Source of the DNA: Thermotogaceae bacterium
Lineage (GTDB): Bacteria; Thermotogota; Thermotogae; Thermotogales; Thermotogaceae
Direction: 5' to 3'
DNA: 64,000 nt
NCBI GenBank assembly: GCA_027077795.1
Contig: JALWTT010000006.1
Location: 434,001-498,000 of the forward strand
A model generated the notes under the pieces. It was not told the origin of the DNA. It searched no databases and saw only the letters and a program-made list of their open reading frames with translations. The stretch's first letter is position 1; each line of letters begins with the position of its first letter. The position numbers were made by a program, and so were the translations under genes. Of this stretch, positions 1 through 64,000 are shown one piece after another.

Positions 1-386
1 CAGTTGAACCATTTGGAGACACAATCTATGTTATGAAGCTCAAAGGTTCTCAGATAGAGAAGATATTCGAATACACAGCCACCTTGCCACCGGGTAAAGG
101 TGCATGGCCGCAGATATCCGGAATGACGGTTAAGGTGAAAGGCGGCAAGGTGGTTGAGATTAAGGTTCATGGCAAGCCTCTTGACCCGAACAAAATCTAT
201 GTCTTAGCGACCAACAACTACATGGCTGATGGGGGAGATGGCTACTACATGCTGAAGGAATGGAAGTCTCAGGGATACGATACCGGATTCACTATGTCTG
301 ATGCGATGGCCCAATATATAAAAGAAGCTCTAGGTGGCGTGATAAAGAGCTATGACGATAGTCCAAGGTACACAGTGGTTAAGTAA
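1..386 (+). CDS. 5'-nucleotidase / cyclic phosphodiesterase family, C-terminal domain (5' end outside window)
   Basis: The reading frame is open from base 3 and ends in TAA at 384-386. The 120 or so residues match the C-terminal substrate-specificity domain of the UshA/5'-nucleotidase family: a strand-turn core, then NKIYVLATNNYMADGGDGY, in which the N-x-Y-x-A-DGGDGY pattern holds the substrate-stacking aromatic. Family members hydrolyse nucleotide monophosphates or 2',3'-cyclic nucleotides outside the cytoplasm. The metallophosphatase domain lies left of the window, so the exact substrate cannot be judged. A strong terminator follows at once. Confidence 0.85.
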   Translation, partial: VEPFGDTIYVMKLKGSQIEKIFEYTATLPPGKGAWPQISGMTVKVKGGKVVEIKVHGKPLDPNKIYVLATNNYMADGGDGYYMLKEWKSQGYDTGFTMSDAMAQYIKEALGGVIKSYDDSPRYTVVK

Positions 387-392
387 GTCAAA

Positions 393-422
393 GGGGAGGC
401 TTTTGCCTCCCCCTTCATTTTT
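393..422 (+). terminator. Rho-independent terminator after the 5'-nucleotidase gene
   Basis: An 8-bp perfect stem, GGGGAGGC (393-400) with GCCTCCCC (405-412), has a TTTT loop and is followed by CTTCATTTTT. It lies 7 bases after the stop codon. Confidence 0.85.
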
Positions 423-527
423 CCGCTCAGAGGTTTCCTGATGATCACGCGAGTTTGTTGATCTCTAGATGTTTTCAACCTGCCTTTGAGAATCATTGGC
501 TAAAGAATTTCAGAGAGGGGTGGGGGT

Positions 528-2129
528 ATGCGATTTAAGGTGTTTATCCTCCTGATGCTTATTTTGGTTTCACTGATTTTTTCATATGACAGGGTCATAA
601 ACACGTACATATATCTCAACTACACAGGTGGAGCTGATGTGAAAATCGAAGAGGAGGTTTACAACGGCGATCTTTCAAAGATTTACATACTCCACGATGA
701 GGAACTGAGAAAATATTCGGATGTGAAAAAGGAATTTCTCAAGGATATTTCTGAGCAGTTCTATCTCATTTACGGAACCACTGAGGTGCCAAATAAGATG
801 CGTGTGTCAAAGGCTAAGACAGAAAGGGGTTTTAAGAGAGTCGTAACTTTTAAGGTGCCAGGAATATACAAATTTTCAGACCGCAACGAATTTTTCGTCC
901 TCTCGAGAAAACATTACCGTTCCACGAGGGATCTTCAGAACTACTTTGAATTGTTCATGGATGGCAAATTTTTTGAGAGTACGTTTGTCTCGAGTGCTTC
1001 GGGAAAGAACTTAGATACGCTCAAGATCACCCACATATACCTTCCAAGAGGAAGCAAAATTATATCCTTGAAGCCGATCTTCTCGAAGAAAGTTCTCTTC
1101 GATTGGAAAAAGGATTGTGGGAACGGAAACGCGCTTGCAGGAGAAATCGTCGTGAAGGGATCCGAGATAGTGGTAGAAGAGCGGGAGATAACATCTTTGG
1201 AAGCACCAGATGCCATAGTCACCGGGAAAAACGAGTGGTTTTTCGATTTTCTCAGGGATATAGGGGCTTTCGATCTAGAATTCATCAATCCGAAGATCGA
1301 TCCTAAGCGTCTTACGAAATCCATCGAGTACAACCCAAAGTGGGATTTTTCAAAGGGGTGGAGCTACAATATCTCGGTTGGTAAAAGCTATAAGTTCTGT
1401 GATGGGAACGTCTGTCTCACTCCTGGGATAACCGCTGGAACGAATTTAAATGTCCACATAAAGTGGGAGCACAAATGGGAAAGACATGGCTGGCACTTCA
1501 GCTACAAGTTTAAAAAATTCGAAGGGAAGATAACGATAAACCCATACACCAAGATATCTGTCAAACTCAGTGCAGGTTCGTCCAAGAGTAAAAGCTGGTC
1601 AAAAACTCTGATAAGCAAAGATAGGTGGTTCACATTCTGGGTGTCTGGTACGCCTGTTCTCATAGTTTTAGAAGGAACTGTCGAAGCGAAAGCGAGTGTT
1701 GGAGTTTCCGGATCGATAACTGAAAGTGTCTCCACGAGATTCGATGTTTACACAAACGTTACATTCAAATACCAAGGTGGATGGAGCAAATCATTTAGCA
1801 AGTCCTATAGTTATTCTGGGGTGAACTTCTCGGCAAACGCAAAGGTCAACGCTTGGGCTAAGGGAGAACTCCCCGTAACATTCAGTGGATACATATATAA
1901 CATATCGGGTCCTTATGTACAGCTTACGCCTTGGATCAAAGGACAAGCGAACGCCTCGGCTGGGACATCTCAAAATCAAGTTGGATATTCCGTAAATGGA
2001 GGTTTGAAGCTCACCGGTGGGGTTCACATGGCGGGTTGGCTCAGAAGTCTATGTGGAAACATAGGTTCGAAGAGCTACACGCTTTGGAGTAAAACGTGGA
2101 CTCTCAAGAGTGGAACATACACATTCTAA
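528..2129 (+). CDS. Secreted protein of unknown function, 533 aa
   Basis: The ATG at 528 follows the purine-rich stretch GAGAGGGGTGGGGG. The first 20 or so residues are a classic signal peptide (MRFK, then a hydrophobic run ending near FSYD). The rest is rich in aromatic residues, Ser, Gly and Lys with alternating polar and hydrophobic residues, so it is probably mostly beta structure. The last 200 residues are dominated by Trp/Tyr/Ser/Lys patterns such as KSWSKT and KSFSKSYSYSG and end in Phe. There are only a few cysteines, three of them in GNA/GNV/GNIG-type surroundings. I recognise no family. It could be a periplasmic or toga (outer sheath) protein. It stands alone between a terminator and the tRNA cluster. 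Confidence 0.7.
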   Translation: MRFKVFILLMLILVSLIFSYDRVINTYIYLNYTGGADVKIEEEVYNGDLSKIYILHDEELRKYSDVKKEFLKDISEQFYLIYGTTEVPNKMRVSKAKTERGFKRVVTFKVPGIYKFSDRNEFFVLSRKHYRSTRDLQNYFELFMDGKFFESTFVSSASGKNLDTLKITHIYLPRGSKIISLKPIFSKKVLFDWKKDCGNGNALAGEIVVKGSEIVVEEREITSLEAPDAIVTGKNEWFFDFLRDIGAFDLEFINPKIDPKRLTKSIEYNPKWDFSKGWSYNISVGKSYKFCDGNVCLTPGITAGTNLNVHIKWEHKWERHGWHFSYKFKKFEGKITINPYTKISVKLSAGSSKSKSWSKTLISKDRWFTFWVSGTPVLIVLEGTVEAKASVGVSGSITESVSTRFDVYTNVTFKYQGGWSKSFSKSYSYSGVNFSANAKVNAWAKGELPVTFSGYIYNISGPYVQLTPWIKGQANASAGTSQNQVGYSVNGGLKLTGGVHMAGWLRSLCGNIGSKSYTLWSKTWTLKSGTYTF

Positions 2130-2173
2130 TCATGTTATGTTCATATCCATCTACGTTGAGGTTGTAGATAGTC

Positions 2174-2202
2174 TTGATCTGCCGAAAATAGTCTGATACA
2201 AT
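2174..2202 (+). promoter_or_regulatory. Sigma-70-type promoter of the tRNA-Glu/Val/Phe cluster
   Basis: TTGATC (2174-2179) and TACAAT (2197-2202) are separated by 17 bp. The -10 box ends 22 bp before the mature 5' end of tRNA-Glu. Confidence 0.7.
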
Positions 2203-2224
2203 ATGGCGCGGCTTAGGTTTCGAA

Positions 2225-2300
2225 GCCCCCATCGTCTAGCGGTCTAGGACACTGGCCTTTCAAGCCAGAGGCAGGGGTTCGAATCCCCTTGGGGGCGCCA
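2225..2300 (+). tRNA. tRNA-Glu (anticodon UUC)
   Basis: A full cloverleaf of 76 nt with the CCA end encoded. The acceptor is GCCCCCA/TGGGGGC, the anticodon loop CTTTCAA reads TTC between ACTGGC-type stems, and the T-loop is GGTTCGAATCC. It is the first gene of a three-tRNA transcript. Confidence 0.95.
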
Positions 2301-2306
2301 AGAGGT

Positions 2307-2381
2307 GGGAGCGTAGCTCAGAGGGAGAGCGCCTGCCTTACAAGCAGGAGGTCGTAGGTTCAAGTCCTGCCGCTCCCACCA
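2307..2381 (+). tRNA. tRNA-Val (anticodon UAC)
   Basis: 75 nt with encoded CCA. Acceptor GGGAGCG pairs with CGCTCCC; the anticodon arm CTGCC-TTACAAG-type loop carries TAC; the T-arm is GGTTCAAGTCC. It lies 6 nt after tRNA-Glu and so is presumably co-transcribed. Confidence 0.95.
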
Positions 2382-2409
2382 GGTGAAGAAAATGGAGGGC
2401 AATCAGTGT

Positions 2410-2485
2410 GGCCAGGTAGCTCAGTTGGTAGAGCACTGGACTGAAAATCCAGGTGTCGGCGGTTCGATTCCGCCCCTGGCCACCA
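2410..2485 (+). tRNA. tRNA-Phe (anticodon GAA)
   Basis: 76 nt with encoded CCA. Acceptor GGCCAGG pairs with CCTGGCC; the anticodon loop CTGAAAA reads GAA; the D-arm GCTCAGTTGGTAGAGC is canonical. It is the third tRNA of the cluster. Confidence 0.95.
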
Positions 2486-2532
2486 GTGTTATTTACATAC
2501 TAACTAAATGGAATTTATCCTTGAAAGGTTAA

Positions 2533-2561
2533 TTGATAGATTTTCCTGTCAGTGGTATAAT
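2533..2561 (+). promoter_or_regulatory. Promoter of the second tRNA-Glu
   Basis: TTGATA (2533-2538), a 17-bp spacer, and a perfect TATAAT (2556-2561). The -10 box ends 13 bp before the mature 5' end, so this tRNA has its own promoter even though it lies behind the other three. Confidence 0.8.
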
Positions 2562-2574
2562 AATAGTTTAGTAA

Positions 2575-2649
2575 GGCCCCATAGGATAACGGCTAGTCCA
2601 CCGGATTCTCAGTCCGGAGGTCGGGGTTCGATTCCCCGTGGGGCTGCCA
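2575..2649 (+). tRNA. tRNA-Glu (anticodon CUC)
   Basis: 75 nt with encoded CCA. Acceptor GGCCCCA pairs with TGGGGCT, with G1 opposite U72. The anticodon stem CCGGA/TCCGG encloses TTCTCAG, giving CTC. It complements the UUC isoacceptor 275 bp upstream. Confidence 0.92.
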
Positions 2650-2676
2650 GAACTGTACCACATTCGATCTGAGAAG

Positions 2677-2712
2677 GGGGCTCCGGATGAGAGCCCCTTT
2701 TTGTTTTTTTTT
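2677..2712 (+). terminator. Rho-independent terminator after tRNA-Glu(CUC)
   Basis: Stem GGGGCTC (2677-2683) with GAGCCCC (2691-2697), 7-nt loop, then a run of T broken by a single G. The stop codon of the decayed recombinase tail on the other strand abuts the T run. Confidence 0.85.
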
Positions 2713-2852
2713 CATTTCTTCAAAATGATTTCGATGTAGCCTTCAGGATAGACAACCACTTTTTCAATCAGTTGGCGATAAAGCATTCCTTTTTCTTCGA
2801 TCTGTACGGTGCCTCCATCCAGTACCTCTTTCTTTTCCCATATTCTGCATTG
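2712..2852 (-). pseudogene. C-terminal remnant of a serine site-specific recombinase
   Basis: On the minus strand a 46-codon open stretch, without a start codon, ends in TGA at 2712-2714. It contains LYRQLIEKVVVYPEG followed by YIEIILKK. The pattern of a helix leading into LIEKVVVY-x-(D/E)-G-x-(I/V)-EI is typical of the extreme C-terminus of large serine recombinases and related resolvase-type proteins of mobile elements. A stop codon in frame at 2853-2855 and the loss of everything upstream show that only the tail is left. It sits directly behind a tRNA gene, a common integration neighbourhood. Identification rests on about 40 residues. Confidence 0.5.
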
Positions 2853-3060
2853 TCAACTTATGATGGAAAATGTGTTATGTGATGGCTTCTGATTTGATCC
2901 AATTAGGCGAATTCGATGACTAACTTTGGTCAAAAACACGCATATTTTCCGATTAAATAACCAATTTTGCTCAATTTCTATATATAATCGCTCATAATTA
3001 TGCGTGTTTTTAGTTGACAATCGCTCGTTTAATAATATAATGCTTTTGGAGGTTGATGAT
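2853..3060. other. Regulator upstream region with inverted repeats
   Basis: This AT-rich non-coding stretch between the recombinase relic and the DeoR-type gene holds a perfect 13-bp inverted repeat, AAAAACACGCATA (2932-2944) and TATGCGTGTTTTT (2999-3011), whose inner ends are 54 bp apart. A second, outer 10-bp inverted repeat, ATTGTCAACT (2849-2858) and AGTTGACAAT (3012-3021), overlaps the -35 box, and AATCGCTC occurs twice (about 2986 and 3019). The layout suggests a two-site operator for the adjacent regulator. I see no gene here. Confidence 0.55.
3014..3041 (+). promoter_or_regulatory. Promoter of the sugar operon
   Basis: A perfect TTGACA (3014-3019), a 16-bp spacer and a perfect TATAAT (3036-3041). 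The transcript would start around 3048, at the Shine-Dalgarno GGAGG (3048-3052), giving a very short leader. The -35 box lies inside the right arm of the outer inverted repeat, so a repressor bound there would block polymerase. Confidence 0.75.
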
Positions 3061-3831
3061 ATGAAAAAGGTTGAGAGATTGTCACGAATCATAGATCTTC
3101 TTCGGCAAGAAGGTAGTGCGTCTGTTAAATACCTAGCTCAGGCTTTTGATGTGTCTGAATCTACTATACGACGAGATATCCAAGAACTCCTTGAAATGAC
3201 AAAGTTTCCTGTTAAAAGAGTGCATGGTGGATTAATCCTAGATGTAGATAAGGGATCCATAGAACCGATGTTCGAAGCCAAGCTTTCCTTGATGATAGAA
3301 GAGAAGCGCAGGATAGCATCTGCAGCATTGGAATTTATAGATGATGGTGACAGTGTTCTTCTGGATTCTGGAACAACCTCTTTTTATCTAGCTAGGCTTC
3401 TCCATAACAAGCAAGGTCTAAAGGTGGTCACAACTGATGTGAAAATAGCGGAAATGCTTGCCAATTTTCCAGGTGTTGAGACCTACATAATCGCTGGAAG
3501 GATAAGGCCGGGATACTACAGCATAGGAGGTAACTTGGCAGAAGAGATGATTTCCATGTTTAAGGTAGAGAAGGCTTTTCTCACAGCTGATGCTATCGAT
3601 CCTGAAATGGGAGTTACAAATTTTTCCATGTTTGAGGTTGGAGCAAAGAAGAGAATAGTGGAAGCAGGAAAAATGGTGATTTTGATAGCTGATCACTCAA
3701 AGATAGGAAAAAAAGGATTCGTGAAAGTATGCGATCTCTCAGATATAGATGTTTTCATAACATCCAAAGGTGCTGACAGGAAATTCATCGAAGATCTTTC
3801 CGTCTTTATTCCAAGGATACTTGAAGTTTGA
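3061..3831 (+). CDS. DeoR-family transcriptional regulator
   Basis: 256 residues. The N-terminal winged helix (about 1-60) carries the DeoR signature: ARLSRIIDLL-like helix, SVKYLAQAFDVSESTIRRDI recognition helix, and KRVHGG wing. The C-terminal half (about 75-250) is the ISOCOT-fold sugar-phosphate sensor, with LDSGTTSFYLARLL (the DSGTT phosphate loop), VVTTDVKIAEML and LIADHSKIGKK. I chose the ATG at 3061 because GGAGG lies 8 nt upstream and the family starts here; an upstream frame-open ATG at 3004 lies before the promoter. It is the first gene of the sugar operon and is probably its repressor, released by a phosphorylated sugar. Confidence 0.9.
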   Translation: MKKVERLSRIIDLLRQEGSASVKYLAQAFDVSESTIRRDIQELLEMTKFPVKRVHGGLILDVDKGSIEPMFEAKLSLMIEEKRRIASAALEFIDDGDSVLLDSGTTSFYLARLLHNKQGLKVVTTDVKIAEMLANFPGVETYIIAGRIRPGYYSIGGNLAEEMISMFKVEKAFLTADAIDPEMGVTNFSMFEVGAKKRIVEAGKMVILIADHSKIGKKGFVKVCDLSDIDVFITSKGADRKFIEDLSVFIPRILEV

Positions 3832-3847
3832 CTGGAGGTGAAAAGTC

Positions 3848-4666
3848 GTGTTTGAAGATATAGGTCTGGGAACAACGAAGGTGATAATAGGAATGGTTCA
3901 TTTCCCAGCTTTACCTGGTTTCACCTTGTACGACGATGACAAAGGAGTGGACTGGATTGTTACAAGAGTTAAAGAGGACCTTATAGCGCTGCAAGAAGGC
4001 GGAATCGACGCTGTCATGTTTTGCAATGAAAACAACCGGCCTTACACATTTCACGCGGATTTCGCTACAGTGGCTGTCATGGCAGAAGTGATAGGTGAGA
4101 TAAAAAACTACATAAAAGTTCCATTCGGCGTTGACGTACTCTGGGATCCAAAAGCCGCCATCGCCATAGCTAAAGCGACAGGAGCCATGTTCATCAGAGA
4201 AATTATAACGGGAGCTTACATATCAGACATGGGATTCTGGAACACTTCAGTGGGAGAATTGTATAGATATAGAAAGCTAATAGATGCAGATGATGTGAAG
4301 GTATTCTTCAACATATCGGCAGAATTCGCCAGCCCTATGGATAAAAGGCCTGTCGATGTGATCGCAAAAAGTGTGGTTTTTTCGTCCTTGGCAGATGCAA
4401 TCCTCATCTCCGGTCCTATGACTGGATCGCCTCCTGATAAAGAAGCCATAAGAAGAGTGAAAGAGGCCGTAGGAGACAAGGTCCCAGTTTTGGTCAACAC
4501 TGGGATGAATATCGAGAATGTAGAAGAACTCCTTGGGGTAGCAGATGGAGCAATAGTTGGGACGAGCCTGAAAAAAGATGGTGTGACCTGGAACCCCGTC
4601 GATGTCACTCGAGTTAAAAGGTTCATGGAAAAGGTGAATAAAATCAGGAAGAATGGCCAAACCTAA
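3848..4666 (+). CDS. BtpA/SgcQ-family TIM-barrel protein
   Basis: 272 residues starting at GTG with GGAGGTG upstream. The beta-strand motifs GMVHFPALPG, GVDVLWDPKAAIAIAKATGA, FIREIITGAY, DAILISGPMTG, VPVLVNTGM and DGAIVGTSLK run through the whole length and match the BtpA/SgcQ family, a TIM barrel of unsettled biochemistry. BtpA is linked to photosystem I biogenesis in cyanobacteria, but homologues in bacterial sugar operons (E. coli sgcQ) cannot serve that role. The phosphate-binding-like GTSLKKDG at the C-terminal end would fit a sugar-phosphate lyase, epimerase or isomerase. That function is an inference from position between regulator and transporter. Confidence 0.85.
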   Translation: MFEDIGLGTTKVIIGMVHFPALPGFTLYDDDKGVDWIVTRVKEDLIALQEGGIDAVMFCNENNRPYTFHADFATVAVMAEVIGEIKNYIKVPFGVDVLWDPKAAIAIAKATGAMFIREIITGAYISDMGFWNTSVGELYRYRKLIDADDVKVFFNISAEFASPMDKRPVDVIAKSVVFSSLADAILISGPMTGSPPDKEAIRRVKEAVGDKVPVLVNTGMNIENVEELLGVADGAIVGTSLKKDGVTWNPVDVTRVKRFMEKVNKIRKNGQT

Positions 4667-4684
4667 TCGGAGGGAGGGGTTGTT

Positions 4685-6028
4685 ATGAGGAAAGGTTTGT
4701 TCATATTCATGATAGTGCTACTGCTTGCCACAATGACCTTCGCCACATTCAATTGGCGCAAATTTGCAGGGCAAACCATAACAGTGCTATTCGTGAAACA
4801 TCCCTTTACTGAAGCGATACTTCCATACATCTCAGAATTCACGCAAAAGACAGGAATCTCCGTTAGCTTTCTGGTTCTCCCTGAAACGGAGTATTGGGAT
4901 AAACTGAACATCGATCTCTCATCTGGCCAAGGGTCGTACGATGTCTTTATGACAGGTCCTTCAATTGAATGGCAGCATGCATACGCTGGTTGGATAGAAC
5001 CTCTGGACAGTTATGTTAAAAGCTCGGAGCTCACATCACCTGACTATGACTTTGAAGACTTTTATCCCGCTTTTACTGCAGCGAACAGGTGGAATAAGAA
5101 AATAGGTGGCGGATTGGGTGAGGGACATCTCTGGGCTATTCCAGTTATGGTAGAAACATCAATTTTGGCCTATAGAAAGGACATATTTGACAAATACGGC
5201 GTAAAAGTTCCTGAAACATACGAAGAATGGAGAAAAGTCGCAGCTGAATTGGCTGAAAAGGCAAAGAGTGAAAACATTTATCCTGTTATTCAACGTGGTG
5301 CCAGAGACATAACTTCCATACAAGCCGGATACTACACGGCGTTCTCAACTTACGGTGCGAAAGATTTTGATGAGAACATGAATTGCACCATCAATTCACC
5401 ACAAGGTGTGAAAATCACTGAAATTTGGGTGGATACCATAAAGAAATATGGGCCACCAGATTGGACAAATGTGACTTGGTTTGATCTCATGGAACGTTTC
5501 GCCTCGGGAAGATATGGAATGGTTGTAGACTGTGATTTCTTCGCTGGGACATACGAAAATCCCAAGAAATCGAAGGTGGCTGGGAAAGTTGCATACGCTC
5601 TTCCACCTAAAGGGCCAGACGGTGCTATAAGATCTAACATATGGACTTGGGCCCTGAGTATGAACGCGAGGTCGAAACACAAGGAAGCTGCGTGGTACTT
5701 CATCCAATGGGTAACCAGTAAGGAAATGCTACTAAGATCCGCACTTTACGGTAACCTGGATCCCGTCAGAAAATCTGTTTGGGAAAATCCAAAAGTTGTG
5801 GAAATGACGGAAAAATGGGGAGGAGGAACTTGGAGAAAGGTCGTCACGCAGATGCTTGAAAAATACGCTGCATGGAGACCAACGCCTCAGACAGAGCTCA
5901 TTGCTATGTGGACAAGATGGATTGAAGCCCTGCATGAGATATATGAAGGTAAGGCAACAGCAAAAGAGGCTCTTGACAAAGCAGCAAAAGACATAGACAA
6001 GATCATGGAAAGAGCAGGGCTTAAATGA
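4685..6028 (+). CDS. ABC transporter extracellular sugar-binding protein (family 1)
   Basis: 447 residues with a signal peptide (MRKGLFIF, hydrophobic core, ATF). The pattern FTQKTGISVSFLVLPETEYW, GSYDVFMTGPSIEWQHAY, W-A-I-P and KYGVKVPETYEEW identifies a cluster B (MalE/family 1) solute-binding protein. A late stretch, KHKEAAWYFIQWVTSKEM, is the usual hinge-closing helix. It captures a sugar outside the membrane for the two permeases that follow. RBS GGAGGGAGGGG lies upstream. There is no lipobox Cys, so it is probably free in the periplasm. Confidence 0.92.
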   Translation: MRKGLFIFMIVLLLATMTFATFNWRKFAGQTITVLFVKHPFTEAILPYISEFTQKTGISVSFLVLPETEYWDKLNIDLSSGQGSYDVFMTGPSIEWQHAYAGWIEPLDSYVKSSELTSPDYDFEDFYPAFTAANRWNKKIGGGLGEGHLWAIPVMVETSILAYRKDIFDKYGVKVPETYEEWRKVAAELAEKAKSENIYPVIQRGARDITSIQAGYYTAFSTYGAKDFDENMNCTINSPQGVKITEIWVDTIKKYGPPDWTNVTWFDLMERFASGRYGMVVDCDFFAGTYENPKKSKVAGKVAYALPPKGPDGAIRSNIWTWALSMNARSKHKEAAWYFIQWVTSKEMLLRSALYGNLDPVRKSVWENPKVVEMTEKWGGGTWRKVVTQMLEKYAAWRPTPQTELIAMWTRWIEALHEIYEGKATAKEALDKAAKDIDKIMERAGLK

Positions 6029-6054
6029 GCGGAGGGAACTCTCCCTCCGCTTTT
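6029..6054 (+). terminator. Intercistronic hairpin between binding protein and permease
   Basis: A 9-bp perfect stem, GCGGAGGGA (6029-6037) with TCCCTCCGC (6042-6050), is followed by TTTTCTC. It begins one base after the binding-protein stop. Such hairpins usually act as partial terminators or 3' end stabilisers that give more binding protein than permease. Confidence 0.7.
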
Positions 6055-6073
6055 CTCAAGGAGGGATTAATCT

Positions 6074-6931
6074 TTGTATAGAAAAGGAAAGTGGATCTTC
6101 GTCCTTCCAGCGTTCATGATACTGGCGATGATTCTTTATCCCTTTGGGGTAGGAGTATACTACAGCTTTACTAATTACAGACTCATATTTCCTGTAATTA
6201 GATTCATCGGCTTTAGAAACTACATAGACGCAATCCTCTCTCAGGATTTTTGGTACTCTTTGAAAATAACGGTCTTTTTTACCGCAATGTCTCTGGCAAT
6301 TGAGCTGATGGCAGGCATTGGAATAGCGCACCTTCTATCCAGGAAATTCAAGGGAATTGGAATCATACGCCTTCTTGTTTTCACCCCAATGATGATTCCT
6401 CCCGTTATATCCTCTATGATTTGGAAAACTATGATGGCACCAGATGGAGTCTTGAATTATCTGCTTTCCTTCCTTGGAGCGCCAAAAATTCAATGGCTGT
6501 CGTCAAGTGACATTGCTCTCTTTTCCGTGGCCCTCATAAACGTGTGGATATATCTTCCGTTTACAACCCTCATACTTCTAAGCGGACTTGAATCTTTACC
6601 TCAGGAGCCTTTTGAAGCAGCCAAGGTGGACGGAGCTAACTCCATGCAGATTTTCTCATACATAACTTTACCACTGCTAAAGCCCTTCATAATACTTGTG
6701 ATTCTTTTCAGGACCATAGATTCTATGAAAACCTTTGACATAATTTTTTCAACCACCAAAGGAGGGCCTATAGATTCAACGAGGGTCTTACAACTCGCTA
6801 TTTATGAAGAGGGCCTTAAGTGGAACAACATGGGTTATGCCTTATCGGAGATTATGCTTTTATGGCTCATGATCTACCTATTCAGCCAGGTGGCATTCAA
6901 AAGCTTCTTTGGGAAGGGGGCATCTTCATGA
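6074..6931 (+). CDS. ABC sugar transporter permease (MalF/UgpA type)
   Basis: 285 residues from a TTG start preceded by AAGGAGGG. There are six predicted membrane helices (first at about 8-32). The cytoplasmic EAA loop reads LPQEPFEAAKVDGANSMQIF, the ATPase contact site of this class. The C-terminal part YALSEIMLLWLMIYLFSQVAFK forms the last helix. It pairs with the following permease as the translocation pore. Its stop overlaps the next start as ATGA. Confidence 0.92.
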   Translation: MYRKGKWIFVLPAFMILAMILYPFGVGVYYSFTNYRLIFPVIRFIGFRNYIDAILSQDFWYSLKITVFFTAMSLAIELMAGIGIAHLLSRKFKGIGIIRLLVFTPMMIPPVISSMIWKTMMAPDGVLNYLLSFLGAPKIQWLSSSDIALFSVALINVWIYLPFTTLILLSGLESLPQEPFEAAKVDGANSMQIFSYITLPLLKPFIILVILFRTIDSMKTFDIIFSTTKGGPIDSTRVLQLAIYEEGLKWNNMGYALSEIMLLWLMIYLFSQVAFKSFFGKGASS

Positions 6932-7752
6932 TGTGGACAAAGCGCTTAATCTTGATATTTCTTTATTCCATAGTGCTCTTATTTGCTCTCTTCCCAATCT
7001 ATTGGATCATTTTAATGTCTTTCAAAACACCAGCAGATGTAATATCACATGTGCCCAAATTCTTCTTTAGACCCACTTTCCAGAATTACCGGGATATTTT
7101 CACATCAACCGGTTTCAGCATAATCAAGAACCTTGAAAACAGCATCATAATATGCAGTGGTGCCGTTGTCATAACTCTCCTTGCTGGTTTACCAGCGTCT
7201 TTTGCCCTGAGTAGGCTGAGAATCAAGCATGGGGAAAGTCTGGCTTTCACAATATTGTCTTTCCGGTTTGCTCCCGAGCTTGCGGTGATATTACCGCTGT
7301 ATGTGCTATTCCGCAAACTGAATTTGTATGACACTTATGTGGGACTGATATGGGTCTACCAATTGGTTACATTGCCCATGTTTGTCTGGATGATGATGAG
7401 CCACTACATCGAAATTCCTCCTGAAGTGGAAGAGTCGGCCCTCCTAGATGGAGCATCATGGTGGAAAATATTTTGGAAGATAGACACGCCCATGGTGATG
7501 GGTGGAGTGGCTGCTAGCACGATATTGAGCTTTGTTTTTGCTTGGAACAACTTCATGTTCGGACTGATATTGAGCGGTGAGAAAACCCAACCTGCAACTG
7601 TTGCTGCACTTGGATTCATGTCTTATGAGGAAGTGCACTGGGGGAAAATGGCAGCTGCGTCCGTTCTTGGGATGCTCCCAAGCATTGTTTTAAGTTCTTT
7701 CTTCCTCCGTTATCTTGTGAAAGGGCTAACCATGGGAGCTGTGAAAGACTGA
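6928..7752 (+). CDS. ABC sugar transporter permease (MalG/UgpE type)
   Basis: 274 residues starting MMWTKRLILI at the ATG that overlaps the previous stop by 4 bp, with GGAAGGGGG upstream. The EAA loop is VEESALLDGASWWKIFWKI, and FAWNNFMFGLIL is the usual helix of MalG-type subunits. Six membrane helices are expected. No ATP-binding subunit is encoded in this operon, so the transporter must borrow one from elsewhere, as known for MsmX/MsmK-type multitask ATPases. Confidence 0.92.
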   Translation: MMWTKRLILIFLYSIVLLFALFPIYWIILMSFKTPADVISHVPKFFFRPTFQNYRDIFTSTGFSIIKNLENSIIICSGAVVITLLAGLPASFALSRLRIKHGESLAFTILSFRFAPELAVILPLYVLFRKLNLYDTYVGLIWVYQLVTLPMFVWMMMSHYIEIPPEVEESALLDGASWWKIFWKIDTPMVMGGVAASTILSFVFAWNNFMFGLILSGEKTQPATVAALGFMSYEEVHWGKMAAASVLGMLPSIVLSSFFLRYLVKGLTMGAVKD

Positions 7753-7767
7753 AAGAGGGGGAGTTCA

Positions 7768-9285
7768 ATGTACTTTCTTGGAATAGACGTTGGGACATAC
7801 GAAAGCAAAGGATGTATTGTGAACGAAGATTTCAAAGTTGTAGCGAGTACATCTGTTCGACATGAATTGAGAGTTCCCAGGCCTGGGTGGGCAGAACACG
7901 ACGCCGATGACGTATGGTGGAGCGATTTTGTTCACATATCGAAAACTCTGTTGAGAGAGATAGATCCTAATGATATAGCGGCTGTAGCCTGCAGCGCTAT
8001 CGCTCCTGCGGTACTCCCAGTTGATGCTGATGGCAAACCCTTGCGTCCCGCTATTCTCTACGGTATAGATACACGAGCATCTTCTGAGATAGAGGAACTC
8101 GAGGGAATATTGGGTAAGGATTGGATAAGGAAAAAAGGTTGGAATGAGCTGTCATCGCAGGCCGCTGGTCCTAAGATTCTTTGGATCAAGAAAAATGAAC
8201 CACACATTTTCAAAAGAACTTGGAAAATTATGACCGCGACAACTTATCTTGTTTACAAGCTAACGGGAAATGTCGTCATCGATTACTACACAGCAAGTGC
8301 ATTCACACCTTTGATAGACATGAACAACCTGAATTGGTTGGATGAATTATCTGATCTGATCATTTCCCCGAATAAGCTTCCGGATCTGAAGTGGAGTGCT
8401 GACATAGCAGGGTATGTCACCAAGGAGGCATCCCTCATAACTGGAATACCTGAAGGCACTCCTGTCACCGTTGGAACTGCGGATGCAGCGGCGGAATTTT
8501 TAAGCACCGGAGCGGGAGTGTCCGATGTCATGATCATGGTAGGAAGCTCTGTATTCTTCATAAAGCCAATCGAGTCTCCTGCATTTTCCAAAGAGCTTTG
8601 GAATTCCGTTTTTCTCAAGCCGGGAACTTATTGTACAGCTGGGGGTATGGCAACTGGGGGTGCTATAACCAAATGGTTTAGAGATAACTTCGCAGAAAAA
8701 GAGCTAGAAGAAGAAAACCAGAGAGGAGTCAACGCTTACGAATTACTTTGGAAGCGGGCAGAAAAGGTCCCACCTGGTAGTCATGGTTTGCTCTCCTTGC
8801 CTTATTTCAGTGGGGAAAGAACCCCAATAAACGATCCAAAAGCCAGAGGTGTGATCTTTGGGCTGACCTTATCGCATGACAAGTATTCCTTATACAGATC
8901 TCTCTTGGAAGGAGTGGCATTTGGAATAAGGCACAACATTGAGAAGATCAAAAGGCATGGTAAAACAACGAGAACGATCGTAGTTGGAGGGGGGATCAAA
9001 AACAAACTTTGGCTTAGGATAATATCCAGTGTTATAGAGGAAAAACTCTTGATTCCACCAGTAAGGATAGGGGCGAGTTTCGGGGATGCCTTAATGGGAG
9101 CTATATCCCAACATGCAATCGATTGGAATGGAATAACAAAAATATACGAGGGTAGATATGAAAGTGTGTCTCCAGATCCTGATTTATCCAAAGTGTATGA
9201 GAAATATTACAAAATTTATGAACAAGCTTGGCCGCTCATTTGCTCATTGGTTCATTCCCTTGTAAATATAGAGGAGGTGAGGTGA
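7768..9285 (+). CDS. FGGY-family carbohydrate kinase (xylulokinase-like)
   Basis: 505 residues. The N-terminal ATPase fold opens with FLGIDVGTYESKGCIV and has the typical RPGWAEHDADDVWW segment; the FGGY signature region lies near GHGLLSLPYFSGERTP-like text (about 345-360). The C-terminal phosphate-binding GGGIKNKLWLRI (about 407) and FGDALMGAIS follow. These enzymes phosphorylate ketopentoses, polyols or similar sugars with ATP in the cytoplasm. The substrate cannot be read from sequence; no isomerase is encoded nearby. GAGGGGGAG precedes the ATG. Confidence 0.9.
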   Translation: MYFLGIDVGTYESKGCIVNEDFKVVASTSVRHELRVPRPGWAEHDADDVWWSDFVHISKTLLREIDPNDIAAVACSAIAPAVLPVDADGKPLRPAILYGIDTRASSEIEELEGILGKDWIRKKGWNELSSQAAGPKILWIKKNEPHIFKRTWKIMTATTYLVYKLTGNVVIDYYTASAFTPLIDMNNLNWLDELSDLIISPNKLPDLKWSADIAGYVTKEASLITGIPEGTPVTVGTADAAAEFLSTGAGVSDVMIMVGSSVFFIKPIESPAFSKELWNSVFLKPGTYCTAGGMATGGAITKWFRDNFAEKELEEENQRGVNAYELLWKRAEKVPPGSHGLLSLPYFSGERTPINDPKARGVIFGLTLSHDKYSLYRSLLEGVAFGIRHNIEKIKRHGKTTRTIVVGGGIKNKLWLRIISSVIEEKLLIPPVRIGASFGDALMGAISQHAIDWNGITKIYEGRYESVSPDPDLSKVYEKYYKIYEQAWPLICSLVHSLVNIEEVR

Positions 9286-9287
9286 AA

Positions 9288-10385
9288 ATGAACCACGAGA
9301 TGGAAAAGATGCTGAACACCTTGAAGGATCTAGTGAGTATAGAAGGTCCAAGTGGGTATGAGCAGAGGGTAGCTGAATATATGAAATCGAGGATGGAAAC
9401 AAAATGTGAGGAAATCACGAAAGACAGGTTGGGAAACCTAATATGTCGTTTGAATTCTTTCCCATCTGGTCCAAAAGTAGCGGTGTTCGCCCACATGGAC
9501 GAAATAGGCCTGGTAGTTAGGAAAATAGAGGAGGATGGTTTTATCAGGATGGTCAGACTTGGAGGAATAGAGGAGAAGGTTCTTCCGGGAAAGAAGGTTC
9601 TCGTCATGACAGAAGGTGGGAAATGGATTGAAGGAGCTATCGGGGTAAAGTCTCACCACTTAACCAAACCGGATGAGAAATATGTGGTGACGAAGGTTGA
9701 AGATTTATACATAGACATTGGTGCAGAAAGTGCGGAAGATGCCGTTCAAATGGGCATAAAAGTGGGGAATCCAATTGTTTTTTCAAGGGAGTTCTCAGTA
9801 CGAGGATATCGAGTGATGGCCAACGCCATAGATAACAGAGGGGGATGCTCGGTGCTACTCGAGGTTATAGATGATATAGATCCGCTTAAGCTACACTCTG
9901 AAGTTTATTTGATAGGATCAACCCAGGAAGAATTCTCATTAAGGGGAATATTACCAGCTATCCGTTCTGTCAAACCGGATATCCTTATATGCCTGGATGT
10001 CGCTCCAAGCTGCGACACTCCTGACCTCAAGAACTATACGGATCTAAAACTCGGGGCAGGCGCCGTCGTTAATCTCTATACTTTCCATGGTCGTGGCACA
10101 TTAGCAGGATTAATACCCTCCAGGGAATTTGTGAAGTGGATAGAAAGTACAGCTGAAAGTAATGGGATACCACTTCAGAGGAACGTGTTTTTTGGAGGTC
10201 TAACGGATGTTTCGTTTGCCCAACTTGAGTTGAAAGGCATGCTGAGCGTTGATCTCGGGTTCCCTTCAAGGTACACCCATTCGACCATCGAAGTCTGTGA
10301 TGTGAGGGATCTCATAAGCTTGAAATCTCTTGTTCTGAATCTTCTGTACAGATTTAGGCAGGATGCAATTGAGAAGCTCGAATGA
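9288..10385 (+). CDS. M42-family metallo-aminopeptidase (or CelM/FrvX-like hydrolase)
   Basis: 365 residues. The likely start is the ATG at 9288, after GAGGAGGTGAGG and 2 bp behind the kinase stop. The metal ligands of family M42 are visible: AHMDEIGLVV (His), NAIDNRGGCSVL (bridging Asp), TQEEFSLRG (Glu-Glu, catalytic base and ligand), CLDVAPSCDTP (Asp) and THSTIEV (His). Family members form dodecameric tetrahedral aminopeptidases in the cytoplasm. Its place at the end of a sugar operon suggests an N-acyl or glycopeptide-like substrate, but that is speculation. Confidence 0.9.
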   Translation: MNHEMEKMLNTLKDLVSIEGPSGYEQRVAEYMKSRMETKCEEITKDRLGNLICRLNSFPSGPKVAVFAHMDEIGLVVRKIEEDGFIRMVRLGGIEEKVLPGKKVLVMTEGGKWIEGAIGVKSHHLTKPDEKYVVTKVEDLYIDIGAESAEDAVQMGIKVGNPIVFSREFSVRGYRVMANAIDNRGGCSVLLEVIDDIDPLKLHSEVYLIGSTQEEFSLRGILPAIRSVKPDILICLDVAPSCDTPDLKNYTDLKLGAGAVVNLYTFHGRGTLAGLIPSREFVKWIESTAESNGIPLQRNVFFGGLTDVSFAQLELKGMLSVDLGFPSRYTHSTIEVCDVRDLISLKSLVLNLLYRFRQDAIEKLE

Positions 10386-10400
10386 TGTTTCGAAATTTAA

Positions 10401-10420
10401 GGGGGGCATGTCCCCCCTTT
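10401..10420. terminator. Terminator between the convergent sugar and hydrogenase operons
   Basis: GGGGGG (10401-10406) and CCCCCC (10412-10417) form a 6-bp G:C stem with loop CATGT, followed by TTT on the plus strand and TTAAATTTC on the minus strand. It serves both convergent operons, though the U tracts are short. Confidence 0.65.
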
Positions 10421-10423
10421 GGT

Positions 10424-12181
10424 TCATGAAACTTTCCCTTCCTCGTAGTACTTCCACAAATTGGCATATTCTTTCGATCTGTCCTTGTAGTGGGTGTGGA
10501 GAAGCTTTTCACTGAGCTCTCCCAAAGGCTCCTTGAGAAATTCCTTGTAAAGCTGCTTTATGGCCGGGTTTTCATGGGACTTCCTTATCTTCATCATCTC
10601 GTCTATTTCGTATATCGCACCTGCTCTCTTCTTTATCACATCCGGATCAAGGCTCTTTGGCTGACCTCCTCCTCCAATGCATCCTCCTGGGCATGCCATA
10701 ACTTCAACGAAGTGATAGAAGGCTTCTCCTTTTTCCATCTTCTTTAGAAGCATCTCGGTGTTTTTCAAGCCATGAACCACCGCGATTTTGACTTCCTTAT
10801 CTCCAATCTTTATGGTCGCATCTCTGACTCCATCGAGGCCCCTGACTTCGTCGAATTCGACTTTCGGGAGTGTCTCGCCTGTTATAACCTCGTAAGCCGT
10901 TCTCAAAGCTGCCTCCATCACTCCACCAGTTACCCCAAATATCGCCGCAGCACCTGTAGAGACTCCCAGCGGATGATCGTAATCTTCCTCTGGAAGACTC
11001 ATAAAAGGAATTCCTTTAAGCCTTATGAGCTTTCCGAGCTCTCTCGTGGTCAGGACATAATCGACTGGTTTCCAATCATCTATGATGAGCTGATCCCTTG
11101 ATATCTCATCCTTTTTGGCAGTGCACGGCATTATAGATACGACCATTATATCCTTGGGATTTTTTCCAATCTTTTCAGCAAAGTAGGTTTTTATTACTGC
11201 TCCCAGCATCATGTGGGGGGATCTGGCACTGGAAAGATGCTTGGTCACCCACGGGAAAACTTTCTCCGCGTAGTTAATCCAAGCGGGGCAACAAGAAGTG
11301 AACATGGGGAATGGACCGCCCTTGTTAACTCTTCTGACAAACTCGTTACCCTCCTCGACTATCGTCAGGTCAGCTCCGAAGTTCGTGTCAAACACATAAT
11401 CGAAGCCAAGCTTTCTCAGAGCAGCTACCATCTTTCCCGTTGATATCGTACCGGGCTCTGCACCAAATTCCTCCGCTATGGCGACTCTCGTTGCGGGCGC
11501 AGTCTGAACTATGACGACCTTGTCTTCATTTTCAAGGAGCTCAAGCACTTTTCTCCAATCTGGCTTCTCTGTTATCGCCCCAACCGGGCATACAAAGGAG
11601 CACTGACCACATCCAACGCACACGGTGCTGTACACGGGAGCGTCGAATGCCGTGGCGGGATATTCGTAATGGCCTCTTTTTACCATGGCATAGACTGAAA
11701 GATCCTGTATCTCCTCACACGCCTTTACACATCTGAAGCACTTTATGCATTTCCCAAGATCTCTTCTTATCGCAGGAGAAGATTCATCCAATATTTTGAC
11801 CGAGTTGCCGTAATAATCCATGGTCCTTTCCACACCGAATCTCTGTAAAAGATCCTGGAGCTCACACCGGCCGTTGGCCTCACATGTTTGGCAATCATCC
11901 GGATGTATCATCCTGAGAAGCTCCAAGTTGTGCTTCACCGCTGCCTTTACTCTTTCTGAATGTGTCCAGATTTTCATCCCATCTCTTATGTAGGTGGTAC
12001 AAGATGTCTGCAGGAGCCTTTGCCCTTCTACCTCTACCAGACACATACGGCAGCTGCCGCTTTGGGTTATACGGGGATGGTAACACAACGTGGGTATATA
12101 AATTCCGACCTTTCTCGCCGCATCCAAGACAGTCATTGGTTCACCAAATTCATATTCTCTTCCATTTATAGTCACCCTCAT
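10424..12181 (-). CDS. hydA: [FeFe]-hydrogenase catalytic subunit alpha
   Basis: 585 residues. N-terminal [2Fe-2S] ferredoxin domain with C33, C44, C47 and C61; a His-liganded [4Fe-4S] motif H-x3-C-x2-C-x5-C (HPDDCQTCEANGRC); two [4Fe-4S] motifs, CIKCFRCVKAC and CVGCGQCSFVC. The H-cluster domain has all three signatures: FTSCCPAWI (about 298), IMPCTAKKDE, and EVMACPGGCIGGGGQP. It reduces protons to H2 in the cytoplasm with HydB and HydC. At 585 residues it is shorter than the T. maritima subunit (about 645) and ends soon after the H-cluster domain, lacking the extra C-terminal [2Fe-2S] part. The start overlaps the hydB stop as ATGA. Confidence 0.95.
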   Translation of the reverse strand: MRVTINGREYEFGEPMTVLDAARKVGIYIPTLCYHPRITQSGSCRMCLVEVEGQRLLQTSCTTYIRDGMKIWTHSERVKAAVKHNLELLRMIHPDDCQTCEANGRCELQDLLQRFGVERTMDYYGNSVKILDESSPAIRRDLGKCIKCFRCVKACEEIQDLSVYAMVKRGHYEYPATAFDAPVYSTVCVGCGQCSFVCPVGAITEKPDWRKVLELLENEDKVVIVQTAPATRVAIAEEFGAEPGTISTGKMVAALRKLGFDYVFDTNFGADLTIVEEGNEFVRRVNKGGPFPMFTSCCPAWINYAEKVFPWVTKHLSSARSPHMMLGAVIKTYFAEKIGKNPKDIMVVSIMPCTAKKDEISRDQLIIDDWKPVDYVLTTRELGKLIRLKGIPFMSLPEEDYDHPLGVSTGAAAIFGVTGGVMEAALRTAYEVITGETLPKVEFDEVRGLDGVRDATIKIGDKEVKIAVVHGLKNTEMLLKKMEKGEAFYHFVEVMACPGGCIGGGGQPKSLDPDVIKKRAGAIYEIDEMMKIRKSHENPAIKQLYKEFLKEPLGELSEKLLHTHYKDRSKEYANLWKYYEEGKVS

Positions 12182-13695
12182 GCTACCTCACCTCTCTCCA
12201 ACATCCTGATGAGGCTTATTATCGGGTTGTGAACACTTTGTCCAAGACCACAAAGCGAGGAGTCCTTCATTATTAGCACGATCCTCTCTATTTCTTGAAG
12301 CGCATCGCAGTCCACTTTACCTTCTTCCACCATCTTCGATATGATCTTTCTCACAAGGAATGTTCCTTCTCTGCATGGCACGCATTTTCCGCATGATTCG
12401 TGCTCGAAGAATTCTATTACATTTAGCGCGATGTCAAGGAACCTGCTCTTGTCATCTATAAGCGTGATCGCTCCGGACCCTAGGGATACACCCTCTTTGA
12501 TCGCATCGAAATCGAGTTTCACATCTAACTTCTCTTTTGACACAAATGTTCCCGCTTTTCCACCCGTCTGAACCATTGCGAGCTCTCCTTCTCCGTAAAT
12601 CCCTTCACCATAAGCGTAAACTATCTCCCTGAGAGTCACACCTAGAGGAAGCTCAACAACCACTTTTTTATTCGCTTTTCCACATATACTGAAGAGCTTC
12701 GTACCGGGAGAGCTCTCCGTTCCGTATTTCCTGTACTCCTCAGCCCCGTTGAGAATTATCCACGGGACTTTAACAAGAGTTTCGACATTGTTGACGACCG
12801 TCGGTTTTCCAAAAAGCCCTTTTTGGGTCGGATAAGGCGGCTTGAATCTTGATCTGGCTGCCCTTCCCTCTATCGATTCAAGGAGAGCTGTCTCTTCACC
12901 AGCGATATAAGAACCTCCTCCAAATCTCAAAACGAGCTCGAAGTCAAACCCGCTGCCGAGGATATCTTCGCCCAAAAATCCCCTATCGTAGGCCTCTTCC
13001 ATCGCCCTCTTTAGATTTTCGGCCACATCGCTGTACTCTCCCCTTATGTAGATGTAACCTTTATTGGCTCCGACAGTGTACGCAGATATGGCTATTCCTT
13101 CTATAAGGGCGTGAGGGTCCTCCTCTATGATCATCCTGTCCTTGAAAGTCCCTGGCTCTCCTTCATCTGCGTTGCAGACGACGAATTTCTCCGAAGCTTT
13201 TTCTTTGAGGGCGGATTCCCATTTCAGGCCCGTCGGAAAGCCCGCACCGCCTCTTCCCCTCAATCCGGAATTCTTCACCTCTTCAACAATCTCTTCTGGC
13301 TTCATCTTGAGTGCTTTTTTCAAAGCTTCGTACCCGCCAAGGAAAATGTATCCATCTATATCCCTGTACTTGCCGAAGTTCCTCTTGACTATAAGCACTT
13401 CAGGGGTTATGCGAGATTCTTCCGGAGGAAGAACTTTTTTCACAGCCAGGTCCTTCACTTTCTTTCTGAGTATCACACCTTGAACGAAAAGCATTGCCGC
13501 TTCCTTTTTATCTCTAACCTTATATTTCTCTCCATTAATGTCCACCAAAATCCCGCCTACACAATTTCCGAGATTTGCGTCTCTCTCAACATCAACCTGA
13601 ACATGATGTACCCCAGAGAGGTAACCAAAATAGTTGGCTATCTCAAGAGAACCTTCTAAAACGCTTTTTGGGTCGGCAGCAACTTTGATCTTCAT
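12178..13695 (-). CDS. hydB: Hydrogenase NAD(P)H/FMN subunit beta (NuoF-like)
   Basis: 505 residues. The NuoF core is intact: GLRGRGGAGFPTGLKW (NADH/FMN loop), CNADEGEPGTFKDR, YIRGEY, GGGSYIAGEETALLESIEG, and the [4Fe-4S] motif ESCGKCVPCREG with SSLCGLG. The first 150 residues contain only one cysteine (C45), so the N-terminal thioredoxin-like domain cannot hold the usual [2Fe-2S] cluster. The protein stops 20 residues after SSLCGLG, so the C-terminal 2x[4Fe-4S] ferredoxin domain of the T. maritima subunit is absent. It passes electrons between NAD(P)H and HydA. It overlaps its neighbours by 4 bp on both sides. Confidence 0.93.
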   Translation of the reverse strand: MKIKVAADPKSVLEGSLEIANYFGYLSGVHHVQVDVERDANLGNCVGGILVDINGEKYKVRDKKEAAMLFVQGVILRKKVKDLAVKKVLPPEESRITPEVLIVKRNFGKYRDIDGYIFLGGYEALKKALKMKPEEIVEEVKNSGLRGRGGAGFPTGLKWESALKEKASEKFVVCNADEGEPGTFKDRMIIEEDPHALIEGIAISAYTVGANKGYIYIRGEYSDVAENLKRAMEEAYDRGFLGEDILGSGFDFELVLRFGGGSYIAGEETALLESIEGRAARSRFKPPYPTQKGLFGKPTVVNNVETLVKVPWIILNGAEEYRKYGTESSPGTKLFSICGKANKKVVVELPLGVTLREIVYAYGEGIYGEGELAMVQTGGKAGTFVSKEKLDVKLDFDAIKEGVSLGSGAITLIDDKSRFLDIALNVIEFFEHESCGKCVPCREGTFLVRKIISKMVEEGKVDCDALQEIERIVLIMKDSSLCGLGQSVHNPIISLIRMLERGEVA

Positions 13696-14174
13696 TCTAT
13701 TACCCCCTTTCTGTAAGCTTCAAGTATTGCAGTGACTTTTTCAGATGTTAAGTCTTTGTAAAGAGTCCCATCTACCATCATATTGGGTGATGTATCACAC
13801 CTTCCAAGGCAGCCTACCTCTTCTAGTTTGAACATTCCATCGGGGGTTACCTGACCGAAGTCTATATTGAGCTCTTTCTTCAGAGTTTCTATAATTTCTC
13901 TCCCTCCTGCGACATGGCAGGGAAGAGATGTGCAAACCCTTATCACATGTTTTGCTTCCTTTCTGAGCGTGTAGAGTGAGTAGAAAGTGGCTATCTCGTA
14001 GAGCTTTGAAGGTGAAACTTCAAGAAACTGCGCCGCGAGTTCAAGAGCTTCAGGTGGTGCATAGCCACCGAACTGCTCATGAAGACAACGCACCACTTCC
14101 ATGATGTAATCTTTCTCTTCCAGAGCTTTCTCTTTTGCTTTCTCCAATGCATTTCTCACCTTCTCTTCAACCAT
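13692..14174 (-). CDS. hydC: Hydrogenase [2Fe-2S] subunit gamma (NuoE-like)
   Basis: 160 residues, normal length for NuoE/HydC. A helical N-terminal bundle (YAPPEALELAAQFLEVSPSKLYEIATFYSLY) is followed by a thioredoxin-like [2Fe-2S] domain with C-x4-C in VCTSLPCHVAGG and C-x3-C in VGCLGRCDTSP. The ATG follows AAGGAGGTGAAAGG. It is the first gene of hydCBA and overlaps hydB by 4 bp. It extends the electron chain of the complex. Confidence 0.93.
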   Translation of the reverse strand: MVEEKVRNALEKAKEKALEEKDYIMEVVRCLHEQFGGYAPPEALELAAQFLEVSPSKLYEIATFYSLYTLRKEAKHVIRVCTSLPCHVAGGREIIETLKKELNIDFGQVTPDGMFKLEEVGCLGRCDTSPNMMVDGTLYKDLTSEKVTAILEAYRKGVIE

Positions 14175-14272
14175 CCTTTCACCTCCTTTTTATTAAAAAA
14201 TTCACATCATTTAGAGAAAAATAAAACTTTCACAAATAATACCAGCCAATTCCACCTCCTTTAAAGCATCTG

Positions 14273-14301
14273 TATATATAAAAGCGTCAGAAATTCTCCA
14301 A
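14273..14301 (-). promoter_or_regulatory. Candidate promoter for hydCBA
   Basis: On the minus strand TTGGAG (14296-14301) and TATATA (14273-14278) are spaced by 17 bp, just over the end of the upstream ABC ATPase gene. About 100 nt of leader would follow; it contains an isolated GGAGGTGG in front of a TTG that opens a 12-codon frame. Weak match to consensus. Confidence 0.3.
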
Positions 14302-14952
14302 AGCGATTTCGATCAGCTTTTTCTCTGCTTCGCTAGTATCAGAAACATTCACAACTGTGAGGATCCTAGTAGGTCTTTTGGAAAGGACCACAACCTTATT
14401 GGCCATTATCGAGGCTTCTTTTGGGTCATGCGTGACGCCAAGAAAGGACACTTTGCATCTTTGCTTTATTCTCAGTATGTCTTTCATCAAACGGTACTTT
14501 ATATGAATATCCAAGGAACTGAACGGCTCATCAAGGATCAAAAGATCTGGTTTTGAAAGTATCGCCCTTGCGAGATTCACCCTCTGTTTCATTCCCCCAC
14601 TGAGCTGGCGTGGAAAAGAATCCTCAAAACCCCTTAATCCTGTAATATCAATCACTTCTTGCACTCTTTTCTCATCTTCATATACGAACATGAGATTTTC
14701 CTTTACGGTGAGCCAAGGGATGAGCCGCGGCTCCTGAAAAACAAAGCCAATTTTCTCGAAATTTCTCTCGACCTTTCCCTCGAAGTTGTCAATGAGCCCG
14801 GCCACTACCTTCAAGAATGTTGTTTTGCCGCATCCAGATGGCCCGAAAAGAAACAGACTTTCCCCTTTCTTCAGCTCCAGAGTTAACCTGTCTATCACCA
14901 AAAGATCACCATAGCTTTTCTTCAGGTTCTCAACCTTCAGGACAATTTCCAT
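14287..14952 (-). CDS. ABC transporter ATP-binding protein (SsuB/TauB type)
   Basis: 221 residues. Walker A is GPSGCGKTT (about 37), Q-loop FVFQEPRLIPWLTV, signature LSGGMKQRVNLARA and Walker B LLILDEPFSSLD, then HD in GVTHDPKEA. The wording LIPWLTVKEN is characteristic of the nitrate/sulfonate/taurine class. It powers the permease encoded upstream, overlapping it by 16 bp. Slightly shorter than the usual 240-260 residues. Confidence 0.92.
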   Translation of the reverse strand: MEIVLKVENLKKSYGDLLVIDRLTLELKKGESLFLFGPSGCGKTTFLKVVAGLIDNFEGKVERNFEKIGFVFQEPRLIPWLTVKENLMFVYEDEKRVQEVIDITGLRGFEDSFPRQLSGGMKQRVNLARAILSKPDLLILDEPFSSLDIHIKYRLMKDILRIKQRCKVSFLGVTHDPKEASIMANKVVVLSKRPTRILTVVNVSDTSEAEKKLIEIALENF

Positions 14953-15674
14953 CTTTTCAGAACCCTCTCGAAAAATCCTTCTCCCGCTCTTTCAAAAGAA
15001 ACAGCGAGAGTGACTCCTATAAGAGTTAAGGCGAAAATCTTCGGAGTATCAACATAGCTCCTTGCCCAGGCTATCATCACGCCTATCCCTCTGTCTCCAC
15101 ACAAAAATTCCGTCACGAGCACCGTTTTCCACACATTTCCCAGCGTTATGCGAAGTGATGCGAGCATGAAGGGAAGCAGCGACCCCAGATATATGTACTT
15201 AAAGACCTTCTTCTTTTCCACACCATAAACTTTCGCCATTTCAATCAGCCTGGTATCCACATTCAAAACGCCGGAGTAGGTGTTTATTATCACCACAGGT
15301 AGGAGTGATAGAGTGGTTAGAAGCACAGGTCCCTTCCACCCTATGCCCCAAAGGAAGATGGCAAGAGCAAGCCAGGAAACAACTGGCACCGATTGGAGCA
15401 GTGTTACAAAAGGCTTCAGAGCTTCGGATAAACCCTTTTTCAAGCCCATGAGCATACCCACACTCGTACCTATGAAAATCACGAGCGAGGTGGAAAGGAG
15501 GCCTTTCAGAACGGTTGAAACAAGTGCCGTATAAAACTCCTTGCTTTTGATTACCTCATTCAAAGACCCCAAAACCGCCATCGGCGATGGCAAGATGATC
15601 TCAGAATTTATCAGCAGAGACAGAATCCACCAGACCGCTACTCCCGCTGCAGCACCAAAAAGATACCTTCTCAC
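14937..15674 (-). CDS. ABC transporter permease (SsuC/TauC type)
   Basis: 245 residues from GTG, whose GTGA overlaps the stop of the binding-protein gene. Six membrane helices are expected; SEIILPSPMAVLGSLNEV near the N-terminus and the EAA-type loop IEMAKVYGVEKKKVFKYIYL are typical of the nitrate/sulfonate/taurine permeases. WARSYVDTPKIFALTLIGVTL forms the end. The substrate is not clear from the sequence. Confidence 0.9.
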   Translation of the reverse strand: MRRYLFGAAAGVAVWWILSLLINSEIILPSPMAVLGSLNEVIKSKEFYTALVSTVLKGLLSTSLVIFIGTSVGMLMGLKKGLSEALKPFVTLLQSVPVVSWLALAIFLWGIGWKGPVLLTTLSLLPVVIINTYSGVLNVDTRLIEMAKVYGVEKKKVFKYIYLGSLLPFMLASLRITLGNVWKTVLVTEFLCGDRGIGVMIAWARSYVDTPKIFALTLIGVTLAVSFERAGEGFFERVLKRWKLS

Positions 15675-16585
15675 CAGTAAAAGCCCTCGTCGGGAATCTT
15701 TGAAAGTCCTTTTGGAAATCTATCATGAAGAACTTCTAAGAACTTTTTCACATCTTTCTTGCACTTCTCGATCGGAACATAGTAAAAGATCATCCTCTTC
15801 ATGGACTTGAGAAGTATCTTAACTGGTATCTTGGTTACCTGTGATGTAACTTCAGCAGCTGCTTCAGGATATCTTTCCATTAGCTCTGTTGAAAAACCCA
15901 GAGCATTTGCAACATATTCAGCAGTGATCTTGCCGCAATAGTTTCCAAGTACTTTTCTCGTGGTGAAAAGACCAGCTATAGGTATTCTCTCATCAAGACC
16001 GGTGAGTTCTTTCCACTTTTTTTGAAAGTCCAGTACTACATGGGCTTTTGTCGAAGAAATCACCATTGTCACGAAAGGCTCGGGCAGCGCCGCAAGATCA
16101 ACCTTACCGGCTTTGAAAAGCGCCACTATCTCATTTGGCTGCGCATATGCAATCTTAACATCTATATCTGGTTTCAAACCCTCGTTTTCAAGGTAATACC
16201 TGAGTAGAACATCCACAACCGTTCCTTTTGAATGAGAAGAGTAAATAGTCTTGCCTCTCAAATCCTTTAGGCTCTTCACATCTTCTCTTGAAACGAGGTA
16301 AAAGACCTTCCATTCGTGAACACCCAGGAGCACAAGGTCAAAGCCTTTGTTGTATAGATTCGCGCCAAGAGTCACGGGGAGAACATAAAAATCTGCCTTC
16401 CCTGCCTTTATGGCTGCAACTGCCTGCTCTGGGCTTCTCCAGAACGACACCTGTATATCCTTTCCGGTGTATTCATTCAGTATATGGGCTATGGGCAATA
16501 TAGTTGGTCCAAAGGGATTTAGTAAGGTTATAGTGAAAGCAGTCACCATTATGGTGAAATAAATAACCACTATGAATTTTCTCAT
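15671..16585 (-). CDS. ABC transporter substrate-binding protein (SsuA/NMT1-like)
   Basis: 304 residues from the ATG at 16585, which has GGAGG 8 nt upstream; a GTG/ATG pair 6-9 nt further up is an alternative. A hydrophobic N-terminal segment (RKFIVVIYFTIMVTAFTI) is a signal anchor or signal peptide. The pattern QAVAAIKAGKADFYVLPVT, LRGKTIYSSHSKGTVVDVLLRYYL and VALFKAGKVDLAALPEPF is that of NMT1/SsuA-type proteins, which bind sulfonates, nitrate, pyrimidine precursors or similar. It belongs to a complete three-gene importer. No riboswitch was seen upstream. Confidence 0.88.
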   Translation of the reverse strand: MRKFIVVIYFTIMVTAFTITLLNPFGPTILPIAHILNEYTGKDIQVSFWRSPEQAVAAIKAGKADFYVLPVTLGANLYNKGFDLVLLGVHEWKVFYLVSREDVKSLKDLRGKTIYSSHSKGTVVDVLLRYYLENEGLKPDIDVKIAYAQPNEIVALFKAGKVDLAALPEPFVTMVISSTKAHVVLDFQKKWKELTGLDERIPIAGLFTTRKVLGNYCGKITAEYVANALGFSTELMERYPEAAAEVTSQVTKIPVKILLKSMKRMIFYYVPIEKCKKDVKKFLEVLHDRFPKGLSKIPDEGFYW

Positions 16586-16654
16586 ACGCATCACCTCCTA
16601 AAGAATTATGGATTATCCCTCGTTATATTTCCTATATCTTCAAAGAGATTATAG

Positions 16655-16819
16655 CATAAATTACTTGAAAGTTGTAAAGTTTGTGAGAAATATAGGGAAA
16701 AAATTCCCAAGAATAAAGGAGAATTCGGCAATTATGAAAGGAGCTGCTACAACCCGTACACCGAATGCAGGGGATGCAAGGTGAGCTTCGCTAAACAACC
16801 CTGTAACGAGCACACGTAG
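16655..16819 (+). pseudogene. Possible relic of a cysteine-rich coding sequence
   Basis: A 54-codon frame runs from after TAG (16652-16654) to TAG (16817-16819), with no ATG, GTG or TTG. Its translation has ordered cysteines: ESCKVCEKY, then RSCYNPYTECRGCKVSFAKQ and PCNEHT, giving seven Cys with C-x2-C and C-x6-C-x2-C spacing. This looks more like the tail of a metal- or disulfide-binding protein than random DNA, but an overlapping 58-codon frame starting with ATG near 16605 is also open and neither matches a family I know. Confidence 0.25.
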
Positions 16820-16972
16820 ACCGGTTTTAGAACATCGATAAATTTCACAAATATATTCCTCAATTTTCACGATTATAACAGTTGATTCTTTAGATGTAAG
16901 CCTTATTTCTCATCTGAAAGGGACTAGTTTTTCAGCGAGTTAAAGTAGTTGGCAAGGTATGTGATAGAAAAT

Positions 16973-16980
16973 GCTAAAAT
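16973..16980 (+). promoter_or_regulatory. Candidate extended -10 promoter of the defence operon
   Basis: TGCTAAAAT reads as an extended -10 (TGn plus TAAAAT at 16975-16980). TTGGCA (16949-16954) lies 20 bp upstream, too far for a normal -35. It is 52 bp before the helicase ATG. Weak. Confidence 0.3.
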
Positions 16981-17031
16981 GAAAAGGTAATGTTATTTCA
17001 CAGAGCAAGATTATGATCAGGAGGGAGCAAG

Positions 17032-20000
17032 ATGATCAGAGAGGGGAATATAATCAAAGGTCCATTCTGGAAAGAACCAATTAGGGTCGAAAAGGTCGAA
17101 GAATTGGGTGATCATATTCGCATTGTAGGTTCAACAATTCACTCTAGGGAATACGTGGATCGATTGTTGTTGGGGAAAGATATAAATACATTGGAAATTG
17201 TGGAAACAGCGTTTGACTTCTCATCCGATCCTCAAACAACCTTTTTTGTAATTGAAGCAACACGGTTCAAGTATGCTTCCTTATTTGATCCTCTGCTTGC
17301 CATGAATGTTTCAAAAATAGACCCACTTCCATTTCAAATAGAGGCTGTTTACGGCTATGTTCTAAAGCAGCCTCGGATAAGATTTCTAATTGCCGATGAC
17401 CCTGGCGCCGGGAAAACCATAATGGCAGGGCTTATCTTGAAAGAGTTAAAACTGAGAAGGCTAGCAAGCAGGGTATTGATAGTGGTGCCAGGGCATCTAA
17501 AGGATCAATGGAGGAGAGAGTTAAAGGAGAAATTTGATGAGACATTCGTAGTGCTCGATAGAAACACATTTAATGCTCATTATGGGGAGAATCCTTGGGA
17601 GAAGAATGATCAGGTGATAACTTCCATAGATTTTGCAAAGCAGGATGAGATACTCGCAAGTTTGAGTTCAGCCTACTGGGATCTTGTGATCGTCGATGAG
17701 GCTCACAAGATGGCGGCTTATAAGTATGGGGAGAAAACCCAAAGGACTCAGCGTTACAAGTTGGGAGAAGTCCTCTCGAGAAATTCCAACCACCTCTTGT
17801 TTTTAACCGCTACTCCCCACAGGGGCGACCCGGAGAATTTCAGACTGTTTTTAGATCTACTTATGCCAGGGTTCTTTGCGACCGATAAAATGGTGGAAGA
17901 ATCCTTGAAAAACAGGGACAATCCTTTGTTCATAAGGCGTTTGAAGGAGGATCTCAAAGACTTTGAAGGCAAGCCCATATTCACAAGAAGGTTTCCAACA
18001 ACTGTAAAGTTCCGTCTATCCGATGAAGAGAAAGAGCTCTACAATGAGGTTTCCCGCTACGTAGTTGACCAATACAATAAGGCATTGCAGTCAGATGATA
18101 AAAAGAGAAATGTTGCATTTGCTCTTGTAATTCTACAAAGAAGACTGGCATCAAGTACCTACGCCCTTTTGAAATCGCTTGAAAGAAGAAAGGAAAAGTT
18201 GGAGAAAATTCTCAAGGGAGAGGAAAAGCCAAAGGATATTCCTGTTTCCATTGATTATGAAGAATTTGAAGAGTTTGAGGAAAAAGACAGATGGAAGAGA
18301 GAAGAGGAATGGGAATCAGTAACTATGGCTAAGGATCCGGAAGAATTGAAGCGTGAAATTGAGACGATACAAAAGCTCATAAAGAAAGCAAGGAAAGTTA
18401 TCTCAAAAGAAAAGGAAGTGAAGCTTAAAGAGCTCAGAAAGGCCATCGAAAAGGGTTTCGAAAAGATCAAGGAGATGAGAGGGAAGTCAAAGATTCTAAT
18501 CTTTACGGAATCAAAGGACACGCTTGAGTACCTCGTAGGTAAGATCAAATCCTGGGGTTACAAAGTTAACTACATTCATGGTGGGATGAGTATAGATGAA
18601 AGAATTAAAGCTGAAAAGATCTTCAGGGATGAAACGGAGGTGATGGTTGCAACGGAAGCGGCTGGAGAAGGAATAAACCTTCAGTTTTGTCACATCATGA
18701 TAAATTATGATATTCCATGGAACCCGAATAGGCTTGAGCAGAGGATGGGGAGAATTCACAGATACGGTCAGCAGAGAGATGTTTACATTTTCAACCTCGT
18801 AGCGGAAGATACAAGGGAAGGAGAGGTTTTTGCTAGGCTCTTTGATAAATTGGAAGAGATAAAGAATAAACTTGGAAGCGACAGAGTATTTGATGTTATT
18901 GGTGATGTGTTTGAAGGAGAAAATTTGTATCAGCTCATAATTGAAGCCATAACTAATCCAAAAAACAGATATGAAATTCTAAAAAAGCTGGATAAGTCTT
19001 ATGGGGAGTATATCTCTAAGATAAAAGAAGTTTTGGGAGAGAGCCTTGCAACAAGGTTTATAGACTACACGAGAATAAGAGAAATGGCGGAAAAGGCAAA
19101 GGAGTATCGTTTAATCCCAGAATATGTGGAGGAGTTTTTCAAAAAGACTTTTCAAAAAGCTGGTGGAAAGATAAGAGAACTTAAAAGTGGATTTATTGCA
19201 ATAGACTTTGTTCCCTACGACATAAGAAAGATTGCAGAAAGTGTTGGATTTAAAAACAGATATGGCTTGGTGATGAAAAAATACCCCAAAGTAACATTCA
19301 ACAAGGATATTGCGTTCAAGAACCCTGATGCGGAATTCATTTCTTTCGGTCATCCTCTTTTCGAGGCACTTTTAGAATGGATACGAGATAACTTTGAGGA
19401 GGAAGCAAAAAGAGGGACCGTGTTCAAAGATCCTTCGGGAAAATTGGATGGATACATCTGGTTCTATGTTGGAGAGGTCAAAGATGGAAAAGGAGAAGTA
19501 GCGGGGAAAAAGATCCTGGCGATATACGATGACGGAATCAGTGCGAGGGAAATCAGTCCTGCTATTTTGTGGGATTTGTCTCCTCACGAGTGCTCAGATG
19601 TTGATCAAGTACCTGGTGAAGAAAAATTATTGCCTTTTGTCATAAAGTTGGTCGAGAAGTACAAGGAGGAAATTTCAGAAGAAAGGAGAAGGCAGGCAGA
19701 GATAAAGAGAAAGTACGGCTTGAAGTCCCTCGATTATCTTATTGGGAAACTAGATGAAGAACTCGCAGAGCTTTATGAAAGACAAGAAAGGGGAGAGAAA
19801 GTTGACTTGCCCATCAGGAAGAAGGAAGAACGAAAGAGAAGATACGAGCAAGCGAGGGGGGATCTGGAAAGAGAGATAAAACAAGAGCAAACTCTTTCTA
19901 TCTCCATGCCAGAGCTTTTGACCGTTATCAGGGTAATTCCGGATAGAAATGAAATGGTTGAGAGCGAAGAAATCGAAAGGATCGGAATGGAGATAGCGAT

Positions 20001-20343
20001 GGAATATGAAAGACAGCACGGAAGAACTCCTGAAGATGTGTCTAAGGAAAATCTCGGGTTTGACATTCGATCGAAAGGTAGCGGTGAGATCAGATACATT
20101 GAAGTCAAAGCGAGAGCAGGAGAAGGAGAGATAGCTCTGACTCCGAACGAGTGGTTCAAAGCAAAGAGGTTCAAGGATCAGTACTTCCTTTATGTGATCG
20201 CAAATGCTATGGCAGATCCAACCCTTTACATCATCAGAAATCCCGCAGAGAATCTCACGCCAGAAGAAAAAGTTGAGATAGTGAGGTTTGTTGTTCCCGT
20301 AGATGAGTGGAAAATTAAAAAGGAGGAAGTGTGGAAGAGGTGA
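17032..20343 (+). CDS. SNF2-type defence helicase with C-terminal DUF3883 domain
   Basis: 1103 residues, ATG after CAGGAGGGAG. Superfamily 2 motifs: Walker A DDPGAGKTIMAGL (about 122), VIVDEAHKM (about 219), TATPHRGDP (about 258), then a charged insert rich in Glu/Lys (about 385-480), ATEAAGEGINLQ (about 540) and QRMGRIHRYGQ (about 568). The last 120 residues carry the DUF3883 pattern NLGFDIRSKGSG, IRYIEVKARAG and LTPNEWFKAKRF; G-F-D followed by E-V-K resembles a PD-(D/E)xK nuclease core. It probably moves along or remodels DNA and may recognise or cut it. First gene of the six-gene defence-like operon; its last 13 bp overlap the next gene. Confidence 0.9.
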   Translation: MIREGNIIKGPFWKEPIRVEKVEELGDHIRIVGSTIHSREYVDRLLLGKDINTLEIVETAFDFSSDPQTTFFVIEATRFKYASLFDPLLAMNVSKIDPLPFQIEAVYGYVLKQPRIRFLIADDPGAGKTIMAGLILKELKLRRLASRVLIVVPGHLKDQWRRELKEKFDETFVVLDRNTFNAHYGENPWEKNDQVITSIDFAKQDEILASLSSAYWDLVIVDEAHKMAAYKYGEKTQRTQRYKLGEVLSRNSNHLLFLTATPHRGDPENFRLFLDLLMPGFFATDKMVEESLKNRDNPLFIRRLKEDLKDFEGKPIFTRRFPTTVKFRLSDEEKELYNEVSRYVVDQYNKALQSDDKKRNVAFALVILQRRLASSTYALLKSLERRKEKLEKILKGEEKPKDIPVSIDYEEFEEFEEKDRWKREEEWESVTMAKDPEELKREIETIQKLIKKARKVISKEKEVKLKELRKAIEKGFEKIKEMRGKSKILIFTESKDTLEYLVGKIKSWGYKVNYIHGGMSIDERIKAEKIFRDETEVMVATEAAGEGINLQFCHIMINYDIPWNPNRLEQRMGRIHRYGQQRDVYIFNLVAEDTREGEVFARLFDKLEEIKNKLGSDRVFDVIGDVFEGENLYQLIIEAITNPKNRYEILKKLDKSYGEYISKIKEVLGESLATRFIDYTRIREMAEKAKEYRLIPEYVEEFFKKTFQKAGGKIRELKSGFIAIDFVPYDIRKIAESVGFKNRYGLVMKKYPKVTFNKDIAFKNPDAEFISFGHPLFEALLEWIRDNFEEEAKRGTVFKDPSGKLDGYIWFYVGEVKDGKGEVAGKKILAIYDDGISAREISPAILWDLSPHECSDVDQVPGEEKLLPFVIKLVEKYKEEISEERRRQAEIKRKYGLKSLDYLIGKLDEELAELYERQERGEKVDLPIRKKEERKRRYEQARGDLEREIKQEQTLSISMPELLTVIRVIPDRNEMVESEEIERIGMEIAMEYERQHGRTPEDVSKENLGFDIRSKGSGEIRYIEVKARAGEGEIALTPNEWFKAKRFKDQYFLYVIANAMADPTLYIIRNPAENLTPEEKVEIVRFVVPVDEWKIKKEEVWKR

Positions 20344-21698
20344 AGGAAGACCAAAATATCGAGTTTAAAAGAGTGTGGCGTGATGAGTATATGAAAATCC
20401 TTTGCGGTTTCGCCAACACCGACGGTGGCACATTATACCTTGGAATGTCTGATGAAGGGATCCCAGTTGGATTGGAAAACACAGAACGACTTTTAGAGGA
20501 TCTCCCAAACAAGATCAGAAACCGTCTGGGAATCATCCCACTTGTGAAAAGAGAAGTCGCGGATGGAAAGGAGATAATAAGAATCGAAATACCGCCATCG
20601 GATGATCCAATATTTTGCGATGGGAAATTCTACATAAGATCTGGCTCCACCACACAGGAAGTGAAAGGAAATGAGCTTATAAAGGTTATTTTGAAAAAGC
20701 AAAGCACTTCCTGGGATACTCTGGTGTCTGACGCTGAAATAGACGAAGTGGATAAAGAAACCGTCGATTTGTTCAAAGAACTGGCAAAAGACAGACTTGC
20801 CATAAGCGAAAAAGACAACGCTAAAAAAATCTTGGAAAATCTCGAGCTTACAAAAGACAGAAAACTCACAAACGCGGCCATTCTGCTTTTTGGCAAAAAT
20901 CCGCAAAGGTACTTTCTGAATTCAACATCGCGTGTGGGAAGGTTCAAAGCATCCACGGAGATCATCGATACCGTTGAGATAAAAGGGAATCTCTTCAAAC
21001 AGGTCGAGGAGATGGTCTCAGCGATTAAAAAATACATAAATGTCAGGTTTGAGATAAAAGAGATTGTTCGGGAGGATATATGGGACTATCCGATTCCAGC
21101 CGTAAGGGAGGCATGTATCAACGCACTGATTCACAGGGATTATTTGGACATGGCTGAGATTCAGATAAAGGTGTACGATGACAAGATATGGTTTTGGAAC
21201 CCCGGAAAACTTCCAGAGGGTATCACCGTGGATATGCTTAAAAGAGATCACTTTTCAAAGCCGAGGAACAGATTGATCGCTGCGGTGTTCTACCACGCCG
21301 GTCTGATAGAGAGGTGGGGAACGGGTACCAAGAGAATGGTCGAGCTCTTCAAAGAGCGGGGACTTCCGGAGCCTGAGTTTGAAGAATTTGGGAATGGATT
21401 TTCCGTTGTTTTTTACAAGGATATATATAACGAGGAATACCTGAGAAATCTGGGCTTGAACGAGAGGCAGATAAAGGCTGTTTTGTATGTTAAAGAAAAA
21501 GGCAAGATCACTAATAAAGAATACCAGAAGGTTAATGAATGTTCAAAAGCAACTGCAACAAGGGACATAATGGACCTTGTAGATAGAGGACTGTTAATTG
21601 TTTCTGGAACAGGAAAAAGGAATCTCCATTACATACTGAACCAAAAAAGAACCAAAAATGATGCGAATGAGCCAAAAAAAGAGCCAAAGAATAGGTGA
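20331..21698 (+). CDS. AlbA_2 (Schlafen-type) ATP-binding protein with HATPase_c_4 domain and wHTH
   Basis: 455 residues from GTG (20331), with AAGGAGGAA upstream and a 13-bp overlap with the helicase. The N-terminal AlbA_2 domain shows the core NIEFKRVW (about 9) and CGFANTDGGTLYLGMSDEG (about 25). The middle holds the HATPase_c_4 pattern AVREACINALIHRDY, KIWFWNPGKLPEGI and GLIERWGTGTKRMV. A winged helix (about 385-440) ends it. This is the COG2865 architecture, often annotated as an ATP-dependent DNA helicase RecG-related or regulator; some AlbA_2 proteins bind or cut nucleic acid. Inside this operon it is a plausible sensor, effector or regulator. The last 20 residues are very basic (TKNDANEPKKEPKNR). 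Confidence 0.88.
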   Translation: MEEVKEDQNIEFKRVWRDEYMKILCGFANTDGGTLYLGMSDEGIPVGLENTERLLEDLPNKIRNRLGIIPLVKREVADGKEIIRIEIPPSDDPIFCDGKFYIRSGSTTQEVKGNELIKVILKKQSTSWDTLVSDAEIDEVDKETVDLFKELAKDRLAISEKDNAKKILENLELTKDRKLTNAAILLFGKNPQRYFLNSTSRVGRFKASTEIIDTVEIKGNLFKQVEEMVSAIKKYINVRFEIKEIVREDIWDYPIPAVREACINALIHRDYLDMAEIQIKVYDDKIWFWNPGKLPEGITVDMLKRDHFSKPRNRLIAAVFYHAGLIERWGTGTKRMVELFKERGLPEPEFEEFGNGFSVVFYKDIYNEEYLRNLGLNERQIKAVLYVKEKGKITNKEYQKVNECSKATATRDIMDLVDRGLLIVSGTGKRNLHYILNQKRTKNDANEPKKEPKNR

Positions 21699-21713
21699 GA
21701 AGGGGGATAAAAA

Positions 21714-24431
21714 ATGAAAGATAAACGCTACATTGAAGTGAGTTTTCCAGTAAAAGAAGTGAGCGAAATATCGTCTAAAGAAAAGAACATAAGACACGGG
21801 CATATCTCCACGCTGCATATATGGTGGGCTCGTCGACCCCTTGCCTCTTCAAGAGCCACGAGCTACGCCGCGTTGATACCAGCCTCTGAAGAGCCAGAAG
21901 AATGGGAAAAGACGAGGCAGTTTATAGTGGAGCTTTCCAAATGGGAGAACTCTCTGAACCGTCATGTTATAGAGAAAGCAAGGGAAGATATTCTGAAAGC
22001 AAACGATGGAAAAGCCCCGAGAGTTTTGGACTGCTTTGCGGGAGGCGGCTCGATTCCGCTGGAAGCTTTAAGACTCGGATGTGAGACGCATGCAGTTGAA
22101 TACAATCCTGTGGCTGTTTTGATTTTGAAATGCACACTCGAATATCCCCAGAAGTTTGGAAAGCCTGTTAGAAGAAAGATAAAAAGAGATTTTGGCCTTG
22201 AAACCGAAAAAGAAGTGAATCCACTGCTCGAAGATGTCAAAAAGTGGGGAGAGTGGGTTTTAAACGAAACGAAAAAAGAGATAGGCAGGTTTTATCCGCC
22301 AGATGAAGACGGTTCAATTCCCGTTGGCTATATATGGGCAAGGACGATTCCATGCCAAAATCCTTCCTGCGGCGCCGAAATTCCTTTGATGAGGCAATTC
22401 TGGCTTGCAAAGAAAAACAACAAGAAGGTCGCGCTCTACCCCTATGTTGAAGGCAAAGAGGTGAAGTTCAAAATAGTCGGTGATGGTTATGAAGAAATGC
22501 CTGAGGGATTCGACCCTTCCAAAGGGACGATCTCAAGAGCAATAGCGGTGTGTCCGGTCTGCGGATCCACCGTTGAAGCAAAAACGACGAGAGAACTTTT
22601 CCAGAAAGGAAAAGCTGGAGAAAGGATGATCGCGGTAGTTCTGCACAAACCCGGAACTAAGGGAAAGAGATACAGACTCGCTACTAAGAGAGATTTGGAA
22701 GTTTTCAAAGAGGCGGAAAAGTATCTTGAGGAGAAAAGACGAAAGCTCATGGAGGAATGGGGGATCGATCCTGTGCCGGATGAGCCTCTTCCACCAAAGG
22801 AAACATTAGGTTTTCGCGTCCAAAGATATGGAATGCTCAAGTGGGGCGACCTTTTCAACTCCCGCCAGAAGCTGGCGCTCATCACATTCACGGAAAAAGT
22901 GAGAATGGCTTATGAAAAGATGATCGAAGAGGGATACGATGAAGAATATGCAAAGGCTGTGGTGGCGTATTTGGGAATCAGCGTCAATAACTTGGTGGAA
23001 AAAAATAATAGTATTAGTAGATGGGCAAACACAAAAGAAACCATTGCAGGTTCCTTCAGCAGACAAGCATTACCTATGGTTTGGGACTATTTTGAAGCAA
23101 ATGTTTTCAGTGGTTCCACTGGCGATTGGCTTAATTCAATAGAATATAATTGTAATGTCCTCTCCCATCTCTCTCAGATCTCACCAGTGGAAAGCGATGG
23201 TAAACGAATCATCCCAACGGTAAAGCAAACCTCCGCCACACAGCTTCCATATCCGGATAACTATTTCGATGCGGTGTTCACCGATCCGCCTTATTACGAT
23301 AACGTACCTTATTCCTATCTTTCAGATTTTTTCTATGTCTGGCTCAAAAGAAGCACCGGTGATTTATATCCAGAACTTTTCATGACTCCTCTCACTCCAA
23401 AGTCTAAGGAAATAGTTGCATATTCGCACCAAGAGGGTGGATTTGAAGCCGGAAAAAGACGTTTTGAAGACATGCTCAAAAAAGCATTTAAAGAAATAGC
23501 AAGAGTTCTAAAGCCAGATGGTATAGCAACGATTGTATATACTCACAAATCAACCTCCGGCTGGGAAACCTTGATAAATTCCTTGCTCGAAGCAGGACTC
23601 GTTCCAACCGCCTCATGGCCTATTGACACAGAGATGAAAGCAAGACTTAGAGCTAAAGAGTCTGCGGCACTCGCTTCATCCATATACTTCGTTTGCAGAA
23701 AAATGGAAAGAAAAGAAACTGGCTGGCTCAATGAGGTTAAAGAGGAGATTAAAAATCACATCACCAAAAAGCTCGAAACCCTTTGGAAGGAAGGAGTGAG
23801 CGGTGCGGATTTCTTCGTGGCGGGCATTGGCTCGGCAATAGAGATATTCGGCAGGTACAAAAAGATAATGGATTACGAGGGAAACGAGATAAGCACAAGG
23901 AAGCTTCTGGAGTATGTGAGAGAGGTGGTAACGGACTACGCGGTTAGGCAAATTCTCCACAACGGAATCGCAGGGGAGCTCTCATCACTGACGAGATTTT
24001 ATCTACTCTGGCGCTGGACTTATGGAGAGGTGAAGGTTCACTTTGACGACGCGAGAAAACTCGCTCAGTCAGCAGGTGTGGATCTTGAAAAGGAATGGAA
24101 CAAGGGCTTCATCGAAAAGGACAGGGAGTTCATAAAGGTTTTGGGGCCTCAGGATAGGAAATTGGATGAGTTGGAGAGCGCGCAGGAGATGATGGATGTT
24201 CTTCACAAGGTGCTGCTCTTGTGGAAGGCGGGAAGGAAAGAGGAAATGAAGGAGGTTTTAAAAGAGACGGGTTACGGAACTAAGGAAGCCTTTTACAGAG
24301 TAGCACAGGCGATCTCCGAGACCTTGCCGAACGATAGCAAAGAGAAAAAGCTCTTGGATGGCTTTTTGAGCGGCAAGGAGAGGTTGAAGGATGAGATAAA
24401 GAACACGGCCACACAGGGGAGGCTTTTTTGA
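21714..24431 (+). CDS. DUF1156 adenine-specific DNA methyltransferase with zinc ribbons
   Basis: 905 residues. N-terminal DUF1156 (about 1-70) shows [20 protein letters not shown]. The SAM-binding motif is [18 protein letters not shown] (about 104), and the catalytic motif [20 protein letters not shown] (about 522) has DPPY, the N6-adenine type. A Zn-ribbon is suggested by CQNPSCGAE (about 213) and CPVCGS (about 280). It corresponds to the COG1743 group of large modification enzymes. It probably marks self DNA for the operon's restriction-like components. Starts 15 bp after the AlbA_2 gene with AAGGGGGAT, and its TGA overlaps the next ATG. Confidence 0.92.
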
Positions 24432-24724
24432 TGAAAACCATGGAAGAAATTATCGAATTGGTGAGGAATTTAAAAAAAGAAATCGAGCGTAGATATAACG
24501 CCGAAATAATCGGGATATTCGGCTCATATGCAAGGGGTGAGCAGAGAGAAGGTAGTGATGTTGATATTCTCGTCAAGTTTCACAAAGGAGCAACTCTCTT
24601 CGATCTTGTGGGACTCTCCATTTTTCTTGAAGAGAAGCTTGGCATTCCTGTGGATGTGGTTTCGCAGAATGCAGTGAAAGATGAGCTCAAGGAGAGGATA
24701 TATCAAGAGGTGGTAAGAATATGA
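24431..24724 (+). CDS. mntA: MntA-like minimal nucleotidyltransferase (antitoxin)
   Basis: 97 residues. The catalytic motif GSYARGEQREGSDVDILV (G31-S32 ... S42-D43-x-D45) is that of minimal nucleotidyltransferases, with a further acidic site in IPVDVV. In known MntA-HepT pairs this enzyme adds AMP to a tyrosine of the HEPN toxin and silences it. The ATG at 24431 shares one base with the methyltransferase stop; a TTG 3 bp upstream is also possible. Its end overlaps the HEPN start by 4 bp (ATGA), so the two are translationally coupled. Confidence 0.88.
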   Translation: MKTMEEIIELVRNLKKEIERRYNAEIIGIFGSYARGEQREGSDVDILVKFHKGATLFDLVGLSIFLEEKLGIPVDVVSQNAVKDELKERIYQEVVRI

Positions 24725-25071
24725 GAGATATAACCTTGTACCTTAGAGATATTCTCGATGCTATAGATGCTATCGAAAGATTTGTTGAAGGAATGAACTT
24801 GGAGGAATTTGAAAGGGATGATAAAACATCGAGTGCTGTAATGAGAAAATTTGAAATCATAGGAGAAGCGGCAAAACACATTCCGAATGAAGTGAGACGA
24901 AAGTATCCCGACATTCCTTGGAAAGAAATGGCGGGATTTAGGGACAAGCTCATACATTTTTATTTTGGCATTGAATACGATATCGTGTGGAATACCATAA
25001 AAGAAGTGCTTCCAAGCCTGAAGCGAAAAATAGAAGAAGTGCTAAAGGATTTAAAGGAGGGAGAAGAATGA
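24721..25071 (+). CDS. hepT: HepT-like HEPN RNase toxin (DUF86)
   Basis: 116 residues. The HEPN active-site motif R-x4-H-x-Y is present as RDKLIHFYF: R74, H79 and Y81. The rest (IIGEAAKHIPNEVRRKYPDIPWKEMAGFRD) is the classic DUF86 profile. HepT homologues are RNA-cleaving toxins controlled by the adjacent nucleotidyltransferase, which adenylylates the motif tyrosine. All key residues are kept, so it is probably active. It overlaps mntA and the DUF499 gene, both by ATGA. Confidence 0.9.
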   Translation: MRDITLYLRDILDAIDAIERFVEGMNLEEFERDDKTSSAVMRKFEIIGEAAKHIPNEVRRKYPDIPWKEMAGFRDKLIHFYFGIEYDIVWNTIKEVLPSLKRKIEEVLKDLKEGEE

Positions 25072-27611
25072 AACCTTTCACCCAGGTAGCTAAGCCTCAT
25101 GAAGACATAATTGAAGGTCGCTTTACTTTGGATGTATTCGCTGCAGATCTGTGGCAGGTTGCAAACCAAAAGGCACCTTTAGATTATCAAGATCCAGATC
25201 TTTTCTTCAAAAAGACATATATGACCGAAGGTTTGAGAAACATATTGGATATAGCCCGAGCAAGGCTTGAAGGGAGAAGCGGAGATTCCATAATTCAACT
25301 TCAAACGCCCTTTGGTGGCGGAAAAACCCATACACTTATTGCCCTTTATCACAAGGCAAGAGAATGGAATGCAAGGGCTGTGGTGATTGATGGAACAGCG
25401 TTGAAGCCAGAAGAAAGCAAATTGTGGGAGGAATTGGAAAGGCAGCTGACGAGAGTCGTGAAGCTGACCAAGGGAGATACAGCACCGGGAAAGGAAGCGT
25501 TGATAAATCTCCTTTCAGAGAACTCCCCTGTTCTCATACTTGTGGATGAATTGCTTGAATACACCACAAAAGCTGCAGGCGTGAAAGTGGGGGATTCAAA
25601 CCTCGCAGCGCAGACTTTTGCTTTCATACAGGAGCTCACGGGCGTTGTTTCAGCCGTTGGTAACGCCCTTCTTGTATTGACACTGCCTTCCAGCCTTTTG
25701 GAACACTATGACGAGAACGCAGAGAAGATGTTTCAGCAGTTGCAGAAGATAACAGGGAGAGTGGAAAGAATATACACTCCTGTGAAGGATGAGGAGATAG
25801 AGCATGTCATAAGAAAAAGGCTTTTTAGCAATATCGATGAAAAATTGGCAAAAGATACAGTCGATGAATTCGTTGAATATGCGAAAAGCGAAGGGCTATT
25901 GTCAAAAGAAGAGGCCTCGGAGTACAGAAAAAGGTTTTTGAGAAGCTACCCTTTTAAGCTAGAGGTAATAGATGTCCTGTACAAGAGATGGGGATCTTTT
26001 CCAACATTCCAGAGAACGAGGGGTGTGTTGAGGCTTCTATCCATCGTAGTGCACGATCTTTTGGATAAAAATCTGCCGTTTATCCGTTTGGGAGACATCA
26101 ATCTTGAAAATGAAGAGCTCAGGCGAGAACTCATAAAGCACATAGGGCCGGAATGGGACAGCATAATAGCCCAAGACATAACATCGATAGCTTCCGGGGC
26201 AAAGAAAGTCGATGAGGCACTTGGCAGTTCTTATTTGCCATACAAGCTTGGAACTGTTGTGAGCACAACTATTTTCATGATGTCTTTTTCAGGGGCAGGA
26301 GTTAGGGAGCCCAGCATTAGGGATATCAAGCTGGGCGCTGTACAGCCAGAATTTTCAAGCACGGTGATAGACACTGTCATAAGTAATCTGAAAGAAAAGT
26401 TATTCTACTTGTCGGATGAAGGACTTTACTTCACCAATCAGCCGAATCTCAACAGGATGATAGTTGCAAAAGAGGAGAATGTTTCAGAAGGCGAGATCTA
26501 TGAAGAAGAGAAAAGCATTATAAGGAGACACATATCACGGGAGTCGAGGTTCAAAATATACATCCATCCGAGGTTTCCTAAAGATGTAGCAGATGATGAG
26601 GAGCTAAAACTCATAATTTTCAACAGAACCCAACCCGATCAGGACTTTCTGGAAAAGCACGGTGAGGTTCCAAGGGTATATAGGAATACGCTTGTATTTC
26701 TGTGTGTTGATGAAACGCAAAGAGAAGCTTTTTACAGTTATGTGAGAAAACTCATAGCGTTGAGGAGCATTGATGCAGATAAAAGATTGAACTTGTCAGA
26801 TGCTCAAAGAGAGGCTTTGAAAAGCAAACTCGAGAACCATGAGCGTAGGGAGTACGAGGAAATGAGAAAATTCTACAGAAATTTATTTATTCCAAGTAGG
26901 GGAGAATTTAAACGCATCGATCTGGGATTGCCTGTATACGGGGAAAACGAAATTGACAAGGAAATATACAGCTATTTGAGAAATCAAGGTGAGATCCTCG
27001 AGAGGATATCCTCCAGGGTGATCAAAGATAAATATCTTGGCGATAAGGAATATATAGAAATTAAGACGCTGTACGAGTCGCTACTTAAAACGCCAGGAGA
27101 GCTCAGGATCGTATCCAGGGAAGGTTTCGTAGAAGGGATCAAAGAAGGTGTTGAAAAAAGAGTATTTGGACTTGGCCATCTTGAAAACGGCGAGCCATTG
27201 TGTGATGTGATCGGTGAAACGGTGTCTGTGAACTTCGATGAAGGGGTAATCATAGTCAAGCCGGAGCTGTGTCGAAGGAAAGAGAAAGAATCTGAGGAAG
27301 TTGGAGAGGATCAATACACGCCGGGAGAGAAACCCCCAACACCCATCAGAGAAGGTGGTTCAGAATACGGAAGTTCCTCATCTGGCGAATCCATGGGCGC
27401 TGTGAAAGAGAGCATCAGAATGAACCTCGAGGTACCAGTTGGACAAATTTCCACGATCGTGAGAGTTGTCAATTACCTTAGAAATAAGTTTGAACAATGC
27501 AGCGTGAAAGTTACGATTCAAGCGAGTGATGGGAAAATCAGTGAGGCTGATTATGAGGATAAAATTCTGGAGGCGCTTAAGCAAGCGGGTATCAAAGTTG
27601 ATGAGTTCTGA
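25068..27611 (+). CDS. DUF499 AAA+ family ATPase
   Basis: 847 residues from the ATG at 25068, which overlaps hepT and follows AAGGAGGGAG. The opening PFTQVAKPHEDIIEGRFTLDVFAADLWQV is the DUF499 hallmark. Walker A is TPFGGGKTHTLIAL (about 80) and Walker B ILVDELLEYTT (about 156); TLPSS follows as sensor 1-like text. The region 515-690 may hold a further domain, and about 765-795 is a low-complexity Pro/Gly/Ser/Glu linker before a small C-terminal domain. It matches the COG1483 group, which repeatedly occurs beside COG1743 methyltransferases and SNF2 helicases. Likely the motor or sensor partner in DNA defence. Confidence 0.88.
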   Translation: MKPFTQVAKPHEDIIEGRFTLDVFAADLWQVANQKAPLDYQDPDLFFKKTYMTEGLRNILDIARARLEGRSGDSIIQLQTPFGGGKTHTLIALYHKAREWNARAVVIDGTALKPEESKLWEELERQLTRVVKLTKGDTAPGKEALINLLSENSPVLILVDELLEYTTKAAGVKVGDSNLAAQTFAFIQELTGVVSAVGNALLVLTLPSSLLEHYDENAEKMFQQLQKITGRVERIYTPVKDEEIEHVIRKRLFSNIDEKLAKDTVDEFVEYAKSEGLLSKEEASEYRKRFLRSYPFKLEVIDVLYKRWGSFPTFQRTRGVLRLLSIVVHDLLDKNLPFIRLGDINLENEELRRELIKHIGPEWDSIIAQDITSIASGAKKVDEALGSSYLPYKLGTVVSTTIFMMSFSGAGVREPSIRDIKLGAVQPEFSSTVIDTVISNLKEKLFYLSDEGLYFTNQPNLNRMIVAKEENVSEGEIYEEEKSIIRRHISRESRFKIYIHPRFPKDVADDEELKLIIFNRTQPDQDFLEKHGEVPRVYRNTLVFLCVDETQREAFYSYVRKLIALRSIDADKRLNLSDAQREALKSKLENHERREYEEMRKFYRNLFIPSRGEFKRIDLGLPVYGENEIDKEIYSYLRNQGEILERISSRVIKDKYLGDKEYIEIKTLYESLLKTPGELRIVSREGFVEGIKEGVEKRVFGLGHLENGEPLCDVIGETVSVNFDEGVIIVKPELCRRKEKESEEVGEDQYTPGEKPPTPIREGGSEYGSSSSGESMGAVKESIRMNLEVPVGQISTIVRVVNYLRNKFEQCSVKVTIQASDGKISEADYEDKILEALKQAGIKVDEF

Positions 27612-27855
27612 AAGCGGTTTGTTCGGATGTGGCATGATCTTGTTCACCCACCAGCATTAGCGGTTTTTCAGATAATAGAATGGGATGTTTTTAAAATACA
27701 AAAGTTGCTTGTACTAAAAGTATGGTTGATAATATTCCTCTAGCCTTTAACTTTTCAATGAATGTTCGCATCGGGAGCAATCGATTTTGAGACCTTGACC
27801 CTTCACCATTAGAACCCTAAAAATTCCGCGAGGTGGGGCAATAAGTGCTCAATTC

Positions 27856-27883
27856 TTGACACGATTCGGATATGTGTTATGCT
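27856..27883 (+). promoter_or_regulatory. Promoter of the YtrA-type ABC operon
   Basis: TTGACA (27856-27861), 16-bp spacer, TATGCT (27878-27883). The -10 box falls inside the inverted repeat listed next. Confidence 0.6.
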
Positions 27884-27894
27884 TATATATAACA
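27875..27894. promoter_or_regulatory. Candidate GntR/YtrA operator
   Basis: TGTTAT (27875-27880) and ATAACA (27889-27894) form a perfect 6-bp inverted repeat with an 8-bp centre, overlapping the -10 box. The GntR/YtrA-family gene lies second in the downstream operon, so autorepression is likely. Confidence 0.5.
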
Positions 27895-27914
27895 GTATAA
27901 AGGGGTGATGATTT

Positions 27915-28760
27915 TTGAAAAGAGCGGGGAAAGTTCAGCTTGTACTTCTTGCACTGATCGTTTCTACTTTGATCTTGATTGTTTCCTACCCCTATTCTCT
28001 TGCCTTAGCTTTCGTGGCGATTATTTTGTTCTTCGCATCCATGGGAAAAGCTATGATCGTTATCGGAACAGTTGTCTCGGGAATGATAGTTCTCACCTCC
28101 ATGGTGGTTGAATACGCAGTCGTTCATATCCCATGGGAAGGATTCATGAGATCGCGCGAATGGATGGTAGAAGATATGAAATTGGTCGAGAAGGTTCCGC
28201 GTGGCTTTAAACGTCTAAAGGAGGATACGTATTTTTCTGAAATAAGGGATCTCAGGCTTCTTGGAAACGGGATAAGGGTTCTCCTGTCAAGGAAAGCCAA
28301 GATGATGCATCTGGAAAAGGGGCTTTACTATAAAAGTGACTCTGAAAAGCTCGGTGTTTTTTCGAAGGATGGTGGAAAGATAATAGGACCTCCTGTGGAT
28401 AGCATTGAAATAGATGGAATGAACATTGATGTAAAAGGTTTTGGAGATTCCATGAAAATGCAGCTGGATGGGATGGGGAATACGGTCGAATTGGAGACTG
28501 AGAAAAAGCTTGATGTGAGAGTTGCTGGGATGGACAACTCGCTAGACTTTAAATCCAGCATCCCTGGACAAGTAAAAATTTCTGGCTTGGGAAATAGAAT
28601 TGAAGTTGATTTGGCTGAGGCAAGTTTTGGTGCTATGTGGCTTGAGGTCAATGGAGTTGACAACCATGTAGAGATTTACATTCCGGAAAATGGAAATGTA
28701 AAGATTGAGAAAAATGTGAACCCCGCATTTATGAACGAGGTGAAAGTAATCAGGAGGTAG
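27915..28760 (+). CDS. Membrane-anchored protein with toastrack-like beta repeats
   Basis: 281 residues from TTG (27915), 6 nt after GGGGTGA. Two hydrophobic helices lie at about 6-24 and 29-70. From about 145 on there is a series of short beta repeats with alternating hydrophobic residues and a recurring D-G-M/G-(L/M)-(G/D)-N pattern (LDGMGNTVEL, VAGMDNSLDF, ISGLGNRIEV, VNGVDNHVEI). This resembles the right-handed beta (DUF4097 / toastrack) domains that often accompany YtrA-type ABC operons and phage-shock genes. A role in sensing envelope stress is an inference. Confidence 0.6.
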   Translation: MKRAGKVQLVLLALIVSTLILIVSYPYSLALAFVAIILFFASMGKAMIVIGTVVSGMIVLTSMVVEYAVVHIPWEGFMRSREWMVEDMKLVEKVPRGFKRLKEDTYFSEIRDLRLLGNGIRVLLSRKAKMMHLEKGLYYKSDSEKLGVFSKDGGKIIGPPVDSIEIDGMNIDVKGFGDSMKMQLDGMGNTVELETEKKLDVRVAGMDNSLDFKSSIPGQVKISGLGNRIEVDLAEASFGAMWLEVNGVDNHVEIYIPENGNVKIEKNVNPAFMNEVKVIRR

Positions 28761-28765
28761 CTGAG

Positions 28766-29125
28766 ATGATAAGGATAGACAGAGTTTCTCCCATACCCGT
28801 TTACAAGCAGATAATTCTTCAGGTGAAGAAAGAGATAATTTTGGGTGGATTGAAAAAAGGGGACAAGCTTCCATCCATCAGGGATTTGTCGAGAATACTT
28901 GGGGTAAACGTCAACACGGTTTTGAAAGCGTACGAGAGGTTAAGTGCTGAAGGTATTGTAGCATCAGAACAGGGAAAGGGCTTTTTCATTAAGGAGAATA
29001 TGGGAGTGTCAGAAGAGGCCGTGAGACTTTTAAAAGAGGTAGCCAAAATGCTCAAAGAATGCAAGGTTGAGATAAGTCTCGCCGTGATGATAATCCAGGA
29101 GGTGTGGAGTAATGAAAGAATTTGA
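28766..29125 (+). CDS. GntR-family (YtrA subfamily) transcriptional regulator
   Basis: 119 residues. The winged helix reads PVYKQIILQVKKEIILGG, KLPSIRDLSRILGVNVNTVL (recognition helix) and YERLSAEGIVASEQGKGFF. The effector part is only about 45 residues of helix, as in the YtrA subfamily that usually represses its own ABC transporter operon. ATG follows AGGAGGTAGCTGAG, 5 bp after the preceding stop. Confidence 0.92.
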   Translation: MIRIDRVSPIPVYKQIILQVKKEIILGGLKKGDKLPSIRDLSRILGVNVNTVLKAYERLSAEGIVASEQGKGFFIKENMGVSEEAVRLLKEVAKMLKECKVEISLAVMIIQEVWSNERI

Positions 29126-29672
29126 GTTTGTCTTGAAAAAAGTATACCGTCAAAATGGAATCAGGATATTCTTGATGTTCTTTGCCTTTATGCTTCCAAC
29201 ACACTTCTGGAAGGTTTTTGTGGAGCTCCTCGTGTTTTCGGGATTGCTTCCTCGTGACATAGAAAGGGGAGACGATGAGCTCTCACTATACCTCCCTATT
29301 GCTAGATGGCAGCTTTTCTTATACGAATTTCTTTCCGGAGCTTTTCCGCTTTTAATATCCGGGATGTTTGCTTTAGCACTGAGTGCGAATGAAGATATCA
29401 GATGGTTTGAGTTCAAAGAGATGTTGAGGAGCTTTTTCTCCATGCCGTATATCTACGCGCTGTGCGTATTCAGTGCCAGGTATCTTCGGAGTCATTTCAT
29501 ACTTCCCCTGATATTCCTAATTTTGGATTCGGCGTTTTGCAAAACCCCATGGCGTTATGTCAGTCCGTCATGTCAGGGTTCTTTCATATCTGGAATCATT
29601 TCACTAGGGGCCTTTGCCCTTGCAGCCTTACTATATTCGGGTGATAGATATTTCAAGGAGGTAAAAGCATGA
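29112..29672 (+). CDS. Multi-pass membrane protein, probable ABC permease part
   Basis: 186 residues, overlapping the regulator by 14 bp and the ATPase by 4 bp. Roughly five hydrophobic helices are spread along it (IRIFLMFFAFMLPT, FPLLISGMFALALS, FILPLIFLILD, FISGIISLGAFALAALLY). I recognise no exact family. Its position between a YtrA-type regulator and an ABC ATPase makes it the likely membrane partner of that ATPase, although it is short for one. Confidence 0.7.
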   Translation: MKEFEFVLKKVYRQNGIRIFLMFFAFMLPTHFWKVFVELLVFSGLLPRDIERGDDELSLYLPIARWQLFLYEFLSGAFPLLISGMFALALSANEDIRWFEFKEMLRSFFSMPYIYALCVFSARYLRSHFILPLIFLILDSAFCKTPWRYVSPSCQGSFISGIISLGAFALAALLYSGDRYFKEVKA

Positions 29673-30490
29673 TAAAAGTATCAAATATTTCCAAGAGCTT
29701 CCCCGACGTTGTTGCCCTTGCTGATGTTTCATTCGTTATGAATAGAGGTGTGAATGTGATTGTTGGGCCAAACGGAGCGGGAAAAACGACCACCTTGAAA
29801 TGCCTGGCAGGGGTGATGAATCCTGATTCAGGAATTATTGAGATATTTGGAAAAAGTGTATGGAAAGTTAAAAAGGAAATAGCTTTCTTGGATGAAAATA
29901 GAAGGGTTTTCAGAAAGTTCAAGGTGAGAGATTACGAGCAGATGCTTCCGCTTCTTTATGAAAATTGGGATGAAAGACTCTTTAAAAAGCTGTTAGCTCA
30001 CTTTTCAATAGGGGGAGAAAGGCGAGTCGAAAAGCTGTCCGCTGGCATTAAAACTTTGTTTTTATTCTCAGTGGTAGCTTCGAGTGGTGCGAAGGTCTTA
30101 ATCCTTGATGAGCCGACGCAACATTTGGATCCTATGAGGGTGAGTGATGTTCAAGAAATACTGAAAGAGCTCGGGCAGGATCGGGTCGTTGTGATAGCGT
30201 CGCACCATATGGAAGAGGTGGAGAGTTTCGCGGATAGGTTTGTGATAATAAACAAAGGGAGAGTTCTGTACCAGGATGAGATAGATGTGGCTAAAGAAAA
30301 GCACAGGGTGGTTTCGCAGAGTGAGATAGGGCAATACGATGAGGTTATACAGGTTGTTGAGAGTGGCTGGCTCGTGAGAACGGATGAGGATAAAGGGAGG
30401 TACCCGTCACTAAGGGAAATCACCTTGGCATATCTTAAAAGGGACAAGGAAGTCTCACTTTTCGACCCCACAATTCTAGAGGAAGAATAG
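29669..30490 (+). CDS. ABC transporter ATP-binding protein (YtrB-like)
   Basis: 273 residues. Walker A is GPNGAGKTTTLKCLAG (about 35), Q-loop IAFLDENRRVFRKFKV, signature KLSAGIKTLFLFSVV and Walker B VLILDEPTQHLDP, with ASHHMEEVE (switch His) following. The signature LSAGIKTL departs from LSGGQ, as is usual in single-subunit drug or antimicrobial-peptide exporters of this kind. The C-terminal 70 residues (QVVESGWLVRTDE, ITLAYLKR) are an ABC-2 type tail. It starts in an ATGA overlap. Confidence 0.9.
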   Translation: MIKVSNISKSFPDVVALADVSFVMNRGVNVIVGPNGAGKTTTLKCLAGVMNPDSGIIEIFGKSVWKVKKEIAFLDENRRVFRKFKVRDYEQMLPLLYENWDERLFKKLLAHFSIGGERRVEKLSAGIKTLFLFSVVASSGAKVLILDEPTQHLDPMRVSDVQEILKELGQDRVVVIASHHMEEVESFADRFVIINKGRVLYQDEIDVAKEKHRVVSQSEIGQYDEVIQVVESGWLVRTDEDKGRYPSLREITLAYLKRDKEVSLFDPTILEEE

Positions 30491-30513
30491 AAAAATTAAT
30501 AAAAACACTTCTA

Positions 30514-30531
30514 GCTCCTCATTCGAGGAGC
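30514..30531. terminator. Hairpin between convergent genes
   Basis: GCTCCTC (30514-30520) and GAGGAGC (30525-30531) form a perfect 7-bp stem with loop ATTC. On the minus strand it is followed by TAGAAGTGTTTTTATT, so it may terminate the apt operon; on the plus strand no T run follows. Confidence 0.5.
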
Positions 30532-30602
30532 CCTAAAAATAGGATTGTTAAAAAGCGGTATGAAAAGGAGTTTCCAATGGAAAACGAATCTCTCCATCTT
30601 TT

Positions 30603-31115
30603 CTAGTAGATGACCAAACTCTCCACCCTGTAACCTTTCAGCCTTTCTCTGGCATTTAGGAATGAAAGCTCGACCAGAAACAGCATAGATGCAACCTCGC
30701 CTCCAAGCTTCTTGACCAATTTTCCCAGAGCCTCTGCTGTTCCACCTGTCGCTAGAACGTCATCTATTATCACGATTTTTTGTCCTTCTCTTATTGCATC
30801 AACGTGTATTTGGAGTTCATCTTTTCCATATTCCAGTTGAAATTCCTGGGATACAGTTTTGTAAGGAAGCTTTCCAGGTTTTCTGACTGGAACGAATCCC
30901 TTGGCCATTTTGTAAGCGAGTGCTGCTCCGAGTATGAATCCCCTCGCTTCCGGTGCCACGAAAAGGTCGAAATCCACATCGTTTACGAGCTCTGCCATTC
31001 TATCCACCGCTATCATAAACGCCGCTGGGTCCCTCAAAAGAGGCGTTATATCTTTAAAGATGATTCCCTTCTTTGGAAAATCCGGTATATCTCTAATGAA
31101 TGCGGTTAAATCCAC
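30603..31115 (-). CDS. apt: Adenine phosphoribosyltransferase
   Basis: 170 residues from the GTG at 31115, 6 nt behind GGAGGG; the family start (DLTAFIRDIPDFPKKGI) fits it, and the frame continues upstream without homology. The PRPP-binding motif VIIDDVLATGGTAEAL (about 120) is complete, and APEARGFILGAALAY follows the usual pattern. It converts adenine and PRPP to AMP in purine salvage. Its ribosome-binding site overlaps the end of the response-regulator gene, so it is the last gene of the fliQ-pyk-thiI-regulator-apt string. Confidence 0.95.
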   Translation of the reverse strand: MDLTAFIRDIPDFPKKGIIFKDITPLLRDPAAFMIAVDRMAELVNDVDFDLFVAPEARGFILGAALAYKMAKGFVPVRKPGKLPYKTVSQEFQLEYGKDELQIHVDAIREGQKIVIIDDVLATGGTAEALGKLVKKLGGEVASMLFLVELSFLNARERLKGYRVESLVIY

Positions 31116-31117
31116 AC

Positions 31118-31774
31118 TTATCCCTCCTTCATGATGTATCCTACTCCCCAAACGGTTTTAATGATATTCGGTCCAAGCTTTTTCCTCAAATAATTTATGT
31201 AAACTTCTACCGTGTTCACGCCGTAATCATATCCCCAAACTGCTTCGAGTATTCTTTCTTTTGAAAGTGCTTTTCCTTTGTTCCTCATCAGGTATTCTAA
31301 AAGTTCGAACTCTTTTTTTGAAAGCTCGACTTCTTTTCCATTGACTATCACCCTTCTCGATGCAGTGTACATCCTCACGCCACAGCATTCTATTGGCGTT
31401 TCCTCGGATATGTTTTTTCTCCTCAGGAGTGATTCCATTCTCGCCACGAGCTCCTCCGTGTTGAAAGGCTTCACCACGTAGTCATCTGCACCCGCTTTGA
31501 GACCTGTCACTTTATCCCTGGTTTCTCCCAGAGCTGTTATCATTATTATTCCCACCTTGGGATCTTTGCTTCTCATCTGTTGTGCTACTTCTATACCGTC
31601 GATCTCTGGAAGCATCACATCCAAGAGTACAATATCTGGTTTGAATTCTTCAAACACTTCAAGCGCTTCGATCCCCGTTTCGGCTTTTTCTACATCGTGC
31701 CCTCTTTTTGTCATCTCAATTTCCAGAAATCTCGCTATTCCCCTATCATCCTCAACTATCAGAACTTTTGCCAT
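31118..31774 (-). CDS. OmpR/PhoB-family response regulator
   Basis: 218 residues. The receiver domain (1-115) has EDD at the start, the phosphoacceptor Asp in DIVLLDVMLPEIDG, Thr/Ala in MITALGE and Lys in VVKPFN. The C-terminal winged helix (about 125-218) ends KEFELLEYLMRNKG, VWGYDYGVNTVEVYINYLRKK and WGVGYIMKEG. No histidine kinase is encoded in this window, so its partner is elsewhere. It shares one base with thiI and lies in an operon of housekeeping enzymes. Confidence 0.95.
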   Translation of the reverse strand: MAKVLIVEDDRGIARFLEIEMTKRGHDVEKAETGIEALEVFEEFKPDIVLLDVMLPEIDGIEVAQQMRSKDPKVGIIMITALGETRDKVTGLKAGADDYVVKPFNTEELVARMESLLRRKNISEETPIECCGVRMYTASRRVIVNGKEVELSKKEFELLEYLMRNKGKALSKERILEAVWGYDYGVNTVEVYINYLRKKLGPNIIKTVWGVGYIMKEG

Positions 31775-32931
31775 TAAAATACCACCTTTTTTATCATTGC
31801 ATAAGATTCCTCCTCTGCCTTGAGAAGTTTATCAGAGAATTCTCTCTCAACATCAACAACCGTCTCCAAGTTTGCCTTAGTAGCAGGTCTTTTTGGGACG
31901 AAGAGTGAACACACGTCAACTTGTGGCCTTATGGAAATCTCGTAGGTTCCTATCTCCCTAGCTTTATCCACTATCTCAATCTTGTCAAATCCGGCAAGTG
32001 GCCTGATCACAGGAAGGCTCACAGCGCTCTCTATTACACTGATATTCTCCAAGGTCTGACTCGCTACTTGTCCCACACACTCCCCCGTGTATACAGCGGA
32101 AGCTTTAACTTTTTTCGCAAGTTTCTCCGCTATTCTCATCATTGATCTTCTTTGAAGAACCAGCAGTAGCTTTTTAGGAGCACTGTCTTTGAGGAACTCA
32201 AGAACTGGTGTGAGAGGACATAGGTAAAGTGGCAGATCTCTTCCTCCGGAATATTCCTTGAGTTTTTTCATCAAATCGATTAGCTTGTCTTCTGATTCTT
32301 TGCCGGTGTAAGGGGGAGATGTAAAAGATAGGGCGGTGATTGACACCCCTCTTTTCATCGCGTACCACCCGGAGACAGGGCTGTCTATTCCCCCGGACAA
32401 AAGCAGGATTGCTTTTCCACCTGTCCCAACTGGTAATCCTCCTGGCCCCTTTATCTTCCTCGAATAAACGTATGCCTCGTTTTCTTTTATCTCAATGTTC
32501 AAAACGAAATCTGGATCGTGTACATCCACAGACAAAGTTGGAAAAGACCTTAAAATCTCCGCACCGATTAGTTTATTTACATCGTATGTTCCATATGGGA
32601 AATCAGTTTGTGCTCTTTTTGCATGAACTTTGAAGGTTTTCATTCCCTTCTCAACTTCCATGCTCGACATGACCAGTGAAGCTTCTTCTATCTCGGATAG
32701 GTCAGCTCTTGTCATGTACGCAGCACTGTAGTTCTGAACGCCGAAAATTTTCGAAAGTTTTGATATATCCTCGTTTTCCCAGTCAACATTTATCAAAATT
32801 CTTCCCCATCTCCACAGCACAAGCCATCCAGTCGATCGCTTGATGTTGGAGATGAGGATGTCTTCAAATTCCCTCCTATTTTTTCCCTTTAGACCTATTT
32901 CAGAGTATTTGACTAGGACTACTTTCTCCAT
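31774..32931 (-). CDS. thiI: tRNA 4-thiouridine synthase ThiI (no rhodanese domain)
   Basis: 385 residues. Start VVLVKYSEIGLKGKNRREFE, THUMP domain (about 60-165) with VEKGMKTFKVHAKRAQTDFP, and the PP-loop LLLSGGIDSPVSGW (about 182). Ends after the adenylation domain without the C-terminal rhodanese domain of E. coli ThiI, as in most short ThiI proteins. It makes 4-thiouridine in tRNA and may help thiamine biosynthesis. It overlaps pyk by one base and the response regulator by one. Confidence 0.95.
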   Translation of the reverse strand: MEKVVLVKYSEIGLKGKNRREFEDILISNIKRSTGWLVLWRWGRILINVDWENEDISKLSKIFGVQNYSAAYMTRADLSEIEEASLVMSSMEVEKGMKTFKVHAKRAQTDFPYGTYDVNKLIGAEILRSFPTLSVDVHDPDFVLNIEIKENEAYVYSRKIKGPGGLPVGTGGKAILLLSGGIDSPVSGWYAMKRGVSITALSFTSPPYTGKESEDKLIDLMKKLKEYSGGRDLPLYLCPLTPVLEFLKDSAPKKLLLVLQRRSMMRIAEKLAKKVKASAVYTGECVGQVASQTLENISVIESAVSLPVIRPLAGFDKIEIVDKAREIGTYEISIRPQVDVCSLFVPKRPATKANLETVVDVEREFSDKLLKAEEESYAMIKKVVF

Positions 32932-34361
32932 CAGTGCACCTCGTGAACCTTGAGCATGTTAGTTGTTCCGGGAACTCCTATGGGAATTCCAGCTGTTATT
33001 ATCACCTTTTCTCCGTTCTTGACCAGGTTGTTTTTCTTGGCATGAGCAATTGCTTTCTTGATCATATCGTCTGTTGAATCAGCTTGCTCCACCAAAATTG
33101 GGATAACACCCCAAACAAGTGATAGCCTATGATACACACTCTTCAAAGGGGTTGATGCTATTATCTTTGACCTTGGCCTAAATCTGGCGACTCTTCTCGC
33201 GGTTGAACCAGTGCTTGTAAATGTGATTATCGTATCAGCTCCCAAATCCTCCGAGAGTTGCCAGCATGCATGAGATATGGCATCCGAGACCTCGAAAGAG
33301 AAGGAAAATGATCTGTACCAATCGAAACCGTAATTCTTGTAGTTCTCGAAGACCTTTTCAGCCTCTTCCGCTATCTTGCTCATGTAGACAACGGCCTCCA
33401 CGGGATACTTTCCAACGGCGGTTTCCTCTGAGAGCATAATCGCATCAGTACCATCAAGTATGGCATTAGCCACATCTGTAACCTCTGCTCTGGTGGGTCT
33501 CGGACTGTTCACCATGGATTCGAGCATCTGTGTGGCGGTTATCACAGGTTTGGCGAGTCTGTTAGCAGTTGATATTATTCTTTTTTGCTCCATGGGGACC
33601 CGCTCGAGCGGAATTTCCACTCCGAGATCTCCTCTTGCCACCATGACTCCATCGGCCTTTTCCATTATATCTTCGAGATTTAAAAGTGCCTGAAACGTTT
33701 CTATCTTCGCTATAACTGGCTGGTCTCCTCCAAGATCCTTGATCAATTTTTTCGCAAGAACCACATCTTCAGCTTTTCTCACAAAGGACAACGCAAACAT
33801 GTCAACCCCTTCTCTCACCCCAAACTCTATGAACTGCTTGTCTCTTTCCGTTATGGAAGAAATTCCCTTTAATTCCACGTGTGGGACATTAACCCCTCTT
33901 TTGTGGGTTATAGTTCCACCGTTCTCAACTCGGGTTTTGATTTCTCTGAATCCATCAGTTTCTAGAACTTTCAGGGATATGGCTCCATCGGACAGGAGTA
34001 TCTCATCCCCCGGTTTAACCTCTGCAGGAAGGGCTTTGTAGTTTATCGATATCTTCTCCTCGTTTCCAAGTACATCCTCCGTTGTTAGAATCAGCTCTTG
34101 CCCCTTTTTGAGGGTTATTTGATCTTTTTCCAGGTAACCCGTTCTCATCTTCGGACCTGCCAGATCGAGTAATATCGCCAGTGGGATGTTCATGTCCTCT
34201 CTAACCTTTTTTATCCGCAGAATTTTTCTCCTATGCTCTTCAAAATTTCCATGTGACGTGTTCAGTCTAGCAACGTTCATACCAGCTTCAGCCAGAGCTC
34301 TTATCGTTTCTTCACCCTCGCTCGCAGGTCCTATGGTACACACTATTTTGGTCTTTTTCAT
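32931..34361 (-). CDS. pyk: Pyruvate kinase
   Basis: 476 residues, standard length without an extra phosphotransferase-like domain. KIVCTIGPASEGEETI, NVARLNTSHGNFEEH, VMVARGDLGVEIPLE (metal and substrate region), KPVITATQMLESM and TRAEVTDVANAILDGTDAIMLS-type text are all there. It makes pyruvate and ATP from phosphoenolpyruvate. Follows fliQ by 13 bp and is coupled to thiI. Confidence 0.97.
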   Translation of the reverse strand: MKKTKIVCTIGPASEGEETIRALAEAGMNVARLNTSHGNFEEHRRKILRIKKVREDMNIPLAILLDLAGPKMRTGYLEKDQITLKKGQELILTTEDVLGNEEKISINYKALPAEVKPGDEILLSDGAISLKVLETDGFREIKTRVENGGTITHKRGVNVPHVELKGISSITERDKQFIEFGVREGVDMFALSFVRKAEDVVLAKKLIKDLGGDQPVIAKIETFQALLNLEDIMEKADGVMVARGDLGVEIPLERVPMEQKRIISTANRLAKPVITATQMLESMVNSPRPTRAEVTDVANAILDGTDAIMLSEETAVGKYPVEAVVYMSKIAEEAEKVFENYKNYGFDWYRSFSFSFEVSDAISHACWQLSEDLGADTIITFTSTGSTARRVARFRPRSKIIASTPLKSVYHRLSLVWGVIPILVEQADSTDDMIKKAIAHAKKNNLVKNGEKVIITAGIPIGVPGTTNMLKVHEVH

Positions 34362-34374
34362 ACTCTCACCCCCA

Positions 34375-34641
34375 TTAAATCATTTGGAAGTACTTGACAA
34401 GTATGTCTCTCGCGAAATCCATGAGCTTCTGGAAAATCCATCCACCCATCAACATTAGGGTGATGAATATGACCAATATCCTGGGGGCGAACATCAAAGT
34501 TTGTTCGTGTATCTGTGTCACGGCTTGGAATATACCTATTATCAACCCAACTATCAAGCTGACTAGAAGTGGTGGCGTTATAACCTGTATGAGCAGGGCT
34601 ATGCCCTCTCTCATAACGTCGAGAAAGACTTCAATCGTCAT
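34375..34641 (-). CDS. fliQ: Flagellar type III export protein FliQ
   Basis: 88 residues from ATG at 34641, with GGAGGTGG upstream; two membrane helices. LLIQVITPPLLVSLIVGLIIGIFQAVTQIHEQTL is summarised by its central motif VSLIVGLIIGIFQA and QIHEQTL, diagnostic for FliQ. It is part of the flagellar export gate with FliP and FliR, which are not nearby. The gene is the first of the pyk-thiI operon, an unusual place for a flagellar gene. Confidence 0.92.
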   Translation of the reverse strand: MTIEVFLDVMREGIALLIQVITPPLLVSLIVGLIIGIFQAVTQIHEQTLMFAPRILVIFITLMLMGGWIFQKLMDFARDILVKYFQMI

Positions 34642-34698
34642 GTGAACCACCTCCAACCAGCATTGTACCATGTGATAGAATCAGCTGGGTGATGAGAA

Positions 34699-35589
34699 TT
34701 GGCAATATTCCTCAATGTTATAGTACCCGTGTTTATAGTTATGGGAAGTGGTTTTCTAGTCGGAAAGCTCTTCGAAGGTGATGGCGAAATATTTTCGAAA
34801 GTCACCCTTTGGGTATTTTCGGGCGTTGTGACTTTTTCTTTCATGAACGAGAATCCTCCAAGTACAGGAGATCTAGTGAAGTACCTCGGTGGATTTCTTG
34901 TGATATTTGCATACAATCTGATTGTATTCAGGTGGATGTTCAGAAAGAAGGAAAGCTCGGACGTTTTTTTCCTAACGTCACTTTTTGGTAACACCGGATA
35001 TCTGGGCTACCCGGTTCTCGGGTCCGCTTTTGGTAATGCAGGAATAGCTTATGGGGTTGTGTATTCTTTTGTATCCGTCACTCTTGTGAACACACTTGGA
35101 ATAGCATTCCTCATGAGAGATCTCAAGAGTAGCATCCGAAACCTCTTAAAGCTTCCTTTTATATACTCGATAGTGCTCGGAATGGCACTTGGATACATGG
35201 GGGTTCACTGGCAAAAGCTTCCTCATCCTCTTAGCGCTGCGATAGGTGATCTCAAGAAAGCGGCCATTCCAGTGATAATGGTGTTCATGGGATACAGCCT
35301 GTCGAAAGTCCGATTGAGTAAGGAGAATTTCAAAGTCATGGCAATGGCTTCTCTACACAGACTCCTGGTCATTCCTGTCATAGCGCTGACTATATCCGGG
35401 TTTTTGGGGCTTCATGGTCTTGCGAGGAAAACTTTCATAGTGGAATCCTCAATGCCAACCGCCATGAATGTCGTTGTCATATCATCGGCCCTTGACAAAA
35501 AGCCCGATTTAATGAGTTCCGTTGTTGCTGTGACAACAGCTTTATCTGCAATCACTTTGAGCCTTTGGATATATATCCTCGGGGGGTGA
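34699..35589 (+). CDS. AEC-family (auxin efflux carrier type) transporter
   Basis: 296 residues with about 10 predicted membrane helices. The stretch TSLFGNTGYLGYPVLGSAFG is the conserved crossover motif of the AEC/bile-acid-type fold, and ESSMPTAMNVVVIS lies in the second half. TTG start (34699) with GGGTGAT 6 nt upstream. These carriers move organic anions such as malate or malonate, or amino acids. Substrate unknown. Confidence 0.88.
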   Translation: MAIFLNVIVPVFIVMGSGFLVGKLFEGDGEIFSKVTLWVFSGVVTFSFMNENPPSTGDLVKYLGGFLVIFAYNLIVFRWMFRKKESSDVFFLTSLFGNTGYLGYPVLGSAFGNAGIAYGVVYSFVSVTLVNTLGIAFLMRDLKSSIRNLLKLPFIYSIVLGMALGYMGVHWQKLPHPLSAAIGDLKKAAIPVIMVFMGYSLSKVRLSKENFKVMAMASLHRLLVIPVIALTISGFLGLHGLARKTFIVESSMPTAMNVVVISSALDKKPDLMSSVVAVTTALSAITLSLWIYILGG

Positions 35590-35594
35590 TATTT

Positions 35595-36098
35595 TTGAGA
35601 AAATTCGCGATATTTTTACTGTTTTCCATGGCATTTGGCATGGGAATAGTTCTGATGTTTCCGAAAGTTGATATGGAAAACGCCCCAATAGATTTCTACA
35701 CTTTCAAATATGGAGACGCAGAAGAGATAACCGTTGTTTTCAAGGATGAGGATTATCCAAACAGATTTTTGGATCCTTTGTACGATATCTACAGGTTCAT
35801 TAAGTGGGGAAGATTTGAAGATATCGAAACGTTCTACATAAAAGGTAATTTGGTAATATTTCCAGATGACTATGCGTCTGTTACGTCGTTCTATCAAACG
35901 AAGGATCTCCACACGCACGCGGAGATCCCCACAAGCGATTTTCAGAAGAAGAATGGAAATATAGTTGTTTACGTCAACACGTGGAATCACATGTTTTCCA
36001 ACGAACCGTTGTCTGATCTTGAATACGTTCCCTTTTTCTTCAAGCCAAAGTCTGGCACGAGAGAGGATGTCGAGCGTATTTACTCCAAGTTTAAGTGA
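35595..36098 (+). CDS. Membrane-anchored or secreted protein of unknown function
   Basis: 167 residues from TTG (35595), 5 nt after GGGGTGA. The N-terminal hydrophobic stretch (RKFAIFLLFSMAFGMGIVLMF) is a signal peptide or anchor. The remainder is acidic with many aromatics: KWGRFEDIETFYIKGN, FPDDYASVTSFYQTKDLHTH, NVVYVNTWNHMF-like text. I know no family for it. It may be coupled to the AEC carrier, whose stop is 5 bp upstream of the start. Convergent with upp, ending 2 bp away. Confidence 0.7.
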   Translation: MRKFAIFLLFSMAFGMGIVLMFPKVDMENAPIDFYTFKYGDAEEITVVFKDEDYPNRFLDPLYDIYRFIKWGRFEDIETFYIKGNLVIFPDDYASVTSFYQTKDLHTHAEIPTSDFQKKNGNIVVYVNTWNHMFSNEPLSDLEYVPFFFKPKSGTREDVERIYSKFK

Positions 36099-36099
36099 T

Positions 36100-38072
<1,973 letters not shown>

Positions 38073-38155
38073 GTTCTTTCACCTCCCCTGTACTCTCCAA
38101 CGAAGAATTTTACCACTATAGATGTCCCATGTTGTGAGAAATTCACGAGTGTTCG

Positions 38156-41149
38156 TCATCTCAGATTTATCATCCAGAAATCCTTTCCTCCGTTGTTTCC
38201 CGAAACATCCCCGTCTTTGGACTTTGTGTATCCCACAACAACGTATCCGTTACCTATCAAAACCGCTTTTGCCTCATCATCGTCGGTACCACCGAAAGTC
38301 TTCTCGTATTCCAGATTGAAATCCTCGTCTATTCTCAAAATCCAGACATCGTATCCGCCCTTTCTTTCCGAGACATTTCCGTCACTGGAAAAAGTCTTTC
38401 CAACCACGATGAGTTTCCCACTACAGGACCTTGACAACCCTAACGCTCTGTCATCATTACTTCCACCGAAGCTCTTTTCGCTCAGCAGATCTCCCTCTTC
38501 GCTCACCTTTATCACCCACACATCGTTCCCACCATAGTTGTTGCTGATGTCCCCATCATTTGAATGCGTGTATCCGGCGGCAATGTAATCACCATTTTGG
38601 TTCTCTATCACACTATAGGCCTTGTCATCACTACTTCCACCGAAAGTTCTCTGCCACTGGAGGTCTCCATTTTCATGTATTTTCAATATCCAGAAATCGT
38701 TTATTCCTTTGTTTGAATCTATGTCAGAGTATGTATACCCAGCGGCGATGTACCCACTATCAGAGGTTGGGGAAACTTCCTGGATGGAATCATCAGCGTT
38801 TCCACCGAAGATCTTTTGCCATATCAGATTTCCCTCGAAATCTATCTTTATTATCCATCCATCATAACCTCCCAGGTTCTCTTCGACATCTCCATCACCA
38901 GAATTCGTCTCGCCAGCTACGATGATTCCATCATCCAGCACCAGAACACTGTGTGCTATATCATTCCCACTTCCTCCAAAGGCTTTCTGCCAGATCAAGT
39001 TGAGGTCTGAATCAACTCTTGCAACCCAGATGTCATATCCCCCATGGTACCCAGGAATCTCCTCACTTTTTGTGTAGCCAACCACTATGTATCCGTTCTC
39101 GACTTGCCCAATGTCCGTGAGGATATCGTCAGAGCTCCCACCAAGGATATTCTCTTCTTGAATCTGCCCGTCTTTCGAGACTAAAAGAATTTGACCATCC
39201 AGATCAGAAGAATTTTCGGTGCTTCCAACCACAACGTATCCACCCTTGGCTAGTGAGACACCGTTTGCAGAATCATCTAGAGATCCTCCGTAGTTTTTCT
39301 CCCAAATTAAGGTTGGCGAACTGCTCTCAATGGTTCTGAATTTCCAGACGGGTCCATAGCTCGAAGCTCCTCTTGAGTCCTTAGCGATTACTTTCCAGTA
39401 GTACAGATAGCAATTCTCGAGATTTGAAATGGTGTAAGAGTTACCCCAATGGTTAGATGCTACAAGATCTGGGTTCTCATTTTCTCCGAAGTATATGTCA
39501 TATCTCAGAATGTCTCCATCCGGATCGTACGCGTTCCATCTGAGCACAACACCTGTCGATACCTCACTCTCTCCATCTTCTGGGGTTGGATTGTATGGAC
39601 AGGAAGGCGCTCTATTCGGTCTTGGCCTTGTTCTAAAACTCCACACATCACTTTCTGCTGTTCCACCTCTACCGTCTTTCGCTACCACTTTCCAGTAGTA
39701 CCTTGTGCTATAGTGTAATCTTTTCATTCTGTAGCTCCCCTTGGTGATACCCCTTTCCAAAATCGGTGGGTCATTTTCCCTCCCAAAGTAGAGATCGTAT
39801 GTTATCTTGTCATTATCAACATCTGTCGAGCTCCAGAGCAAGGCTATGTTTATGGGCACACCGAAGCTGCTATCCTTTGGAAACAGTGCGATGGGCTTTT
39901 CTGGTGGAGTGTTCGGTTTCTGCATGGTTTTGAACTTCCACACAGGTCCTTTTGTTATTTTTCCTCTTCTGTCATCAACTACGATTTGCCAGTAATAGGT
40001 TGTTTCGTATTTCAGACTTTTGACATCGTATTCACTCAAGGTTGTTGTTCCCAATATATCTGGAGGACTACTTTCAGATAGAAATACGGTGAAAAAGATG
40101 GGATCCGTATCAGTTGAGTTCCAGCTCAGTATAAGACTTGTCGGTATGTCGACTGATCCATCAGCTGGGTTTGGATTTGATGGTGTTGATGGTGGCATTT
40201 CTTCCGTTGTGAATGTCCACAAAGGGCCTTTCGTAACCTTTCCTCTTTTGTCATCCGCTATGACTTGCCAATAATATTTGGTTTCATATTCAAGATTTGC
40301 TTTTGCCGATTTGCCTGTAGTTTCACTTGCTGCTACTTCTCTCGGTGGTGAGGATTCATCCAAGAGAATTGTGAAATATAGAGTGTCTGTATCTGTGGAG
40401 TCCCAAGATAAGATCTGGTTCACGGAAACATCGGTTGATCCATCACTCGGATTTGGATTTGACGGAGTTGATGGTGGCATTTCCTCTGTCGTGAACATCC
40501 ATATAGGGCTCTTTGTGACTTTGCCTCTTCTGTCATCTGCCACGATTTGCCAATAGTATGTGGTTTCGTATTTCAAACTTTTTGCGAGGTATTTGTTAGA
40601 ATCAGTTGTCGCGGCTAGACTTGGTGGGCTGCTTTCGCTGAGAAGTACTTTAAAGGCTAGTTCATCAGTATCGGTAGAGCTCCAAGATAGGGTGGTATTT
40701 ATCGGGACATTTTCTTCCCCATCACTTGGGTTTGGGTTCGATGGAGTGGATGGGGGCATCTCTTCTGTCGTGAATGTCCAAATCTCACTTTCGCTCTTTA
40801 CCTTCTTTGAGATAGTGAGCGCATGAGCACTCAGATCCAATGATTTTCTCCTTGCTACCACTTTCCAGTAATAAGTTTTCTCGTATTCAAGCTTCTCAGG
40901 CTTGTGAAATGTTTTGGTAATATTCTCTTCAATTTTTCTTAAACTTTCTTTGCTGCTACCTAGATAGATTTCAAACATCACATCTTCATCTGATGATCTC
41001 CAACGAAAAGTTGTGTTTATGGGGACTGATTTTGAACCATTCCCTGGAAAGAGGAGTTCAGGTGGCTTCAAAGATTCATCAGAAAACTTTGAACACGATG
41101 TCAAAATCAGAGCTACTGATATAGCGAGAAGAATCCGTTTGAGAATCAA
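38156..41149 (-). CDS. Large lipoprotein with six Fn3-like domains and a seven-repeat propeller-like region
   Basis: 997 residues from TTG (41149), 4 nt after GGAGGTGA. A lipoprotein signal peptide ends in LILTSC. Then come six repeats of 90-105 residues (about 30-590), each with the pattern P-x-NP-x-DG, W-x(S/T)-T-D-x-D, Y-Y-W-K/Q-V and G-x(V/I)-W-x-F-x-T, resembling Fn3/Big-like stalk domains. From about 600 to the end there are seven repeats of about 55 residues with (F/Y)-GG-x3-DD and GG-x-D-x-W, which would fold as a seven-bladed propeller. It probably sits on the outside of the cell as an adhesin or surface anchor. It lies behind the flippase gene of the polymer locus, 19 bp apart. Confidence 0.85.
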   Translation of the reverse strand: MILKRILLAISVALILTSCSKFSDESLKPPELLFPGNGSKSVPINTTFRWRSSDEDVMFEIYLGSSKESLRKIEENITKTFHKPEKLEYEKTYYWKVVARRKSLDLSAHALTISKKVKSESEIWTFTTEEMPPSTPSNPNPSDGEENVPINTTLSWSSTDTDELAFKVLLSESSPPSLAATTDSNKYLAKSLKYETTYYWQIVADDRRGKVTKSPIWMFTTEEMPPSTPSNPNPSDGSTDVSVNQILSWDSTDTDTLYFTILLDESSPPREVAASETTGKSAKANLEYETKYYWQVIADDKRGKVTKGPLWTFTTEEMPPSTPSNPNPADGSVDIPTSLILSWNSTDTDPIFFTVFLSESSPPDILGTTTLSEYDVKSLKYETTYYWQIVVDDRRGKITKGPVWKFKTMQKPNTPPEKPIALFPKDSSFGVPINIALLWSSTDVDNDKITYDLYFGRENDPPILERGITKGSYRMKRLHYSTRYYWKVVAKDGRGGTAESDVWSFRTRPRPNRAPSCPYNPTPEDGESEVSTGVVLRWNAYDPDGDILRYDIYFGENENPDLVASNHWGNSYTISNLENCYLYYWKVIAKDSRGASSYGPVWKFRTIESSSPTLIWEKNYGGSLDDSANGVSLAKGGYVVVGSTENSSDLDGQILLVSKDGQIQEENILGGSSDDILTDIGQVENGYIVVGYTKSEEIPGYHGGYDIWVARVDSDLNLIWQKAFGGSGNDIAHSVLVLDDGIIVAGETNSGDGDVEENLGGYDGWIIKIDFEGNLIWQKIFGGNADDSIQEVSPTSDSGYIAAGYTYSDIDSNKGINDFWILKIHENGDLQWQRTFGGSSDDKAYSVIENQNGDYIAAGYTHSNDGDISNNYGGNDVWVIKVSEEGDLLSEKSFGGSNDDRALGLSRSCSGKLIVVGKTFSSDGNVSERKGGYDVWILRIDEDFNLEYEKTFGGTDDDEAKAVLIGNGYVVVGYTKSKDGDVSGNNGGKDFWMINLR
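39920..40759 (-). repeat. Three tandem, nearly identical Fn3-like repeats in the lipoprotein gene
   Basis: Copies of about 280 bp (40481-40759, 40199-40480 and about 39920-40198) share long identical stretches around ATGGTGGCATTTC-type text, encoding FTTEEMPPSTPSNPNP at each join. Spacing between the joins is 282 and 279 bp. The flanking first, fifth and sixth units are more diverged, which suggests recent duplication of the central ones. Confidence 0.75.
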
Positions 41150-41168
41150 ATCCTCACCTCCTTCTGGA

Positions 41169-42584
41169 TCATCGTTTTATGTGTCTAAAAATATGATGGA
41201 GTATCTTTCTATCCTCCTTTTCAGGGGAAAGAGCGAATGTAATCATCAGAGCAATGATGAACAGTACTCCAGACACCACAAGCTTCTCATAGCTACTGAT
41301 TTTCAACATTCCGGTGAGTTTGAAAACAGGTGCTTGTAAAATGGAAATGAGAGTGAGAAATATCAGGTTTTCCCTTGTATAGGGCCAAATTTTGTAGATT
41401 ATTCCAACTTCAAGCATTTTCAAAATGTTGACTATCACTATTCCCGTTGAAAGCGATAACGCCACACCCCAGGGAAATTTTCTGCCTATTAGGAAACTCA
41501 TAAAAACGAAAATTGAGAGCGATAGAGTCCCATTGAGGACCTCGAACTTCTGATTTCCAGACATGTTTAGCAATGTACCGTTAGGACCAACAAAGTTGTT
41601 GAAAAACTGTGCAAAGAGAATGAGGAGTATCATTCCAGTTCCGCTTCTATAACCCTTTCCCAAAATTTTGAGAATATCTTCGATGTTGAATATAATGATA
41701 AAAACCAGTGGAAGGGTTACGTAGACACTCCAGCGAGTCGCCTGTTTGAATACTCTTTCAACTTTTGTCCTTTCCCCTTTGTGCCAGTAGTAGGCAAACT
41801 CCGGCATAGCCATGGTCGCAAGCACCATTCCAACCATCATTCCGGCCTTTCCAAGGGTCTGACCAACAGAGAGATATCCAACGTACTTCGCACTTGAAAA
41901 GCTTCCCTGAAGAATTTTAGCTAGGTTATCGAAAGTTGAATATATGACCGATATAACGTAAAACTGAAATGCGTCTTTAAATATCCCTGGAACTTTGAAG
42001 GGCCTTTCGAGGAACTTTATTGAAAGCAGGGAAAAGATGAGGAGAGAGGAGATAGAAGCTATCAGAAACGTTTCATGATCAGTTTTTGGATACAGAAAGA
42101 TCAGCGCAAGAAAAACGAGGGTTTTAATTGAAGATACGAGAAAATATCTCAAAAAACTCGCAAACGATTGTTTCCTTATCCCAACGAAATATGAGTAAAA
42201 TATAGACGATATGTGAAATGCGAACAAAAAAACTATCACAAAGGGAACATCTTGAGGAGGAAGGTTCAGTTTTTTGAAATACCACTTTGTAAATAGCAAC
42301 ACTAAGATAGTGAAGATCCCATCGACGGATACAGATACAGCGGCGAAATAAGAAAAAATTCCCCGAGAAAATCTGAGATTTTTGGACGCTTCTCTTGTGA
42401 CGATCGGTGGAAGGCCTAACCCCAAGATCACCGCAAGGATAGTTGCATAACCTAAAACCAAGCTTGCTTTTCCATACTCTGCAGCCCCAAGAATTCTCGC
42501 GGCGATCATCTGAACGATGAATTCAATTGCAGCTCCAGTCGTTGTCCACAAGAAAGTCTTTGCACTCTCTTTAGCGGACAGCAT
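41169..42584 (-). CDS. Polysaccharide flippase (Wzx/MATE-like oligosaccharide transporter)
   Basis: 471 residues with 12-14 predicted membrane helices. The start, SAKTFLWTTTGAAIEFIVQMIAARILGAAEYG, is typical of Wzx (motif AARILGAAEYG); VGYLSVGQTLGKAGMMVGMV and MPEFAYYWHKGE recur in the family. It would flip lipid-linked oligosaccharide units across the inner membrane for a surface polymer made by the neighbours. Confidence 0.9.
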   Translation of the reverse strand: MLSAKESAKTFLWTTTGAAIEFIVQMIAARILGAAEYGKASLVLGYATILAVILGLGLPPIVTREASKNLRFSRGIFSYFAAVSVSVDGIFTILVLLFTKWYFKKLNLPPQDVPFVIVFLFAFHISSIFYSYFVGIRKQSFASFLRYFLVSSIKTLVFLALIFLYPKTDHETFLIASISSLLIFSLLSIKFLERPFKVPGIFKDAFQFYVISVIYSTFDNLAKILQGSFSSAKYVGYLSVGQTLGKAGMMVGMVLATMAMPEFAYYWHKGERTKVERVFKQATRWSVYVTLPLVFIIIFNIEDILKILGKGYRSGTGMILLILFAQFFNNFVGPNGTLLNMSGNQKFEVLNGTLSLSIFVFMSFLIGRKFPWGVALSLSTGIVIVNILKMLEVGIIYKIWPYTRENLIFLTLISILQAPVFKLTGMLKISSYEKLVVSGVLFIIALMITFALSPEKEDRKILHHIFRHIKR

Positions 42585-42679
42585 ATTCCACTTCCTTTAC
42601 ACTCGCGGCTGAAGATAGAATTGTTTTTATCATTGCCCGAGTATACTCCCTTTTATTAGGTGACAATGACTTTCAGATT

Positions 42680-43387
42680 TCAGAATAAATTTCGAGCGAG
42701 CTCAAGATCTCTCATATCATCTATTTCAATCCATTTTCTGTTTTTTATATCAAAAGGGTAAAACTCTGTGAGTTTCAGTAACTTATCTAACGCAACCTCA
42801 GCCCATAATTTAGGATTTTCCTCCACGATCTCTTTGACAATCTCTTTGAATGCGTTCAAATCTTTCGAGGCAATTCTATAGAGATCTATAGATAAGCCAA
42901 AGGCATCTTTCTCGGGGATTTCTTTTGAAATGTGAATGATTCTTTCGCTTTTAACAACTACTTTCATGCTTTCCTCATTGTATTTTCCCACGTCACATGC
43001 AATTGCATTTCTGTTGTCTCCCAGGACAAATTCCCTCACAATTTCTGGGTCATATATGCAATCACCATTGCTCACTATTACATCAGTTTTCTCTAGTTTC
43101 TTTAAAGCCAATAGCAGAGAATACATGTTATTTGTTTTTTCATATTCGAAATTCAGTACTACATTTATATTCGGCCACTTGCTTTTTATGAATTCTTCCA
43201 CCATTTCATGTTTATAGCCTAGTACCACGTGAATATTATTTGAGCTTATTCCAGATGATATATATGCCTCTATCTGCCACTCTAAAATTGGCTTTCCTCC
43301 AACTTCAACCATTGTTTTGGGTTTTTCTTCAGTAAGTGGGTACAACCTCGTCCCCATTCCAGCAGCTAATATCACAACTGCTTTCAT
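42680..43387 (-). CDS. Sugar- or choline-phosphate nucleotidyltransferase (LicC-like)
   Basis: 235 residues from ATG at 43387, with GAGGGTGG upstream; a start 21 nt further up is possible. The nucleotide-binding motif ILAAGMGTRLYPLTEEKPKT and the metal Asp region VIVSNGDCIYDPE are intact, and KTNNMYSLLLALKKLE is the pattern seen in LicC-like phosphocholine cytidylyltransferases. Short length also fits LicC rather than GlmU-type enzymes. The next gene upstream is a CDP-glycerol-type transferase, so it may make a CDP-activated alditol or choline for a phosphate-linked polymer. Confidence 0.8.
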   Translation of the reverse strand: MKAVVILAAGMGTRLYPLTEEKPKTMVEVGGKPILEWQIEAYISSGISSNNIHVVLGYKHEMVEEFIKSKWPNINVVLNFEYEKTNNMYSLLLALKKLEKTDVIVSNGDCIYDPEIVREFVLGDNRNAIACDVGKYNEESMKVVVKSERIIHISKEIPEKDAFGLSIDLYRIASKDLNAFKEIVKEIVEENPKLWAEVALDKLLKLTEFYPFDIKNRKWIEIDDMRDLELARNLF

Positions 43388-43435
43388 TTTAACCACCCTC
43401 ATCTCCATTTGGGTGTTTTAAGAAGACACATCTAC

Positions 43436-43512
43436 CCAGCGGTGGGACAGGACTTGAATCTACAGCTTCTTCCCCACAAGAGAAGTTTTCTTCCATTGAG
43501 CCATACATTCGA
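43436..43512 (-). other. Degenerate tRNA-like sequence
   Basis: On the minus strand a D-arm-like GGCTCAATGGAAG is followed by an anticodon-like arm CTTCT-CTTGTGG-GGAAG (5-bp stem, 7-nt loop, TGT) and a T-arm-like GTAGATTCAAGTCCTGT, in the right order and spacing. There is no pairing acceptor stem and no CCA. It resembles the tRNA-Val of this window in the T-arm. I regard it as a relic, not a working tRNA. Confidence 0.35.
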
Positions 43513-43571
43513 GTATTCAATATTCTAATATAGCTTTTGAACATTTTCAAGAGAAAGAGAGTGCAATTTCA

Positions 43572-44687
43572 CTATTTTTCAAGATGATACTTTACTATCT
43601 CCCAGACTCTTTTGCTTGAATTCGCATCTTGATAATAGTGGACGATATTCTTCAGCCTCTCTCTTTCATCTGCGTAATAATCTGGATCGGAGAGAGATTT
43701 TAGTATTTCATCGAAGAGAGCTTTTTGGTCGAGCACTTTCGGCCCTGGTGTCCAGAGATCATACGGCTCAAGAAGAAGACCTCTTGTTTCTCTGTACACA
43801 TCCAGATCCCTTGGTATGAATATTATAGGCCTGTTTAGAAGCAGAAAATCGAAGTAAACTGAGGAGTAGTCGGTTATCAAAAGGTCAGCAGCGTTTAGAA
43901 TTTCATATAGGTCTATTTGATGCTTTTCCAAGTCGGAATTTCTTATGAATATTATTCTATCTGTTTTTGGAAATTTTTCGAAAAATTTCTCTTCCATGGG
44001 ATGAGGTTTGAATATCAGCAAAATATCATTTTGTTCCAAGAATCTGTTGAGTTCGTTGAGATCTTCATCTATTCCAAAGATACCATTTCTAAGAAAGCTT
44101 CCTTCAATCAGGTTGAAAAAGCCTTTTCTGAAAGTTGGTAGGTAAAATATTATCTTAGAATCTTCTACTTTGATGTCCAGCAATGACTTTAAATTCTCTT
44201 TACCGTTGGATTTTATTAGAAGATCATTTCTGGGCATTCCTGTTATTATATATTTACTCTCATCCACGCCAACACAAGCATTCAACAGAGTTGTGTAAAA
44301 GGCTGAATATGAGGTTATGATATCTATCATGTTGAACTCTTCATGGAATTTTCTTTTCATTTCACTGGAGATATTCTTATGTAGCAATCCTAAAGTCTTC
44401 AAAGGAAATCCATGCCAGAGCTCTATGTATATAGATCCCCTAGACTTGGCCACGAATCCATGGGTGGATATCACGATCTGACTTTTAAGAATTTTTAGTA
44501 CATTACGCTTCTTCTCAAGCTTCTGAAAATAATCGATTTTTTCGATCTCAACCTCTTTTCTCGACAATTTAGAAAACTTATAGAGAGCATATGAGTTAGA
44601 ACCGGAGAATCCGTTTACTATGAATCCAACTCTGCCTTTTTTGACGGTAGGGAAAAAGCTTAACACCTTTTTAGCTATAATTTTCAT
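43572..44687 (-). CDS. CDP-glycerol:glycerophosphotransferase family protein (TagF/TagB-like)
   Basis: 371 residues. The family core is clear: GFVAKSRGSIYIELWHGFPLK, ITGMPRNDLL, IIFYLPTFRKGF, LLIFKPHPMEEKF and LITDYSSVYFDFLLLNRPII. Such enzymes move glycerol- or ribitol-phosphate from CDP to a growing polymer on the cytoplasmic side. This is common for teichoic acids of Gram-positive bacteria and capsules of some Gram-negatives, and unexpected in a diderm Thermotogota. Codon usage here is AT-rich compared with housekeeping neighbours. Confidence 0.88.
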   Translation of the reverse strand: MKIIAKKVLSFFPTVKKGRVGFIVNGFSGSNSYALYKFSKLSRKEVEIEKIDYFQKLEKKRNVLKILKSQIVISTHGFVAKSRGSIYIELWHGFPLKTLGLLHKNISSEMKRKFHEEFNMIDIITSYSAFYTTLLNACVGVDESKYIITGMPRNDLLIKSNGKENLKSLLDIKVEDSKIIFYLPTFRKGFFNLIEGSFLRNGIFGIDEDLNELNRFLEQNDILLIFKPHPMEEKFFEKFPKTDRIIFIRNSDLEKHQIDLYEILNAADLLITDYSSVYFDFLLLNRPIIFIPRDLDVYRETRGLLLEPYDLWTPGPKVLDQKALFDEILKSLSDPDYYADERERLKNIVHYYQDANSSKRVWEIVKYHLEK

Positions 44688-44703
44688 GAACTGATCTCTC
44701 CCT

Positions 44704-45756
44704 CTATTCTAAGAAGATGATTCTGTATGGGATCCATTCTTTCGAGTGAATTGAAAACAATATCCAGATGGTCATCACCAATAGGAAAATCCCAAATGTG
44801 GAGAATGATAATATCGGCTTTGAATAAAGCTTTAATTTCCCTTTAAACCTTATCGTAAATACAGGCATAATTACATAGAAATACAGCAACAGTCGATCTC
44901 CTACTGTGAGATTCAGAAAGGCCATAGCTGATACTAGTAAAGATATATAGCTTATTTCTTTCCAGAATATGTTATCTATGTATTCATCAAACCAATTGAA
45001 ATGATCGAATACAATATACCCCAATGAGAACAGGCTTAATATCAATGCTCTAAACATTCCCCCGTGTGATACCGTGCGATTTAGTATGTAATGGATAAAA
45101 TATTTGTACAATACCCCTGAGATTGTAAGCCCTATGATTACCGTGATCACGATGTAAAACCTCCTGACCTTTCTCCTTCTCTCAGCAAGCACTATCCATA
45201 GAAAGTTCATAATGCCGGTTTTGTGAAAAAATATCGAAATTAACGCGAGCAGAAAAGATGACTTTGATCTGTTTTTAAGCTTTAAAGTTAATGCCAGCAT
45301 TCCAAGACCCAGTGCCACAGATTGCCTTGTATAACCCATTCCAACCACAACGATCATGTAAGGATAAAGAACGCTCATTCCAAGGAAGCAATCTGATTTG
45401 TTCCTATCTGAAATGTAATCTAGGAAGTAAAACACCCCTATGAGAAATAAAAAAGCGCAAATTGTATTCACTCCAAAAATGCCCCATCCCATCTTGCTGG
45501 ATATCCAATTGACTACATTATAACCAGAGTCTGAGTATAATATTGATGAAAAATTCAGAGGCATAATGCCACTTTCTATAGTGTGAAACCACTTAAGGTA
45601 TGTATTCCAGTCACCCCCAACTTCATACCTAAATCCTATGAAGGTGAGTAATACAATGAAAAGAGTTATCTTCAAAATGGTTACTGGCATGTTTTTTGAA
45701 GTACTAATCAACCAGAATGTGACTACAACGAGAAATATCGCAAAATACACTATCAT
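44704..45756 (-). CDS. EpsG/Wzy-like polysaccharide polymerase or membrane protein
   Basis: 350 residues with about 10 hydrophobic helices. The opening FRYEVGGDWNTYLKWF and GWGIFGVNTICAFLF, and later MGYTRQSVALGLGMLAL, are typical of EpsG-family proteins, in which the RxxxGxDW-like motif sits after the first helices. Likely polymerises the oligosaccharide units flipped by the Wzx-like protein. It overlaps the next glycosyltransferase gene by 4 bp. Confidence 0.82.
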   Translation of the reverse strand: MIVYFAIFLVVVTFWLISTSKNMPVTILKITLFIVLLTFIGFRYEVGGDWNTYLKWFHTIESGIMPLNFSSILYSDSGYNVVNWISSKMGWGIFGVNTICAFLFLIGVFYFLDYISDRNKSDCFLGMSVLYPYMIVVVGMGYTRQSVALGLGMLALTLKLKNRSKSSFLLALISIFFHKTGIMNFLWIVLAERRRKVRRFYIVITVIIGLTISGVLYKYFIHYILNRTVSHGGMFRALILSLFSLGYIVFDHFNWFDEYIDNIFWKEISYISLLVSAMAFLNLTVGDRLLLYFYVIMPVFTIRFKGKLKLYSKPILSFSTFGIFLLVMTIWILFSIHSKEWIPYRIIFLE

Positions 45757-46787
45757 TTTCTCAATACTCCTTTTCGCATCTCCTGGACTCTTAAAATTGT
45801 TTTAAGAGCTTTTACACCGTATTCCTCATCGAACACTCTCTTATATTTCCAGGCTCTTACTTCATTTTTAGCGAATTGATGAGCTCTTTTTCTGAGATCA
45901 CTCAAATTTCTAACTAAGAGTTCTTCTGGGAGCAAGAATCTGGTGGAGACGTTCTCGTAAGCTATCACTGGTCTGTCAACAGTCATAGCTTCAACTACGC
46001 TTAAAGGAAGCATTTCGGGAAGGTGTGAAGGGAAAATGTAGAGATCTGATGCTATTAAAAATTTCTCGGTATCTCTTTGCAAACCTATCCATTTTGCGTT
46101 TTCCGATGAAAGATCTTTCAACAATTTTCTCAGTGGCCCATCTCCAACTATCAGAAATTTTGCCTTTGGATCTCGAAAATCTCTCATAAGTGATAAGAAA
46201 TCTTCTAGTCCTTTCCCTCTTCTAAAGATTGATATAAAAGTTATCAAGTAATCATCACTGTTGCAGCTGAGAATCTCTCTGACATTCCTTCTTATCGCGG
46301 AGTATTCACTTTTACTGTACTTACGGACATGAAAGTTTGGCACTGTCCAAACCTTAATTTTTATGAAATGTCTGACTAAACGATCAAGGCGTGGGGATAT
46401 TTGAATGAAGTTTCCTAATTTTTTGTTCAATATCTTTGAAAGTAGCCAGAATTTTATAGAATTGTAATTTAGATGTTGTATATAATACGAATGCTCTTTT
46501 TCAATAAAATCCGATAGATGACGTATGAAGAACATCAAACCACGATTCGTGTGGATTATGATTCTAATGTCGTTTTTATCGAAATCCCTAACAATTTCGA
46601 AAATGTCTTTTAGAAAAACGTAGTGTATATTTTCAGTTTTTAAAGTATTGATGAATTCTTCATTTTCAATTTTAGAAGCCGCGATATAGTTTTCAATACC
46701 GAGGAGATTCAGGATCTTAGAATAATTGCGTGCAACATTTTCTCCTCCTCCGAATCGAAATTTGTCGATGATTTGTACCACTACCAA
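45753..46787 (-). CDS. Glycosyltransferase family 4-type protein
   Basis: 344 residues. FGGGENVARNYSKIL near the N-terminus and the C-terminal nucleotide-binding half with FISIFRRGKGLEDFL, FLIVGDGPLRKLL, ASDLYIFPSHLPEMLPLSVVEAMT (the E-x7-E-type region) identify a GT-B enzyme. It is AT-rich and has poor similarity to any GT4 of known specificity. It adds a sugar to the growing unit in the cytoplasm. Confidence 0.85.
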   Translation of the reverse strand: MVVVQIIDKFRFGGGENVARNYSKILNLLGIENYIAASKIENEEFINTLKTENIHYVFLKDIFEIVRDFDKNDIRIIIHTNRGLMFFIRHLSDFIEKEHSYYIQHLNYNSIKFWLLSKILNKKLGNFIQISPRLDRLVRHFIKIKVWTVPNFHVRKYSKSEYSAIRRNVREILSCNSDDYLITFISIFRRGKGLEDFLSLMRDFRDPKAKFLIVGDGPLRKLLKDLSSENAKWIGLQRDTEKFLIASDLYIFPSHLPEMLPLSVVEAMTVDRPVIAYENVSTRFLLPEELLVRNLSDLRKRAHQFAKNEVRAWKYKRVFDEEYGVKALKTILRVQEMRKGVLRK

Positions 46788-46793
46788 TCAGAT

Positions 46794-47921
46794 TCACTCC
46801 TCGTAAATTCTTGAATATCCTTCTAAAAAACTTTTTATGGAGAATCTTTCGAGAATTTTCTCAGAAGATCGCTTAACAGAAAATCTCAGATTGTTTAAAT
46901 TGTCAAGGGTATATTCAAGCACATCCCTAATTTCTTCTATGTTTTTATTCACCAAAAATCCTGTCTTTCCATCTTCGATTATATCTTCTGGTCCACCACA
47001 TTTGGTTGACACAACTGGAACACCTGCATAAAGTGCTTCAAGCACAACTAATCCAAAGGATTCGTAATCCGATGTCAGCAGGAAAACGTCGAAATCCGCC
47101 ATAAGTTTGGCCGCATCTTCTCGAAACCCCAGGAGGAAAACTTTTCTTTTTATCTCTGAATGCGTTCTGACGTACTCATTAACCGCTTTTGAATAGTAAT
47201 CTTCTACCAAAGAGCCTCCTATCCATACGAACGCAACATCATCTCTTTTTTTGAGAACTTCCGTAGCTACTTTCAGAAATCTCATGGGGTTTTTCGGTCT
47301 GTCAAGTCTTGCGACATTTCCGACTATCTTAACGTCATCAGGAATACCAAGCTCCTTTCTCAAGGTTCCTTTCGGATAAGGCTTTTCTGGTATAACAGCG
47401 TTTGGTATGATTACATATTGGCTTTCTTTACCTATCTTGTAAATTTTGGCTCTTTCTTTTTCCTTCTCGCATGGCAGCACTATCTTGTCGGTAAATTTCG
47501 CTGCAAGCCTTTCAGCCATAATTAGGATTTTCCTTTTCAAACCGGCATACTGCTCAATTCCCCAAAATCCGTGGATTGTGTATATCACTTTGCTCACTCT
47601 GGCCAATTTGGCGGCGATTCTCCCTAAAATCCCAGCTTTCGAGGAGTGAAGGTGAACAACATCGTATTTTCTTTTCTTTATAAGAGAGTATATTTCGTGC
47701 AGAGCTTTAAGATCGTCCAAAAAAGAGATTTCCCTTTTAAGGTGCTCTATGAAATGGTGCTCTACTCCTAGCTCTTCTAGTTTTTTAATCAATCTTCCGT
47801 CTCCTTGACCGTAAGCCACTTCTATTTTGAATTTGTCTTTTAGACCCTGCACAATCGTGTACACAACTTTCTGGGCCCCTGTGAAGTCAGATCTGGTTAT
47901 AATCTCCAGGACCTTCTTCAT
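46794..47921 (-). CDS. Glycosyltransferase family 4 protein
   Basis: 375 residues. TGAQKVVYTIVQGLK, DVVHLHSSKAGILGRIAAKL, IYTIHGFW and, in the C-terminal half, VARLDRPKNPMRFLKVA, GFREDAAKLMADFDVFLLTS and ESFGLVVLEALYAGVPVV with the E-x7-E motif. GT-B fold, retaining type. It overlaps the sugar transferase gene by 4 bp and acts after it in the pathway. Confidence 0.9.
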   Translation of the reverse strand: MKKVLEIITRSDFTGAQKVVYTIVQGLKDKFKIEVAYGQGDGRLIKKLEELGVEHHFIEHLKREISFLDDLKALHEIYSLIKKRKYDVVHLHSSKAGILGRIAAKLARVSKVIYTIHGFWGIEQYAGLKRKILIMAERLAAKFTDKIVLPCEKEKERAKIYKIGKESQYVIIPNAVIPEKPYPKGTLRKELGIPDDVKIVGNVARLDRPKNPMRFLKVATEVLKKRDDVAFVWIGGSLVEDYYSKAVNEYVRTHSEIKRKVFLLGFREDAAKLMADFDVFLLTSDYESFGLVVLEALYAGVPVVSTKCGGPEDIIEDGKTGFLVNKNIEEIRDVLEYTLDNLNNLRFSVKRSSEKILERFSIKSFLEGYSRIYEE

Positions 47922-49096
47922 TTTACACCTCTACCAAACAGCATCGTTTCAGCGGTTTGAAGAACTATGATGATGTATGTGAGAACACTGTAATTCTTCA
48001 CGTACCACAGATCATATGATGTCTTTATTCTATAGTCCTCTTCATATATCGTGTGCTTGTAACGTATCTGAGCCCATCCTGTTATACCAGGTTTTACTGT
48101 TGTTCTATTTATATAAAAGGGAATTTTCGACTTCATCTCATCATGAAAAATCTCCATCTCGGGTCTTGGTCCTACAACACTCATGTCGCCTTTCAAAACG
48201 TTAATAAATTGTAGTACTTCGTCCACTCTAAATCTTCTCATGATTTTCCCAACCTTTAACATTCGATCCTGAGCATCGAATCCTGGCCTTTTCTCTCTTT
48301 TGTCAAGGGTTCTGAATTTGTACATTATGAATTTCTTCTCATCTTTTCCCACCCTGGTCTGTTTGAAGACTATGGGTAAACCGTCTTCGATGAATATAGC
48401 GATGGATATCAACATTATCACTGGTGAAAACAAGATAAGACCGATAATTGAAAGAGCTATGTCCAACACCTTTATTATTTTGCTTTCACACCTGGGTTTC
48501 GAAAAAACATCTTTGTAGTAATCTTCAAACCTTCCCAGCATTTCAACGGGTATTCTTTTCAAATACTTTTCGGTGAATTTATATATCAACGGTGAATCTT
48601 TGAGGATTTCAAGTTGATGTGGCGATGTAATAACAACGTTTTCGGGTGGATACTCTAAGACGTGAGGATTCGCAGGTTTGAAGTGAATTTTGTTCAAAGT
48701 CTCTCTCTCTATCTCGCGGAATATCTCTTTCAGGTCTTCAAAGTCATCGGGGTCAACCACGTAGGTTTTCTGCGGGATGATCTTTAGAAGGATCGAGAAG
48801 GTAAGAAAGTTGGCAGAGGCGGTTATGAGGGCTACTACTATGAAGGAGTACCAAGGAGTTGGGATGTGAAGAATGCTGATCATCAAGAAAGCTAAAAAGG
48901 TACCGACGAGAACTCTAGAGACTTGGCTGAGGAGATTTTTCAAGTGTTGGAAGTCATAAGCTCGGAAAGCTAGCATGCCTAGGAGGTAAAACAAAGAGAC
49001 CAGCAGTGCTCTTCCCAAATCAGCGCCGAGCACATGAAGGAAATATGCGGTTATCAGGAAGTCCAGCACCGGCATTATAAATAAAACTGTGTCCAC
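47918..49096 (-). CDS. Polyprenyl-phosphate sugar-1-phosphate transferase (WbaP/WcaJ-like)
   Basis: 392 residues. Four or five N-terminal membrane helices (about 1-105), a cytoplasmic linker and the bacterial sugar transferase domain (about 200-392): PVIMLISIAIFIEDGLPIVFKQTRVGK, KFIMYKFRT, FRVDEVLQFINVLKGDMSVVGPRPE, TVKPGITGWAQI and ILGIIVLQT-like end. It starts the polymer by placing a sugar phosphate on undecaprenyl phosphate in the inner membrane. It is the first gene of the leftward polymer locus, 122 bp from the divergent oxidoreductase. Confidence 0.92.
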   Translation of the reverse strand: MDTVLFIMPVLDFLITAYFLHVLGADLGRALLVSLFYLLGMLAFRAYDFQHLKNLLSQVSRVLVGTFLAFLMISILHIPTPWYSFIVVALITASANFLTFSILLKIIPQKTYVVDPDDFEDLKEIFREIERETLNKIHFKPANPHVLEYPPENVVITSPHQLEILKDSPLIYKFTEKYLKRIPVEMLGRFEDYYKDVFSKPRCESKIIKVLDIALSIIGLILFSPVIMLISIAIFIEDGLPIVFKQTRVGKDEKKFIMYKFRTLDKREKRPGFDAQDRMLKVGKIMRRFRVDEVLQFINVLKGDMSVVGPRPEMEIFHDEMKSKIPFYINRTTVKPGITGWAQIRYKHTIYEEDYRIKTSYDLWYVKNYSVLTYIIIVLQTAETMLFGRGVK

Positions 49097-49218
49097 TGAA
49101 CCCCTCCCATAATTGAGACCCTTTTAACAAATAACTATAGCGATTTTGTGGTATAACTCTACCTGAAAAAGATTATATCAACTTTGTTTTCAAAGTCCAT
49201 CACTTTGGGGTGATGTTT

Positions 49219-51090
49219 TTGTACAACACCTGTATGAGGGATTGCTACGACACATGTTTGATAGAGACGAACGTTGTCAATGGGAAAATCCGAGTTAAGG
49301 GTAGCTTTAAAAATCCGATTACACATGGTTTTTTGTGTCCCAAAGGTCAGATGTTTCCAAAATGGGTTCACAGCCAAGAGAGGTTGAAAAGTCCGCTCGT
49401 GAAAAGAGATGGAAAGTTTGTTGAGGTTTCCTGGGAAAAAGCTATAGAAACAGTTGCCAGGGTCTTAAAGGATCTCATTGAAGGAGGCCAGGAGAAGAAG
49501 ATCCTTCTCTACCAATACGCTGGGGACAGAGGAGTTGTGAATTACCATTTTCCGATGAGGCTATTTCACAGGATGGGAGCGTCGTTCTTGGATCACGCGA
49601 TATGCGATAGAGCCGGTCAGGAGGCGCTCAAAGGGATATATGGAACAGCTGTTGGGATGGATCCAGAAGATCTTAAAAGCGAGAAGCTGGTGGTTTACTG
49701 GGGGATGAATCCTTTTTGGACCAATCTCCATGGATTTCAAATGATTAAAAACCTTGGACTTGAGGTATGGAGCGTGGATGTTTACAAAACTCAGACTGCA
49801 AAGCGAAGCGACAAAAGTTTTTTGATAAAGCCAGGAAGTGATCCAGAATTTGCAGCCGCTATTTTGAAGTTCATGGTGGAGAATGATCTGTATGAGAAAA
49901 GCGTTGAAAATTTGAAGGGTTTCAAGGGGCTACTGGAGAAGCTTTCAGAACTCGATATCGAACATCTTTTAAATTTGTCCGGAGTCTCTTACGAGGACTT
50001 AGAATTCTTTGCAAGGAAATTCCACGAAAAGCGTGGTGTAATCCACATAGGTTACGGATTTCAGAGGGGAAGAAGAGGTGGGGAGAGCGTCAGCCTTGTT
50101 GGGCTCATCCCAATAGTTTCTCAGGGAAGATGCTCCTTTATATATGATATGAAAGTTCTTGATAAGAGCTATGCAGAGGGGAGATTTCTCAGAGAGAAAG
50201 GGCTTAATTTGATTCCCCAGATGAAGATCTACGACTACATGGATAATGGTGCTATAAAGATGCTGTACATATACAACTCAAATCCCGCTTCAACTCTTCC
50301 AAATCCAGACAGATTCGGGGATTTAGTGAGAGAAAGAGGCATATTCACCGTAGTTCATGATATATTCATGACCGACACTGCAAGAATCGCGGATGTGGTT
50401 CTGCCAGCAAACACATTCTTTGAGAGATTCGATATAGCGGATTCTTACTACCATTCTTATGTTTCCATAAATGAGCCTGTCTTGAAAATTTCTGGGAAGA
50501 GTAACAGAGAGGTTTCGGTTATGCTTGCGGAAGCTTTGGGGTATGATGACCCGTATCTTTACGAGTCTGAAGAGAGTATTATAAGAAAGGTTTTAGAAGA
50601 TTCAGATCTAAAATACGAGGAGCTTTTGAAGAAGAAGATACTGAAAGGAAAAAGAAGGGAAAGTTGTGATCCAGGGAAGGTGATTCTCTTTGGGGAGAAA
50701 GTGAGAAAGGCTTTTGGTAGAATAGGAGAGGTTCCAGAAGGTGATCTTTTGATGATCACACCAACTTATAACATGACGGTGAGCAGTCAGTATCACAACA
50801 CTTATAAGATAGATGATCCATCTGTCCATATATCAACCTCTGATGCAGAAAGATTGGGATTGAGGGATGGAGAAGATGTGGTTTTGAGTAGCAAAGCGGG
50901 GAAGGTAGTTGTCAAATTGAGAGTGGATTCAGATGTTCCAGAGGGGTTAGTCATATCCTACAAAGCTTTCTGGAAATCCATAGCGAATTGGAATGTCAAC
51001 CAGGTGGTTCCAGAAGATTCTCAGAAGGGTTATTCTGATGCGGCTGTTTACCATCATTTTCCAGTGAATATTAGGAGGTGGGAAGGATGA
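49219..51090 (+). CDS. Molybdopterin-dependent oxidoreductase
   Basis: Starts at TTG 49219, 5 nt after GGGGTGA, giving 623 residues; a GTG at 49210 and an ATG at 49213 are alternatives. The N-terminal [4Fe-4S] site is C5-x3-C9-x3-C13-x26-C40 (NTCMRDCYDTC and FLCPKGQ). Molybdopterin-binding text follows: VYWGMNPFWTNL, KPGSDPEFAAAILK and DVVLPANTFFERFD; the C-terminal MopB domain ends FPVNIRRWEG. No signal peptide, so probably cytoplasmic. AICDRAGQEAL has Cys at the position of the active-site metal ligand region, and the partner subunits and substrate are unknown. Genes for cofactor insertion lie 4 kb downstream. Confidence 0.87.
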   Translation: MYNTCMRDCYDTCLIETNVVNGKIRVKGSFKNPITHGFLCPKGQMFPKWVHSQERLKSPLVKRDGKFVEVSWEKAIETVARVLKDLIEGGQEKKILLYQYAGDRGVVNYHFPMRLFHRMGASFLDHAICDRAGQEALKGIYGTAVGMDPEDLKSEKLVVYWGMNPFWTNLHGFQMIKNLGLEVWSVDVYKTQTAKRSDKSFLIKPGSDPEFAAAILKFMVENDLYEKSVENLKGFKGLLEKLSELDIEHLLNLSGVSYEDLEFFARKFHEKRGVIHIGYGFQRGRRGGESVSLVGLIPIVSQGRCSFIYDMKVLDKSYAEGRFLREKGLNLIPQMKIYDYMDNGAIKMLYIYNSNPASTLPNPDRFGDLVRERGIFTVVHDIFMTDTARIADVVLPANTFFERFDIADSYYHSYVSINEPVLKISGKSNREVSVMLAEALGYDDPYLYESEESIIRKVLEDSDLKYEELLKKKILKGKRRESCDPGKVILFGEKVRKAFGRIGEVPEGDLLMITPTYNMTVSSQYHNTYKIDDPSVHISTSDAERLGLRDGEDVVLSSKAGKVVVKLRVDSDVPEGLVISYKAFWKSIANWNVNQVVPEDSQKGYSDAAVYHHFPVNIRRWEG

Positions 51091-51743
51091 AAAGGTTCTA
51101 CGTTTTTCTTCTGGCCTTATCTGTGGTCGCCTTCGGTCTGGAAATTCCAAAGGAATTTGGAGAAGTGAAAAGGAAGGATTACAGGGTGATTTTCTACAAG
51201 TCAAAGATCATGGAGATCAAGTATCCTCAATTTCTCAACGAGAAGTTTAAAGATCTCAACAAGGTTCTGGAAAGCACGGTGGATTCGATGTGGAACGAGT
51301 GGAAGGACGATCTCGTTAAGAACATAAAAGCTGGTTTCAAGACTTCTTATTACCTCGAATTCTCCATAGAGCGGTTTGATGACAAAATAGTCAGCATAGT
51401 TTTTGAAGACTACGCCTACACTGGCGGAGCACACGGAATACCATCAAGAAAGGTTGTGAACTATGATCTGAAAGAGAAAAAGCTCCTGAGGCTCAGCGAC
51501 CTATTCAAAAAAGGGGTGGACTGGAAATCACAGATAAACAGATTCGTCAGAGAATATTTCAAACACGTTCCAACGTTGAACAAATTTGAGAGTATTAGCG
51601 ATGATCAGAGCTTTTATATCGGCACTTGGGGGATAGTTGTATTCTTTGCACCGTATGAATACACTCCATACGCGGCGGGTTTTCCGGAGATCCCCATATC
51701 TTTCTCCGCTCTGAAAGGTTTGAAAGACGAATACAGGAGATGA
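51087..51743 (+). CDS. Secreted DUF3298/DUF4163-type protein
   Basis: 218 residues from ATG at 51087, 8 nt after GGAGG and overlapping the oxidoreductase stop (ATGA). The signal peptide RFYVFLLALSVVAFG is followed by DUF4163-like beta-strands and the DUF3298 (RsiV C-terminal) hallmarks DYAYTGGAHGIPSRKVVNYD, LLRLSDLFKKG and FFAPYEYTPYAAGFPEI. Function unknown; homologues bind carbohydrates or sense lysozyme (RsiV), but there is no sigma factor nearby. Confidence 0.82.
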   Translation: MKRFYVFLLALSVVAFGLEIPKEFGEVKRKDYRVIFYKSKIMEIKYPQFLNEKFKDLNKVLESTVDSMWNEWKDDLVKNIKAGFKTSYYLEFSIERFDDKIVSIVFEDYAYTGGAHGIPSRKVVNYDLKEKKLLRLSDLFKKGVDWKSQINRFVREYFKHVPTLNKFESISDDQSFYIGTWGIVVFFAPYEYTPYAAGFPEIPISFSALKGLKDEYRR

Positions 51744-51747
51744 TAAC

Positions 51748-52359
51748 GTGTTTGAACATTACTACACGGAAAATCCCACCTCTCCGTTGAAGGTTCGTGA
51801 GCTTGTGTTAAAACTCAAGAATGCCCATGAATACAGGTTCAAATCGGCGAGCGGTGTTTACGCGTACAAACGCATAGACAAGGCCACCAGGATTTTGATA
51901 GAGCATCTGATTGTTGATGGAAGAAGTGTCTTGGATCTTGGATGCGGATACGGTGTTATCGGAATAGTGTTGAAGAAAGAGAATCCAGATCTTGAAGTTT
52001 ATATGAGTGATGTGAACAAAAGAGCGGTCAAGTTTGCAAAGATCAACGCTAAAGACAACAACGTGAGTGTGGATATAAGGCAAGGAGATGGTTACGAACC
52101 TTGGAAAGGTATGAAGTTTGACATGATAGTTATGAATCCTCCAATAGCCGCGGGAAAAGAAGTTTGGATGAGGCTCATAAGAGAGGCAAAAGATCACTTG
52201 AACACAGGGGGATCTCTTCAAGTGGTGGCTTTTCACAACAAAGGTGGATCGAGGATAAAGAAATTCATGGATGAAGTTTTCGAAAATGTCGAGGATGTTT
52301 GGAAAGAAGGAGGTATCAGGATATACAGATCCGTCTTGAAGATGTCGGATACAAAATAG
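51748..52359 (+). CDS. Class I SAM-dependent methyltransferase (RsmC/MTS family)
   Basis: 203 residues, GTG start. Motif I is VLDLGCGYGVIGIVL (about 68), the acidic loop SDVNKRAV, and the N6/N2-type motif MIVMNPPIAAGK (N-P-P-I) points to the MTS domain that methylates the exocyclic amine of guanine in rRNA, as in RsmC. Shorter than full RsmC because the N-terminal domain is missing. It follows the secreted protein by 4 bp. Confidence 0.88.
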   Translation: MFEHYYTENPTSPLKVRELVLKLKNAHEYRFKSASGVYAYKRIDKATRILIEHLIVDGRSVLDLGCGYGVIGIVLKKENPDLEVYMSDVNKRAVKFAKINAKDNNVSVDIRQGDGYEPWKGMKFDMIVMNPPIAAGKEVWMRLIREAKDHLNTGGSLQVVAFHNKGGSRIKKFMDEVFENVEDVWKEGGIRIYRSVLKMSDTK

Positions 52360-52991
52360 AAGGAGAATGGGTCCTGAGGAACATAAACTTCACTTTGGGT
52401 ATTGGGGACAGCTTTCTAGTTCTAGGAAGAAATGGAAGTGGGAAGACAACACTTTTGAAGCTCATCTCTGGGATAATAGAGCCATCGGAGGGTAGGATCT
52501 TCATCGATGAAAATCCAGTGAGAGATCGCGGAGAGCTTCTTGAGATAACAGGATATGTTTTTCAAAATCCGCAAACACAAGTTGTTGGTGCCACAGTTGA
52601 GGAAGATGTCGCCTTTGGACTCGAAAACATGGGGATGGAGAGGAAAAAGATGCAAGAGAGAGTTGAGGAGGTTCTCAAAGCTGTGAACCTGTGGCGGTAC
52701 AAGGAGTTTGATCCTTCCTTGCTCTCTGGAGGTCAGCTTCAGCGCCTTGCAATTGCATCTATAATAGCTCTCGATCCACCATTCTTACTACTGGATGAGC
52801 CTTTGTCCATGCTAGATCCAGAAGGTGCAAAAGAGGTGGTAGACCTGATAAAGAGGCTGTCCAAGGAAAGAGGCATCTTAATCGCCACTCATGAACCTCA
52901 CAAGTTTCCATTTATCAATGATGCTGTGCATCTGGAAAGTGGAATCATGAGAGTGGAAAAAGGAAATCCTGTGGTTTCAGATTGGATCTGA
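52299..52991 (+). CDS. ECF/CbiO-type ABC transporter ATPase
   Basis: About 230 residues from TTG at 52299, preceded by GAGG; the first residues lie in the methyltransferase frame, so the true start may be further in. Walker [37 protein letters not shown] (Q-loop of EcfA), signature [14 protein letters not shown] and Walker [16 protein letters not shown] are standard. Its first 60 bases overlap the methyltransferase in another frame. No EcfT or S subunit is encoded here. Confidence 0.85.
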
Positions 52992-53721
52992 GTTCATCGA
53001 GGTATTTCTCATTTGTTAGAAAGACTGTTATAGGTGTAATCGAGACGTACCCTGACTTCACAGCTTTGTAGTCTACATCTGGGTCATCGTCGTCCTCAAT
53101 CACATCTCCCATCATCCAATAATACGTCCGGCCGAAGGGATCTTTCCTAGGTTCGAAGAAATCCTTCCATCTTCTTTTGCTCTGTTTTGTGAACTTCCAT
53201 CCTTTTATTTTTTCGTAACTTAAAGCTGGCACGTTTATATTGAGAGAGGTAAAAGGAGGTAGCGTTGAAAAATCGAACCTCTCAATGAACCTAGCTGTAA
53301 ACTCAGCTGCTGAGTCATAGTTCGGGTTCGCGTAGTCTGCACTGGACACGGCTATAGCTGGGTAACCACTCATGGCTCCCTCCATAGCACCTGATACTGT
53401 GCCGGAGTATATTATATCTGTTCCCAAATTCGGACCACGGTTTACACCACTTATCACTAAATCGGGGGCTTTGAACAGCTCGTCTATTCCGAGCTTCACA
53501 CAGTCAGCAGGTGTTCCTGTAGTCGAGTACACCTTAGCGTAGTCACATATGCTTAGCTCTTTTACCCATATTGGGAAATGAATTGTTATCGCATGACCAA
53601 CAGCACTTCGCTCGGACTCAGGCGCTACTATTGCTACTTCGTGGTTCCTTGAAAGCCTCTTTGCAAGTGTTAAGATTCCGTTCGATGTGACTCCATCATC
53701 ATTTGTTATCAGTATTCTCAT
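52945..53721 (-). CDS. surE: 5'/3'-nucleotidase SurE
   Basis: 258 residues. The metal site is [16 protein letters not shown] (D8-D9), with S39 and N in [24 protein letters not shown] and ITPITVFLT fit the family. SurE dephosphorylates nucleoside 5'/3'-monophosphates in the cytoplasm. Its 3' end overlaps that of the convergent ATPase gene by 47 bp. Confidence 0.95.
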
Positions 53722-53725
53722 CCGT

Positions 53726-54625
53726 TCACCTCACACCGAGTGTCCAGCGTTTGTATGTCTTTGGAAGAGCCTGGAGATAGTTCTCAAGGGTGTTGAAATC
53801 CAAGTCTGCTATCGCTATTCCCTTGTTTTGTGAATCGGTGAGTTTGACTACAAACCCATCAAGCTTTTTTGTGAGAGCTGCTGGAGCTGACACGAAGGAT
53901 AACCCCTTGTAGTCTCTTCCGAGAAACGTTCCAAAGGTGACCGAATTCACTCCAAATATCCCCAAACTCTGTGATCTAGCCCACATACCTTTTCTTAGAA
54001 TCCATTCGTTGAACATACCATCAAAAATTTCACTCGTGAAAACCAATCTTCCGTCATCTTCCATGAATCTTCTCACGGATCGATAGTCTTCGAGCTCTTT
54101 TGGAAACATGTAAGAACATGTTATACCTTTCACCTTAAAGAGCTTGTAAATGGATTTCGAACTACCTGAAGCTACGATTTCCCCCCTGTCGGAAACCACG
54201 TAGTACTCCTCTTTGTTTTCAGAGATCATTATGGTCCCTCCAACAACTACACTGCTTGTCGAAATCGCAATTTTCCTCAGTATCGAGATGTAAGCGGATC
54301 TGAAAATTACCCCGTAGTTGTTCAAGATTTTTTTCCCCTTCTCCTGGGAGATCCTCTTTCCAGATAGAGGAACTAAACCCATTAGGAAATTTCCACTGAA
54401 TCTTGGGAAAGCAACAACATGGGGATTGTATTTGGATATTTCCTTTATCTTCTGATCTACAAAGTCAAGGGCTCCTTCCACCGTATACACAGGCTCAAAT
54501 GGCATTTGATAAGCCATTACACGAAACCCCTCAGGTTTCTCTAGAGGAGAAACCTTTATTCTATCCAGAAGCTTATCCAATCTAACTAGGATTCTCTCAA
54601 GGTAGTTCCAGAGGAATCCCCTCAT
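53726..54625 (-). CDS. Nitrilase-fold protein, probably not active (a)
   Basis: 299 residues. The middle follows the carbon-nitrogen hydrolase fold: [30 protein letters not shown] where nitrilases have FPE (catalytic Glu replaced by Arg), IVVGGT-like VVVGGTIMI, and [11 protein letters not shown] near the usual nucleophile. The end is [17 protein letters not shown]. So at least the catalytic Glu is lost. An N-terminal tail of about 30 residues is helical. It overlaps its partner gene by 4 bp. The role may be structural, ligand binding or regulatory. Confidence 0.65.
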
Positions 54626-55110
54626 ATTTTTACCTCCAAGACTATTGTGGAACTCCCTTCGGCTATTATCCCTGTACCGTTCTCCGTCATATCAATCGGT
54701 GCGTAAATACCATAGTGGATTTTCTCCATAACATCAGCTAATGCAAAGATCACCAAACCACTTTCTTGAGCATGGGCCCACGTTCTGTATTTGAACATCA
54801 TCAACCCCGCCATTCCGGAAGTTCTTTCAAATGTAATGGCAAATCTAGCTCCTCGAGATCTACCATGATGAAAAACTTCTGGATACGTTGCATCATTCCC
54901 TATCGCGACTAAAAATGGCACTCCGTACTCAACGACGGCGAACTCCTCGATCCTGAATATCTCTTCCTCCCTCGAGTATACCACGGCTATCCTATCGTTT
55001 CCCACAACGGTAGCCTCAGATAGAAAAAGGGGAGGTTCTGCCCAAGATATGGAAAAATCCACTCCTTCGAACTCTTCAAGGCCTACCTGTGAACCTATGT
55101 AGAATTTCAT
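54622..55110 (-). CDS. Truncated nitrilase-fold protein (b)
   Basis: 162 residues. Resembles the C-terminal half of the nitrilase fold: VGNDRIAVVYSREEEIF, YPEVFHHGRSRGARFAITF (the post-nucleophile helix), MFKYRTWAHAQESGLVIFAL and GIIAEGSSTIVLEV. At the nucleophile position, where nitrilases have Cys, it reads AIGNDATYPE, so no Cys. The N-terminal half with Glu and Lys is largely missing. It forms an ATGA overlap with protein (a), so the two may work together. Confidence 0.6.
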   Translation of the reverse strand: MKFYIGSQVGLEEFEGVDFSISWAEPPLFLSEATVVGNDRIAVVYSREEEIFRIEEFAVVEYGVPFLVAIGNDATYPEVFHHGRSRGARFAITFERTSGMAGLMMFKYRTWAHAQESGLVIFALADVMEKIHYGIYAPIDMTENGTGIIAEGSSTIVLEVKI

Positions 55111-55164
55111 TTTACACCTCCGAACTTCTGGAAAAAGACAAAGTCTTCAAATTCTTCAAAGAAA

Positions 55165-55629
55165 TCACTCCTTGATGTTTTCTACAGCGTGGGGAATTAC
55201 ATCCAGGACGAACGGGAGAATCTCTTCAACAGCTCTTGGGCTTCCTGGAAGATTCACAACGAGACTTTTCCCTCTAACACCAACAACAGCTCTTGAGAGC
55301 ACTGCCTTTGGAGTGTACTTGAGAGAGGTCATCATCATGGCGATCTCAAATCCATAAACCCTTTTATCAACGACAGAGAGAGTGGCTTCGGGCGTCACAT
55401 CTCTCTTGGTCAATCCGGTTCCACCAGTAGTCAAAACAACGTCGGCTTTTAAATCATCGCACATTCTCGTAATCTCTTCCCTTATCTTGTCATAATCATC
55501 TGGTATGATCGAATACTCCAAAATGGTCCAGCCGCGCGCTCTCACCATCTCTGTGATCCTTTTGCCGCTTTCATCATCGTAAATGTTGTGGGAAGCTCTA
55601 TCACTTATGGTTATCACTGCGAACTTCAA
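55165..55629 (-). CDS. MogA/MoaB-type molybdopterin adenylyltransferase
   Basis: 154 residues. FAVITISDRASHNIYDDESG and DVVLTTGGTGLTKRDVTPEAT (the GGTG-x3-RD motif) and VNLPGSPRAVEEIL are those of MoaB/MogA, which adenylate molybdopterin before metal insertion. The pattern TISDRASH... is usual. It overlaps the MoeA gene by 4 bp. Confidence 0.92.
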   Translation of the reverse strand: MKFAVITISDRASHNIYDDESGKRITEMVRARGWTILEYSIIPDDYDKIREEITRMCDDLKADVVLTTGGTGLTKRDVTPEATLSVVDKRVYGFEIAMMMTSLKYTPKAVLSRAVVGVRGKSLVVNLPGSPRAVEEILPFVLDVIPHAVENIKE

Positions 55630-57530
55630 CTTTTAATCACCGTCCCGCTTTTTGATAAGTCGTAACCTCCTATTCTTTCCGCAACTCTTTTGAATTCCTC
55701 AGATTTCAGGATCTCCATTATTTCTTTGAAAATTTTGCTTTCAAAGAAGCTTTTTTCAACCAGGAGGTCGTATCTCTCCTTGACCATTGGGATGAAATCT
55801 AGGTCCATTACTCTCGCGGCTGATTCGATCCCCATGCCGGCATCGGCTAAACCTTCCTTCACCTTAACCGCGACGTTCATGTGGGAAATCTCTTCCGTAC
55901 AGTAACCCTTTATCTCTGAAGGATTTATTCCTTCCTTTCTGAGTAGATAATCCAAGAGTACCCTTGTTCCAGAGGCTTTTTGCCTGTTCACAAAAATTAC
56001 GTCATCTCTCGTCAAATCCTCTAGCCCCCTGATGTTCTTAGGATTCCCTTTTCTCAACATGAGACCTTGGATTCTGTAGGACATGTTCACTAGAATGTAG
56101 CTTGTCATGAATTTTTTCACATAGGGGATGTTATATTCCCCGGTTTCCGGATCGAACAGATGTGTCCCGGCCAGATGTGCATATCCCTTGCTTATTGCTA
56201 TTATTCCTCCCATGCTTCCGACACTTGACGATGAAAGAACAATCTCGTGATCCCTTGTTTTCACGAGATCGGCTAAAACGTCTATGAGGATATCGTGACT
56301 CCCTACAACCAGGATTTTCTTTTCCAGGTCTGTGCCATTGTAATCCACTATCACTTTTTCTCCTTCATCCACGACCGCCTTGCCTTTTTCAATTGTGAGT
56401 AGAGCGTCATGCCTTGTAAGTGATATGAGGTTTGCCGCGCCCCTCTTCAAAGGTGAGAATATCACCTTTCCGTCCACTTGAGCCAGTGCTCCCCTCACAT
56501 ATTCTTTTTCACTGATGGAGGAGCTCATCCTCACAGAAGAGACGGCGGATGTTCTCAATTCGATCTTTTCAAAGGTCTTGTATTTTCTCAGTATCAACGA
56601 TTTAACTACTTTTTGCAAAACTATGTCCAAGGATACGGGAAATCCTGGCAACCCTATCACAGGTTTCCTTCCCATCACGGAGAGAATCACAGGCTTTCCT
56701 GGTTTTATGTTCATGCCGTGAACTACCAGCTTTCCCAGTTTTCCTATAACCCTATATGTGTAATCTTTCGATCCAGCTGAAGATCCAGCTATTGTGAAAA
56801 CCATATCGTACGTTTCAACGGATCTTTTCAAGATTTTTTCCAGTCTCTCAGGGTTGTCAGCTACTACGCTATGCACATCAGCCTCAACATCATTTTCAAC
56901 CAAAAAGGCTTTCACCATAGAACCGTTGGTTTCTGGGATTTTTCCACCGGATATCACGTCATTTGGCGGCACTATCTCATCACCCGTTGGTATCACCAGA
57001 GCCTTCATCTTCCTTATCACAGGAATTTCGAACACACCGGCTGCCAGGAACAATGGAATGTCATAGTGCTCTATCTTGTGGTACCTCGTTACTATCATTT
57101 CACCAACTGTTACATCTTCTCCTATTGGACGAATGTCGTTTGTCGGGAAAACAGGTTCGAAGATCATCACCTTATCCCTATCTATTACCCTGACTTTTTC
57201 TATCATCAAGACTGCATCAAATCCATCGGGTATGGGATCTCCCGTGTTGACAAATGTGAAATCCTTTCCTTTTTCCAAAACAATCGGACTAGCTTCAGAA
57301 GCACCAAAGGTTGAAGAGCTCCTTAAAGCTATCCCATCCATAGCTGCACTCGTATAATGAGGAACATTTCTCTTTGCGTATATAGGCATAGCGGTTACTC
57401 TTCCAAGAGATTCAACAGTTAGAACGTTTTCAACATCGTCACTGAAAAATCCCGCCTTTTTAAGCTCTCTGAAATATGCATCTAGACCATTTTCAAGATC
57501 AGTTCTCCTTAGATATATCTCCCTTCTCAA
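55626..57530 (-). CDS. MoeA molybdenumtransferase fused to a periplasmic-binding-type domain
   Basis: 634 residues. MoeA part (about 1-405): YTSAAMDGIALRSSST, FVNTGDPIPDGFDAVLMIEK, MKALVIPTGDEIVPP, IAGSSAGSKDYTYRVI and GLPGFPVSLDIVLQ (MoeA catalytic and molybdopterin regions). The rest (about 410-634) is a PBP-like domain like that of ModE-free MoeA fusions: VVGSHDILIDVLADLVK, GTHLFDPETGEYNIPYVKKF and FVNRQKASGTRVLLDYLL. This domain may sense a metal oxyanion or help load it. It overlaps the adjacent MogA-like genes on both sides (ATGA). Confidence 0.9.
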   Translation of the reverse strand: MRREIYLRRTDLENGLDAYFRELKKAGFFSDDVENVLTVESLGRVTAMPIYAKRNVPHYTSAAMDGIALRSSSTFGASEASPIVLEKGKDFTFVNTGDPIPDGFDAVLMIEKVRVIDRDKVMIFEPVFPTNDIRPIGEDVTVGEMIVTRYHKIEHYDIPLFLAAGVFEIPVIRKMKALVIPTGDEIVPPNDVISGGKIPETNGSMVKAFLVENDVEADVHSVVADNPERLEKILKRSVETYDMVFTIAGSSAGSKDYTYRVIGKLGKLVVHGMNIKPGKPVILSVMGRKPVIGLPGFPVSLDIVLQKVVKSLILRKYKTFEKIELRTSAVSSVRMSSSISEKEYVRGALAQVDGKVIFSPLKRGAANLISLTRHDALLTIEKGKAVVDEGEKVIVDYNGTDLEKKILVVGSHDILIDVLADLVKTRDHEIVLSSSSVGSMGGIIAISKGYAHLAGTHLFDPETGEYNIPYVKKFMTSYILVNMSYRIQGLMLRKGNPKNIRGLEDLTRDDVIFVNRQKASGTRVLLDYLLRKEGINPSEIKGYCTEEISHMNVAVKVKEGLADAGMGIESAARVMDLDFIPMVKERYDLLVEKSFFESKIFKEIMEILKSEEFKRVAERIGGYDLSKSGTVIKS

Positions 57531-57964
57531 GCTGGTTCAACTCCCTCTTTGAGTAGCTTTATCGCCTCTATTATTTTTGTGAGAACCTCATCATACCCAC
57601 AACTGGGGAGGTTTATAACGAAAGTATCTCTCCTGATTCCGGCAACTATTCTGGCGAACATTCCTGTAAGAGCAGATTTGACCGTTTCTGAGAATATGAA
57701 ATATTCCAAGCCGGGAATCCTTTTATCCACGATTCTGAGAGTGGCCTCTGGTGCTATATCATCATCGCCTATACCTGTTCCTCCTATTGTGAAAATCGCG
57801 TCATAATCCTGACATGTTAGTTCATAGAGTCTCTCAGCTATCTCGCTTTCCTTCCTTTTCATCCTCTCCACAGTTTCGATCTCCATTCCGTTTTCTTCTG
57901 CGTCTTTTATCAGGCTATCCACATCCACGCCCTTTTCGCCTATTATAAGAACTACACCTTTCAC
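57527..57964 (-). CDS. Second MogA/MoaB-like protein
   Basis: 145 residues. AIFTIGGTGIGDDDIAPEATLRIVDKR fits the MoaB core (GGTG-x-DD), and NLPSCGYDEVLTKI takes the place of LPGSP. N-terminal VVLIIGEKGVDVDSLIKDA lacks the usual SDR motif. The two MogA-like copies flank MoeA, which suggests different specificities (for example tungsten and molybdenum) or a heteromer. Starts 14 bp after the YqeY gene and overlaps MoeA by 4 bp. Confidence 0.85.
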   Translation of the reverse strand: MKGVVLIIGEKGVDVDSLIKDAEENGMEIETVERMKRKESEIAERLYELTCQDYDAIFTIGGTGIGDDDIAPEATLRIVDKRIPGLEYFIFSETVKSALTGMFARIVAGIRRDTFVINLPSCGYDEVLTKIIEAIKLLKEGVEPA

Positions 57965-57978
57965 TTTTATCCCTCCAA

Positions 57979-58422
57979 TCAGGATTCTAGAAGCTCTCTA
58001 ACGATTCTGTTGACGATCTTTCCATTTGCTCTTCCTTTCACCCTAGGCATTATCACCTTCATAACTTTTCCGAAATCGTTTGGCGAGGAAGCACCCAATT
58101 CTCTGATAATCTCAAGGGCCAAAGACCTTATTTCCTCTTCACTCATTTGCTTTGGAAGATACCCCATGAGAACTTCCAATTCTTCTCGTTCGGACTCCAC
58201 GAGATCTCTTCTCCCTGCTTTTTCATATTCTTCCATTGCTTCTCTCCTCTTTTTGGCTTCCTTTTGAATTACTTCTACAACTTCCTCGTCAGTAGCATCA
58301 CCCATTTTATCAACTTCAAAATTCTTGACGGCAGCTATAACCATTCGCAGGGTTCTAACCTTGACTGCGTTTCTTGCTTTCATGGCGTTTTTCAGATCAC
58401 TTTGAATTTTTTCCTTGAGCAT
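57979..58422 (-). CDS. GatB/YqeY-domain protein
   Basis: 147 residues from ATG at 58422, with GGAGGTG 7 nt upstream. KIQSDLKNAMKARNAVKVRTLRMVIAAVKNFEVDK, EVIQKEAKKRREAMEEYEKAGR and LGASSPNDFGKVMKVIMPRVKGRANG are the YqeY pattern. It resembles the C-terminal tRNA-binding part of GatB and may assist tRNA amidation or charging; exact role unknown. Confidence 0.92.
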   Translation of the reverse strand: MLKEKIQSDLKNAMKARNAVKVRTLRMVIAAVKNFEVDKMGDATDEEVVEVIQKEAKKRREAMEEYEKAGRRDLVESEREELEVLMGYLPKQMSEEEIRSLALEIIRELGASSPNDFGKVMKVIMPRVKGRANGKIVNRIVRELLES

Positions 58423-58440
58423 GCGGTTCACCTCCCACCG

Positions 58441-58463
58441 AAAAAATCGCCCCATTAGGGGCG
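58441..58463 (-). terminator. Terminator after the chemoreceptor gene
   Basis: On the minus strand CGCCCC (58458-58463) and GGGGCG (58448-58453) form a 6-bp stem with loop TAAT, followed by ATTTTTT. It lies 19 bp past the stop of the chemoreceptor gene and splits the leftward gene series. Confidence 0.8.
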
Positions 58464-58482
58464 AAATTGAGAAGCTCGTGAT

Positions 58483-60012
58483 TCATATTTCCACTTCTCT
58501 TATCATTCCGGAGAGCTTGTCTAAAGAGGATTGAAGTTCACTTAAAGATTGAACTATTTCTTCTACACCGGCGTTAATTTCACTCGAAGATCTAGTCAGA
58601 CTTTCAGATATATCCCTTATCTGGCTCACTCCTTTCACAAAATTCTCCATAACCTGGGAGACATTTTCGATCGCCATCCTTATGGTGCGTCCTTCTTTTT
58701 CCACCTTCTCCGAGTACAATGCAAGTTGAGACAAACTCTTCTGAACACTATCTATGATTTTCTTCGTTTCTTTTGAGGTTTCTCTTGATTCCTTGGATAT
58801 TCTGGTTATATGCTCGACTATTTTAGCTATTCCTTCACGGTCTATCTTCTCCTTCGCACTTTCTATGGAGGCGTTTATGGCTAGCACGGATACCGTGTCA
58901 GAAAGGTAGGCTACTCTGTCATTCAAATCATTCAGAGATCCTATAAGATTCACCGCTTTTGCCGTCTCTTCATTTACTTTTTCCAGAAGATCTAAAAATG
59001 ATATGATGGATTTCACCGAGTTGTCGACTTCGTATCTTCCCTCCTCTGCAGATGTTGCGAAGTTCTGTGTTATTTCATTGAGCTTTATCGTGATGTTTTC
59101 GTTGTTCTCTGAGATCTTCTCTATCTCGGCGGATGATGTGCTTATATTCATGGCCGTGCTCGAGACATTCTCAGCGAAAGTCTTGATGGCTTCGTTTTGG
59201 TCTCGTAACCTTTTTGAGGCCAGCAGCGAGATGAAATAGGAAGCCACAATAACAACTACCAGCATTATTGGAAATAAAACCAGGTGAATGAACTTCAAGA
59301 AAGGAGAGAACATACCTCTAATGTCTTTCATGGTTAGGGTGTTCACTACATAAAGGGTCAACTCTTTTTGATTCCCGTTTCTGTCGTAGTAGTACACTTT
59401 CCATGGGAATTTCACCCTGTCAAAGAACACCCTTATTTTGTCTCCCTTGTATTTGTAGTCGACGAACCCTTTTTCTTTCATCTTGAACTGTCTGAACACA
59501 TCTCCGAGACCTATGTCTATCATGTTCTTTCCAATTCTATCTTTTATACTGTGGTATATGGTGTTTCCTGTGGAATCGATCACATAGAAGTATCCTTTGT
59601 ATTTTCCTAGATCGTCCTTTATCAGATCTTCGAAAAGCTTTCGGAGGTCTACTTGGGCCTTGTATATCTCGAACATTCCAAAGAATCCATTGAAATTAAC
59701 AAAACCATCATTGTTTATCCATTCGTATTCGAAATTCAACATAACTTCGCTAGAGCTGGAGCCGAAATACAGTGCTTTTGACTTTAACCAGGTCTGAGAT
59801 GACTCAGTTGTCTGGTTGACAACCATGTATGGGAGAAATTTGAAGGTGTTCTCAACTAGATTCTTGATCTCTCTCACGTTGTGACGAAGGATGTTCGAGG
59901 TGGAGTTCAGCATCACTGTATCCATCTTCATGGTTATCAAATAGAATCCCCCTAAGAAAACCCCTGCGAATATTATGGATATCCATATCGTATATTTGAC
60001 CGTGAACTTCAA
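58483..60012 (-). CDS. Methyl-accepting chemotaxis-like protein with divergent signalling tip
   Basis: 509 residues. Transmembrane helices at about 8-28 and 245-268 enclose a dCache-like sensor (about 30-240, with the typical KGYFYVIDSTGNTIYHSI and KGFVDYKY stretches). The rest is a long coiled coil. At the place of the chemoreceptor hairpin tip it reads VSVLAINASIESAKEKI instead of the conserved TNLLALNAAIEAAR-type text, so CheA/CheW contact residues are only partly kept. It may signal to a different partner. It is 4 bp behind the outer-membrane-type gene. Confidence 0.85.
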   Translation of the reverse strand: MKFTVKYTIWISIIFAGVFLGGFYLITMKMDTVMLNSTSNILRHNVREIKNLVENTFKFLPYMVVNQTTESSQTWLKSKALYFGSSSSEVMLNFEYEWINNDGFVNFNGFFGMFEIYKAQVDLRKLFEDLIKDDLGKYKGYFYVIDSTGNTIYHSIKDRIGKNMIDIGLGDVFRQFKMKEKGFVDYKYKGDKIRVFFDRVKFPWKVYYYDRNGNQKELTLYVVNTLTMKDIRGMFSPFLKFIHLVLFPIMLVVVIVASYFISLLASKRLRDQNEAIKTFAENVSSTAMNISTSSAEIEKISENNENITIKLNEITQNFATSAEEGRYEVDNSVKSIISFLDLLEKVNEETAKAVNLIGSLNDLNDRVAYLSDTVSVLAINASIESAKEKIDREGIAKIVEHITRISKESRETSKETKKIIDSVQKSLSQLALYSEKVEKEGRTIRMAIENVSQVMENFVKGVSQIRDISESLTRSSSEINAGVEEIVQSLSELQSSLDKLSGMIREVEI

Positions 60013-60016
60013 GAGA

Positions 60017-60652
60017 TCACCTCCTGAAGAGGTAGAAATTCACTGAGATATCAAATACCACTGATAAATTTTTCATAAGCCGAAATTGCTCATCTGAATT
60101 GTACCTGATGGCGACACCTCCTAACATGTCAACACGATCTATAAACCAAACTTTTTCAAAGGTACTTGAAGCGTAAGCTCCTCCAAAATACTCGGCATCC
60201 ATTTTTTTGTATTGTAGAAATGCCCCTAATCCTCCGCTCATGTTCCCCTTTTCCATGGTTTGAATAAAGATTTCTCCAGAGACCGAAAAATTCGGTTTAA
60301 CCGTATCAGATGAGAAGCTCTCCTGTTCTCTGTAATCGGCCTCTACAGATGTCCAGATGTTTTCAAAATGGATTCCAGCACTCCCAAAAAACATGGCGTT
60401 CACGAATGAAAAGGAGGATAACCCAGCACTTATGGCGTAATGATCGCTGCTAAAACCCAGCTTGAAGTACCCTCCGAGCTCCTTCATCGAGAAGCCCACC
60501 TCAGCGTTGTCTATTATTCCATACCTGATCCCTATGGTTGGATAACCGAGTGACATAGAAACCTCGCCCATTCTCATAGTCCACGGGTTTATATTTATCT
60601 TGAACGCAAATGCAACTGCACCGAGCATGAAAAATATCAAGATTTTTTTCAT
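60017..60652 (-). CDS. Small outer-membrane beta-barrel-like protein
   Basis: 211 residues. A signal peptide (KKILIFFMLGAVAFAF) is followed by alternating strands with turn motifs and many Gly/aromatic pairs (YPTIGIRYGIIDNAEVGFSM, GGYFKLGF, YAISAGLSSF, FGSAGIHF, GGLGAFLQY, GGVAIRYNS), and it ends SVNFYLFRR; a terminal aromatic-rich strand is usual for barrels. No family known to me. It could sit in the outer toga layer. Confidence 0.65.
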   Translation of the reverse strand: MKKILIFFMLGAVAFAFKININPWTMRMGEVSMSLGYPTIGIRYGIIDNAEVGFSMKELGGYFKLGFSSDHYAISAGLSSFSFVNAMFFGSAGIHFENIWTSVEADYREQESFSSDTVKPNFSVSGEIFIQTMEKGNMSGGLGAFLQYKKMDAEYFGGAYASSTFEKVWFIDRVDMLGGVAIRYNSDEQFRLMKNLSVVFDISVNFYLFRR

Positions 60653-60669
60653 GATTCTTTCCCCCTCCC

Positions 60670-61833
60670 TCAGTAGTACCCCATTATCCCACTTTGGACT
60701 TCCGTTATGGCATCTAGAATTTCCTGAGGTGTTATGAGCTCTCCACTGACCTTGTTAACGAGCTTTACCTTGGTTGAACTTCTGGCCATTTCCAGGATTT
60801 CGTGAGCGTACTGACCTAGGTTCATTTCAGCTATTATCAACGCGTCAATCCTCGATAGAAGCTGCTTGAGCCTTGTCCTAGACACAGGCCAAATTGTTAT
60901 GGGTCTAAAAAGCCCCACCTTTATTCTATCGTTCCTAGCTATCCTGATGGCTCTCATAGCACTTCTTGCCGTTATACCGTAAGCAACTATGAGTATTTCG
61001 GCATCCTCCGTCATATACTCATCGTACATGGCAATTTCATCTGCATGTAATCTGATCTTCTCCACGAGCCTTCTAATAAGTCCTCCTGCTATCTCAGGAT
61101 TTGCCATCGGAAAACCTGATTCGTCGTGTATAAGGCCTGAAACATGAAACTTCGCTTTTCCCATCTCCACCAACGGTTGCGGCGTAGGTTCCGCATATTC
61201 TTCCGTTTCGTACGGCAGGAACACTTCCTCCTCTTTCAGTTGTTCTTCCTTGAGCCTTGAAAACACGAATATTTCCTTATCCTCCGGAAACTTGAAGTTC
61301 TCCCTCATGTGACCGAGAAGCTCGTCCATCAGGAATACGACAGGAGTGCGGTATTTCTCCGCTAGGTTAAACGCCGTTATCATGTACTTGTAAACTTCTT
61401 GAACTGTAGAGGGATAGATAACTATTATCGCATGATCTCCATGAGTACCCCATCTGGCTTGCATTATGTCCCCCTGAGAAGGTTTTGTCGGCATTCCAGT
61501 CGACGGCCCCCCTCTCATAACGTCCACGAAGACAGTGGGAGTTTCCGTCATAATCGCGTATCCAATAGCTTCTTGCATGAGTGAAAAACCAGGTCCTGAT
61601 GTTGCTGTCATGGACTTGACCCCTGCGAGGGAAGCCCCTATTATAGAAGTTGCTGATGCTATCTCGTCTTCCATCTGGATGAAAACTCCTCCAACTTTTG
61701 GAAGTTCACGGGCCATGACTTCCGCTATCTCAGAGGCGGGGGTTATTGGATATCCCGCGTAGAATCTACACCCAGCTCGTATCGCTCCTAAAGCAGCGGC
61801 TTCATCGCCTTGCATGAGAACGTAATCAGACAC
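60670..61833 (-). CDS. 2-oxoacid:ferredoxin oxidoreductase alpha subunit (KorA/VorA type)
   Basis: 387 residues, full length for this subunit. LMQGDEAAALGAIRAGCRFYAGYPITPASEIAE, QMEDEIASATSIIGASLAGVKSMTATSGPGFSLM, DVMRGGPSTGMPTKPSQGD and ILIVAYGITARSAMRAI match KorA and related subunits. These enzymes turn a 2-oxoacid, CoA and oxidised ferredoxin into acyl-CoA, CO2 and reduced ferredoxin. The beta (TPP-binding) and ferredoxin-like subunits are not encoded on either side in this window. Confidence 0.92.
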   Translation of the reverse strand: MSDYVLMQGDEAAALGAIRAGCRFYAGYPITPASEIAEVMARELPKVGGVFIQMEDEIASATSIIGASLAGVKSMTATSGPGFSLMQEAIGYAIMTETPTVFVDVMRGGPSTGMPTKPSQGDIMQARWGTHGDHAIIVIYPSTVQEVYKYMITAFNLAEKYRTPVVFLMDELLGHMRENFKFPEDKEIFVFSRLKEEQLKEEEVFLPYETEEYAEPTPQPLVEMGKAKFHVSGLIHDESGFPMANPEIAGGLIRRLVEKIRLHADEIAMYDEYMTEDAEILIVAYGITARSAMRAIRIARNDRIKVGLFRPITIWPVSRTRLKQLLSRIDALIIAEMNLGQYAHEILEMARSSTKVKLVNKVSGELITPQEILDAITEVQSGIMGYY

Positions 61834-61860
61834 CCTATCCCCTCCATAACAATTTTAACA

Positions 61861-62229
61861 TCATTCTGAGAAACCTCGATAAGCTGTTAGAAACATTTCC
61901 ACAGTGTTAGATAAGATCAATGTGATAAGAATCAAGGATGATTTTGGAATGTAATAAAGGTGCAGAGAAATTTTCACGAGCATGACTATGGTGATCACTT
62001 GTATACTCATTGCAGATAGCCTCCAGATTTTTCCCTCAAGTATCAAAGTAATTATAGCTAACACTCCTCCAAGAGCCATGAACATGAACGTTAGAGTGAA
62101 CCACGGTGACATCTGAAATTTCCTTCCAAGAACATTCAGGATATCTTCAGGCATTTTGCTCAGCGCTAGAAACACTGCTGATCCTGCAAACCCGATCAGT
62201 GCTATCAACAAGGAGTTTATCAGAAGCAT
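61861..62229 (-). CDS. Small multi-pass membrane protein of unknown function
   Basis: About 122 residues from ATG at 62229; a TTG start at 62271 inside rpe would add 14 residues. There are four hydrophobic segments (LLINSLLIALIGFAGSAVFLAL, FTLTFMFMALGGVLAIITLI, MSIQVITIVMLVKISLHLYYI and LILITLILSNTVEMFL). No family recognised. Coupled to rpe. Confidence 0.65.
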   Translation of the reverse strand: MLLINSLLIALIGFAGSAVFLALSKMPEDILNVLGRKFQMSPWFTLTFMFMALGGVLAIITLILEGKIWRLSAMSIQVITIVMLVKISLHLYYIPKSSLILITLILSNTVEMFLTAYRGFSE

Positions 62230-62234
62230 CAACT

Positions 62235-62891
62235 TTATGGTATTCTCCAGGACTCCTTCACCGCCGTGCAAACTGACTCGGGGTCGTCGCTTCTGAAAAC
62301 CGCTGAACCCATGACCAGTATATCTGCGCCGGCTTCTACTAATTCTGAAGCGTTCGATGGGGAAACACCTCCATCCACCATGATCTTAAAGGTCAAGTCT
62401 CTGGCCTTTCTCATCTCACTCAGCACGCGAATGCGTCTTATGGATCTGCCTATGAACTCTTGGCCTGAAAACCCTGGATTTACACTCATTATCAGAACTC
62501 CATCTAGGTAATCTAAAATATCGTCGAGGATTATAACAGGTGTGTGAGGATTTATTGCCACGAAAGCTTTAGATCCCAATTCTTTGATCCTCTGAAGTGT
62601 TCGGTAAAGGTTGTTACAAACCTCATAATGAATTGTGAGTATTTCAGGATGATATTCTGAAAACCCTTCAACATATTGTGGGGGATTCTCCACCATTAAG
62701 TGTACATCCAAGGGGATCTTAGATATTCTCTTAATAGCTTCAACTACGGGATATCCGAAACTGAGGTTTGGAACAAAGTGCCCATCCATGACATCCAGGT
62801 GAATGTAATCTGCGCACTTCTCGACCTTCCTGATCTCGTGTTCAAGGTTTGCAAAATCCGCTGCCAAAATAGATGGGGATACCTTGACCAA
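62235..62891 (-). CDS. rpe: Ribulose-phosphate 3-epimerase
   Basis: 218 residues from TTG at 62891, 6 nt after GGGGTGA; another TTG lies 6 nt upstream with no space to the SD. SPSILAADFANLEHEIR, DYIHLDVMDGHFVPNLSFG (metal Asp/His), LDVHLMVENP, LIMSVNPGFSGQEFI and MVDGGVSPSNASELVEAGADILVMGSAVF are the Rpe pattern. It links ribulose-5-phosphate and xylulose-5-phosphate in the pentose-phosphate pathway. Directly follows the DegT gene. Confidence 0.95.
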   Translation of the reverse strand: MVKVSPSILAADFANLEHEIRKVEKCADYIHLDVMDGHFVPNLSFGYPVVEAIKRISKIPLDVHLMVENPPQYVEGFSEYHPEILTIHYEVCNNLYRTLQRIKELGSKAFVAINPHTPVIILDDILDYLDGVLIMSVNPGFSGQEFIGRSIRRIRVLSEMRKARDLTFKIMVDGGVSPSNASELVEAGADILVMGSAVFRSDDPESVCTAVKESWRIP

Positions 62892-62897
62892 TTTCAA

Positions 62898-64000
62898 TCA
62901 CCCCTTCAGTGAATTTTTGATAACCCTTACGACTTCTTCCACCTCATCATCTCTCAGCTCGGGAAAGATGGGAAGAGCCAACGTGGTTTTCGAGAGCTCC
63001 TCGGCGTTTGGGAAATCCCCCTCCCTATAACCCAAATTCTCGAAAACCTTCTGAAGATGAAGAGGTTTTGGATAGTACACAGCGTATCCTATTTTCCTTC
63101 TCTGAAAATCATCGATTACCTTCTCACGGTACTCGGGTTTCCTGAACTTTACGACATACTGGTGAAAAACATGGCTCCTGAGATTTCCTTTTGTTTTTGG
63201 ATACTCTAGAAATTCCGTTAGTTTCTCGGATTCAAAGAGCTTCCCGTACATCGTCGCTATCTCCATCCTTCTCCTGTTCCATTCATCTATGTATTTGAGT
63301 TTAACCCTCAGGATAGCTGCATGGACTTCGTCGAGTCTCGCATTCTTTCCAAGAATCTCGTGATCATACTTGATCTTCGACCCGTGCGCTCTGAGCATTC
63401 TGAGTTTCTCACAGAGATCTTCATCATCTGTTAAAACTGCTCCTCCGTCGCCATAAGCACCGAGATTCTTAGTTGGGAAAAACGAGAAAACCGATATTCT
63501 CCCAACACTCCCAGCTTTTCTAGTTCTTCCATCTGAAAGGTTCCATTCGGCTCCAAAAGCCTGCGCAACGTCCTCTACGAATGGGATCCCGTATTTCTTC
63601 TGGAGCTTTTCTAATCTTTCGAGATCTAAGCTTCTTCCGAAAAGATGAACGGCAACAACTGCCTTGATTCTATTGGGGTTCGCATTTCCTTCCCCGTTGA
63701 GTTCCCTTTCCAATAGCTCTAGGTTCATATTCATAGTCGATTTCTCCACATCGACGAACGCTGGAAGAGCTTTGACCCAACTTGCAGCCGAAGCAGAAGC
63801 TATAAATGTGTAAGGGGTGGTTATTACAAGATCCTCAAAGCCTATATTTAGGGCCATCATGGAAAGTATCAAAGCGTCTGTTCCATTTGAAACTCCCACA
63901 GCGCATTTAACTCCTATGTACTCAGCCAATTCTCTTTCAAATTCTTTCACATTCTGTCCAAGGATAACCTTGCCGGAGGAGAAAACCCTATCAACAGCAT
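62898..64000 (-). CDS. DegT/DnrJ/EryC1/StrS-type sugar aminotransferase (5' end outside window)
   Basis: The frame is open to the right edge (AVDRVFSSGKVILGQNVKEFER, so the N-terminus is outside). VGVSNGTDALILSMMAL, TTPYTFIASASAA, FVEDVAQAFGAEW and the PLP-lysine site FFPTKNLGAYGDGGAVLTDD are present, then DEVHAAILRVKLKYIDEWN. It transfers an amino group to a keto-sugar nucleotide for surface polymer sugars. Its presence just right of the window edge suggests a further polymer locus. Confidence 0.92.
   Translation of the reverse strand, partial: AVDRVFSSGKVILGQNVKEFERELAEYIGVKCAVGVSNGTDALILSMMALNIGFEDLVITTPYTFIASASAASWVKALPAFVDVEKSTMNMNLELLERELNGEGNANPNRIKAVVAVHLFGRSLDLERLEKLQKKYGIPFVEDVAQAFGAEWNLSDGRTRKAGSVGRISVFSFFPTKNLGAYGDGGAVLTDDEDLCEKLRMLRAHGSKIKYDHEILGKNARLDEVHAAILRVKLKYIDEWNRRRMEIATMYGKLFESEKLTEFLEYPKTKGNLRSHVFHQYVVKFRKPEYREKVIDDFQRRKIGYAVYYPKPLHLQKVFENLGYREGDFPNAEELSKTTLALPIFPELRDDEVEEVVRVIKNSLKG

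Follow-up and report, generated by a model that had tools for sequence, protein, structure and literature searches.

Adjacent nitrilase-like proteins with lost catalytic residues in Thermotogota are candidate subunits of a binding complex

In the window (the whole stretch of DNA analysed, 64,000 nucleotides, C6:434001-498000 of the 1.72 Mb genome G000, with MAGs of Thermotogaceae and Thermotogota as its named near relatives) we found two minus-strand genes, b and then a, which share 4 bp. Both open reading frames lie where the preliminary description had placed them, and the neighbours it named are present as well, the molybdenum genes being identified by domain scans and surE by its sequence and position. 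The features of the locus are:

52945-53721, minus strand: surE-like ORF downstream of the pair, named from its own sequence and position
53726-54625, minus strand: gene a, 299 aa with an ATG start, a predicted pseudo-nitrilase with the full-length fold and an extra N-terminal helix
53969..53983, minus strand: WARSQ helix of a, W215-Q219, its W and Q unchanged across the family
54101..54103, minus strand: Pro175 of a, aligned by profile with the catalytic Cys
54401..54403, minus strand: Arg75 of a (FPR, residues 73-75) at the catalytic Glu position, by profile alignment
54622..54625, minus strand: 4 bp shared by the end of b and the beginning of a, from the ORF coordinates
54622-55110, minus strand: gene b, 162 aa with an ATG start, a predicted compacted pseudo-nitrilase and the first gene of the pair
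54763..54780, minus strand: WAHAQE helix of b, W111-E116, with W111 and E116 in 21/21 sequences
54898..54900, minus strand: Gly71 of b (IGND) at the catalytic Cys position, by profile alignment
55036..55038, minus strand: Glu25 of b, just after strand 2 and near the catalytic Glu position (probable equivalence)
55165-55629, minus strand: mogA-like ORF (MogA-like product) upstream of the pair
55626-57530: MoeA-PBP fusion ORF upstream of the pair
57527-57964: second, short MoCF-domain ORF upstream of the MoeA-PBP fusion

The MoeA at 55626-57530 has a PBP-like domain fused to its C-terminus (NCBIfam PRK14498, 652.7 bits, cut-off 534), and a molybdopterin oxidoreductase-like ORF with Pfam families PF00384, PF01568 and PF04879, and with no NCBIfam equivalog over its cut-off, lies at 49210-51090 of the window.

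The survey covered 103 Thermotogota genomes in families f1-f11, of which f3 and f10 are presumably Fervidobacteriaceae and Petrotogaceae. Single-sequence searches at E 0.01 matched a in 36/103 genomes and b in 21/103, with at least 3 of the 36 a matches due to chance; the weak matches in G039 and G045 are ORFs unlike nitrilases, and the one in G051 has a stop in its 64-codon frame. Search profiles were then used (A6 and A7, followed by the further-reaching A8 for b and A9 for a), and with A8 at E 1e-10 or better b-like genes were detected in 70/103 genomes: 12/14 in f1, 9/11 in f2 and 10/10 in f8, the families with a linked pair, together with 16/20 in f3, the single genomes of f4 (1/1) and f5 (1/1), and 21/21 in f10. 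At this threshold none was found in f6 (2 genomes), f7 (3), f9 (17) or f11 (3). The members behind the 23 rows from which A8 was built, 5 of them from f10, match by construction. A7, built without f10, matches 7 of the 21 genomes of that family, weakly (1e-4 to 1e-3) and chiefly in the N-terminal region, which makes b less certain in f10 than in any other family. There b is followed at once by an ORF of 221-241 aa in conserved order (e.g. L227:3694-4961, L212:4875-6141), which was considered as a form of a and set aside, its homology not being demonstrable at a profile match of 7%. For a itself, A9 at E 1e-20 or better gave 48/103 genomes, the intact a of G019 and G055 included, and short ORFs (frames of 168-189 aa) in G078, G080, G081 and G086 matched at 2e-9 to 5e-6; in f3, a is shortened to 168-205 aa. 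With thresholds of 1e-10 for b and 1e-20 for a, short a ORFs also accepted, the intact pair excluded and kinship uncorrected, the 82 genomes outside f10 comprised 48 with both genes, 2 with only a (G087 and G097, both at contig ends), 1 with only b (G079) and 31 with neither.

Linkage follows a similar pattern in the families with a pair. Gene b lies directly before a in all 21 f1/f2 genomes, in each of which a candidate a start is found -14 to +18 nt from the b stop (several start choices exist per gene), and the same order was seen in 10/10 f8 genomes (in G011 by coordinates). The two genes are unlinked in f3, as well as in G001 and G002. What surrounds them is variable: mogA, moeA, the MoCF gene and surE adjoin the pair in the window's own genus and near genera, and a mogA or MoCF gene lies near it also in G098, G099, G089 and G088. 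Thermotoga-like g5 and G090 have a hisS-like gene before the pair and an argS-like gene after it, f8 has a transketolase after it (domains scanned in L079) and, in L220, a patatin-like ORF before it (read by eye), f10 has an M18-aminopeptidase-like ORF before b (read by eye), and an endonuclease IV-like gene is also among the neighbours in other genomes. Across the loci compared no neighbour besides the partner is constant, and reading a function from the neighbourhood was given up on that account. The search for the pair in other Thermotogota, which the preliminary description had proposed with molybdenum genes in mind, found it widely, with other genes beside it elsewhere, and a molybdenum link has no support outside the genus of the window and two neighbouring genera. 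A role of the proteins in molybdenum-cofactor biosynthesis or delivery could be considered from the mogA-like, moeA and second MoCF-domain genes upstream in the window and from the four further genomes with mogA or MoCF genes nearby, and is very unlikely given the inconstancy of these genes and the hisS/argS, patatin-like/transketolase, endonuclease IV-like or aminopeptidase genes that take their place elsewhere.

Some of these loci hold further ORFs. In G099 a 764-aa ORF without a Pfam match stands between mogA and b (L055:3171-5462), G098 has one of similar size, and the window has no such gene; in G089 (L057:9960 on) b is preceded by a 985-aa ORF whose C-terminus we take to resemble an HD-GYP domain. 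In f3 (L203, L206, L209) the shortened a follows an NlpC/P60-like ORF and, in L203, is itself followed by a glpX-like ORF (by eye).

A Pfam scan at E 1 gave zero families for a and zero for b of the window, neither of which reached the gathering score of PF00795, and among family members a PF00795-type match at E 0.01 was obtained for 7/21 of a and 0/23 of b. The NCBIfam match of a to PRK13672 (21.7 bits against a cut-off of 67) was taken as chance. Searches of the PDB with either single sequence returned no matches, and those with profiles gave weak ones: for a the top match was yeast Nit3 (E 0.044), after which came the unrelated Eyes absent, and for b the top matches were amidases (E 0.35). 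AlphaFold2 models, computed from alignments of 7 sequences for a and 6 for b, reached pLDDT 78.6 and pTM 0.83 for a, and pLDDT 93.9 and pTM 0.90 for b. The best Foldseek match in the PDB was for each a nitrilase-superfamily amidase (3.5e-14 for a, 1.3e-6 for b), VIA-align placed a on 4kzf (Z 22.2, rmsd 3.4, 245 aligned) and b on 7elf (Z 15.5, rmsd 2.4, 155/162 aligned), and the top Foldseek and VIA-align matches listed for both proteins are nitrilase-superfamily structures. Profile comparison points the same way: a matches nitrilases at 97.7% and the intact a-like protein of a sister pair (described below) at 99.4%, whereas b, which matches related pairs at 93% and the b of f8 at 96.7%, matches nitrilases at just 65.6%; ten controls with reversed alignments all stayed at or below 1.1%. 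As the b of f8 alone scores 1.7% against nitrilases, its nitrilase origin depends on the link to the b of f1/f2. Both proteins are thus predicted, by model comparison and profile comparison, to have the alpha-beta-beta-alpha nitrilase fold, as the preliminary description had proposed, and not the different fold that would have spoken against it. Its statement that b misses the N-terminal half did not hold, because residues 1-162 of the b model span chain residues 4-277 of the nitrilase 7elf (VIA-align) and so cover the whole core. Protein b falls short of nitrilase length by about 100 residues, and the upstream open frame adds just 12 codons; the first strands are kept and the deletions are internal segments, so that in the model b is a compacted nitrilase core and not a C-terminal half.

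The catalytic positions have been altered throughout the family. The FPR that replaces the nitrilase FPE in a was found at residues 73-75 as previously described, and the Glu site is replaced in 23/23 f1/f2 sequences, by Arg in 14/14 of f1 and by Asn, His, Gly or Ala in 9/9 of f2; the Cys site of a holds Pro, Arg or Lys, with Cys in 0/23 of these sequences. For b, the profile alignment sets Gly71 of IGND on the nitrilase Cys, in agreement with the earlier reading; this site is Gly in 12/12 f1 sequences and Ser, Val, Thr or Ala in f2, where 5/9 b proteins have a Cys one column before it. The region of the catalytic Lys is deleted in both a and b in the profile alignments. Residue 25 of b is acidic in 21/21 sequences (Glu in 12, Asp in 9) and probably corresponds to the old catalytic Glu position. 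The claim that both proteins have lost their catalytic groups therefore stands in full for a, which lacks Glu, Lys and Cys, and in part for b, which lacks Lys and Cys and keeps Glu/Asp25; intact groups at shifted positions, which would have contradicted the claim, do not occur in a and are reduced in b to this acidic residue.

Conservation has instead been retained elsewhere in the proteins. W215, Q219, P248, T252 and G257 are invariant in the 23 f1/f2 sequences of a, and all but T252, which is nearly so, remain invariant in a 21-row alignment that includes f3, f5, f8 and the intact pair. These residues belong to the W/Q helix and to the PxxxT...G stretch further on, outside the active site. 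Among 24 ordinary nitrilases from the phylum, R and N of RAxEN are invariant and the W215 position is W in 0/24. The residues of b conserved at 90% are E13, D18, S22, W23, E50, K107, W111 and E116 (K107 in 21/21), only G6 and E13 being invariant in a wider alignment; the b of a Thermosipho-like genus has no helix W.

Both genes are under purifying selection, with dN/dS of at most about 0.10 where computable. Of 30 genome pairs compared per gene, 12 were computable for a and 15 for b, the remaining ones, with all pairs involving the window genes among them, being saturated or identical; values ranged from 0.058 to 0.099 for a and from 0 (an identical protein) to 0.102 for b, or, where dS was below 1, from 0.062 to 0.099 and, identical proteins aside, from 0.048 to 0.102. 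It is hard to reconcile these values with a pair of pseudogenes on the way to loss, which the lost catalytic residues, the shortening of b, the 168-205 aa forms of a in f3 and the several genera without the pair might suggest; the frames are moreover open in dozens of genomes and the pair survives moves of neighbourhood, and we give decay almost no credence. Since catalytic groups were lost across relatives while both genes remain under purifying selection, a non-catalytic role is likely for both proteins, as judged from their sequences. The acidic residue of b, and the nearby Cys in 5/9 of its f2 forms, leave room for some residual chemistry. A stronger version of this, in which the pair has become a neofunctionalised enzyme whose former active-site pocket has acquired other catalytic residues, would draw on the retained fold, on Glu/Asp25 and Lys107 in 21/21 b sequences and on the f2 Cys near the nucleophile position. 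We consider it quite unlikely, since the only polar or aromatic residues of a conserved at 90% are W208, W215, Q219 and T252, with no Cys, Ser, His or Asp among them, the corresponding set of b fits no known arrangement of nucleophile, acid and base, and just G6 and E13 of b are invariant in the wider alignment.

A related pair with one live member was found in two genomes, G019 (L080), which we take to be Kosmotoga olearia, and G055 (L075). Its a-like protein has intact Glu, Lys and Cys and matches CN_hydrolase at 6e-17 and 1.1e-12, respectively, and its b-like partner is dead, with Glu replaced by Ala and Cys by Ser in G019; the two are 35% identical to each other (67 bits). This sister pair resembles the pair of the window in its b-then-a order, overlapping genes, W/Q helix and profiles (a 99.4%, b 93%), and differs in its catalytically intact a and in a b that is longer N-terminally (252-281 aa). 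Because G055, an assembly of 520 contigs with 6% contamination, also carries a degenerate b and follower elsewhere (L227), the idea that the intact pair is the direct ancestor is weakened, and we regard it as a sister or paralogue. In plasmids, the only non-Thermotogota data searched, the intact a-like protein matched ordinary nitrilases and fused two-domain nitrilases, and the b-like protein of G019 had no match; of the 325 plasmid records with a match, 111 span 80% or more of the fused protein from Priestia. In the four fused proteins read, domain one has the triad and domain two keeps Glu and Lys with Cys changed to Gly. The Priestia and Rhizobiaceae fusions (e.g. WRU97710.1, WP_172426340.1) thus join a live domain to a Cys-to-Gly domain, whose motif G.DA.YPE resembles IGNDATYPE of b; unlike the pair they are single polypeptides with the live domain first and with Glu and Lys retained in the second. 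As profiles link b only weakly to domain two (7.6%, compared with 1.3% for domain one), the fusions are a precedent in kind and not proof of common origin. A live half beside a Cys-lost half is therefore found in G019, G055 and the four fusions, while the pair of the window consists of two dead halves. In Rhizobium leguminosarum (L238:3037-4788) the fused live/dead nitrilase comes right after the urea ABC transporter genes urtB-urtE, and urtE also precedes it in L239 and L240.

The pair shares with the nitrilase superfamily (PF00795; aliphatic amidase, Nit2, formamidase, N-carbamoylputrescine amidase) the predicted alpha-beta-beta-alpha fold and strand order, the FP loop and an S/P...G stretch after a RAxEN-like helix, and differs from it in that a has no Glu-Lys-Cys, b lacks Lys and Cys and is about 100 residues shorter, and the pair has helix W, which 0/24 ordinary nitrilases have. 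All but one of the superfamily crystal structures are reported to show alpha-beta-beta-alpha dimers across the A-surface (PMC4700190), and Nit1 and Fhit, which are fused in some animals, are reported to interact (PMC9913352). Two nitrilase paralogues forming a heteromer are described for sorghum NIT4A/NIT4B2 (PMC5154151), there a plant complex that is an active enzyme.

Taken together, we hold it to be probable that a and b are paralogous pseudo-nitrilases kept as an obligate two-subunit complex, which binds and does not hydrolyse. The earlier suggestion that the losses indicate a binding complex is borne out as regards a likely non-catalytic role; the complex of the two proteins is what we infer as the best account, from their adjacency, close or overlapping starts in 21/21 genomes, co-occurrence and the fused live/dead nitrilases elsewhere, while the unlinked genes of f3, G001 and G002, the Thermosipho-like b, the lack of a constant pathway neighbour and the acidic residue and nearby f2 Cys of b count against it. 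In the proposed mechanism, a and b would have lost amide/nitrile hydrolysis and been retained as an obligate pair, meeting as an alpha-beta-beta-alpha heterodimer over the surface used by nitrilase dimers. The RAxEN-type helix of the superfamily lies at the A-surface, and on this basis WARSQ of a and WAHAQE of b, the two conserved W/Q helices, would be in or near the interface. Protein b would be a compact dead half and a would offer a full-size pocket without a nucleophile, so that the heterodimer, serving as sensor or scaffold, could bind a ligand or a partner protein without cutting it. We propose such a heterodimer on the strength of the A-surface dimers, the sorghum heteromer, Nit1-Fhit and the helix position. 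Alternatively, a and b may not be each other's partners, and one or each could dimerise with an active cellular nitrilase and tune it; three further CN_hydrolase genes are available in the window genome for this, and the genes are unlinked in the Fervidobacterium-like f3. Those nitrilase genes are distant from the pair, however, and adjacency and co-occurrence indicate a and b for each other first, which makes the alternative unlikely.

The heterodimer of a and b could also belong to a wider picture, which we advance tentatively and with rather more doubt than belief: a nearly phylum-wide, unannotated housekeeping complex of pseudo-nitrilases, acting as sensor or scaffold, derived from a live/dead pair whose live half died too, with the same pairing recurring in fused form in other phyla. 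Among the papers listed by literature searches none dealt with Thermotogota pairs of nitrilase pseudoenzymes, nor did one come from a search by TM1091/TM1092, which we take to be the locus tags of the pair in Thermotoga maritima (G091 being presumably strain MSB8), and nitrilase-fold pseudoenzymes seem little described. A pair kept in most families of one phylum, most of its members without a Pfam family, is a clear target for work on function, and the thermophile origin of the proteins makes such tests easy. Live/dead pairing, whether separate or fused, would offer a path from a homodimeric enzyme to a heterodimeric regulator.
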